A stretch of 32,169 bases of DNA, taken from Psychrobacter sp. Lineage in GTDB: Bacteria > Pseudomonadota > Gammaproteobacteria > Pseudomonadales > Moraxellaceae. The notes below the pieces were generated by a model that did no database searches, was not told where the DNA came from, and saw only the letters and a list, made by a program, of their open reading frames with translations. This document shows positions 1 through 32,169 of the stretch, piece by piece (the stretch's first letter is position 1; each line of letters opens with the position of its first letter). Location: positions 1 to 32,169 of the forward strand of contig NZ_JAKDUI010000005.1 in assembly GCF_030457785.1 (NCBI RefSeq), given 5' to 3'. Made by a program: the position numbers and the translations under genes.

Positions 1-686
1 AGAGTGTAATCGAAAATTGGCAAAAAGTGAATACACAAGTAGCGATGGCAGGCGAGCAAGCGAATCGTCCAGAAGCTGATGTAACGCTACTTGCTGTTTC
101 AAAAACCAAGCCTGCGGAGATGGTTGCTACATTGGCTGAGCAAGGGCAGTGTCACTTTGGGGAGAATTACCTACAAGAAGCCATCGAAAAAATCAACAGT
201 TTGAAAGCCAATACTGACTGTGAAGATATTGTGTGGCATTACATCGGCAGTATTCAGCGTAATAAGACTCGTGATATTGCGGAAAATTTCGACTGGGTAC
301 AAACAGTTGAGCGTGACATCATCGCCAAACGTTTAAACAACCAACGCCCAGAGGCATTGCCACCATTGAACGTGCTGATTCAAGTAAATATCGATAACGA
401 GGATAGCAAGTCAGGATGCCTGTCAGCAGAGCTACCTGAATTGATTAGTACAATCAAAGGATATAAGCGATTACAATTGCGTGGCTTGATGATTATTCCT
501 GCAAAATCAGATACCAATGCCTTTGCTCGAACCAAACAATTATTTGAGGACGTCAAAGGCGCTCATCCAGAGCTCAGTAAGTGGGATACCTTGAGCATGG
601 GTATGAGTGGCGATATGGTTGAAGCGATAGCTGAGGGTTCGACGATGGTGCGTGTCGGTACTGCTATTTTTGGGGAGCGATCTTAA
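1..686 (+). CDS. yggS: YggS/PLPBP-family PLP-binding homeostasis protein (5' partial)
   Basis: This is a single-domain PLP-binding protein of the YggS/PROSC family, thought to buffer cytosolic pyridoxal phosphate and affect amino-acid and vitamin B6 balance; no catalytic reaction is established. The sequence shows the PLP-lysine motif LLAVSKTKP, then FGENYLQEA, WHYIGSIQRNK, and near the C-terminus LSMGMSGDM and VRVGTAIFGER, all hallmarks of the family. A GTG lies at 27, but the frame stays open to the window edge and reads SVIENWQKV upstream. Family members have about 30 residues before LLAVSKTK, so the true start is probably a few codons outside the window. The stop is TAA at 684-686. I see no canonical T-tract terminator right after it. 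Confidence in the family is high. Confidence 0.93.
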   Translation, partial: SVIENWQKVNTQVAMAGEQANRPEADVTLLAVSKTKPAEMVATLAEQGQCHFGENYLQEAIEKINSLKANTDCEDIVWHYIGSIQRNKTRDIAENFDWVQTVERDIIAKRLNNQRPEALPPLNVLIQVNIDNEDSKSGCLSAELPELISTIKGYKRLQLRGLMIIPAKSDTNAFARTKQLFEDVKGAHPELSKWDTLSMGMSGDMVEAIAEGSTMVRVGTAIFGERS

Positions 687-1031
687 TCAGCGTAAGTACG
701 CAGTTGCTATCAATACGCCAGATGTTTGATGTGTATAGGTGAGTAAAGTCAAGCCATACTTGATAGCAGAATTGGTGTAAACAATAAAATCAGCACATGA
801 AAATAGCATGTGAAAACAATACTAAGTCAAAGCAACAAAAGATAGAGTGTAGATATAGTGCGGCGTACAAAAACAAAAAAGCCGGGCAAGTACCCAGCTG
901 ATCATAATAAGTAAGGTTTGATCGTAAAGGATTGGGCTAGTAACTTAGTTTGTGTTGTGTGGTTTATGTTGCGTGCAGCTCTGCCAATAACAACCAAATA
1001 GTAGCGTCGTTGGCAAAGCTGTGATGAATAG
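687..1031. other. Intergenic gap between convergent yggS and nadE
   Basis: No credible ORF. It holds a 9-bp inverted pair, TGCTATCAA (705-713) and TTGATAGCA (760-768), a small hairpin CACATG/CATGTG (794-812), and the nadE-side terminator at 875-898. The inverted pair could act as a weak yggS transcription end, but neither dyad is followed by a T-tract. Confidence 0.6.
875..898 (-). terminator. Intrinsic terminator for nadE
   Basis: Read on the minus strand, GCTGGG pairs with CCCGGC across a 6-nt loop, with one G·U pair, and is followed by TTTTTTG. It lies about 130 nt past the nadE stop. The plus-strand reading has a C/A mismatch at the same pair and an A-tract on the wrong side, so it works best for the leftward gene. 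Confidence 0.65.
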
Positions 1032-2723
1032 CTAGCCTTTAATAGACCACTTATTCACCAATGGATAGCGACGTTCACGACCAAAGGCTTTATGGCTGAT
1101 TTTTGTACCAATCGCTGCCTGACAGCGTTTGTATTCGCTGTTATCGACCATTTTAACAACTTTGGCGACCATGTCTGCGTCAAAGCCTTTATCAACGATC
1201 TCTTGATAGCCCATGTCTTTATCGATATATGACATCAGCACCTCATCCAACACATCGTAATCAGGCAAGCTGTCTTGATCTTTTTGGTCTGGGCGTAGTT
1301 CGGCTGATGGCGGGCGAGTAATGACACGCTCAGGAATCACGGGCGTGTCTTCTAAACGGTTACGGTAGCTGGCCAGTTTATATACCTGTGATTTATAGAC
1401 GTCTTTTAGGACATCAAAGCCACCGGCCATGTCACCATATAGGGTCGAGTAACCAACGGCTAACTCGGATTTGTTGCCTGTGGTGATGACCAGATGACCA
1501 AATTTGTTCGATAGTGCCATCAGTACCACACCGCGAGCACGTGCTTGGATATTTTCTTCGGTGGTGTCTGATGGTGATTTATTAAATAGTGGGGCTAGGG
1601 TGTGACGAATGCCTTCTACTGCATCGAAAATTGGGCAAACGGTATAAGAGACATTCAAGCGGCGTGCCTGCGCTTGTGCGTCCTCTAAGCTGATCTGTGA
1701 CGTGTATTCGTACGGCATCATCACTGCATAGACCTTATCAGCGCCCAGTGCATCGACAGCGATACAGAGTGTCAGTGCTGAATCGATGCCGCCTGAGAGA
1801 CCGACGATAACACCAGAGAATCCTGAAAGATTGACGTAGTCACGCAATCCAACCACCAGCGCTTGATACATCTCAGACTCACGGCTCAGTGATAGAGGTG
1901 CTTTAGGCTGGACATCAAACTTTGCAGTTTTCACATCTAAAGTGGCTAGCGACAGCTGATCCATAAAACGTGGTGCTTCGTGGGCAACGCTGCCATCCGC
2001 TTGGGTGACCAATGATCCACCGTCGAATACCAAGTCATCTTGACCGCCAACGGCATTGGTATAAATGATTGGTAGATCGTTTTCTTTGCTGCGTTTGCTC
2101 AGCATGGCTTTGCGGTCTTCTTGCTTTTCGATTTCAAAGGGCGATGCATTTAAGCTCACAATAACGTCAGCACCTTGTTTTTTCAGTTCAGCAATCGGGC
2201 CTTTATCCCATAGATCTTCGCAGATCAGTAGACCAATGGTGATGCCTTTAAAATCAAACAGTACTTGATTGCGACCTTTATCGAAGTAGCGGCGCTCATC
2301 AAATACGCCATAATTGGGTAGGATTTGCTTGTGATAAAAGCCTTTTTGATGACCATTATGAAGAATAGCCGCAGAGTTAAAAGTACCGTGATGATCGACA
2401 TGCGGATAGCCAACAATCATGACGATGTCATCGACATCACTCAAGGTAGACAATGCACTTTTGACTCGGCCTGACAGGCTAGGGCGTAGTAACAAGTCTT
2501 GCGGTGGGTAACCTAAAAGTGCCAACTCTGGAAATACGATGACGTCGGCACCTTGCTCGCGGGCTTCTAATGCGAGGGTGCGCATTTTTTTGGCATTGGC
2601 TGTGATATCACCGACCAAAAAATGTGATTGTGCCATCGCAAAAGTGACAGTTTCTGTTGATTTATGGGTGTTATTGGCCTCATTCGAGGTATCTAGATGG
2701 GGATTATCAGTGTCTTTTGACAT
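1032..2723 (-). CDS. nadE: Glutamine-dependent NAD+ synthetase
   Basis: It makes NAD+ from nicotinic acid adenine dinucleotide, ATP and glutamine, the last step of NAD synthesis. Two domains are visible. The N-terminal nitrilase-type glutaminase (about residues 27-265) has the Glu-Lys-Cys triad: E66 in FPELALLGYP, K132 in HKQILPNYG and C168 in LLICEDLW. The C-terminal synthetase (about 285-560) has the ATP pyrophosphatase loop SGGIDS at 310-315. The 563-residue length fits the two-domain proteobacterial form. The start at 2723 follows AGGA about 10 nt upstream. It adds a polar stretch of roughly 27 residues before the usual family start near TFAMAQ, so a shorter product from Met30 is possible. 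The gene is convergent with yggS. It can take ammonia from its own glutaminase domain. Confidence 0.96.
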   Translation of the reverse strand: MSKDTDNPHLDTSNEANNTHKSTETVTFAMAQSHFLVGDITANAKKMRTLALEAREQGADVIVFPELALLGYPPQDLLLRPSLSGRVKSALSTLSDVDDIVMIVGYPHVDHHGTFNSAAILHNGHQKGFYHKQILPNYGVFDERRYFDKGRNQVLFDFKGITIGLLICEDLWDKGPIAELKKQGADVIVSLNASPFEIEKQEDRKAMLSKRSKENDLPIIYTNAVGGQDDLVFDGGSLVTQADGSVAHEAPRFMDQLSLATLDVKTAKFDVQPKAPLSLSRESEMYQALVVGLRDYVNLSGFSGVIVGLSGGIDSALTLCIAVDALGADKVYAVMMPYEYTSQISLEDAQAQARRLNVSYTVCPIFDAVEGIRHTLAPLFNKSPSDTTEENIQARARGVVLMALSNKFGHLVITTGNKSELAVGYSTLYGDMAGGFDVLKDVYKSQVYKLASYRNRLEDTPVIPERVITRPPSAELRPDQKDQDSLPDYDVLDEVLMSYIDKDMGYQEIVDKGFDADMVAKVVKMVDNSEYKRCQAAIGTKISHKAFGRERRYPLVNKWSIKG

Positions 2724-3581
2724 TGTTATTTTTCCTGTCGATATATTATTAAAATTTGGTAAATCAATGGTTAAATGTAATTCTGTGTTGGTCTACAATG
2801 AAACCCGAAATTAACTCAACATAATGCGCTTCTATAGCGAGTTCGAATATTGAACCTGTGCGTTGAGCTTAAAATCACCTCTGGATTTATACTATATTGG
2901 TAAGTACCTGACTTATAGAGTCTTGTACCTGATAACCAAGTTTATAGCACTGCTCTGATATTTGGATCTTATAAGCGTCTAGAGAAGAGCCATAAAAGCG
3001 GGTTTTGGCTTCGCAAGTCTTCTTGCGGAATTGCATGCTTGTATAGGTCTAAAGCGCAGTCAAAACATGACTTTAGATGGCCAAAATTAGTGAAGCTGAA
3101 CCCACGCAATTTTATTAAGACCCTAAAAATAATTGCTTTAGTATAACATCAATTGCCATGACAAATAGAACGCGACAGTGAATTAGCTGACAGGACTTCG
3201 CTCAAAGGTGTGAGTGCCAAATCAGCCATGATAATTATTAATTATCGGATTTTATATGGCTGTCATTCTTGCGTCAGCGGTCACCGCTAAATACGGGAGA
3301 AAGTTGTAAGTAAAGATTACAACATAGCATTATTTATTTGGGTTATTTTATTGCATAATAAAACATTGCGGTCACCTCGTATTATCATATTCAAAAGTAT
3401 CATGGTTATGATGGACAGTGATTATGGTTACGGTATCATGGAGGACAACACTCTGAAAGTATCGTTTTATCTGTCGTTTACCGCTCACAACCCTCGTTAG
3501 TGAATACAGCTTGTGGACATAGTCTATATGCTAGTGTTCATCACAAATTTATAAACTTGCCAGCAATACTGTAATAGGGCG
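2724..3581. other. Long intergenic gap with many inverted repeats
   Basis: 858 bp without a convincing gene, upstream of both nadE (leftward) and the AI-2E-family permease gene (rightward), so promoters for both should lie here. Several dyads cluster at 2985-3323: CGCAAG-tctt-CTTGCG (3012-3027), a bulged stem at 3048-3077, CAGCCAT/ATGGCTG (3223-3263) enclosing a 17-bp AT palindrome (3230-3246), AGCGGT-C-ACCGCT (3276-3288), and GTTGTAA/TTACAAC (3303-3323). I could not match the whole to RNase P, tmRNA, SRP or 6S RNA. Its role is unknown. Confidence 0.5.
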
Positions 3582-4748
3582 TTGCTGTCCGCTCTTGGTT
3601 TATACGCTATGATCGAAAACTGGACAAAAGAATTTATTATTCAGCGCTTACTGGCCATTACTTTGCTAGTGGTGTTGTTCATACTGTGCTTTCGAGTGAT
3701 ACAGTTTTTCATTGTGCCAGCACTGTGGGCGGCGATTTTGGCGTATGTCACTTTTCCTATTTACAATTTTTTTCATCAAAAGGTTAAGTTGAGTCCAGAT
3801 TTTAGCGCCGCCATCATGACCATCAGTATCTCCTTGATCATAGGCGTACCACTCGTCGCGGGCGTTTTTATCTTACAGCAAGAAGCACTTAGCTTAATAA
3901 CCAATATAATCTATCGTATCAAGGTAGGTTATCTAGATGTGCCTGAATCTATCAAAGAGCTGCCCATCATTGGTCAGCAAATCAAAGACGTCTTGTGGAG
4001 GATTAACAAAAATCCAGAAGGAACGCTTGATGCCTTTCGTCTTTGGGCGCAGTCACATTTATATTATGGCAAAGTTGCCTTTGATGTGGTGTTCAGTAGT
4101 TTGGCTAAGCTTGGTATGGCGCTGATGACGCTGTTCTTTTTTTATCGTGATGGGACAAGTTTGATTCGTCAAATCCGTCAAGCATTGCGCAATATTATTG
4201 GCAATCGTATCGATGGTTATATTGATTCGGTCGGGACGACCACACGTGCTGTGGTTTATGGTATCGGTCTGACGGCGTTGGTGCAGGCTATCCTGGCTGG
4301 TATTGGCTATTATTTTGCTAGTGCGCCGAGTCCTATCCTACTGTCTATTATTACCTTCATCATCGCTCTGATCCCATTTGGTACGCCATTTGTGTGGGGC
4401 GGTGTCTCGATTTGGCTATTGAGTCAAGGCCACACCGCAGAAGGTATTGGTTTGGCATTGTGGGGCGTGCTGGTGATTAGTTGGGTTGATAATCTTATCC
4501 GCCCTATCGTTATCAGTGGTGCGACCAAAATCCCTTTTATTATTATATTTATCGGTGTATTGGGCGGTCTAACGGCATTTGGTTTTGTAGGCTTGTTCAT
4601 CGGTCCGGTCGTATTGGCCATTGGACTGGCAGTCTGGCGAGAGTGGATTTCACAGCATAAGAATGAGCTTTTTGCGCAGCAGGAAGTGGTGCTGTCTGAC
4701 TCCCGGACGTTACCAACTGAGTTTCCAACCGAGAAAGAATCAGAGTAG
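3582..4748 (+). CDS. AI-2E family transporter (PerM/YdiK-like membrane protein)
   Basis: This is an inner-membrane protein of the AI-2E transporter family, named for autoinducer-2 export by TqsA. Other members move different solutes, including Na+ or Li+ coupled with protons, so the substrate here is unknown. The sequence shows an N-terminal hydrophobic pair (about residues 20-65), a third segment after KLSPDF, a soluble stretch (about 115-170), and a C-terminal cluster of helices including the family-typical region around LIPFGTPFVWGG and IRPIVISG. The length of 388 is normal. The longest frame starts at a TTG (3582), but an ATG at 3609 begins MIENWTKEF and is equally plausible; neither has a strong Shine-Dalgarno. 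The stop is only 6 nt before pdxB, so the two are probably co-transcribed. Confidence 0.88.
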   Translation: MLSALGLYAMIENWTKEFIIQRLLAITLLVVLFILCFRVIQFFIVPALWAAILAYVTFPIYNFFHQKVKLSPDFSAAIMTISISLIIGVPLVAGVFILQQEALSLITNIIYRIKVGYLDVPESIKELPIIGQQIKDVLWRINKNPEGTLDAFRLWAQSHLYYGKVAFDVVFSSLAKLGMALMTLFFFYRDGTSLIRQIRQALRNIIGNRIDGYIDSVGTTTRAVVYGIGLTALVQAILAGIGYYFASAPSPILLSIITFIIALIPFGTPFVWGGVSIWLLSQGHTAEGIGLALWGVLVISWVDNLIRPIVISGATKIPFIIIFIGVLGGLTAFGFVGLFIGPVVLAIGLAVWREWISQHKNELFAQQEVVLSDSRTLPTEFPTEKESE

Positions 4749-4754
4749 AAACAC

Positions 4755-5912
4755 ATGACGATGTTAAATGAGACGGCTGCACATACAGGGCAAAATAAAA
4801 TAGACACTGTTAAAAATCTCACCATAGTGGCGGATAGTAATATCGCAAGCTTGGACGATTTTTTTAATGCTTCTATGCTTGGTCAGTTGACTGGACAATC
4901 GGTCGATATCATCAAGGTTGCTGGGCGAGAGATCAATGCAACGCTGATTGCTGATAAGCAGCCGGATGTGCTGCTGATACGCTCGGTGACGCAAGTAAGT
5001 GAGCCGTTATTAGCAGATAACGATAGTGTTCAGTTTGTTGGTTCAGCGACGATTGGTACCGACCACGTCGATCAAGGGTATTTGGCGCAGCGTCAAATCA
5101 GCTTTGCTAATGCTGCTGGCTGTAGTAAACATTCGGTAGCCCAGTATGTGTTAACGGCAATCCTAACATTACGTCCCACGCATTGGCAGCAGCCGTTAAC
5201 GCTCGGTATCATCGGGCTGGGTAACATCGGTAGTACGTTGGCTCAGTATGCTATCGAACTCGGTTGGCACGTATTGGGCTATGACCCATTGCTGCCTGCA
5301 TCGAGCCTGAATAATGCCAGCTTTGAACAAGTGATTCGCCAAAGTGACGTTGTCAGCTTGCATGTTCCTTTGACCGACATCAAAAGCGTTTCTCACCCCA
5401 ATGGCAGCGACTATCCAACGCGGCATTTGCTTGATAAGACGGTATTTGACATGCTGCCAGCAGAGACATTATTGATCAACAGCGCCCGCGGTCCGGTCAT
5501 TCATGCGAGCGATTTAGAGGCAGATATTGAGCGTACTCAACGTCAAGTGGTGCTCGACGTGTTTGAGCATGAACCCCAGATTACAGAGAGCCTATTATCC
5601 AAACTGGCTATCGCGACACCGCATATCGCTGGCTATACCGTCGAAGGTAAGCTGCGTGGTACGCAAATCATCTATGATGAGCTTTGTGAAAGTCTAGCAG
5701 TCACACCTGCCCAATTTATGCATGACTTACTGCCGCTCAATATGTTTTTGTGGCCGGAGTTGAAAGCGCAGCCAGTTAAATTGATCAAGTTTTATGACAT
5801 CATGCAGGATGACAGAGATTTGCGTGCCAAAGTCATTGACGGGCAAGTCAGTGGCGCTGACTTTGATCAACTGCGCCGTGACTATCACTTACGCCGCGAA
5901 TGGCTGTTTTAA
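4755..5912 (+). CDS. pdxB: Erythronate-4-phosphate dehydrogenase
   Basis: It oxidises 4-phosphoerythronate to 2-oxo-3-hydroxy-4-phosphobutanoate, the second step of the DXP-dependent route to pyridoxal phosphate, in the cytosol. It is a D-2-hydroxyacid dehydrogenase. The substrate-domain signature FVGSATIGTDHVD and ANAAGCSKHSVAQYV come first, followed by the NAD-binding loop GLGNIG at about 154-159. By alignment in mind with E. coli PdxB, the catalytic residues are R245 (INSARG), E273 (FEHEP) and H290 (TPHIAGY). The C-terminal dimerisation part is present, and the 385-residue length is close to the E. coli enzyme. The N-terminus is about 20 residues longer than usual before NLTIVADSNI, so the start could be slightly downstream. 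It sits 6 nt after the permease gene and 37 nt before epmA. Confidence 0.95.
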   Translation: MTMLNETAAHTGQNKIDTVKNLTIVADSNIASLDDFFNASMLGQLTGQSVDIIKVAGREINATLIADKQPDVLLIRSVTQVSEPLLADNDSVQFVGSATIGTDHVDQGYLAQRQISFANAAGCSKHSVAQYVLTAILTLRPTHWQQPLTLGIIGLGNIGSTLAQYAIELGWHVLGYDPLLPASSLNNASFEQVIRQSDVVSLHVPLTDIKSVSHPNGSDYPTRHLLDKTVFDMLPAETLLINSARGPVIHASDLEADIERTQRQVVLDVFEHEPQITESLLSKLAIATPHIAGYTVEGKLRGTQIIYDELCESLAVTPAQFMHDLLPLNMFLWPELKAQPVKLIKFYDIMQDDRDLRAKVIDGQVSGADFDQLRRDYHLRREWLF

Positions 5913-5949
5913 GTCTATTTTTATTTCTCAAAAGCCGCAGTAAACACTC

Positions 5950-7011
5950 ATGAGTCAAGCAAACGAACAACACCAAGCAAAGCAATCAAGTCAAGAAGGT
6001 TACTCTTCCTATAATCCTAGCTATGCACCGACCATGACGTTAGCCATGGCAAAGCAGCGTGCCCAAACTATCAATGCCATTCGGCAGTTTTTTACTAGGC
6101 GGAACGTCTTGGAGGTGCAGACACCACTGCTGTCACAAGCAGGCAATACGGATACTTTTTTGCAGTCAGTTGCGGCGCAAGTTACTTATCAAGATAAGCC
6201 TTGCACCTATTATCTGCACACCTCGCCTGAGTTTGCTATGAAGCGTTTATTGGCCAGTTGGCAGGTGCCCATTTATCAAATTTGCTCGGTATTTCGGGAT
6301 AACGAGATAGGCGTTCGGCATAATATTGAATTCACGATGCTGGAATGGTATCAGCCCAATTATACTCTGGATGATATGGCCAAGGAGCTAGGCGAGTTAT
6401 TGGAGGCGCTCTATGGTTATCCAGTGGTGATGAGTCATTATCGTTATGTCGATGCGTTTATGGACTTTGTCGGTATACATCCGTTGACAGCGAGCCTAGA
6501 TGCTTTACAAGCGGTGGCAGAAGATAAAGGACTAACAGGCTTTGATTTTAATACTGAGCAGAACAAGTTGGTGGAGAGCGAAGATAATATTCGTCAAAGT
6601 TGGTTGGATTTATTGTTTAGCCACGAAGTTGAGCCGAACTTGGGTCACGATTTACCAACCTTGATCGTAGATTATCCACCTGCGACTGCCGCACTAGCGA
6701 AAACAGCGGTCGATAAAGAAGGTAACAAGGTCGCCAAGCGGTTCGAGTTATATATCAATGGTATCGAGATTGCCAATGCTTATGATGAGCTGGCAGACGG
6801 GCAGGCGCTTAGAGCGCGGTTTGAGGAAGATAACCAATCACGCAAACGTCATAATCTGCCACAAATGCCAATAGATGAGCATCTATTGTCCGCCTCGGAT
6901 GATTTGGTGCCTTGTAGCGGTATTGCTCTTGGTATCGATAGACTGTTGATGGTAATCACAGGTGCTAGCCATTTAGATGAGGTTATTTCCTTCCCTAGTG
7001 GTGTGGCTTGA
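5950..7011 (+). CDS. epmA: Elongation factor P--(R)-beta-lysine ligase
   Basis: EpmA (PoxA/GenX/YjeA) resembles the catalytic core of class II lysyl-tRNA synthetase. It attaches (R)-beta-lysine to a conserved lysine of elongation factor P, which helps ribosomes through polyproline stretches. The sequence shows class II motifs: LEVQTPLLSQAG (about 54-65), HTSPEFAMKRLL (90-101), FRDNE and HNIEFTMLEWYQPNY (115-138), and the C-terminal motif 3 GIALGIDRLLM. No anticodon-binding domain precedes it, which separates it from LysS. At 353 residues it is about 28 longer than the E. coli protein, mostly a Gln/Ser-rich N-terminal leader that may not be functional. The partners efp and epmB are not in this window. 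It ends the run from the permease gene and is followed by a strong terminator. Confidence 0.95.
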   Translation: MSQANEQHQAKQSSQEGYSSYNPSYAPTMTLAMAKQRAQTINAIRQFFTRRNVLEVQTPLLSQAGNTDTFLQSVAAQVTYQDKPCTYYLHTSPEFAMKRLLASWQVPIYQICSVFRDNEIGVRHNIEFTMLEWYQPNYTLDDMAKELGELLEALYGYPVVMSHYRYVDAFMDFVGIHPLTASLDALQAVAEDKGLTGFDFNTEQNKLVESEDNIRQSWLDLLFSHEVEPNLGHDLPTLIVDYPPATAALAKTAVDKEGNKVAKRFELYINGIEIANAYDELADGQALRARFEEDNQSRKRHNLPQMPIDEHLLSASDDLVPCSGIALGIDRLLMVITGASHLDEVISFPSGVA

Positions 7012-7060
7012 GTCGCTAAAATGGCTATATGATCGTTATTAGAAAATAGGTGCTATAAAA

Positions 7061-7098
7061 AAGTGAGCAGGTCAAAAGATCTGCTCACTTTTTTCTTT
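7061..7098 (+). terminator. Strong intrinsic terminator after epmA
   Basis: AAGTGAGCAG plus GTC pairs with GAT plus CTGCTCACTT around an AAAA loop, giving a 13-bp stem with one G·U, then a T-rich tail. It lies 50 nt past the epmA stop and closes the permease-pdxB-epmA unit. Confidence 0.9.
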
Positions 7099-7138
7099 TT
7101 TAAACGGTTACTTTAAGGCTGTATATGTCGGAGTTCAT

Positions 7139-7270
7139 ATAGTCAGCGGACCACTAAACGGCTACGGCGTTATTTTCCTTAGATGCGCTGCTTGTACAAT
7201 CTACAGTCGGCTGCCTTGTAGCTATTTTAGAGTTCTTTGACTATCGGGTGAGACGTAGTTCTTTGACTAT
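7139..7270. repeat. MITE-like intergenic repeat with terminal inverted repeats
   Basis: A 106-bp element (7139-7244) is bounded by ATAGTCA and TGACTAT. The similarity continues inward: the left end reads ATAGTCAgcGgACcaCTAAA, and the right end inverted reads ATAGTCAaaGaACtCTAAA. The interior has GC-richer dyad-prone segments (ACGGCTACGGCG, AGTCGGCTGCC). The right end is then repeated directly: TTCTTTGACTAT occurs at 7233-7244 and 7259-7270, as if a second partial end were appended. No transposase is encoded, so it would be non-autonomous. I recall similar repeats between genes in Psychrobacter, but only one copy is visible here. Confidence 0.6.
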
Positions 7271-7291
7271 AGAGCGAGATGTGGTTATCTG

Positions 7292-7930
7292 CTATAAACT
7301 TGCGACGGCCTCATTGATTGCTGTCTCTCCGTTTTTCAGACTAAAGACTTTTTTGGTGGTGTTACTTGCTCCGAGTACAGCAGCTAACGTGGTAGCAACA
7401 TCTTCAATGGCATTTTCGCCAGCACTGCTATCATTGATAGTAATTTTGCCGGTCGCCTCGCGCTCTTTTAGAGCACCAGCTTGCACGATGGTATAGTCAA
7501 GTGAGCTGTTATTTACCAACCACTGATCAGCGTAATGTTTGCAGATGTAGTACTCTTTTAAGTCATCGATGGCCGGATTATCCCATTTGCTTGTGTCTAA
7601 TGAAAACACCGTGCTCAGCATGATATAGCGCTGGATACCTTTATCTTCAACTGCCTGTATGGTTTTAACGGCCCCGTGTAGGTCTACTTCTAAGACGTTT
7701 TTGCCGCCGCTGCCAGCCACGAAGTAAACAGCATCAATATCCGAGTCGATCTGCTGCTGGATAGCGTTTTTTTCAGCGGTAATATCTAAATCTATTTGAG
7801 CGTAGTTGTCGTCGTTGAAAAGTTGCTCAGTTTGACGAGTAGTACCGATAACTTTATGGTTGTCTGCCAATAGTTGCTTGACCAGATCCGTACCGACTCG
7901 ACCACTAGCACCAATTACTAAAATTTTCAT
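7292..7930 (-). CDS. Atypical SDR-family NAD(P)-binding oxidoreductase (YwnB/NmrA-like)
   Basis: This is a small cytosolic Rossmann-fold protein of the atypical short-chain dehydrogenase group (NAD(P)-binding, Pfam NAD_binding_10 type). The substrate is unknown. The sequence shows the nucleotide-binding GASGRVG at residues 7-13 of MKILVIGASGRVG, then VYFVAGSGGKNV, RYIMLSTVF, and YYICKHYADQWL with the YxxxK-like segment, and the family-typical DYTIVQAGALKE. The frame is open to an ATG at 7966, but the ATG at 7930 has AGGAG 5 nt upstream and starts exactly at the conserved beta-strand, so I chose 7930 (212 residues). A candidate promoter lies just upstream. The gene stands alone between the MITE-like repeat and an orphan hairpin. 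A redox or stress housekeeping role is only a guess from the family. Confidence 0.85.
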   Translation of the reverse strand: MKILVIGASGRVGTDLVKQLLADNHKVIGTTRQTEQLFNDDNYAQIDLDITAEKNAIQQQIDSDIDAVYFVAGSGGKNVLEVDLHGAVKTIQAVEDKGIQRYIMLSTVFSLDTSKWDNPAIDDLKEYYICKHYADQWLVNNSSLDYTIVQAGALKEREATGKITINDSSAGENAIEDVATTLAAVLGASNTTKKVFSLKNGETAINEAVASL

Positions 7931-7961
7931 AGCCACTCCTATCCTTGTATTCTTATTTATG

Positions 7962-7990
7962 TTCATACTTTTTTAAAGTTTGACTTTCAA
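7962..7990 (-). promoter_or_regulatory. Candidate sigma70 promoter for the oxidoreductase
   Basis: On the minus strand, TTGAAA (7990-7985) and TATGAA (7967-7962) are separated by 17 nt. The predicted start near 7955 leaves a short leader that keeps the AGGAG ribosome site. Confidence 0.45.
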
Positions 7991-8015
7991 GCATTCAGAG
8001 TAACAACTATAGGCG

Positions 8016-8043
8016 GCACGCTCCGTTATGAAGCGTGCTTTTT
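8016..8043 (+). terminator. Orphan rightward intrinsic terminator
   Basis: GCACGCT pairs with AGCGTGC over a 9-nt loop and is followed by TTTTT on the plus strand. No rightward gene ends here: the nearest is the leftward oxidoreductase whose start is at 7930. It could end an unseen small or antisense transcript, or be a remnant. Confidence 0.5.
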
Positions 8044-8102
8044 GCATAGCGTTTGGTTATAGAGTGTATAGGGTTTGCAAGGCGAGGACACTAAGGAAAG
8101 GC

Positions 8103-8151
8103 AAAAAGACGTCTGAATGGACGACTGCGCTTAGGAGGTAACATTCAGACG
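8103..8151 (-). terminator. Terminator for purK-yaiI
   Basis: CGTCTGAATG and CATTCAGACG form a perfect 10-bp stem with a 22-nt loop. On the minus strand it is followed by TCTTTTTG. It lies about 40 nt past the yaiI stop. The loop is long for an intrinsic terminator, but the orientation and T-tract fit. Confidence 0.6.
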
Positions 8152-8189
8152 CGGCAGACTATGGATATTGAGTGTATTCGGAACGAGAC

Positions 8190-8639
8190 CTAGCGTACTA
8201 GCTTATTTAATCCGTCGGCAAACGATTTTTTGTCGCGGTCACCGTAGGGTTTTTGTCCGCTCATCTCCTGTAGCTCAAGCACGCCAGTACCGCGCATGGT
8301 GTCCATGAAATCACGCATGTTGAGTTTTTGCTTGATATTGTTTTTATCATAGACCACCCCTCGTGTGGTCAAAACCATACCGCCTTTGTCCAAAATATCA
8401 TTGGCCAAAGGGATGTCGCTAGTGATAGCCAAGTCGCCAGATTGTATTTGCTCGACGATATAATCATCTGCTTTATCAAACCCTGATGGCACGACGGTCA
8501 TGACGAGCAGCGGTGATTTACGCAGTCGTATGGGCTGATTGGCAACGAATATTGCTACCGTTTGTGTGCGTTCAGCAGTTTTGATAATCAAGTCTTTGGC
8601 TATCGAAGGTACTGAGTCAGCATCTACCCATATTTGCAT
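8190..8639 (-). CDS. yaiI: UPF0178 (DUF188) family protein YaiI/YqxD
   Basis: This is a conserved bacterial family of unknown biochemical function with a PIN-like or NYN-like appearance. The sequence begins with the family signature IWVDADSVP and continues with IFVANQPIRL, VPSGFDKADDYIVEQIQSGDLAITSDIPLA and VLTTRGVVYD. The conserved aspartates (about residues 6, 8, 57-58, 74) resemble a metal-binding nuclease centre, but activity is not shown. The length of 149 is normal. Its ATG overlaps the purK stop by one base (TAATG at 8641-8637), so it is probably translated by coupling with purK. The link to purine synthesis may be only transcriptional. A terminator follows. Confidence 0.92.
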   Translation of the reverse strand: MQIWVDADSVPSIAKDLIIKTAERTQTVAIFVANQPIRLRKSPLLVMTVVPSGFDKADDYIVEQIQSGDLAITSDIPLANDILDKGGMVLTTRGVVYDKNNIKQKLNMRDFMDTMRGTGVLELQEMSGQKPYGDRDKKSFADGLNKLVR

Positions 8640-10090
8640 TATTTTTTTGCCTTTGCAGTTTTAGTTTTGGCGTCTGCTGGATTGCTGATTTCACTATTTG
8701 CATTTTTTGGTTCAGATGCTTTGTCTGGCTCGTCGGCAATCACGGTATTGCTAGGCGTTTTATTGTCAGGAGCTTTGTCGTTAAGGGCTTTACTGCCAGA
8801 CACGCTGTTATCTCGAGCTCCAGTGTCTTTTATTTGAGCAGAGCTTAGTTGATCGTCGTTTACTTGCTCTTGTTGCTGTCTAGACTCATATTCTTTACGT
8901 AGACCGACTTTGTTGGGCAATACGGCGACCACTTTTGCCATTGAAGGCTCTAGGTCTACCACGTCATTTGGCATCAAAGTGATGTGTGCAATTTTACGGT
9001 CTTTACGCTCAGATTTATGATAGCTATGGTAGTGTACTCCGTCGATAGCCAATAGTGCGCTGATATCAGGATATTGTCCTAGCACGTTGACCATAATCGC
9101 AGGATGAACGTTGTCTGTATCACCTAAAGGCAAGTTCACCACGGCGCGGATATGGTTTTCGAATTGACTGGTGATAGCGCCTTCGATACTCCAGTGCCCA
9201 GAGTTGTGGACGCGTGGGGCGATCTCATTGGCAAGCAGGAAGTCATGATCACGATCGTCTTTAGTGACAAATAACTCAAGTGCCATCACACCCACATAGC
9301 CTAGGTGATTCATGACGGTGGTGATGGCTTCTTTTGCCTGGCTAAATATATGACTGGTACCAACAGCGGGCGCTTGTGTTTTGGCCAAAACTCCGTGGAA
9401 GTGGTGATTTTCAACCAAGTCATAGCAACGTACTGTGCCATCTTGTGCGCGTGCAGCGATGATAGATACTTCACGGCTAAAGTCAATAAAGCCTTCTGCG
9501 ATTAGCGGGGCAGGGGTGGGTGTTAGGCTACCTTTACCACTGACGGCATCTTTGAGGTCTTGCCAATCGGCCTTAATATCACTTTCTTGTTTGATGACGT
9601 ATTGACCTTTACCGTCATAGCCACCGCGACTGGTTTTGAGGACAATGGGTAATCCCAACGCTTCGCAAGCATGTTTTAAATCTGCTTCAGAGCTGATTTC
9701 TTTGAAAGGCACTGTGGCAATATCCAAGTCGTTGAACATCTGCTTTTCTTTTAAGCGGTCTTGGGCGATATCAAGTGCGATCGGCGGTGGAAACATGCCT
9801 TGCTTATTGCCAGACTTTGATAAGTTGGCCAATTTTTCGACGGTGGCGGTCGGTGTGTTCTCAAACTCCAAGGTAAAGACATCAGCAGCCGCGATGAAGT
9901 CATCGAGCTGATCACTACTGAATACTTGCCCATATAGGCTGGCAGGGCAGTGAGCGTTGTCTTCTAAAAATACACATTGATATCCGAGTGGCATCGCTGC
10001 TTCTGCGAGCATCATGCCAAGCTGACCACCGCCTAAGATGCCGATGGTTCGGATAGTTTGGGTAACAGGATAAGCGTTGGCTGTGGTCAT
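8639..10090 (-). CDS. purK: N5-carboxyaminoimidazole ribonucleotide synthase
   Basis: An ATP-grasp enzyme that converts aminoimidazole ribonucleotide, bicarbonate and ATP to N5-CAIR in de novo purine synthesis; PurE then rearranges the product. The sequence shows the N-terminal GILGGGQLGMMLAEAA (about 17-32), the ATP-grasp segment LPIVLKTSRGGYDGKGQ, ALELFVTKD and the substrate region ANEIAPRVHNSGHWSIEGA. The E. coli enzyme has 355 residues; this one has 483. The last 80 or so (about 404-483, DNA 8642-8881) are a low-complexity tail rich in Asp, Asn, Ser, Ala and Lys, ending in TKTAKAKK, with no recognisable domain. The frame stays open with no stop or frameshift, so the tail looks genuine. 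The stop overlaps the yaiI start. purE lies upstream on the same strand with a 284-nt gap. Confidence 0.95.
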   Translation of the reverse strand: MTTANAYPVTQTIRTIGILGGGQLGMMLAEAAMPLGYQCVFLEDNAHCPASLYGQVFSSDQLDDFIAAADVFTLEFENTPTATVEKLANLSKSGNKQGMFPPPIALDIAQDRLKEKQMFNDLDIATVPFKEISSEADLKHACEALGLPIVLKTSRGGYDGKGQYVIKQESDIKADWQDLKDAVSGKGSLTPTPAPLIAEGFIDFSREVSIIAARAQDGTVRCYDLVENHHFHGVLAKTQAPAVGTSHIFSQAKEAITTVMNHLGYVGVMALELFVTKDDRDHDFLLANEIAPRVHNSGHWSIEGAITSQFENHIRAVVNLPLGDTDNVHPAIMVNVLGQYPDISALLAIDGVHYHSYHKSERKDRKIAHITLMPNDVVDLEPSMAKVVAVLPNKVGLRKEYESRQQQEQVNDDQLSSAQIKDTGARDNSVSGSKALNDKAPDNKTPSNTVIADEPDKASEPKNANSEISNPADAKTKTAKAKK

Positions 10091-10182
10091 GGTATAGACT
10101 CTTTAAATAAAAAAATGAATAAGGCTTAAGTCATGCGTCGAAGTATCAAAAACTAAACGCTATTTTTATTGAAAACCTAAGC

Positions 10183-10222
10183 GCTATTAAGTAAGTGCTA
10201 TTAAGTAAGTGTTGTTAAATAG
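10183..10222. repeat. 14-bp tandem repeat in the purE-purK gap
   Basis: GCTATTAAGTAAGT occurs twice perfectly in tandem (10183-10196, 10197-10210), followed by a degenerate partial third copy (GTTGTTAAATAG). No ORF covers it. It lies in the otherwise featureless 10091-10374 spacer. Confidence 0.85.
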
Positions 10223-10244
10223 GAAAAGGTGCAACGTATGCACC
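10221..10244 (-). terminator. Weak terminator-like hairpin between purE and purK
   Basis: GGTGCA and TGCACC make a 6-bp stem with a 5-nt loop. On the minus strand it is followed by TTTTCCT. It is about 130 nt past purE. If functional, it would reduce read-through into purK rather than stop it. Confidence 0.3.
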
Positions 10245-10374
10245 TTGTGTTTAGTAGAAGCTGTCTTAAAAAATCGTAAATTTAGGGTGTGTTCTCAACT
10301 CAATAGATAATTTTCTCAATGGGTTGGAAGTGGCCAAATTTTTGCCAATCTAGCTCAACTCAACGTAAATTAAC

Positions 10375-10935
10375 TTAGTGGTTGATAATACCAGGCGTTG
10401 GACTAGCCAGAATGGTTTCGGTTTGCGTTTGGCGCATAGTATCTAGCTTAGTAGCAATTGATTCATCATGCAAGGCGAGCACTTGAATCGCAAGCAGAGC
10501 AGCGTTGTAAGCACCAGCTGTACCAATCGCTAATGTTCCGACAGCCACCCCTTTAGGCATCTGCACGATAGAGAGTAAGCTATCCCAACCGCTGAGCATT
10601 GACGACTTGACAGGCACACCAAACACAGGGAGTGGGGTTTGGCTAGCGCACATACCTGGTAGGTGCGCTGCACCGCCAGCACCAGCGATAATGACCTGTA
10701 AACCGTTGTCTTTGGCATTTTTTGCATAATCAAACAATCGGTCTGGCGTTCGATGCGCTGAGACGACTTCACAATCAAAAGCAATGTCAAAGTCTGCCAG
10801 TAGCTGTGCGGCTGCGCTCATGGTCGCCCAGTCAGACTGCGAGCCCATGATGATGCCGACTTTTGGTTGACCGGTAGGAGAGGTGATAGGACCGTTTTGA
10901 TCAACAGATTTAACAGTTGCTGAAGTTTTGCTCAT
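10375..10935 (-). CDS. purE: N5-carboxyaminoimidazole ribonucleotide mutase
   Basis: It rearranges N5-CAIR to CAIR (4-carboxyaminoimidazole ribonucleotide), the step after PurK. It is a class I PurE by its pairing with PurK. Motifs are [13 protein letters not shown] (about 27-39), the catalytic-histidine segment SAHRTPDR (59-66), and the mononucleotide loop [12 protein letters not shown] (84-95). The length of 186 exceeds the usual 160-170 because of a polar N-terminal leader of about 24 residues. The ATG at 10935 is preceded by GAGAG about 9 nt upstream. A candidate promoter sits immediately upstream. The spacer to purK holds short tandem repeats and a weak hairpin, so purK may or may not be in the same transcript. 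Confidence 0.96.
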
Positions 10936-10958
10936 GCTTTGATTCTCTCAAAAAGACC

Positions 10959-10988
10959 ATCATACAAAAGTTTTGCTGCTTTCGTAAA
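10959..10988 (-). promoter_or_regulatory. Candidate sigma70 promoter for purE
   Basis: On the minus strand, TTTACG (10988-10983) and TATGAT (10964-10959) are separated by 18 nt. The predicted start near 10952 gives a short leader that retains the GAGAG site. Confidence 0.45.
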
Positions 10989-11034
10989 GCCGAGATTGAT
11001 GTTTAGTCGTGAAGTCTTGTTGGTAGTGCCATTT

Positions 11035-12000
11035 TTATGAATTACTTTTAGAAGACTTATCGTGATGATGTTGAATAAAGTTGTCGGCTGTTAGTGGTAA
11101 TGGTTTGGTTGTATCGAGCTGATAACAAGTCAGGTAACCATTGTCCGCCGCTGCTGAATAATCAGTACAAGCCACTTGCGCGCTGAGTGGTTCGGGTGCT
11201 CCTGTCAGCCAATAGTGGCCGATAAATACAGGCTTATCGGTATCAAGTGCAAAGTCTATATTCTCGGCCAGCACATGTGGCGGAATCTGAGCCAGCGCGG
11301 AAGAAGGAGCACGGGCAATCTCGTAAATAGTACGTGTATTCAGATCATCAAGCCACCAGCGGACTCGTACACGCTTGCGCTCCGTACCCTCTTTATCGAT
11401 CATCACCAAGCCGTCTGGTAGCGGCACTTCTACACCCTTTAACACTCGCTCTAAGGCATCAAAAGGAGGTGTGAATTCTCTCGAAGTTGCCTTGAGCGCG
11501 CGAGGGGTCAAGCAGTTGTCAGACGTCAAGAATGGCTTCAATACCGCCATGCTATCGACATCCCAGCAAGCATGAACAAAGCAGGCGTCATCAGTCTCTA
11601 GCCACAATGGGATCTCATAAAGACGATTGAGCCAATACCGATGTGCCTCAGAGCCAAATGGCACTTCTGCCAAAAACGCTTCGTGCTGGCGTGTGTGCGC
11701 ATCATCATGCGAGCGCAAATATTGGGTTGGTTGTTCAGGGTCAGATGTGGCAAAGGCTAAAGCATTGTATTCATGATTGCCCATCACTGCATCAGCGACG
11801 TCGGCATCTAACATCGCAAAAACGATCTCTAGTGTTGCTATCTGTTGCGAGCCACGATCGATCAAATCACCAATAAATAGCGCTCGATGACCGGCTGGCG
11901 GCACGAAGCACTCGCCATCATGGGTATAGCCCAATTCCGTAAGCAGTCCGACTAGCTTATCTGCGTAGCCGTGAATGTCGCCAATAATATCTATAATCAT
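11035..12000 (-). CDS. Calcineurin-like metallophosphoesterase (PrpA/ApaH-like)
   Basis: This is a cytosolic phosphoesterase of the calcineurin/PPP-like superfamily that uses two metal ions. Metal-binding motifs appear in order: GDIHG (7-11), GDLIDRG (44-50), GNHE (74-77), a later His in FVHACWD (about 143) and GHYW (261-264). The N-terminus and GHYW resemble bacterial bis(5'-nucleosyl)tetraphosphatase-like or protein phosphatase-like members. The substrate cannot be told from sequence; ApaH proper is shorter (about 275-280) than these 321 residues. The start at 12000 begins directly at the first beta-strand but lacks a strong Shine-Dalgarno. A 10-bp tandem repeat lies just upstream of the start. 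It is on the same strand as purE-purK. Confidence 0.87.
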   Translation of the reverse strand: MIIDIIGDIHGYADKLVGLLTELGYTHDGECFVPPAGHRALFIGDLIDRGSQQIATLEIVFAMLDADVADAVMGNHEYNALAFATSDPEQPTQYLRSHDDAHTRQHEAFLAEVPFGSEAHRYWLNRLYEIPLWLETDDACFVHACWDVDSMAVLKPFLTSDNCLTPRALKATSREFTPPFDALERVLKGVEVPLPDGLVMIDKEGTERKRVRVRWWLDDLNTRTIYEIARAPSSALAQIPPHVLAENIDFALDTDKPVFIGHYWLTGAPEPLSAQVACTDYSAAADNGYLTCYQLDTTKPLPLTADNFIQHHHDKSSKSNS

Positions 12001-12010
12001 AATGAACTAT

Positions 12011-12070
12011 CAAATTTTAAGTGATTTTAGGTGGTTTTACGTGGCTTCAAGTAGTTTTAAGTGGCTTCAA
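12011..12070. repeat. 10-bp degenerate tandem repeat
   Basis: Five consecutive decamers from 12021 start with GT: GTGATTTTAG, GTGGTTTTAC, GTGGCTTCAA, GTAGTTTTAA, GTGGCTTCAA. A related decamer precedes them at 12011. The period is exactly 10. It lies between the rhomboid stop and the phosphoesterase start. Confidence 0.8.
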
Positions 12071-12149
12071 GCAATAATGGGTGTGACAGAATAATATGGC
12101 AGTGTAATTCAAGGGATGTGCACAATACAAAACGCTTAAACGTTGGATA

Positions 12150-12174
12150 ATCGCCGGGTTAAAATCCTGGCGAT
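12150..12174. other. Hairpin spanning the rhomboid stop codon
   Basis: ATCGCCGGG and CCTGGCGAT form a 9-bp stem (one G·U-type pair) with a 7-nt loop containing the TAA stop of the rhomboid gene at 12161-12159. No T-tract follows on the minus strand, so it is not a classical terminator. It may stabilise the mRNA 3' region. Confidence 0.45.
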
Positions 12175-12767
12175 AATAGAGCGCCGATGAAATGTGGCAG
12201 GACCTGTGGTTCTAGGACAATGGTTGCGATGACCCCAAATGCACCGCCCCACATGTGCGCCATGTGATTGATGTTTGATCCGCCGCGTTTGTCAGCATAG
12301 ATACTGTAAGCCACATATGCAACTGCAAAGAGAATCGCAGGAATAGGAATAACAGCAAACAGGTACAACGTCTCCCATGGTGCCAGCAAAATAAAGGCAA
12401 ATAACACCGCCGAAACACCACCTGATGCTCCCAGACTTAAGTAGCTAGCACTGTTTTTATTTTTAAGATAGCTTGGAATCATGGCAATGATAATGGCGGC
12501 CACATAAAACACCACAAAACCGTAACCAAATAAAAATGATTGGTAGAGTCCTTCGATGGCTCGACCGAAAAAATATAAAGTAAACATGTTAAAAAGCAGA
12601 TGCATGCTATCCGCATGGATAAAACCATGTGTCACGAACCGATCCCACTGACCGTTGTTTACTGCTGGTGGATAAAAAATAAAGCGGTTAAACATCGTCT
12701 TGTTTTGCCATGCTAGCAAGCTGATAATAACCGTAATAATGATGATAAGAGTCGTGTGATTTAACAA
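12159..12767 (-). CDS. Rhomboid-family intramembrane serine protease
   Basis: A polytopic inner-membrane protease that cuts transmembrane helices of other proteins. The catalytic dyad is visible: Ser115 in SLGASGGVSA (GxSG motif) and His171 in NHMAHMWGGAFG. The loop region WDRFVTHGFIHADSMHLLFNMFTLYFFG (about 41-68) carries the conserved His/Asn set of the family. Six hydrophobic segments can be counted in 202 residues, a minimal GlpG-like core without an N-terminal cytoplasmic domain. The start is a TTG at 12767 giving MLNHTTLIIII; AAGGA lies 7 nt upstream, which supports this unusual codon. Natural substrates are unknown. Confidence 0.92.
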   Translation of the reverse strand: MLNHTTLIIIITVIISLLAWQNKTMFNRFIFYPPAVNNGQWDRFVTHGFIHADSMHLLFNMFTLYFFGRAIEGLYQSFLFGYGFVVFYVAAIIIAMIPSYLKNKNSASYLSLGASGGVSAVLFAFILLAPWETLYLFAVIPIPAILFAVAYVAYSIYADKRGGSNINHMAHMWGGAFGVIATIVLEPQVLPHFIGALLSPGF

Positions 12768-13188
12768 GTGATAATCCTTAGGCCGTGCCTAATGTGTGAC
12801 AGTGCAATAAGTGGCAACGTTGAAAGCCTAAGCATCGCTATGGCTAGATGTGAAATCATGCGAAATCACATGAAATAAGGGTACTCAATGATTAAGCCTT
12901 AGCTGCGGGCAACAGAGCAATATTAACAGTAGTCGTATCAATGCCAAGACCTATTATGTGACAAAATGCTGCACTTGTATGCTTTTTAGTGAATAATATA
13001 GCAATGTGTCAGACAGCGTGGGCAATGCCTTGTATCTTGATAGTGAGGATGACCATAATGGTAGCATTCATTCAATTCAACAAGGTGTAAATAGCTTCCG
13101 GGTGCAAACAGCAGGTGCAAACCTCTCCTAAACAGACGGCTCATTGCGTTGTAGACTTAAAATTGAAAGCTGAAAAAGGCAGTAATCT
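12768..13188. other. Divergent intergenic region, rhomboid / BON-like protein
   Basis: 421 bp between divergent starts, so both promoters should be here. TTGTAT (12975-12980) with TATAGC 16 nt later is a weak rightward promoter candidate. A 41-codon GTG-initiated frame (13006-13131) looks protein-like but has no ribosome site. No strong dyad or repeat was seen. Confidence 0.4.
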
Positions 13189-14901
13189 ATGGGTATTATT
13201 GATCAACTTGAACAAACCGTTACTCCAGCTGTGTTAGAAGGTCAGGCTCTAGATGACAATGTGGCTTATATCAGTCTGCTCGAGCAGTTCTACGCAATAT
13301 TATCCGCACGTTTGGCAATGCCCCAAATTTATTCACAACTGCTACGTCGTAATGACACGCTACCAGTTGATGGCGTAGCGGCGGCATCGTTATTTGAGCA
13401 GATTTGGCCAGACACCAAGGCGCAGCAGACCATCGTTCAAGAGCTAGCAGCCACGCATCACATCGAACAGTCTGAGACAACACAACTGCTGATCAAAGCA
13501 GCTCCACTTGCTTATCGTGAGCTTAAAGCCTTGGCGGACGGGCAGTTTTTGCCTGCCTTTCTACAAGACGAGCAGTCAGCAGTACGGCAGTATTTACCGA
13601 TTTGGTCGGCACCTATTATCACTGCTGCTCAAAGCATCGACGGTGGAGCAGATATGGATGCCGCAGTAGAAAAAAATACAGCAGCAGTAGGCGAAACCCC
13701 CTCAGACAGCCTGCATGAAGAGCCTATTACAGAGGCAAGGAGAAATAATACAACAGCTGATATAGCCAAAACACAGAGTCGAAGCATACGCCAAGCTGAT
13801 GCTGAAAGTTCCAATGCCGACTTTTTTGAAGAGGATGTTCATGATGACGACCATAAAAGCGCCATTCATGCGAACCCGGCAGCGCATCGTCTGCCGGAAG
13901 ACAGCGGTGTAAACCAGAAGAAAGGACCTACCCGTAACCAAGGTAATAGACTACTGGTGCGGATGTTTTTATTACTACTGGTTATAGCGGTGATTGGTTT
14001 GATTGCTTGGGCATTTCTCGTAAAACCTGACAATGCTGAAGAGATAGAACCAGTCGAAGAAACAGTTACTGCAGAACCTGCTGTTGAGATACCCACGACT
14101 GAAGAACCGAAAGAGATAGCGACACCAGTAGAGTTAATGGTGAGCGTGGATGATAGCGGCAGCTTGTATAGTTGTAGTGCGACTGTCGGCGATGCTGCAT
14201 TGCAAAGCACAATACAGCAGGCGTTTAACTCGAGCTTTGGCGGGCAGTCGAGCCGTTGTGAGGTCACTGTGCAGTCAGGCGTTTCCAACACCATGGCGGA
14301 TCTGCCAGCACCGTCACTACCGAATATTTTAACCATCCTGAGGTCTATTCCTTTTGCACGTTTACATCTGCAAAATAACAGTCTCAGGTTGGAAGCGCCT
14401 GATGATATGCAGCAGCAACGCTTGATCGCTGATATTCGTGCTTTAGCGCCGGCCACGACTATAGCCACGACCACAGACAGTGCAGCAGGTAGCACAGCAC
14501 CCATTACGACACCTGAGGATAACAATGATAGTGATGTCAGCAGTGAAATGAGTGGCATGAACCATATGTCAGGCATCAATGATCCAAACAACCAAATGGA
14601 TACCGGTGACGTCCCAGTAAACAATCAGAATGGCTATAATGATAGGATTGCGGAGAGTGGGGAATATCAGGCGACTGAGGATAACACGGGCGATATGGTG
14701 ATTCCTGCTCCAAATAATAATTCAAATAATCGTTTGGGCAACAATATGAACAATGTCCCTGCTGACAGATTTGATAATTCATTAACAAATAACGGGGCAG
14801 CGAATAGCCGCCAAACTAGCCCGTCAGGTCCTATCTCAGAAGCGGAAGCAGATGAGATGGCGAGTAGCGTCTTCGTGGCTGAACCAGCACAGGTTAGGTA
14901 G
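13189..14901 (+). CDS. Membrane-anchored BON-like domain protein, paralogue without OmpA domain
   Basis: I do not recognise a named gene. The 570-residue product has an N-terminal helical domain (about 1-150, starting IIDQLEQTVTPAVLEG, loosely DUF937/YidB-like), a polar linker, one transmembrane helix (about 255-278), and a periplasmic domain (about 315-430) resembling a BON or OmpATb-type fold with Cys329 and Cys357. The Asn/Asp/Ser-rich tail (about 440-570) has no recognisable domain. With no signal peptide, the N-terminal domain is expected to be cytoplasmic and the rest periplasmic. The downstream gene encodes a clear paralogue with the same order plus a C-terminal OmpA domain, which is absent here. 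AAAGGCAG precedes the ATG. The gap to the paralogue is 277 nt. A role in envelope organisation is inferred only. Confidence 0.8.
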   Translation: MGIIDQLEQTVTPAVLEGQALDDNVAYISLLEQFYAILSARLAMPQIYSQLLRRNDTLPVDGVAAASLFEQIWPDTKAQQTIVQELAATHHIEQSETTQLLIKAAPLAYRELKALADGQFLPAFLQDEQSAVRQYLPIWSAPIITAAQSIDGGADMDAAVEKNTAAVGETPSDSLHEEPITEARRNNTTADIAKTQSRSIRQADAESSNADFFEEDVHDDDHKSAIHANPAAHRLPEDSGVNQKKGPTRNQGNRLLVRMFLLLLVIAVIGLIAWAFLVKPDNAEEIEPVEETVTAEPAVEIPTTEEPKEIATPVELMVSVDDSGSLYSCSATVGDAALQSTIQQAFNSSFGGQSSRCEVTVQSGVSNTMADLPAPSLPNILTILRSIPFARLHLQNNSLRLEAPDDMQQQRLIADIRALAPATTIATTTDSAAGSTAPITTPEDNNDSDVSSEMSGMNHMSGINDPNNQMDTGDVPVNNQNGYNDRIAESGEYQATEDNTGDMVIPAPNNNSNNRLGNNMNNVPADRFDNSLTNNGAANSRQTSPSGPISEAEADEMASSVFVAEPAQVR

Positions 14902-15178
14902 CAGACGGACACAATGTCGTTTCGAGCACAAGTGCCCGCCAGCATGTAAATGGCCTGTGCTTGGATGACTTCGTGGTTACGTGAGGCAACTGAAATATTA
15001 CTTAATGTAGCATTTGAACAACAACTGGTTGATTGTGCATACATAGTTAGTACTTTTATAATGGCTAAAGTTGAATGTAGAAGCACAACTTCTTACTTAT
15101 TCAACACCATATATTGTCAAAAACTCTAATAATTAGATCATACAAATAAGCACTATTAAGTGAGGGAGAGCGCATACC

Positions 15179-16765
15179 ATGGATATTATCAGACATTTGA
15201 AACAGACGGTCAGCCCAGCTGTCTTAGAAGGTGATCGTAGTCCAGCTAAGGCAAGCTTAATGGAACAGTTCTATGCTATTTTCGCTGCGCGTCTTGCAGA
15301 TAAAGATACCTACGACCTATTCTCCAACGAAAGTATCGCCAGTGACGATCAAGCATTTTATGATCGAGTTTGGACAGATGGGACGCACCGTGACCAGATA
15401 TCTCGTGAATTGGCTGGCAAGCACAATGTTGATGTCACTGCCGCACGTGGAATGATTGCCATGGCAGCACCCTTGGCTTTTCACGAAATCAAAAGTCTAG
15501 CGGGTACCACACCGGTGCCACAGTTCTTGAGAGACAATCTTGCCAGTTACCAACACCTTATTCCTGCTTGGGCGAGTGCAGTATTGCCCGCCAGTATGTT
15601 GGCGGACGTACCTGCTCCTGCCAGTACAGCGCCATCGCAAAGCGAAGAAGAAAAAGGTGGCTTTATGAAAGCACTGCTGCCTATTATTGGTTTGATTATT
15701 TTAGGTGCACTGGCATGGGCGTTGCTACGAGGTTGCCAGGAAAACCCTGAGCCTGTCGCCACGCCAGCAGTTACCGAGCAAGAAGAAGATGGTGATCCAT
15801 CGGCTGTGGCAGCTGACGTTGAGCCTGCTGCACTGAGTATCGCTACTGGTGAGAACCGTGAGCTTTATGCTTGTAGTATGAATGTGGGTGATGAGGCGTT
15901 AGAGACGCAAGTCATAGACGCTTTAACTGCTACATTTGGCGAAGAGGCGAATAAGTGCCGTGCGGACGTTGATGATGGTTTTGCAGCAGATATGCCAGCA
16001 TCCGCTCAGCTTACTTCCATCTTACCTATCGTGAAAAACGTACCAAACGCTAGTATGATCATCAAAGGTGACCAAATCACTGTCAACGCGCCTGACGAAG
16101 CTGCACTAGATCAGCTAGTGGCTGACCTGCAAGCTGCTGCACCTGGGATGACCGTTCAAGCGGAAGGTCCGTTAGATCTACAGGGTGAGGTTGATGACAG
16201 TTTAGCGGCAGCGGACGCCGCTATGGATGATCTCGGAGAAAACCCTGATTCACGTGATGTGGCTCGTGCCTTGAGCATTCAGGTTATTAACTTTGAAGTA
16301 GATGCGTCAGCCATTCCTGAAGTCAATAAAGAGCTGCTTGAGCGTGCCTCACAGATTATCGCTGAAGTACCGGATATGGAGCTGGTAATCATCGGTCACA
16401 CAGACAGTCAAGCGTCTGATGATTACAACATGGCGTTATCTCGTGAGCGTGCTGAATCAGTGAGAGAATACTTGGTGTCTCACGGCATCGATGCCAGCAA
16501 ACTGTCGACTCAAGGCATGGGTGAGTCAGAGCCTGTCGCTGACAACTCAACTGAGCAAGGCCGCTTCCGTAATCGTCGAATTGAATTCGTGGTTAGAGAC
16601 GAGGTGAATGGTGCGAATAATGGGATGAACAGTGCAAACGATGGCATGACTATTAGCAATGATGCGCTTGACCCAGACTTGAACCCACTTGATAGTGATA
16701 ATGATGATTTGCTACCAGATGGTGATGACGTCACTCAGGGTACTGAGTTAGATCCAACCAACTAA
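15179..16765 (+). CDS. Inner-membrane-anchored BON-like/OmpA peptidoglycan-binding protein
   Basis: This 528-residue protein repeats the plan of its upstream neighbour and adds an OmpA C-terminal domain. The N-terminal helical domain is at about 1-145 (MDIIRHLKQTVSPAVLEG), the transmembrane helix at about 163-186, and the BON-like domain at about 222-330 with Cys232 and Cys260 at the same 28-residue spacing as the paralogue. The OmpA domain is at about 365-475, with GHTD (406-409), LSRERAESVREYL and NRRIE (465-469), the Asp/Arg features that hold diaminopimelate of peptidoglycan. The acidic tail (478-528) has DSDNDDLLPDGDD, like thrombospondin type 3 calcium-binding repeats. It probably tethers the inner membrane to the cell wall; the BON plus OmpA arrangement recalls mycobacterial ArfA/OmpATb. 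A strong GAGGGAGAG site precedes the ATG. Confidence 0.87.
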   Translation: MDIIRHLKQTVSPAVLEGDRSPAKASLMEQFYAIFAARLADKDTYDLFSNESIASDDQAFYDRVWTDGTHRDQISRELAGKHNVDVTAARGMIAMAAPLAFHEIKSLAGTTPVPQFLRDNLASYQHLIPAWASAVLPASMLADVPAPASTAPSQSEEEKGGFMKALLPIIGLIILGALAWALLRGCQENPEPVATPAVTEQEEDGDPSAVAADVEPAALSIATGENRELYACSMNVGDEALETQVIDALTATFGEEANKCRADVDDGFAADMPASAQLTSILPIVKNVPNASMIIKGDQITVNAPDEAALDQLVADLQAAAPGMTVQAEGPLDLQGEVDDSLAAADAAMDDLGENPDSRDVARALSIQVINFEVDASAIPEVNKELLERASQIIAEVPDMELVIIGHTDSQASDDYNMALSRERAESVREYLVSHGIDASKLSTQGMGESEPVADNSTEQGRFRNRRIEFVVRDEVNGANNGMNSANDGMTISNDALDPDLNPLDSDNDDLLPDGDDVTQGTELDPTN

Positions 16766-16830
16766 TTCTCTAGCGTTTGGGTATCAAAGTTAGAGATTAG
16801 CTATCAAAGATTGGCTATCAGCAACGATAA

Positions 16831-16862
16831 AAAGACCGCTTCACGATGAAGCGGTTTTTTTA
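16831..16862. terminator. Bidirectional terminator between OmpA-like gene and nagZ
   Basis: ACCGCTTCA and TGAAGCGGT form a 9-bp stem with a 3-nt loop, with a T-tract to the right and an A-tract to the left. It serves both convergent genes. Two near-identical 14-mers (GATTAGCTATCAAA, GATTGGCTATCAGC) lie just before it at 16795-16822. Confidence 0.9.
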
Positions 16863-16894
16863 TTTTGGTCAAACGATACCTGACTTGTCATCGT

Positions 16895-18001
16895 TTAGAG
16901 CTTATAGTCAGTCGGGTCTGTGGTGTTATCGCTGGTGTTAGTGTTGATGGTGCCAGCGGCAGCGGTATCTGAGGGTGAGATATTAAAAAATGTTTGCGTT
17001 ACATTTTGCTTGGCTTGTTGCCAGTATGCTGCTTGTTGACAGGTTGATTCTAGGCTGCCTTGCCAAGTTGGTATCTGTCCGCACATGGTTTTGATACGGT
17101 TTTGATTGGGATAAGGCAGCTCTTGTGCAGAGTCGGCAGCTTCGTGAGCGGCGACACGATCGTTACAGACGAGTGCAATATCGCAACCAGCCTCGATAGC
17201 TGCTCGTACACGAGCGCTGACATCGCCTGCTGCTTGTGCACCAGCCATTGATAAGTCATCAGAAAATAATACCCCATCGAATTTCAGGTGTTCGCGGATG
17301 ATGTCTTTTAACCAAATGTCGGAAAACCCTGCTGGCTTGTTGTCCACTTGAGAAAAAATCACATGTGCTGGCATCAGCGCATCAAGCCAAGGCAAGGTTT
17401 GAGCAAAGGGTTGCATATCACTATTAATGATGTCGTCTAAACTACGCGAGTCAACTGCCTCAGCAACATGAGAGTCAGGGGCAATAGCGCCATGACCGGG
17501 GAAGTGCTTGCCCGTGGTCGCCATTCCAGCTGCTTTCATACCACGCATAAACTGAGTGGACAGAGCGATAATGGCTTCTGGGTTTTGGTGAAAGCTACGG
17601 TCACCAATGACTTGACTGATACCACCTCTATCAAGCACAGGCGCAAAGCTCAAATCAATACCGACGGCCAATACCTCTGTTGCCATTAGGTAGCCGCAGT
17701 CATAGGCGCAGCTCAGTGCCTGAGTGGGGTCGTGGTCAAACAATTCACCAAGCTTGCCCATCGCAGGCAATTTGGTGAATCCATCACGTAATCGCGCGAC
17801 TCGACCGCCTTCTTGGTCGACACCGATTAATATATCAGGATTGTGATAGCGTATATCGTCACATAGAGCTCTCACTTGGGTAGCATCGGTGACGTTTCGG
17901 GCAAACAATATCACTCCACCGACTTGAGCTTGTTTGATTAAACTGACATCTTCAGCCGTCAGTGAGGTACTATCGATATCAATCATTAAGACGCCGTACA
18001 T
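16895..18001 (-). CDS. nagZ: Beta-N-acetylhexosaminidase, cell-wall recycling
   Basis: A cytosolic glycoside hydrolase family 3 enzyme that removes GlcNAc from anhydromuropeptides during peptidoglycan recycling, and so can influence AmpC-type beta-lactamase induction. Motifs visible: GVDQEGGRVARL (60-71), GIDLSFAPVLD, KHFPGHG (165-171) with the DSH loop at 176-178 whose Asp-His pair acts in catalysis, and the nucleophile aspartate in FSDDLSMAGA (about 248). The length of 368 is slightly long because of a Thr/Asn/Asp-rich tail after NISPSD. The ATG at 18001 has AAGGA 7 nt upstream. The neighbouring OmpA-like protein is also wall-related, but the genes are convergent. Confidence 0.96.
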   Translation of the reverse strand: MYGVLMIDIDSTSLTAEDVSLIKQAQVGGVILFARNVTDATQVRALCDDIRYHNPDILIGVDQEGGRVARLRDGFTKLPAMGKLGELFDHDPTQALSCAYDCGYLMATEVLAVGIDLSFAPVLDRGGISQVIGDRSFHQNPEAIIALSTQFMRGMKAAGMATTGKHFPGHGAIAPDSHVAEAVDSRSLDDIINSDMQPFAQTLPWLDALMPAHVIFSQVDNKPAGFSDIWLKDIIREHLKFDGVLFSDDLSMAGAQAAGDVSARVRAAIEAGCDIALVCNDRVAAHEAADSAQELPYPNQNRIKTMCGQIPTWQGSLESTCQQAAYWQQAKQNVTQTFFNISPSDTAAAGTINTNTSDNTTDPTDYKL

Positions 18002-18696
18002 GGCATAATCCTTATGGTATTTTACGTTGTTTTATTATGGGTATCGCTTACAATAAAAGGTTATTGACGACCTTACAAACAAATCACTAACAACATTGCG
18101 AGCTTATCTCTTAGATGGCCTTATTATGACAGTTATTGGCGGATGAGCATAATGTGGCAGGATTTTTGACTCAATTTAATATACATATTATCGCTAGCCA
18201 TCGACACTGGATAGCAACGATAAATATGATAGAAAGCTATGTATGAGAAGGGATAGTGTGTAAGATTGCTTATACAGTTTGAGACAATTCCATATTTGTG
18301 CTCGTGATAGTATTGAGCGAATATTAACAATATTTCGACATTCAGTGATAATAAGTGATAAAAAGTACAGACCATACTCATTTAAATTCAAGCCACTGCT
18401 CATGCATCAACAACTTGATGCCTAAAGCATTAGCTTGAATGGTGGCAGCGGATTTAATCATTTTAATTTTATAGGATTGAGAATATCAGGGTGTGTAGAA
18501 TATTCACAACTGAGCACTGCTCAACACGGCAAAACTATCAAAGCTGTGCCTCAGACCAGACCTAAATCAACGATAATACTCATAATCAAAAGATGGTGCA
18601 TATTCGTAGACATCGAACCATCCAAAGATAGTTGCAGTCAGTGTCATGGTAGAGTGTTCAAAACGCCTCATTACTAACTTAAAAAACTAGGTATAT
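18002..18696. other. Intergenic region between divergent nagZ and prc
   Basis: 695 bp, no convincing gene. An imperfect dyad at 18185-18226 pairs ATATTATCG with CGATAAATAT and has an inner CTA..CC/GG..TAG part. CGAATATT-aac-AATATTTCG lies at about 18319-18338. A frame of 80 codons at 18435-18677 has no family resemblance and no good ribosome site. TTCAAA with TAAAAA 17 nt later, shortly before prc, is a weak promoter candidate. Confidence 0.4.
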
Positions 18697-20910
18697 ATGA
18701 TGAAAAAACAACCAGTACAATGGTTACTCAGTGCAGCATCAGTAGGCATCGCCGGTATCATTCTTACCCAAAGCTATGGCACAGCAGTCGCAGAGACCAA
18801 TACTGAGGGGTTTGTACAGACGCCTGAGCAAAAAGTCACCACTCGTCAGGTAGCTGCCTTGCTAGATCGTAGTCATTACCTCAATCAGCCGTTAGATAGC
18901 CAAACAGGCGGTGAAGTGCTGTCTATGTATATTGATAGTCTCGACCCCAATCACACGTTGTTTTTGCAATCTGATGTCGACGAGTTTACAGAAAAATACG
19001 CTGACGAATTTGGCGCTCGCTTAAAACGTGGTGATCTGTCAGCTGGCGTAGATGTGTACGAGCGTTATCGTCAGCGTTCAGACGAGTACTTTGCAATGGC
19101 AAGTGAAATGCTCAAAACAGATATCGACCTGACAGGTGATGAGACAATCGTACTGGATCGTGAAAACCTCAATCATTTTGAAGATAAAGATGCCCAGCGT
19201 GATTATTGGGAGCGTCAGCTGAAATTTCAGTTGATGAGTATTACTTTGGGTCAGGAGGACGAAAAAGCCAAAGAACAAGTCTTTTTAGAAAATCCTGATA
19301 TCACTCGTGGACAAGATTTGGTACGTAACGATGAGCGCACACCCAGCGAAATCTTGCAAAACCGTTTGTCACGACAGCAAGAACGCTCGGAACGTCGTAA
19401 AGACGATGAAATCATGGAAGGCATATTGAATATGGCGATGCTGACCTATGATCCGCACAGCAATTATTATGCGCCTATTCAAGCGACGGAAATGGAAATT
19501 CAGTCTAGCTTGCAACTGGAAGGAATCGGCGTTTCTATTCGCCCTGATCGTAAAAACCCAGACTACACACGTATTGTGACTCTGGTAGACGGTGGTCCCG
19601 CCGCGAAAACAGGTCAGGTAAAGCCGAATGATTTGATTATCGGTGTTGCACAAGATGGCGAAACCATGACTGATGTGGTTGGTTGGTCGACGCGTGAGAT
19701 TGTCGCTTTGATCCGTGGTAAGCGTGGTACGGCGGTGACCGTTAAATTACGTCAACCCAATACACCTGATGCTAGTGCCCGTACAGTGACCATCGTGCGA
19801 GATATCATCGAACAAGAAGAGTCAGGCGTCAAACAGAGAGTCGTTGAAGTGCAGCGCCCTGATATTGATGAAACGCCCAAGCGTATTGGTGTGCTTGAAG
19901 TACCGAGCTTTTACCTAAACTACCGTGCACGCCGCAATGGTGAAGAATACCGTAGCGTTAGTATAGATACGGCGGAAGCACTAAAGGCGCTCAATGAAGA
20001 AGACATCGATGGCCTAGTAGTGGATATGCGCAATAACCCAGGTGGTTCACTAGACGAAGTTGCCAAGATGTTAGGTTTCTTTATAAAAAGCGGACCTATG
20101 GTACAAATCCGTGACAACCGTGGCAACATCCAGGTCTATCGTGATAACGACGGTGGCGAGCAGCTTTATGACGGCAAAATGGCTGTCATCACCAACTTAG
20201 CCTCCGCTTCTGCGAGTGAAATTTTTGCCGCTGCCATTCAGGATTATGGTCGTGGGCTAGTTGTTGGCAGTACCACCACAGGTAAAGGGACTGCGCAAAT
20301 TCAATTGAATAACTTGGCGCTAGGCTCTGCTGCTTTGACTCAACGTAAGTTTTACCGCGTGACTGGTGGTAGTACACAAAATAAAGGGGTAGTCCCAGAT
20401 GTTGAGTTGGTCAATATCTACGACGACGCTACTTTTGGCGAGCGCTCGCAGAAAAAATCTTTGCCTTGGGACACTATTAGAACATCCCCTTATAAACCTG
20501 AAGGAAAGTTCACTAGCGACACGCTGGAAACACTCAATCAACAATCGAAAATTCGTCAGGAAACAAACCCACAGTTCGTTTATCTATCAACACTAAATGA
20601 TATTCGCGATATGGAAGATGAGCAAAAACCAATCCTTCTAGATATAGACAGTCGTCGTGATAAGATGCAGCTGATTGAAAAACGGTCATTAGAAGCAGAA
20701 AACAAACGTCTTATCGCCACGGGTGAGAAACCGTATGCTAACTGGGATATATATCAAGCAGCGATGGATGCTAAGTTTGAAGAGCGCAGTCAGATGAAAG
20801 CCGACGAGCGACCAGAGCTGCCTGAAGACGAAGCCTTTATCAAAGAAGCAGCCTATATCATGCTTAGTGCTGATGCAGAAGAAACACTGAGTCCTGAAGA
20901 AAAGCTATAA
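18697..20910 (+). CDS. prc: Carboxy-terminal processing (tail-specific) periplasmic protease
   Basis: A periplasmic S41 peptidase that trims or degrades proteins from their C-termini, including lipoproteins and cell-wall hydrolases such as MepS in E. coli. Order of parts: signal peptide (about 1-32, cleavage likely after AVA), an N-terminal helical domain with LDPNHTLFLQSDVDEF, a PDZ domain (about 245-345, GIGVSIRPD, GGPAAKTGQVKPND), and the S41 catalytic domain with Ser505 in SASASEIFAAA and Lys530 in TTGKGTAQ. The 25-residue spacing of this Ser/Lys dyad equals that of E. coli Prc. A C-terminal helical region (DUF3340-like, about 560-710) follows. The length of 737 is slightly above the 680-residue E. 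coli enzyme. The start ATGATG follows AGG at a short distance. An NlpI-like adaptor is not in the window. Confidence 0.95.
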   Translation: MMKKQPVQWLLSAASVGIAGIILTQSYGTAVAETNTEGFVQTPEQKVTTRQVAALLDRSHYLNQPLDSQTGGEVLSMYIDSLDPNHTLFLQSDVDEFTEKYADEFGARLKRGDLSAGVDVYERYRQRSDEYFAMASEMLKTDIDLTGDETIVLDRENLNHFEDKDAQRDYWERQLKFQLMSITLGQEDEKAKEQVFLENPDITRGQDLVRNDERTPSEILQNRLSRQQERSERRKDDEIMEGILNMAMLTYDPHSNYYAPIQATEMEIQSSLQLEGIGVSIRPDRKNPDYTRIVTLVDGGPAAKTGQVKPNDLIIGVAQDGETMTDVVGWSTREIVALIRGKRGTAVTVKLRQPNTPDASARTVTIVRDIIEQEESGVKQRVVEVQRPDIDETPKRIGVLEVPSFYLNYRARRNGEEYRSVSIDTAEALKALNEEDIDGLVVDMRNNPGGSLDEVAKMLGFFIKSGPMVQIRDNRGNIQVYRDNDGGEQLYDGKMAVITNLASASASEIFAAAIQDYGRGLVVGSTTTGKGTAQIQLNNLALGSAALTQRKFYRVTGGSTQNKGVVPDVELVNIYDDATFGERSQKKSLPWDTIRTSPYKPEGKFTSDTLETLNQQSKIRQETNPQFVYLSTLNDIRDMEDEQKPILLDIDSRRDKMQLIEKRSLEAENKRLIATGEKPYANWDIYQAAMDAKFEERSQMKADERPELPEDEAFIKEAAYIMLSADAEETLSPEEKL

Positions 20911-20930
20911 ATTCAAGCAATAAACCTCGG

Positions 20931-20965
20931 TAAAAAATCCGTGTACGCATATGCTTACACGGATT
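20931..20965 (-). terminator. Palindromic hairpin with minus-strand T-tract
   Basis: AATCCGTGTA and TACACGGATT form a perfect 10-bp stem, and the loop contains the self-complementary GCATATGC. The T-tract (TTTTTT) follows on the minus strand. It is 26 nt past prc, so it may still mark the prc mRNA end, but the T-tract orientation points to a leftward transcript. Confidence 0.5.
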
Positions 20966-21183
20966 GACGTTTAGACCTCTTACCAATGATAGGTTGATTT
21001 GCGATTATAACTGTACGGCACGATTGGACAGAACGGTTCACTGATACTAGGGATTGGTATCGCAAAGATCGCATCAAGGATTGATGGTTTGCTGATTAAG
21101 GATGATAGGGCTGGATGCCTGTCAGTTATAAGATACCTCGGGATAAGGTTACTTGTAACGTTAACATGGATGGTTAGTGATGA

Positions 21184-21214
21184 AAGCCGCATAACGCCTG
21201 TCGTTATGCGGCTT
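21184..21214 (+). terminator. Perfect 13-bp hairpin downstream of prc
   Basis: AAGCCGCATAACG and CGTTATGCGGCTT pair perfectly over a 5-nt loop, followed by the weak tail TGTTATG. It may be a secondary terminator of the prc transcript or a stand-alone dyad. Confidence 0.45.
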
Positions 21215-21395
21215 TGTTATGTCTGTGGATCAAACGTGTCGGTCATGCCTGTTTTATAGAGTATATTTGCAGCGCTACAACCAATTAATGCCAACTTCAA
21301 TACAGGTTTCCCTTAATTCAGGTACTCCTTTAATACAAGTTTCAATATCAAGCACTACTCGCAACTTCGTCAACAAACATTATCTAATAGACACT

Positions 21396-21445
21396 AAAAA
21401 AGGCCAGCAACGATGGTTATTAACCATAGCCACTGACCTTTTTTT
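21396..21445 (-). terminator. Terminator for the SlyD-type gene
   Basis: AAAAAAGGCCAG pairs with CTGACCTTTTTT, a C/A mismatch on the plus strand but a G·U pair on the minus strand. It encloses a perfect inner dyad ATGGTTA-T-TAACCAT (21413-21427). T-tracts occur on both sides. It lies 70 nt past the leftward stop and could also stop rightward read-through from prc. Confidence 0.8.
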
Positions 21446-21514
21446 GATTAGACAATGATTTTATTCTAAGAAAAAATTATCATCTAATGCTGCATCGCTT
21501 CGGTTTAGAAAAGA

Positions 21515-22000
21515 TTAGTGCTCAACGCCACCAGCGCCGTGTACGTGGCCATGGTTTAGTTCTTCTTCGTTTGCTGCACGTACTTCTTGGATTTCAACAT
21601 CAAAAGTTAGACGCTTACCAGCCAATGGGTGGTTAGCATCAACAGTGACTTCTTGATCGTTTACAGCAGTAACTGTAACCAACATTACTTGGCCACCAGC
21701 TTCTGACTGGAACTGCATGCCAGGCTGAATGTCGTCAACACCTTGGAAGTTTTCACGTGGCACGTGTTGTACCGCTTGTTCTTGGTATTCGCCGTAACCG
21801 TCGGCAGGCTCAATAACAGCATTTACTTTTTCGCCAGCAGATTTGCCTTCTAATTCTTTTTCTAGGCCTGGAATGATGTTGCTGTGACCGTGTAAGTAAG
21901 CTAGTGGCTGACCTTCAGGTGATTTGTCGATCACGTTACCTTCGTCGTCTGTTAGCGTGTAGTTGAATTTTACGGCAGTGTCTTTTGCGATAGTAGTCAT
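21515..22000 (-). CDS. slyD: SlyD-type FKBP peptidyl-prolyl isomerase
   Basis: A cytosolic prolyl isomerase and chaperone. The FKBP core begins VKFNYTLTDDEGNVIDKS and has YLHGHSNIIPGLEKELEGKSAGEKVNAVIEPADGYGEY, with the insert-in-flap domain at about 72-128 (QHVPRENFQGVDDIQPGMQF and later VDANHPLAGKRLTFDVEI), the arrangement that defines SlyD. The tail is short (HGHVHGAGGVEH) with four His and no Cys, so metal binding would be weaker than with the long His/Cys tail of E. coli SlyD. The length of 161 matches short-tail SlyD proteins. AGGA lies about 7 nt before the ATG. A terminator follows downstream. Confidence 0.93.
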   Translation of the reverse strand: MTTIAKDTAVKFNYTLTDDEGNVIDKSPEGQPLAYLHGHSNIIPGLEKELEGKSAGEKVNAVIEPADGYGEYQEQAVQHVPRENFQGVDDIQPGMQFQSEAGGQVMLVTVTAVNDQEVTVDANHPLAGKRLTFDVEIQEVRAANEEELNHGHVHGAGGVEH

Positions 22001-22329
22001 AAAATATCCTAAATATATCAGTGTAAAAAATTAAATACGATTGCAATAAACCTAAAAAAGCCAATCAACCAGCAAAAAAAGCCACGTTATTAGACAGTTA
22101 TCATCAGTTTATCAAAGTAACTTTAGCAGTTAGCCTCTTTAATTGAGATGGGTTACAGAACTTTCAAGGCAAAAACCATAAAAAAGGCAAGTTTTATAAA
22201 AATAAAGTAATTTTCTTAATTATGTAGGTAGCTAAAGGCGTCTAAGCCCTTGCCAGTTGCGTTTTTTCTCAAGTGCTTCTACCATAATGACAGCAGATAA
22301 TAGTGATAATAATTAAGGTGAAAGAGACA
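22001..22329. other. Divergent promoter region, slyD / M61 peptidase
   Basis: 329 bp of AT-rich DNA. The 10-mer AAAAAAGCCA occurs twice in direct orientation (around 22056 and 22074). Rightward, TTGCGT (22258-22263) and TACCAT 17 nt later form a weak promoter candidate for the M61 gene. Leftward, TTGCAA and TACACT at 15-nt spacing lie upstream of slyD. None is strong. Confidence 0.35.
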
Positions 22330-24330
22330 ATGAGCACATCTAATGACACAAGTCGCGGCCAGAAACGCAGTGAGGCATGCCTCAACAATGATACTCAAGT
22401 GACGACCGATATCCGCTATCAGTTTGATTTTGAGCGTTACTTTGAGCATCTGGTGGATGTCTCACTCACCTTTACGGCAGCGACAGATTCACCGCAGCTT
22501 TGGTTGCCTGCATGGATACCGGGCAGTTATTTGATGCGTGAGTTCGCCAGAAACATTACTGCGGTGCATTATCAAATTCTCGATAGTCAAACAATGAGTA
22601 GCGAGGCACAACCAGAAACCCATCGTGCGGAGAAAATAGACAAACACACTTGGCAGCTGCCTCAGGTAAAGGCAGGACAGGCAATAGAGGTGTGTTATGA
22701 AGTCTATTGTTATGATCTATCAGTACGTACTGCTTATGTGGATCAGCAGCGTCTATATGGCAACTTCACATCCCTTGCATTGGCCATCGATGGACATGAG
22801 CATCAGCCTATACAGGTAAAGCTGATTGTGCCAGCAGCGTTCTTAGCAAATAAAGACGAAGAGCGTGTATGCTTAGCAACAGGTTTGGACTCTATAGATT
22901 TACGTTTGGATGGGCAGTATTGTTTGGCACTGCAGGTGGATAACTATCATGATCTGATTGATTATCCTTTTGAGTTCGCTGAACAAGACAAGTTTGATTT
23001 TATTATTCAGGATGATAAGCATCAGACGTTGAGCCACCGTTTTTATATTTCGGGCAAGCACAGCGCTAATATGGGCAGATTGCAGCAAGATGTGACTCAG
23101 ATTTGCCAAACCTATGTGGATTGGTTGGGTGATGCACCCTTTGCTGATTATACGTTTATGACCTTTGCGAGTGGCAACGATTATGGCGGTCTTGAGCATA
23201 TCAATTCTACCAGTTTGATTACGCCGCGTCGTGATTTACCCAGTATCGATGAACCAGCCGTGCCAAATAGTAACTATCAGCGCTTTTTGGGGCTATGCAG
23301 TCATGAGTATTTTCACGCTTGGTGGGTCAAGACTGTACGCCCAGATGTCATGCTAGATGCGGATCTGCGTCGTGAGGCGTTCACGCCGCTGTTGTGGGTG
23401 TTTGAAGGCTTTACTTCTTATATCGATGATTTTATGTTGCAAGCATCGGGTGTCATCGACAAACCAAGCTATCTGGAGTTGTTAGCAGAGCAAATTAACC
23501 GCTATCATCAAACCCCTGGACGCGCACATCAAAGCGTTGCAGAATCTAGCTTTGATGCTTGGATTAAGCTATATCGCAGTGATGAAAACACCGGCAACGC
23601 TGGTATTAGTTACTACAACAAAGGCGCATTGGTCGCACTTTGTTTAGATTTAATATTGCTTGAAAAGACAAATGGCCGCTATCGTTTGTTTGACGTGGTC
23701 AAAGCTTTTTATCAGCAGGCTAAAGCAAACAGCAATAAGCGCATCGGTATCACCAGTGCTGGTATGGGCGACGTTGTCGGGCAGTTTATGCCATTAGCAG
23801 AATGGCAGGATTTTGAACGACGCTATGTCAATGGTGTCGAAGCGTTACCGATTCAAGCGTTGTTGACAGCGAACGGTATCAAGCTGCGCACCAATACCAA
23901 AGAAACAGCTGATAAGCATGTACCTTGGGGTATGCGCTGTACGGATACACCTGCTGGGTTGACGGTCAATCGTGTGATGCGTGACAGCGCGGCTGCCAGA
24001 GCTGGAATTTCTGCAAATGACATCATTATTGCCATCGATGGTATCAAAGCAGATACCAAGCAGTTGGCTCAATTTATAGAAGCAGAGCATGACATTGAGT
24101 GTTATTTATTTCGCCGTGATGAGCTGATGCGTGTCACAGTGCTGCCGAAGGTGGCTATTGACGAAGTCGATGATAGTACTGATGTCGAAAGCTCTGATAT
24201 CAAAACAGCGGCTCCTCATAAAATCAGTCTGCACTTGGTAAAAAAAGAACCTTCATCACAGACTGGTAACGAATCATCAAAAGAAGAGGCGAGTTGGCAG
24301 ACTTGGCTAAATGTCATGCAGCGTGGCTGA
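22330..24330 (+). CDS. M61-family aminopeptidase with PDZ domain (glycyl aminopeptidase-like)
   Basis: A gluzincin metallopeptidase of family M61, whose characterised members remove N-terminal Gly or Ala. Zinc ligands are seen in HEYFH (about 325-329) and the glutamate of FEGFTSYIDDF (about 359). The N-terminal beta-rich domain has LWLPAWIPGSYLMREFARNI, typical of the family. A PDZ domain (about 533-605, VNRVMRDSAAARAGISANDIIIAIDG) follows, then a Ser/Glu-rich tail. The frame is open to a GTG at 22303, but the ATG at 22330 has AAAGAG directly upstream and begins a more usual N-terminus, so I use 22330 (666 residues). No signal peptide is evident, suggesting a cytosolic location. It is convergent with rluE. 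Confidence 0.9.
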   Translation: MSTSNDTSRGQKRSEACLNNDTQVTTDIRYQFDFERYFEHLVDVSLTFTAATDSPQLWLPAWIPGSYLMREFARNITAVHYQILDSQTMSSEAQPETHRAEKIDKHTWQLPQVKAGQAIEVCYEVYCYDLSVRTAYVDQQRLYGNFTSLALAIDGHEHQPIQVKLIVPAAFLANKDEERVCLATGLDSIDLRLDGQYCLALQVDNYHDLIDYPFEFAEQDKFDFIIQDDKHQTLSHRFYISGKHSANMGRLQQDVTQICQTYVDWLGDAPFADYTFMTFASGNDYGGLEHINSTSLITPRRDLPSIDEPAVPNSNYQRFLGLCSHEYFHAWWVKTVRPDVMLDADLRREAFTPLLWVFEGFTSYIDDFMLQASGVIDKPSYLELLAEQINRYHQTPGRAHQSVAESSFDAWIKLYRSDENTGNAGISYYNKGALVALCLDLILLEKTNGRYRLFDVVKAFYQQAKANSNKRIGITSAGMGDVVGQFMPLAEWQDFERRYVNGVEALPIQALLTANGIKLRTNTKETADKHVPWGMRCTDTPAGLTVNRVMRDSAAARAGISANDIIIAIDGIKADTKQLAQFIEAEHDIECYLFRRDELMRVTVLPKVAIDEVDDSTDVESSDIKTAAPHKISLHLVKKEPSSQTGNESSKEEASWQTWLNVMQRG

Positions 24331-24340
24331 GCGTAAGAAT

Positions 24341-24368
24341 GTTCGGCACTCCCTAGGGTGTGTTGAAC
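24341..24368. other. 28-nt imperfect palindrome after the M61 gene
   Basis: GTTCGGCACT and its partner meet at CCCTAGGG; all positions pair except one T/T mismatch, with two G·U pairs. There is no T-tract. It may be an mRNA 3' hairpin or the end of a decayed repeat. Confidence 0.4.
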
Positions 24369-24458
24369 ATCCAAGTATTGTTTTAGAAATGTCTGGATTA
24401 TCGGAAGAGTGGTTCAAACTCCTGACACATCATCTTTTGTCTCTGGCTACTAATGTCG

Positions 24459-25085
24459 CTATATCTCAATGCCCAATTGCTTACAGCGTTCGCTGTTTAG
24501 ATGAATGCGTACAAACTTACCGACCGCCAAATTACCGAGATCAAAGCCTGCTACCGACCAGCGGATCAAGCGTAGACAAGGCAAGCCAACATGTGCAGTC
24601 ATGCGTCTGACTTGGCGATTCTTACCTTCATAAATAGTCAGCATTAACCACGATGTCGGGACGTTTTTGCGTTCACGGATAGGTGGATTGCGTTGCCATA
24701 AGTCAATGGGCAGTTCTGATTCTGCTACCATTTTCACGGTCGCAGGTAGTGTCTTTCCATCTTTTAAATCAACGCCAACAGCCAGCTCATTTAACTGCGC
24801 TGGTGTTGCTGCCCCTTCGACTTGTACCAAATACGTCTTGCCTTGTTTATGTTTGCTGCTGGAAAAATTGGCAGCAGACGGTGGCTGAGTAATCGCTTTA
24901 TTGACCCGTCCGTCGCTCGTCAAAATTAATAAACCTTCTGAGGTGGCATCGAGTCGACCTGCTACTCGTAGCGACTTATCGGTAAAGTAGTGTGAAAGGG
25001 TGCTGTGATCGTTGTTGCTGTCATCTCGAAACTGACTTTGTACCCCATAAGGTTTGTTAAATAAAATGAGACTAGCGTTCGACAT
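24459..25085 (-). CDS. rluE: 23S rRNA pseudouridine synthase RluE-type
   Basis: An RsuA-family pseudouridine synthase; E. coli RluE converts U2457 of 23S rRNA. The catalytic aspartate is D46 in GRLDATSEGLLIL. The segment PPIRERKNVPTSW (134-146) and EGKNRQVRRM (153-162) are what I use to assign RluE rather than RsuA or RluF. There is no N-terminal S4 domain, as expected for RluE. The length of 208 is normal, with a small insert rich in Ser/Lys around residues 68-82. The start follows AGGAG about 10 nt upstream. It is convergent with the M61 gene and upstream of the isocitrate dehydrogenase terminator. Confidence 0.92.
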   Translation of the reverse strand: MSNASLILFNKPYGVQSQFRDDSNNDHSTLSHYFTDKSLRVAGRLDATSEGLLILTSDGRVNKAITQPPSAANFSSSKHKQGKTYLVQVEGAATPAQLNELAVGVDLKDGKTLPATVKMVAESELPIDLWQRNPPIRERKNVPTSWLMLTIYEGKNRQVRRMTAHVGLPCLRLIRWSVAGFDLGNLAVGKFVRIHLNSERCKQLGIEI

Positions 25086-25164
25086 AAAAGAGAGACTCCT
25101 AAAATAAAATCATTGATGAATGGCATAACATCAGTGCGGCATAAAAGAATGCATTAATACAGCC

Positions 25165-25215
25165 AAAACAAACACCCCTCAAGTCCAAGACCTAAGGGGT
25201 GTTTTTGTTTTATCT
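25165..25215 (-). terminator. Terminator for isocitrate dehydrogenase
   Basis: On the minus strand a 16-bp stem (AAACACCCCTTAGGTC against GACTTGAGGGGTGTTT, with G·U pairs) has a TTG loop and is followed by GTTTTGG. The rightward reading also has T-rich sequence. It lies about 75 nt past the stop. Confidence 0.85.
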
Positions 25216-25278
25216 GACATAGGCTTAGAAGCGGTATCTACCGAGTTGACTAAGCCTATAAGTCAGTCAAACCAACAA

Positions 25279-27498
25279 TTACAGTGATGCAATTGCTTCA
25301 TTGAACAACGTGCTTGGACGCATGATTTTTTCAGCGATCTCTTCGTCAGCTAGGAAATAGCCTTTGAGATCAACTGACTTGCCTTGTGCTTCGTTGAGTT
25401 GTTTAACGATAGCTTCTTCGTTAGACTTCAGCGTCTCTGCCAGTGGTGCAAATTTTGCCTTGAGCTCTGCATCTTCGTCTTGCGCTGCTAGCCCTTGTGC
25501 CCAGTACATCGCTAGGTAGAAGTGACTACCACGATTGTCTAGCTCACCTGTTTTACGTGATGGCGACTTGTTGTTCGATAGTAGCTCTTCTGTCGCCGTA
25601 TCAAGCGTGTCTGCCAAGACTTTGGCTTTGGCATTGTTGTCGTGTTTGGCTAAATGCTCCAAAGATTCGGTCAATGCTAAAAACTCGCCCAATGAATCCC
25701 AACGTAGATGGTTTTCTTCAAGAAGTTGATGTACATGCTTCGGTGCAGAACCACCAGCGCCTGTTTCAAATAAACCACCACCTTTCATTAGAGGCACAAC
25801 TGATAGCATCTTCGCACTCGTTCCTAGCTCTAGGATAGGGAACAAATCAGTCAGATAGTCACGTAAGATGTTACCAGTCGCAGAGATAGTATCTAGACCG
25901 CGTGCGACGCGCTCAAGAGTATAACGCATGGCTCGAACCTGAGACATGATTTCGATGTGCAAGCCGTCAGTATCGTGGTCTTGTAGATACAATTCGACTT
26001 TCTTGATCAGCTCATTTTCGTGTGGACGATAAGGGTCTAACCAGAAGATAACTGGGGTTTCTGACTCACGTGCACGGCGTACGGCAAGCTTGATCCAGTC
26101 TTGAATAGGCTCATCTTTGGTCTGACACATGCGCCAGATATCACCTTCTTCAACACGCTGTTCGAGCAGTACTTCGTCAGTGTCAACATCGACGATGCGA
26201 GCAACACCAGGACCAGTAGACTCGAAAGTTTTGTCGTGTGAGCCATACTCTTCTGCTTTTTGTGCCATCAGGCCAACGTTAGGAACCGTACCCATTGTGG
26301 TTGGGTCAAAGTTACCGTGCCATTTGCAGAAGTTAATCATCTCTTGGTAAATACGTGCAAAAGTAGACTCTGGCATAACTGCTTTACAGTCATACATTTT
26401 GCCATCAGCGCCCCACATTTTACCACCTGAGCGGATCATGGCTGGCATAGAAGCATCGACGATCACATCACTTGGTGAGTGGAAGTTGGTGATGCCTTTT
26501 GATGAGTCAACCATCGCCAGACGTGGGCGATGTACTTGGCAAGCATGTAAATCGCGTTCGATTTCTTCACGCTTACTAGAAGGTAGCTCTGCAATTTTTT
26601 CGTACAAGCTAGCCATACCGTTGTTGACGTTAATACCTAGCTCATCAAAGAAAGCACCGTGCTTTTTGAAGGCTTCTTTATAATAGATTCGAACCGCGTG
26701 ACCAAAGACGATAGGGTGCGATACTTTCATCATGGTGGCTTTTACGTGCAATGAAAACAAGATGCCTGATTCGCGGCAGTCTTCCATTTCTTGCTCATAA
26801 AATTCTAGAAGTGCTTTTTTGCTCATAAACATGAGGTCGATGACTTCTTTGTCTTGTAAAGCAATTTCAGTCTTTAATACTTTGGTCGTACCGTCATCTA
26901 GTAGACGTTCCATACGCACTGTACGGGGTTTGTCGAGAGTCATTGACTGCTCGCCGTCATAGAAGTCGCCTTTATGCATGTGCGATACATGCGTGCTTGA
27001 CCACTGTTTCCATTCGCCCATTGAATGTGGGTGTTTGCGAGCGAAGTTTTTGACAGCTTTTGGTGCGCGGCGGTCTGAGTTACCTTCACGTAGTACAGGG
27101 TTAACTGAACTGCCTAAGCTTTTGCCGTAGCGTTTACGAATTTCTTTTTCTTCTTCTGTTTTTGGTTCGCCTGGAAAATCAGGTATCGCGTAGCCTTTGC
27201 TTTGGAGTTCTTTGATAGTGGCTACAAGTTGTTGAACAGAAGCACTGATGTTGGGTAGTTTAATGATGTTGGCATCTGGATCTTGAGTCAATTTGCCAAG
27301 TGCAGCCAAGTTGTCGGGTACACGTTGATCTTCAGTAAGGTAGTCAGAGAATTCGGCCAATACTCGAGCAGCAACAGAGATATCACTGGTTTCTACAGAG
27401 ACACCTGCAGTTTTGGAGAATGCTTCGACAATAGGCAGGAATGATAGGGTCGCCAGCGCTGGGGCTTCGTCAGTCTTTGTATAAATAATTTTTGACAT
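25279..27498 (-). CDS. icd: Monomeric NADP-dependent isocitrate dehydrogenase
   Basis: It oxidises isocitrate to 2-oxoglutarate and CO2 with NADP+ in the TCA cycle. It belongs to the monomeric IDH-II family of about 740 residues, unrelated in length to the 45-kDa dimeric Icd. Recognisable features are the N-terminal [21 protein letters not shown], the segment [22 protein letters not shown] with [18 protein letters not shown] substrate-binding residues (about 130-150), [21 protein letters not shown]-like [15 protein letters not shown], and the C-terminal [16 protein letters not shown]-like [10 protein letters not shown]. The full length of 739 shows no truncation. This form is common in Moraxellaceae and cold-adapted marine bacteria. 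AGGA lies 13 nt before the ATG, further than usual. A nested dyad about 175-210 nt upstream may be an operator. Confidence 0.95.
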
Positions 27499-27671
27499 AT
27501 TAGTAGAATATTCCTATAGGCTGTAGTGAATAATTGAAATATCGTTAAATCGTACTATGTAATAGCAGACGATAAGGTGAAAACAAGTACATCATATGTA
27601 GGCTCTTAATGCGTTTTAACAACGTTGAGGCTACTTAAGTCTTCTTTTTTTCTAATATTAATAAGCCTTTA

Positions 27672-27706
27672 TGACAATGGCGTTTAACGTTAACAACTCA
27701 TTGTCA
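27672..27706. promoter_or_regulatory. Nested dyad, possible operator upstream of icd
   Basis: TGACAATG (27672-27679) and CATTGTCA (27699-27706) are perfect inverted copies; an inner palindrome TTAACGTTAA (27684-27693) has nearly the same centre. Two concentric dyads in 35 bp suggest a protein-binding site. The regulator is unknown. Confidence 0.35.
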
Positions 27707-27961
27707 GAAAAGTGCTTACGATGGTGATAAAACCATCTGTATAAAGCTACCTAAAAGCAAGTGGCATATAGTCCATTATACGGCATTGATTATAGATTCG
27801 ATACAGTGTCAACCGCTTATAATGAACTAAGTATACTGTTTTCGTTCATGTCTTATGTACGAAAATTATATTAAGCTAATCACAGCATTATTTTAGCAGT
27901 CATCAGCTTTGATATCACCCTCAGTATACAACGATAGCAAATACAAAATGAAATTAATACA

Positions 27962-27990
27962 TTGAGTGCAAGATGTCGCGTGGATATAAA
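27962..27990 (+). promoter_or_regulatory. Candidate sigma70 promoter of an orphan transcript
   Basis: TTGAGT (27962-27967) and TATAAA (27985-27990) are separated by 17 nt. The nearest rightward gene starts almost 400 nt away, but a terminator lies at 28128-28157. Confidence 0.45.
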
Positions 27991-27996
27991 CTCCTC

Positions 27997-28157
27997 GTTT
28001 GCCGTTTATATCTATCATAATAAATATTTTATAAACTATCTCATCAGCAATTATGAACTTCTTGCAGCGAGATGCTCAGGCTTGTGTTACCGATTAATTA
28101 TAGAATGAATGTCATTATAAAAAATAGCCACCTATATTACTTTGGGTGGTTTTTTTA
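27997..28157 (+). ncRNA. Candidate small RNA (about 160 nt)
   Basis: The proposed transcript starts about 7 nt after the TATAAA box and ends at an intrinsic terminator. Near its 5' end GTTTATATC (28004-28012) is the inverted partner of GATATAAAC (27983-27991), which overlaps the promoter and would be outside the RNA, so that dyad is more likely a regulatory site. Inside there is only a 14-codon frame (28053-28097) without a ribosome site. No known RNA family was recognised. Existence rests on promoter plus terminator only. Confidence 0.35.
28128..28157 (+). terminator. Intrinsic terminator not assigned to a protein gene
   Basis: CCACC (28128-28132) and GGTGG (28145-28149) pair over a 12-nt loop, followed by eight T (28150-28157). 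An A-tract on the left side (AAAAAATA) would also allow leftward termination. No protein gene ends nearby on either strand. Confidence 0.65.
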
Positions 28158-28277
28158 TGAGTGCTGATGTGTTTTTGCAAATTGTGACAGCAAGCTGGCC
28201 AAAATTTGCTAGGCTGTCTATGGATAGCTTACAGATAACTGACAGACAGGCATCTTGCAGTTCAGGGTGGTATTTTA

Positions 28278-28352
28278 GTTCTAAGTGATTATGCTTTAAG
28301 TGATCGTGGGTTCAGCGATTGTGGTTTAAGTAAGTGTGATTAAGATAACGAT
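28278..28352. repeat. 15-bp degenerate tandem repeat upstream of FemAB-like gene
   Basis: Units in register at 28278, 28293, 28308, 28323 and 28338 read GTTCTAAGTGATTAT, GCTTTAAGTGATCGT, GGGTTCAGCGATTGT, GGTTTAAGTAAGTGT and GATTAAGATAACGAT. The period is 15, with decay in the later units. It ends 18 nt before the start codon and so would lie in the leader or promoter. Confidence 0.7.
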
Positions 28353-28369
28353 GCGACTAAGGTGAAGGT

Positions 28370-29713
28370 ATGAAGTTGGAATATGCACTGATACGTGATA
28401 CCAGTTGGCAAAGTCAGGCAGACTGGCAAACGCCGGATACACCATTTATGTCATTTGCTTTTTGGCAAGCACTAGCGGACACAGGTGCGATTGGTGACCA
28501 AGCAGGCTGGTTGCCCATATACATCATGATACACCGTGTGGCAGATGATTTAACCGCTAAGCCTAAAAGCAGTGATAGTAAAACAGAGGCTAATATTGGA
28601 AATCGCCACCAAACAGCATCCATAGCGCAGCCCGTTGCGGTATTGCCTGTATTTATAAAGAGTCATCATAGTGGTGAGTTTGTATTCGACCACGCATGGG
28701 CACAAGCCTATGCGCGTTATGGCGTAGAGTATTACCCACGACTGGTTACCAGTGTGCCGTATACGCCGATTACTGGACAACGGCTATGGTTGGCGGCGGA
28801 CGAAAGTCTCAATGAAGATATCGTGAAAACAGCCATGCTAGGCGTGGATGATATCGCGCAGCAAGTAGGTGCATCGAGCTGGCATGGACTGTTTGTCGCG
28901 TCTGAATTGGCGGAGGTTGCTAATGCAGCGCTGCCGACGGATATTGATATAAAGCATGCGCTGGCTACTCAAGATGAAGGTGCAGCACCGATCGTTATTG
29001 ATACGCCAATCCTTGAGCGGCAAGGCTGCCAGTTCTTGTGGCAAAATAAAGACTTATTACAAGATGAGCAACCGTTTGCAGATTTTGAAGCGTTTTTGAA
29101 GACGCTTAGAGCTAAAAAGCGTAAAACCATTCGTGCTGAACGGCGAAAGGTTGCCCAGCAGGACATTAAGTGCCAGCGTAAATGTGGTAACGATATTACA
29201 GATGAAGATTGGAAGGCCTTTTATCACTGTTATGTGATGACTTATGCGGTACGTGGACAGCAGCCTTATTTGACCATGGCGTTTTTTAGGGCGTTGGCTG
29301 AGATGATGCCTGAGCATTTAATGCTCGCACAAGCCACTGATAGTAATAATGAGATTATCGCCAGCAGTTTGTTTTTGTACGATACGCCTGACAATGAAAA
29401 TCCAACTCTCTATGGTCGTTATTGGGGGGCGCTGGGTGAGTATGATAGTTTGCACTTTGAGCTGTGTTATTATCAAGGCATCGAGTTTGCTATCGAGAAA
29501 GGGTTGGTATATTTTGATCCAGGTACGCAAGGGGAGCATAAACTGGTGCGTGGTTTTATCCCAACGACGACGCACTCGCTGCATCGTATTTATGACCCGC
29601 GCTTCGTGCCAGCGATCGCCAATTTTTGTAGCCAAGATCGTGAGCACATGGCACGATATCGTCAGCAGGCATTTGAAGCTTTGCCATTTAACGCGGACAA
29701 CATGCCCATTTAG
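28370..29713 (+). CDS. FemAB-like / GNAT-fold acyltransferase (COG3146, PF04339 type)
   Basis: A member of the family labelled peptidoglycan biosynthesis/recognition (FemAB_like), with a tandem GNAT-type fold; the reaction is not established. Conserved blocks are TPFMSFAFWQALADTGAIGDQAGWLP (about 24-49), the block PVFIKSHHSGEFVFDHAWAQAYARYG, YYPRLVTSVPYTPITGQRL, KKRKTIRAERRKV, and LYGRYWGALGEYDSLHFELCYYQGIEFAIEKGL, ending in FDPGTQGEHKLVRGF. The 447-residue length includes a polar insert (about 64-85, KSSDSKTEANIG) missing from typical members. AAGGTGAAGGT immediately precedes the ATG. It is 68 nt before ubiC and may be co-transcribed. It is probably cytosolic, with an aminoacyl or acyl donor unknown. 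Confidence 0.88.
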   Translation: MKLEYALIRDTSWQSQADWQTPDTPFMSFAFWQALADTGAIGDQAGWLPIYIMIHRVADDLTAKPKSSDSKTEANIGNRHQTASIAQPVAVLPVFIKSHHSGEFVFDHAWAQAYARYGVEYYPRLVTSVPYTPITGQRLWLAADESLNEDIVKTAMLGVDDIAQQVGASSWHGLFVASELAEVANAALPTDIDIKHALATQDEGAAPIVIDTPILERQGCQFLWQNKDLLQDEQPFADFEAFLKTLRAKKRKTIRAERRKVAQQDIKCQRKCGNDITDEDWKAFYHCYVMTYAVRGQQPYLTMAFFRALAEMMPEHLMLAQATDSNNEIIASSLFLYDTPDNENPTLYGRYWGALGEYDSLHFELCYYQGIEFAIEKGLVYFDPGTQGEHKLVRGFIPTTTHSLHRIYDPRFVPAIANFCSQDREHMARYRQQAFEALPFNADNMPI

Positions 29714-29781
29714 GATATCTTTTCCAGGTTGGAAACGCGCCCAAGCCTTTAACTTTACTACTTCATAATCAGCTGTTACCT

Positions 29782-30297
29782 ATGTCTAGCAACCCCATGT
29801 CTTATACAACACATTCAACTCCTCCCGCCGCGCTGTTACCATGGCTCAATGCAGAGGGCTCTTTGACAGCGATGTTAGAGGAAAAAGCAGCGCAACCATT
29901 GCGAGTAGAGCGCAGCTTCGAAGGCTATCGGTTGCTATCGTTGGCACAAAAAAAACAACTGGGCATGCAAGGTAATATGCTTAGCCGTCCGATGCTAGCA
30001 TGGGTGAGAGAAGTGCATTTATATGGCAACCATGATCAGCCATGGGTGCAAGCTCAAAGCATCTTTCCGATACCTAGTCTAAAAGGTCGTGCGCGTCGTT
30101 TGCAGCAGTTGAAAGGCACGCCTATCGGATATGTTTTATTTAAACGCAATCGTACGCTGCCAAGCGAGCGTTTCATTCAGCATGCTGCCGAAGGTTGGCA
30201 ACGGCAAACTCGCTACGACTGGCACGGGCGCACGCTACTGATTGGTGAGCGCTTTTTGCCGGCTTTTGAATCCATTCTCGAAGCTAGCAATACTTGA
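29782..30297 (+). CDS. ubiC: Chorismate--pyruvate lyase
   Basis: It removes pyruvate from chorismate to give 4-hydroxybenzoate, the first committed step of ubiquinone synthesis. The sequence shows LLPWLNAEGSLTAMLE (18-33), WVREVHLYG with Arg76, PWVQAQSIFP, KGTPIGYVLF and the C-terminal LLIGERFLP with Glu156, matching the Arg76/Glu155 product-binding pair of E. coli UbiC. The length of 171 is normal. Starts at 29782 or 29797 (MSYTTH) are both possible, since no strong Shine-Dalgarno is seen. The usual partner ubiA does not follow. It probably shares a transcript with the FemAB-like gene. Confidence 0.92.
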   Translation: MSSNPMSYTTHSTPPAALLPWLNAEGSLTAMLEEKAAQPLRVERSFEGYRLLSLAQKKQLGMQGNMLSRPMLAWVREVHLYGNHDQPWVQAQSIFPIPSLKGRARRLQQLKGTPIGYVLFKRNRTLPSERFIQHAAEGWQRQTRYDWHGRTLLIGERFLPAFESILEASNT

Positions 30298-30648
30298 ATA
30301 CGTATAAAGCAGGAACGCACAAATAAAAAGAAATGGTGTACGGCTATTTGTAAATGCTCAGCACGCCCTAGTCATCAGTAAATTGTTTATTTCATTGGCT
30401 ATTTATTTGCGTTATATCGTCTTTTAACGGGTTCAGCTTTCGGTGAGTTTTTTTTGCGTTCACCACGCAAAGTTTCATGTTACACTTAATCTTTAGCGAA
30501 GACATCGACGCCTGCCTATATCAGATTTGTTGCCGATATAGAATGACAGGTTGGGTGTTTCCGCTTGCCTATTTTTTACTCCTTTTGCTACTCGCTTATT
30601 TTCAATATAAAGTTACCATTAACGATAGTCACTATTTAGGACCTCACT
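30298..30648. other. glyA promoter and leader region
   Basis: 351 bp between ubiC and glyA. It holds a dyad TTTGCGT-tcacc-ACGCAAA (30453-30471) overlapping a candidate promoter, then a leader of about 155 nt with the hairpin CTATATC/GATATAG (30516-30541) and outer CCTG/CAGG. No clear T-tract terminator for ubiC is visible. Confidence 0.5.
30459..30486 (+). promoter_or_regulatory. Candidate extended -10 promoter for glyA
   Basis: TTCACC (30459-30464) and TACACT (30481-30486) are 16 nt apart, and TG plus one base precedes the -10 box (extended -10 form). The predicted start is near 30493. A 7-bp dyad overlaps the -35 box. Confidence 0.4.
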
Positions 30649-31905
30649 ATGTTTAAAGATATCTCTATCAAAGCGTTTGATCCAGCACTAGCTGAAGCTA
30701 TGGCGGCAGAAAGCGTGCGTCAAGAAAATCATATCGAGCTGATTGCTTCAGAAAACTATTGCTCACAGGCAGTGATGGAAGCACAGGGCACAGATTTGAC
30801 CAACAAATACGCAGAAGGCTATCCTGGTAAGCGCTATTATGGTGGCTGTGAACACGTCGATGTGATCGAGCAATTGGCTATCGATCGTGCAAAAGAGTTG
30901 TTCGGTGCTGAATACGTAAACGTCCAACCACACTCAGGTAGCCAAGCAAACTCTGCTGTATTCTTAGCATTGCTAGAGGCAAATGATACGGTACTAGGCA
31001 TGAGCTTGGATGCTGGTGGTCATTTGACTCACGGCGCACACATCAACTTCTCAGGTCTTAACTACAACGCCGTACAGTACGGATTGGAAGATGGTACTGG
31101 CTTAATCGATTATGATGAAGTTGAGCGTTTGGCAAAAGAGCACAAACCTAAAATGATCATCGCTGGTTTCTCAGCTTATTCACAAGTGGTTGATTGGCAG
31201 CGTTTCCGTGACATCGCTGATGAAGTAGGCGCGTATCTAATGGTAGATATGGCTCACGTTGCAGGTCTTATCGCTGGTGGCGTGTATCCAAGCCCAGTAC
31301 CTTTCGCAGACGTCGTGACGACCACCACGCATAAAACATTACGCGGTCCACGCTCAGGTTTGATTTTGTCACGTGACGAAAAGCTGGCGAAAAAGCTTAA
31401 CTCTGCGGTATTCCCAGGTAATCAGGGCGGCCCATTGATGCATGTCATCGCAGCCAAGGCTGTTTGTTTTAAAGAAGCATTAGAAGATAACTTCAAGACT
31501 TATCAGCAGCAAGTGGTAAAAAATGCTCAAGCGATGGCAAAAGTCATTCAAGATCGCGGCTACGAAATCATCTCTGGCGGTACTGAAAACCATCTGATGC
31601 TGATTAGCCTGATTAAGCAAGAAATGACGGGTAAAGAAGCGGATAAATGGTTGGGTGATGCACACATTACTGTCAACAAAAACGCAGTGCCAAACGATCC
31701 AAAATCTCCGTTTGTTACTTCTGGACTTCGTATCGGTACGCCAGCGATTACCTCTCGTGGCTTCAACGAAGCGCAAGCGGGTGATTTGGCAGGTTGGATT
31801 TGTGATGTACTAGACAGCCGTGGTGATGAGGCGGTTGCTACTGAAGTACGCGGTAAAGTAGAAGCAATCTGCAAAGAGCTACCAGTTTACGAAAAAAACC
31901 AGTAA
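30649..31905 (+). CDS. glyA: Serine hydroxymethyltransferase
   Basis: A cytosolic PLP enzyme that interconverts serine and glycine while charging tetrahydrofolate with a one-carbon unit, feeding purine, thymidylate and methionine synthesis. PLP-site residues: Lys229 in [14 protein letters not shown], Asp200 and His203 in MVDMAHVAG. Other family blocks are [10 protein letters not shown] (30-39), [18 protein letters not shown] (55-72) and [11 protein letters not shown]. The 418-residue length matches E. coli GlyA (417). AGGA lies 7 nt before the ATG. It has its own candidate promoter, long leader and strong terminator, so it is probably monocistronic. Confidence 0.98.
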
Positions 31906-31960
31906 GCTTCACTCTGTATTAATGTGGTCAGTTCTGATTAAGAATTGGTCAAAAAGAAAA

Positions 31961-31990
31961 ACCACTTAGCGTCTGCTAGGTGGTTTTTTT
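31961..31990 (+). terminator. Terminator for glyA
   Basis: ACCACTTAGC and GCTAGGTGGT form a 10-bp stem (one U·G) with a GTCT loop, then a seven-T tail. It lies 56 nt past the stop. Confidence 0.92.
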
Positions 31991-32049
31991 GTGCGCGTTT
32001 GTTCAAGCCAAATATTAGTTAAATTGTTGCCGACTGCTTGTTTATTGCT

Positions 32050-32169
32050 AGTTTGGGTGGATTATAAGCAAGCCACCAAACTGACAATAAGACAATATCA
32101 GCCGCCAAGCTGATTTAATACCAAACCCAAAATATATAGTATAATCCACTTATGACTATACCAATACAT
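32050..32169. other. Right edge: inverted repeats and a possible gene start
   Basis: AGTTTGGGTGG/CCACCAAACT (32050-32082) is an inverted repeat with one bulge. GTGGATTATA (32057-32066) recurs inverted as TATAATCCAC (32140-32149), where TATAAT could be a -10 box. ATCAGC/GCTGAT lies at 32097-32114. An ATG at 32152 opens six codons (MTIPIH) before the window ends; with no ribosome site it cannot be called a gene. Confidence 0.35.

Follow-up and report, generated by a model that had tools for sequence, protein, structure and literature searches.

Links between the inner membrane and the cell wall known so far belong mostly to motors or secretion systems. Proteins with an OmpA-like domain are held in the envelope in various ways: Pal by a lipid anchor, OmpA by a beta-barrel, and MotB as a motor stator. 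The operon of Rv0899, also named OmpATb or ArfA, encodes two further small membrane proteins, and a 2011 paper reportedly deals with the spread of Rv0899-like proteins. Rv0899 itself is made up of a membrane anchor, a central BON-like domain and an OmpA-like domain, according to the available part of one source (PMC6151718). Excerpts of two other papers describe binding of anionic phospholipids by the BON2 domain of DolP (PMC7806268) and the formation of a decamer by BonA (PMC8406262).

Two tandem genes of Psychrobacter sp., here called A and B, can be set beside these systems. They lie in a window of 32,169 nucleotides, which is the whole stretch of DNA analysed. Domain make-up, predicted folds, ancestry and conservation were computed, and from these we infer the topology, the binding to the wall, the specific contacts within the membrane, and any disulfide or A-B contact. 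The structure models of both proteins are predicted single chains.

Layout of the locus and proposed roles

13189..14901, + strand: gene A, 570 aa; predicted DUF937-like domain, cytoplasmic linker, transmembrane helix, ArfA-type BON-like domain, disordered tail and conserved C-terminal peptide
14902..15178, + strand: gap between A and B, 277 bases, searched by consensus scan
15179..16765, + strand: gene B, 528 aa; predicted DUF937-like domain, transmembrane helix with juxtamembrane Cys, ArfA-type BON-like domain, OmpA domain and acidic tail

Both open reading frames were found where a sequence-only reading had placed them, and the paralogy it proposed is upheld by BLASTP (A residues 1-168 against B, 35% identity, E 1e-25; A residues 257-480, 29%, E 6e-24); the second aligned block finishes, beyond the BON-like domain, in low-complexity sequence. 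That reading was wrong to call A the short paralogue, as A has 570 residues and B 528; A has no OmpA domain, yet it carries a cytoplasmic linker (~105 residues) and a disordered tail (~110 residues). Searches of A against Pfam and NCBIfam gave no match at E <= 1, OmpA was the sole Pfam match of B at that threshold, and no named family beyond this OmpA part appeared among the Pfam and NCBIfam matches listed. A PDB sequence search with a profile of the N-terminal, transmembrane and BON parts returned two chance rows only (E 1.1 and 1.3). The nagZ gene lies downstream of B in convergent orientation.

We favor, with a probability of about 0.58, the reading that B ties the inner membrane to the wall through a helix with specific contacts, and that A, itself without a hold on the wall, acts as its partner or regulator. 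B would be a single-pass inner-membrane protein linking the inner membrane to peptidoglycan, with its DUF937-type helical domain in the cytoplasm and its BON-like and OmpA domains on the periplasmic side, the latter gripping the wall. The helix, with its invariant juxtamembrane Cys, would make specific intramembrane contacts, either in a homodimer, maybe disulfide-linked at C186, or with a membrane partner. A would have been derived by duplication, losing wall binding and the juxtamembrane Cys, retaining the cytoplasmic and BON-like domains, and ending in a flexible tail whose C-terminal peptide is conserved. Most likely, A would enter or modulate B-type assemblies via the common domains, and its tail peptide might hold something other than the wall. 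The earlier term "transenvelope tether" is too strong, since nothing was shown to reach the outer membrane; the portion from the inner membrane to peptidoglycan is supported by sequence.

A far more elaborate proposal, which we regard as speculative and decidedly improbable, is that A and B together constitute one envelope device. A wall-held, covalent B dimer (C186-C186) would dock its helix in a specific membrane partner, the DUF937-type domain would signal the state of the wall or envelope inward, and A, lacking a grip on the wall, would join via its BON-like and DUF937-type domains while its C-terminal peptide binds a second ligand. If true, this would provide the first function for the DUF937 fold.

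The N-terminal domain

13189..13629, + strand: N-terminal helical domain of A, residues 1-147; paralogous to B residues 1-142 (BLASTP E 1e-25)
15179..15604, + strand: N-terminal helical domain of B, residues 1-142

The helices of this common domain follow the same order in both predicted models, as had been expected from the sequences. Profile comparison, the check recommended earlier for this region, relates the domain (23 rows) to DUF937 (12 rows) with an hhalign value of 95.6% and an E of 1.1e-8 for that single comparison, whereas all scrambled controls (n=20) remained at or below 0.31%. By this measure, the N-domain of A and B is a divergent DUF937 domain. The Pfam model for DUF937 (PF06078) did not reach its cut-off with A or B, giving no match at E <= 1, and its single weak match across the pair's own genome falls outside both genes. 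DUF937 is a family of unknown function, and nothing supports the sensor role once suggested for what appears to be a divergent member. A literature search on DUF937 together with OmpA found no paper, and one on DUF937 alone found a paper that, in its available part, merely names a protein.

The BON-like domain and its cysteine pair

14122..14478, + strand: BON-like domain of A, residues 312-430; C329 (14173-14175) and C357 (14257-14259)
15818..16174, + strand: BON-like domain of B, residues 214-332; C232 (15872-15874) and C260 (15956-15958)

The label "BON-like" stands by predicted fold and fails as a family assignment, as Pfam BON (PF04972) matches neither protein at E <= 1. The model of A has a pLDDT of ~93-97 across residues 311-420, and three Rv0899/OmpATb entries were its only structural matches at E <= 0.001, with Z scores of 9.7, 9.6 and 8.9. 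The first of these values belongs to the central domain of Rv0899/OmpATb (2kgs, rmsd 3.1 over 112 residues); the next-best row overall (Z 5.1) falls on the N-domain, and within the BON region no further row exceeds Z 4.4. For the B model, the top PDB match in Foldseek was likewise Rv0899 (2l26, E 3.8e-12) over 274 columns, which exceeds the OmpA domain alone, and TM-scores of 0.17 and 0.34 with an rmsd of 18.4 indicate that the two domains are placed differently. The VIA-align matches listed for B are filled by its OmpA domain, and the other parts of B were barely probed. Judged from the predicted models, the periplasmic domain of A and B has the fold of the Rv0899/OmpATb/ArfA central domain.

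The two cysteines noted in each protein are indeed 28 residues apart (A C329/C357, B C232/C260). This exact spacing is kept in 65/65 A ORFs and, for the last two cysteines, in 72/79 B ORFs, and it is therefore not a product of chance.

The C-terminal ends

14488..14814, + strand: disordered Asn-rich tail of A, residues 434-542; pLDDT < 50 and 21% Asn over 434-545
14827..14898, + strand: conserved C-terminal peptide of A, residues 547-570, GPISEAEADEMASSVFVAEPAQVR; from the C-termini of 37 A rows
16292..16576, + strand: OmpA-like peptidoglycan-binding domain of B (by Pfam match), residues 372-466; Pfam PF00691 E 1.2e-21; D409, R424
16604..16762, + strand: acidic disordered tail of B, residues 476-528; pLDDT < 50 over 480-528; no Pfam match at E <= 1

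The OmpA domain is confined to B, as the sequence-only reading held: B scores 77.3 bits with PF00691 against a cut-off of 27.2, and A gives no match. D409 and R424, which we take to be the peptidoglycan-contacting Asp and Arg of OmpA-like domains, are invariant in 17 rows. In the accessible portion of one study, two conserved residues of an OmpA-like domain are described, of which D268 was tested (PMC6572160). By its sequence, this domain of B is of the wall-binding type, and B presumably binds the wall through it. The B tail is acidic and predicted to be disordered, as had been suggested in part, and a DPDLNPL stretch recurs in 51/79 B ORFs; the accompanying idea of a calcium-repeat-like, calcium-binding tail was dropped for want of a Pfam family match at E <= 1.

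In A, residues 543-570 are 78% identical across 15 loci vs 52% in the preceding tail, and the core pattern of the C-terminal peptide is present in 58/65 A ORFs. Purifying selection acts on A, with a median dN/dS of 0.11 for the N-domain and 0.09 each for the BON-like domain and C-terminal peptide.

Distribution of the pair and the case for independence

Within Psychrobacter, A stands upstream of B in tandem at 65/77 loci and the N-domain helices are alike, so neither scattered genes nor unrelated N-terminal folds were found. A forms one Psychrobacter clade in the tree (100/93). No A-type ORF was found outside Psychrobacter in the loci examined, where B-type ORFs do occur; the part of A from the N-domain to the BON-like domain is matched in 9/16 sampled Moraxellaceae genera, and the B-type link is kept in Acinetobacter baumannii as well. 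A rhomboid protease, considered as a candidate partner, is encoded beside the pair in Psychrobacter loci with enough flank and also in L066, L190 and L191, which are assigned to Moraxella by their name or their place in the tree; it was not found in L075 or L078, nor at loci of other genera.

The most serious alternative, possible though on the unlikely side, is that B is a plain tether and that A is functionally independent of it, being recruited elsewhere via its C-terminal peptide with no B contact. B evidently does not need A, because 10 loci of Psychrobacter and 2 of named Moraxella retain B and lack A (5.7-6 kb upstream covered). In one further locus A is a broken remnant; it is missing in more than one lineage retaining B and is also less conserved than B. 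The 277-base gap fits this alternative too, with its weak promoter-like site before B at 15114-15141, and the spacing in loci where both frames are whole is 261-812 bases; no terminator-like site is listed in the gap (consensus scan only for both kinds of site). However, in 64/64 loci with both ORFs the two share a strand and A precedes B, and purifying selection maintains the N-domain and the BON-like domain of A, both of which speak against independence.

A conserved membrane helix in B

13951..14019, + strand: transmembrane helix of A, ~residues 255-277; without juxtamembrane Cys; hydropathy peak 3.08
15665..15739, + strand: transmembrane helix of B with the LRGCQ motif, residues 163-187; C186 at 15734-15736

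One transmembrane helix per protein had been proposed, and each indeed has a single hydrophobic segment (A ~255-277, B ~163-184), modelled as a helix at A 252-277 and B 167-184. A third cysteine of B, C186, had escaped mention. The helix with LRGCQ is the best conserved stretch of B within the genus: with RGCQ it shows 93% mean identity (231 pairs from 22 Psychrobacter rows), whereas in the same rows the N-domain, BON-like and OmpA parts show 64%, 61% and 72%. Its median dN/dS is 0.01 (15 loci), a value resting on a dS of ~1.3, which is near saturation. The pattern is reversed, with the helix less conserved than the periplasmic part, in A (helix 50% mean identity in 28 rows vs 58% and 58% for other parts), in an FtsQ control from the genus (53% vs 71%; 29 of 30 loci given) and in a TonB-group control (68% vs 87%; 22 of 23 in the group, 30 loci given). 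Once rows from other genera are included, the B helix loses this lead, at 44% vs 49% for OmpA. C186 and R/K184 are present in 36/36 rows. The juxtamembrane Cys is missing despite OmpA in L076, L194 and L216, so the association is not strict. The conserved R/K ahead of C186, on the presumed periplasmic side, runs contrary to the positive-inside tendency. Since this segment is nearly unchanged across the genus, the membrane-spanning piece of B probably does more than anchor the protein.

Such conservation might also be expected if B acted like MotB, TolR or ExbD, with its helix and a polytopic partner together lining an ion path and its wall-binding domain serving as the stator, and the plan of one helix plus a periplasmic wall-binding domain is the same. 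Those proteins carry an acidic residue within the membrane helix, but none is present at B positions 165-183 in 36/36 rows or in the 17 residues before [RK]-x-C in 78 B ORFs, and no motor-type partner was seen among the window genes scanned, which makes this explanation very unlikely. It is scarcely credible that the helix is an internal type II signal, with C186 lipidated and the BON-OmpA part freed to the outer membrane: the ~20-residue hydrophobic stretch, with Lys before it and mostly [GSA]-C at its end, resembles a lipoprotein signal, but Arg or Lys occupies -2 in 36/36 rows, which the usual lipobox pattern excludes (PROSITE PS51257), a folded cytoplasmic domain comes first in place of an N-terminal signal peptide and lipobox, and the internal start codon varies (ATG 65, TTA 8, TTG 5 and CTG 1 in the window plus 78 B ORFs). 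A secreted lipoprotein made from that internal start was considered because the stretch before B residue 163 resembles a ribosome-binding site in the window; it was rejected because the start codon varies (ATG in 65/79), a ribosome-site-like pattern is present in only 41/79, and R/K is always at -2.

With B favored as a link from membrane to wall and A as its partner or regulator, B would represent an inner membrane-wall connection kept in several Moraxellaceae genera. The near-frozen B helix with its single Cys lends itself to direct testing, and species lacking A can serve as natural controls.

Comparison with known systems

The earlier claim that the combined architecture has no name must be qualified, given that its periplasmic half resembles Rv0899/ArfA and that DUF937/YidB-type relatives with a helix, a BON-like part and OmpA exist elsewhere. 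Profile comparison relates the N-domain of A and B to DUF937 (PF06078) and YidB-like (PF20159) domains, and OmpA accompanies a DUF937 or YidB match in the distant proteins L194, L195, L196, L214, L216 and L218, some with a BON-like part. Against the Moraxellaceae profile, the BON-like segments of L218 and L195 score 26.6 and 22.2 bits, both above shuffles, and that of L196 scores 5.0 bits, where the best of 600 shuffles reaches 6.2. Among weak hits lacking OmpA, L097, L193 and L217 (Pfam) and L219 (by eye) have a DUF937-type N-domain; L197 and L098 were set aside as relatives, as they look unrelated by eye. Searches on ArfA with BON, nitrogen-fixing and OmpA found no paper. The available portions of sources on BON, OmpA, Acinetobacter and peptidoglycan do not describe the A/B architecture, and the paper found for the Psychrobacter "OmpA family protein" concerns, in its available part, a different protein.

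Pal, OmpA and MotB have an OmpA-like domain in common with B and differ in anchors and companions. DolP and BonA share with A and B a periplasmic BON-type fold and an envelope role, but DolP of N. gonorrhoeae (6xmv) reaches only Z 3.6 with the A model, and excerpts of the relevant papers describe both DolP (PMC7806268) and BonA (PMC8406262) as outer-membrane lipoproteins, unlike A and B.

Rv0899 has the same order as B, namely a membrane anchor, a BON-like domain and an OmpA-like domain. B differs in having an extra DUF937-type cytoplasmic domain (~140 residues) in front, and A and B differ in the Cys pair 28 apart in the BON-like domain and in being tandem paralogues, one without OmpA. No pair of small membrane proteins of the Rv0899-operon type was seen among the window genes scanned; because its neighbors are unlike that operon, B is ArfA-like outside the membrane but is not filed as ArfA. 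B thus appears to join a DUF937-type domain to a well-studied periplasmic module, and by its predicted DUF937-TM-BON-OmpA arrangement it is a wall-binding protein resembling ArfA, with an extra domain in the cytoplasm.

Gene pair and predicted domains

The two genes of the pair, here A and B, lie where the sequence-only reading had placed them, in the following setting:

12159-12767, minus strand: rhomboid-family protease gene, divergent and adjoining the pair
13189-14901, plus strand: A, 570 residues
15179-16765, plus strand: B, 528 residues
16835-16865, minus strand only in the scan: hairpin flanked by T runs, in the space separating B from the convergent nagZ

The hairpin looks like a terminator shared by B and nagZ, and its appearance on the minus strand alone means that the scan may miss plus-strand sites. 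The proposed kinship of A and B is borne out by two significant BLASTP blocks, covering A residues 1-168 at 35% (E 1e-25) and 257-480 at 29% (E 6e-24), the second ending in low-complexity sequence beyond the BON-like domain. The cysteine pairs of the BON-like domains are indeed 28 residues apart in both proteins, a spacing kept in 65/65 A ORFs and 72/79 B ORFs of related loci, and an OmpA domain is present in B only. Two details need correction. A had been called the short paralogue but is the longer protein, and the supposedly calcium-repeat-like tail of B matched no calcium-repeat model and is predicted to be disordered.

In AlphaFold2 models (mean pLDDT 81 and pTM 0.54 for B; 69 and 0.40 for A), linkers and tails score low and the N-domain and BON-like blocks mostly reach 85-98, with A residues 51-70 as an exception (76 and 83). 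No Pfam family matches the N-domain directly. Profile comparison of 23 Moraxellaceae rows with 12 DUF937 proteins gives 95.6% (E 1.1e-8 for that single comparison), and 20 column-scrambled controls give at most 0.31%. At E <= 0.001, a structure search with the BON-like domain of A returns three entries and no others, all of them Rv0899/OmpATb (Z 9.7, 9.6 and 8.9); the next row for the A model (Z 5.1) falls on the N-domain, and the best further one over the BON region reaches Z 4.4. Rv0899 is also the top PDB match of the B model, at E 3.8e-12 over 274 columns. The TM-scores of this match are low (0.17, 0.34) and its rmsd is 18.4, which a different placement of the two periplasmic domains would explain. 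D409 and R424 of the OmpA domain, which we take to be peptidoglycan-contacting residues, are invariant in 17 rows.

A search of the genome itself found only two OmpA-domain matches, B and a 175-residue frame, and no third, barrel-type OmpA in an assembly that is 92.6% complete. Published work (PMC9785100) does describe an OmpA from Psychrobacter that has barrel regions.

A conserved membrane helix in B

Residues 165-187 of B are 93% identical among 22 Psychrobacter rows (231 pairs), versus 64% for the N-domain, 61% for the BON-like domain and 72% for OmpA. Between the window and six Moraxella-type rows the helix keeps 75% (35, 34 and 54% for the other parts). With eight rows of other genera it falls to 44% (22, 35 and 49%), so that OmpA is the more conserved there. 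Across the 28 Psychrobacter and Moraxella-type rows, no 20-residue stretch of B is better conserved than the one beginning at residue 164, and C186 and R/K184 are kept in 36/36 rows. The median dN/dS of the helix is 0.01 at a dS of about 1.3, which is therefore near saturation. Single-pass controls show the reverse: 53% for the helix and 71% for the periplasmic part of FtsQ in the same genus (29/30 loci, from 40 genomes), and 68 and 87% in a TonB group (22/23, similarity-chosen from 30 loci). Hydropathy guided the choice of the control helix windows and the sets of species are not the same, but each contrast stays within one protein. The helix of A has 50% identity versus 58% and 58% for its other parts (378 pairs). 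This pattern argues that the helix of B is probably bound to something specific: another copy of itself, perhaps disulfide-linked at C186, or a partner in the membrane.

A rival and unlikely reading makes B a stator like MotB, TolR or ExbD, its helix lining an ion path with a polytopic partner; it has lost a little more ground because the absence of acidic residues extends more widely. The juxtamembrane cysteine is absent from all 65 A ORFs, whose cysteines comprise the BON pair, one N-domain cysteine in five, and two more in the frame-shifted locus L122. Its coupling to OmpA is not strict, since L076, L194 and L216 carry OmpA without it.

Distribution of relatives

Full-length B finds matches in 249/249 genomes of the family, the weaker of which may reflect the OmpA domain alone. 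The OmpA-free N-to-BON part of A matches in 187/249 genomes and 9/16 genera, mostly B-type copies outside its own genus; Acinetobacter baumannii has a full-length relative (33.5% over 89% of B). An N-TM-BON profile matches 12/293 genomes of the order at E <= 0.001, 10 of them within the family, and 9/398 of the phylum, two of them in the genus. A distant relative used as query in another order matches 6/200 genomes, its own included. Full-length relatives were taken from 20 genome stretches and from named Psychrobacter and Moraxella loci. The whole domain plan is common to the distant proteins L195 and L218, L196 being more doubtful: against the Moraxellaceae profile their BON-like segments score 22.2, 26.6 and 5.0 bits, respectively (best of 600 shuffles, 6.2), and L218 has two cysteines, separated by 27 residues, that line up with the pair. 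By these comparisons the architecture is older than Moraxellaceae, and the cysteine pair probably is too.

Among 80 loci (77 Psychrobacter, 3 Moraxella), 65 contain an A ORF with 300 or more residues, and A lies upstream of B on the same strand in all 64 with both ORFs. A was not found in 10 Psychrobacter loci within the 5.7-6 kb searched, nor in Moraxella L190 and L191. Moraxella L192 has only 461 upstream bases and is uninformative, and L114, with no A ORF, stops 487 bases before B; in an assembly that has a contig of equal length, A sits at the end of a different contig. Psychrobacter sp. TAE2020 (L167) keeps a broken A remnant (L167:4572-4938) upstream of an intact B, and the similar locus L170 shows no A, which reads as a recent loss. 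A is broken in L122, and B frames are broken or shortened in L179 and L181. The rhomboid gene adjoins B also in Psychrobacter loci that lack A and in L066, L190 and L191, so A sits between the two.

A 65-row tree places the A sequences in a single clade (100/93) and those of Psychrobacter B in a second (93/84). L076, on a long branch, groups with A (99/82), a placement that could be artefactual or could reflect an older duplication. This protein (L076:5412-7178) is a second, very divergent OmpA-bearing paralogue in genome G036, whose other copy clusters with Moraxella. Psychrobacter submarinus (L183:6001-8070) and L079:5669-7741 carry a 690-residue B with a duplicated BON-like domain and five cysteines.

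Proposed roles and known systems

The best reading of the predicted fold and conserved residues is that B would tie the inner membrane to the wall, with a DUF937-type domain inside; confidence is slightly lower because L216 emerged as a further exception to the pairing of cysteine and OmpA. A would be a duplicate retaining both interaction domains but not wall binding, and bearing a tail peptide. Judged by gene order and the domains the two share, it most likely acts on B or together with it. Residues 434-545 of A are predicted to be disordered, and residues 543-570 are 78% identical (median dN/dS 0.09), versus 52% and 0.17 for the tail before them (15 loci). Among 37 C-termini compared, most rows near the window have the full peptide and divergent rows keep only its core, whose pattern occurs in 58/65 A ORFs. 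The arrangement resembles a flexible arm that carries a short peptide for docking.

The DUF937 fusion, the tandem partner lacking OmpA and the frozen helix with one cysteine appear neither in the accessible portions of the literature searched nor as a named family among the Pfam and NCBIfam rows shown. The periplasmic half of B resembles mycobacterial Rv0899/ArfA and has relatives of solved structure.
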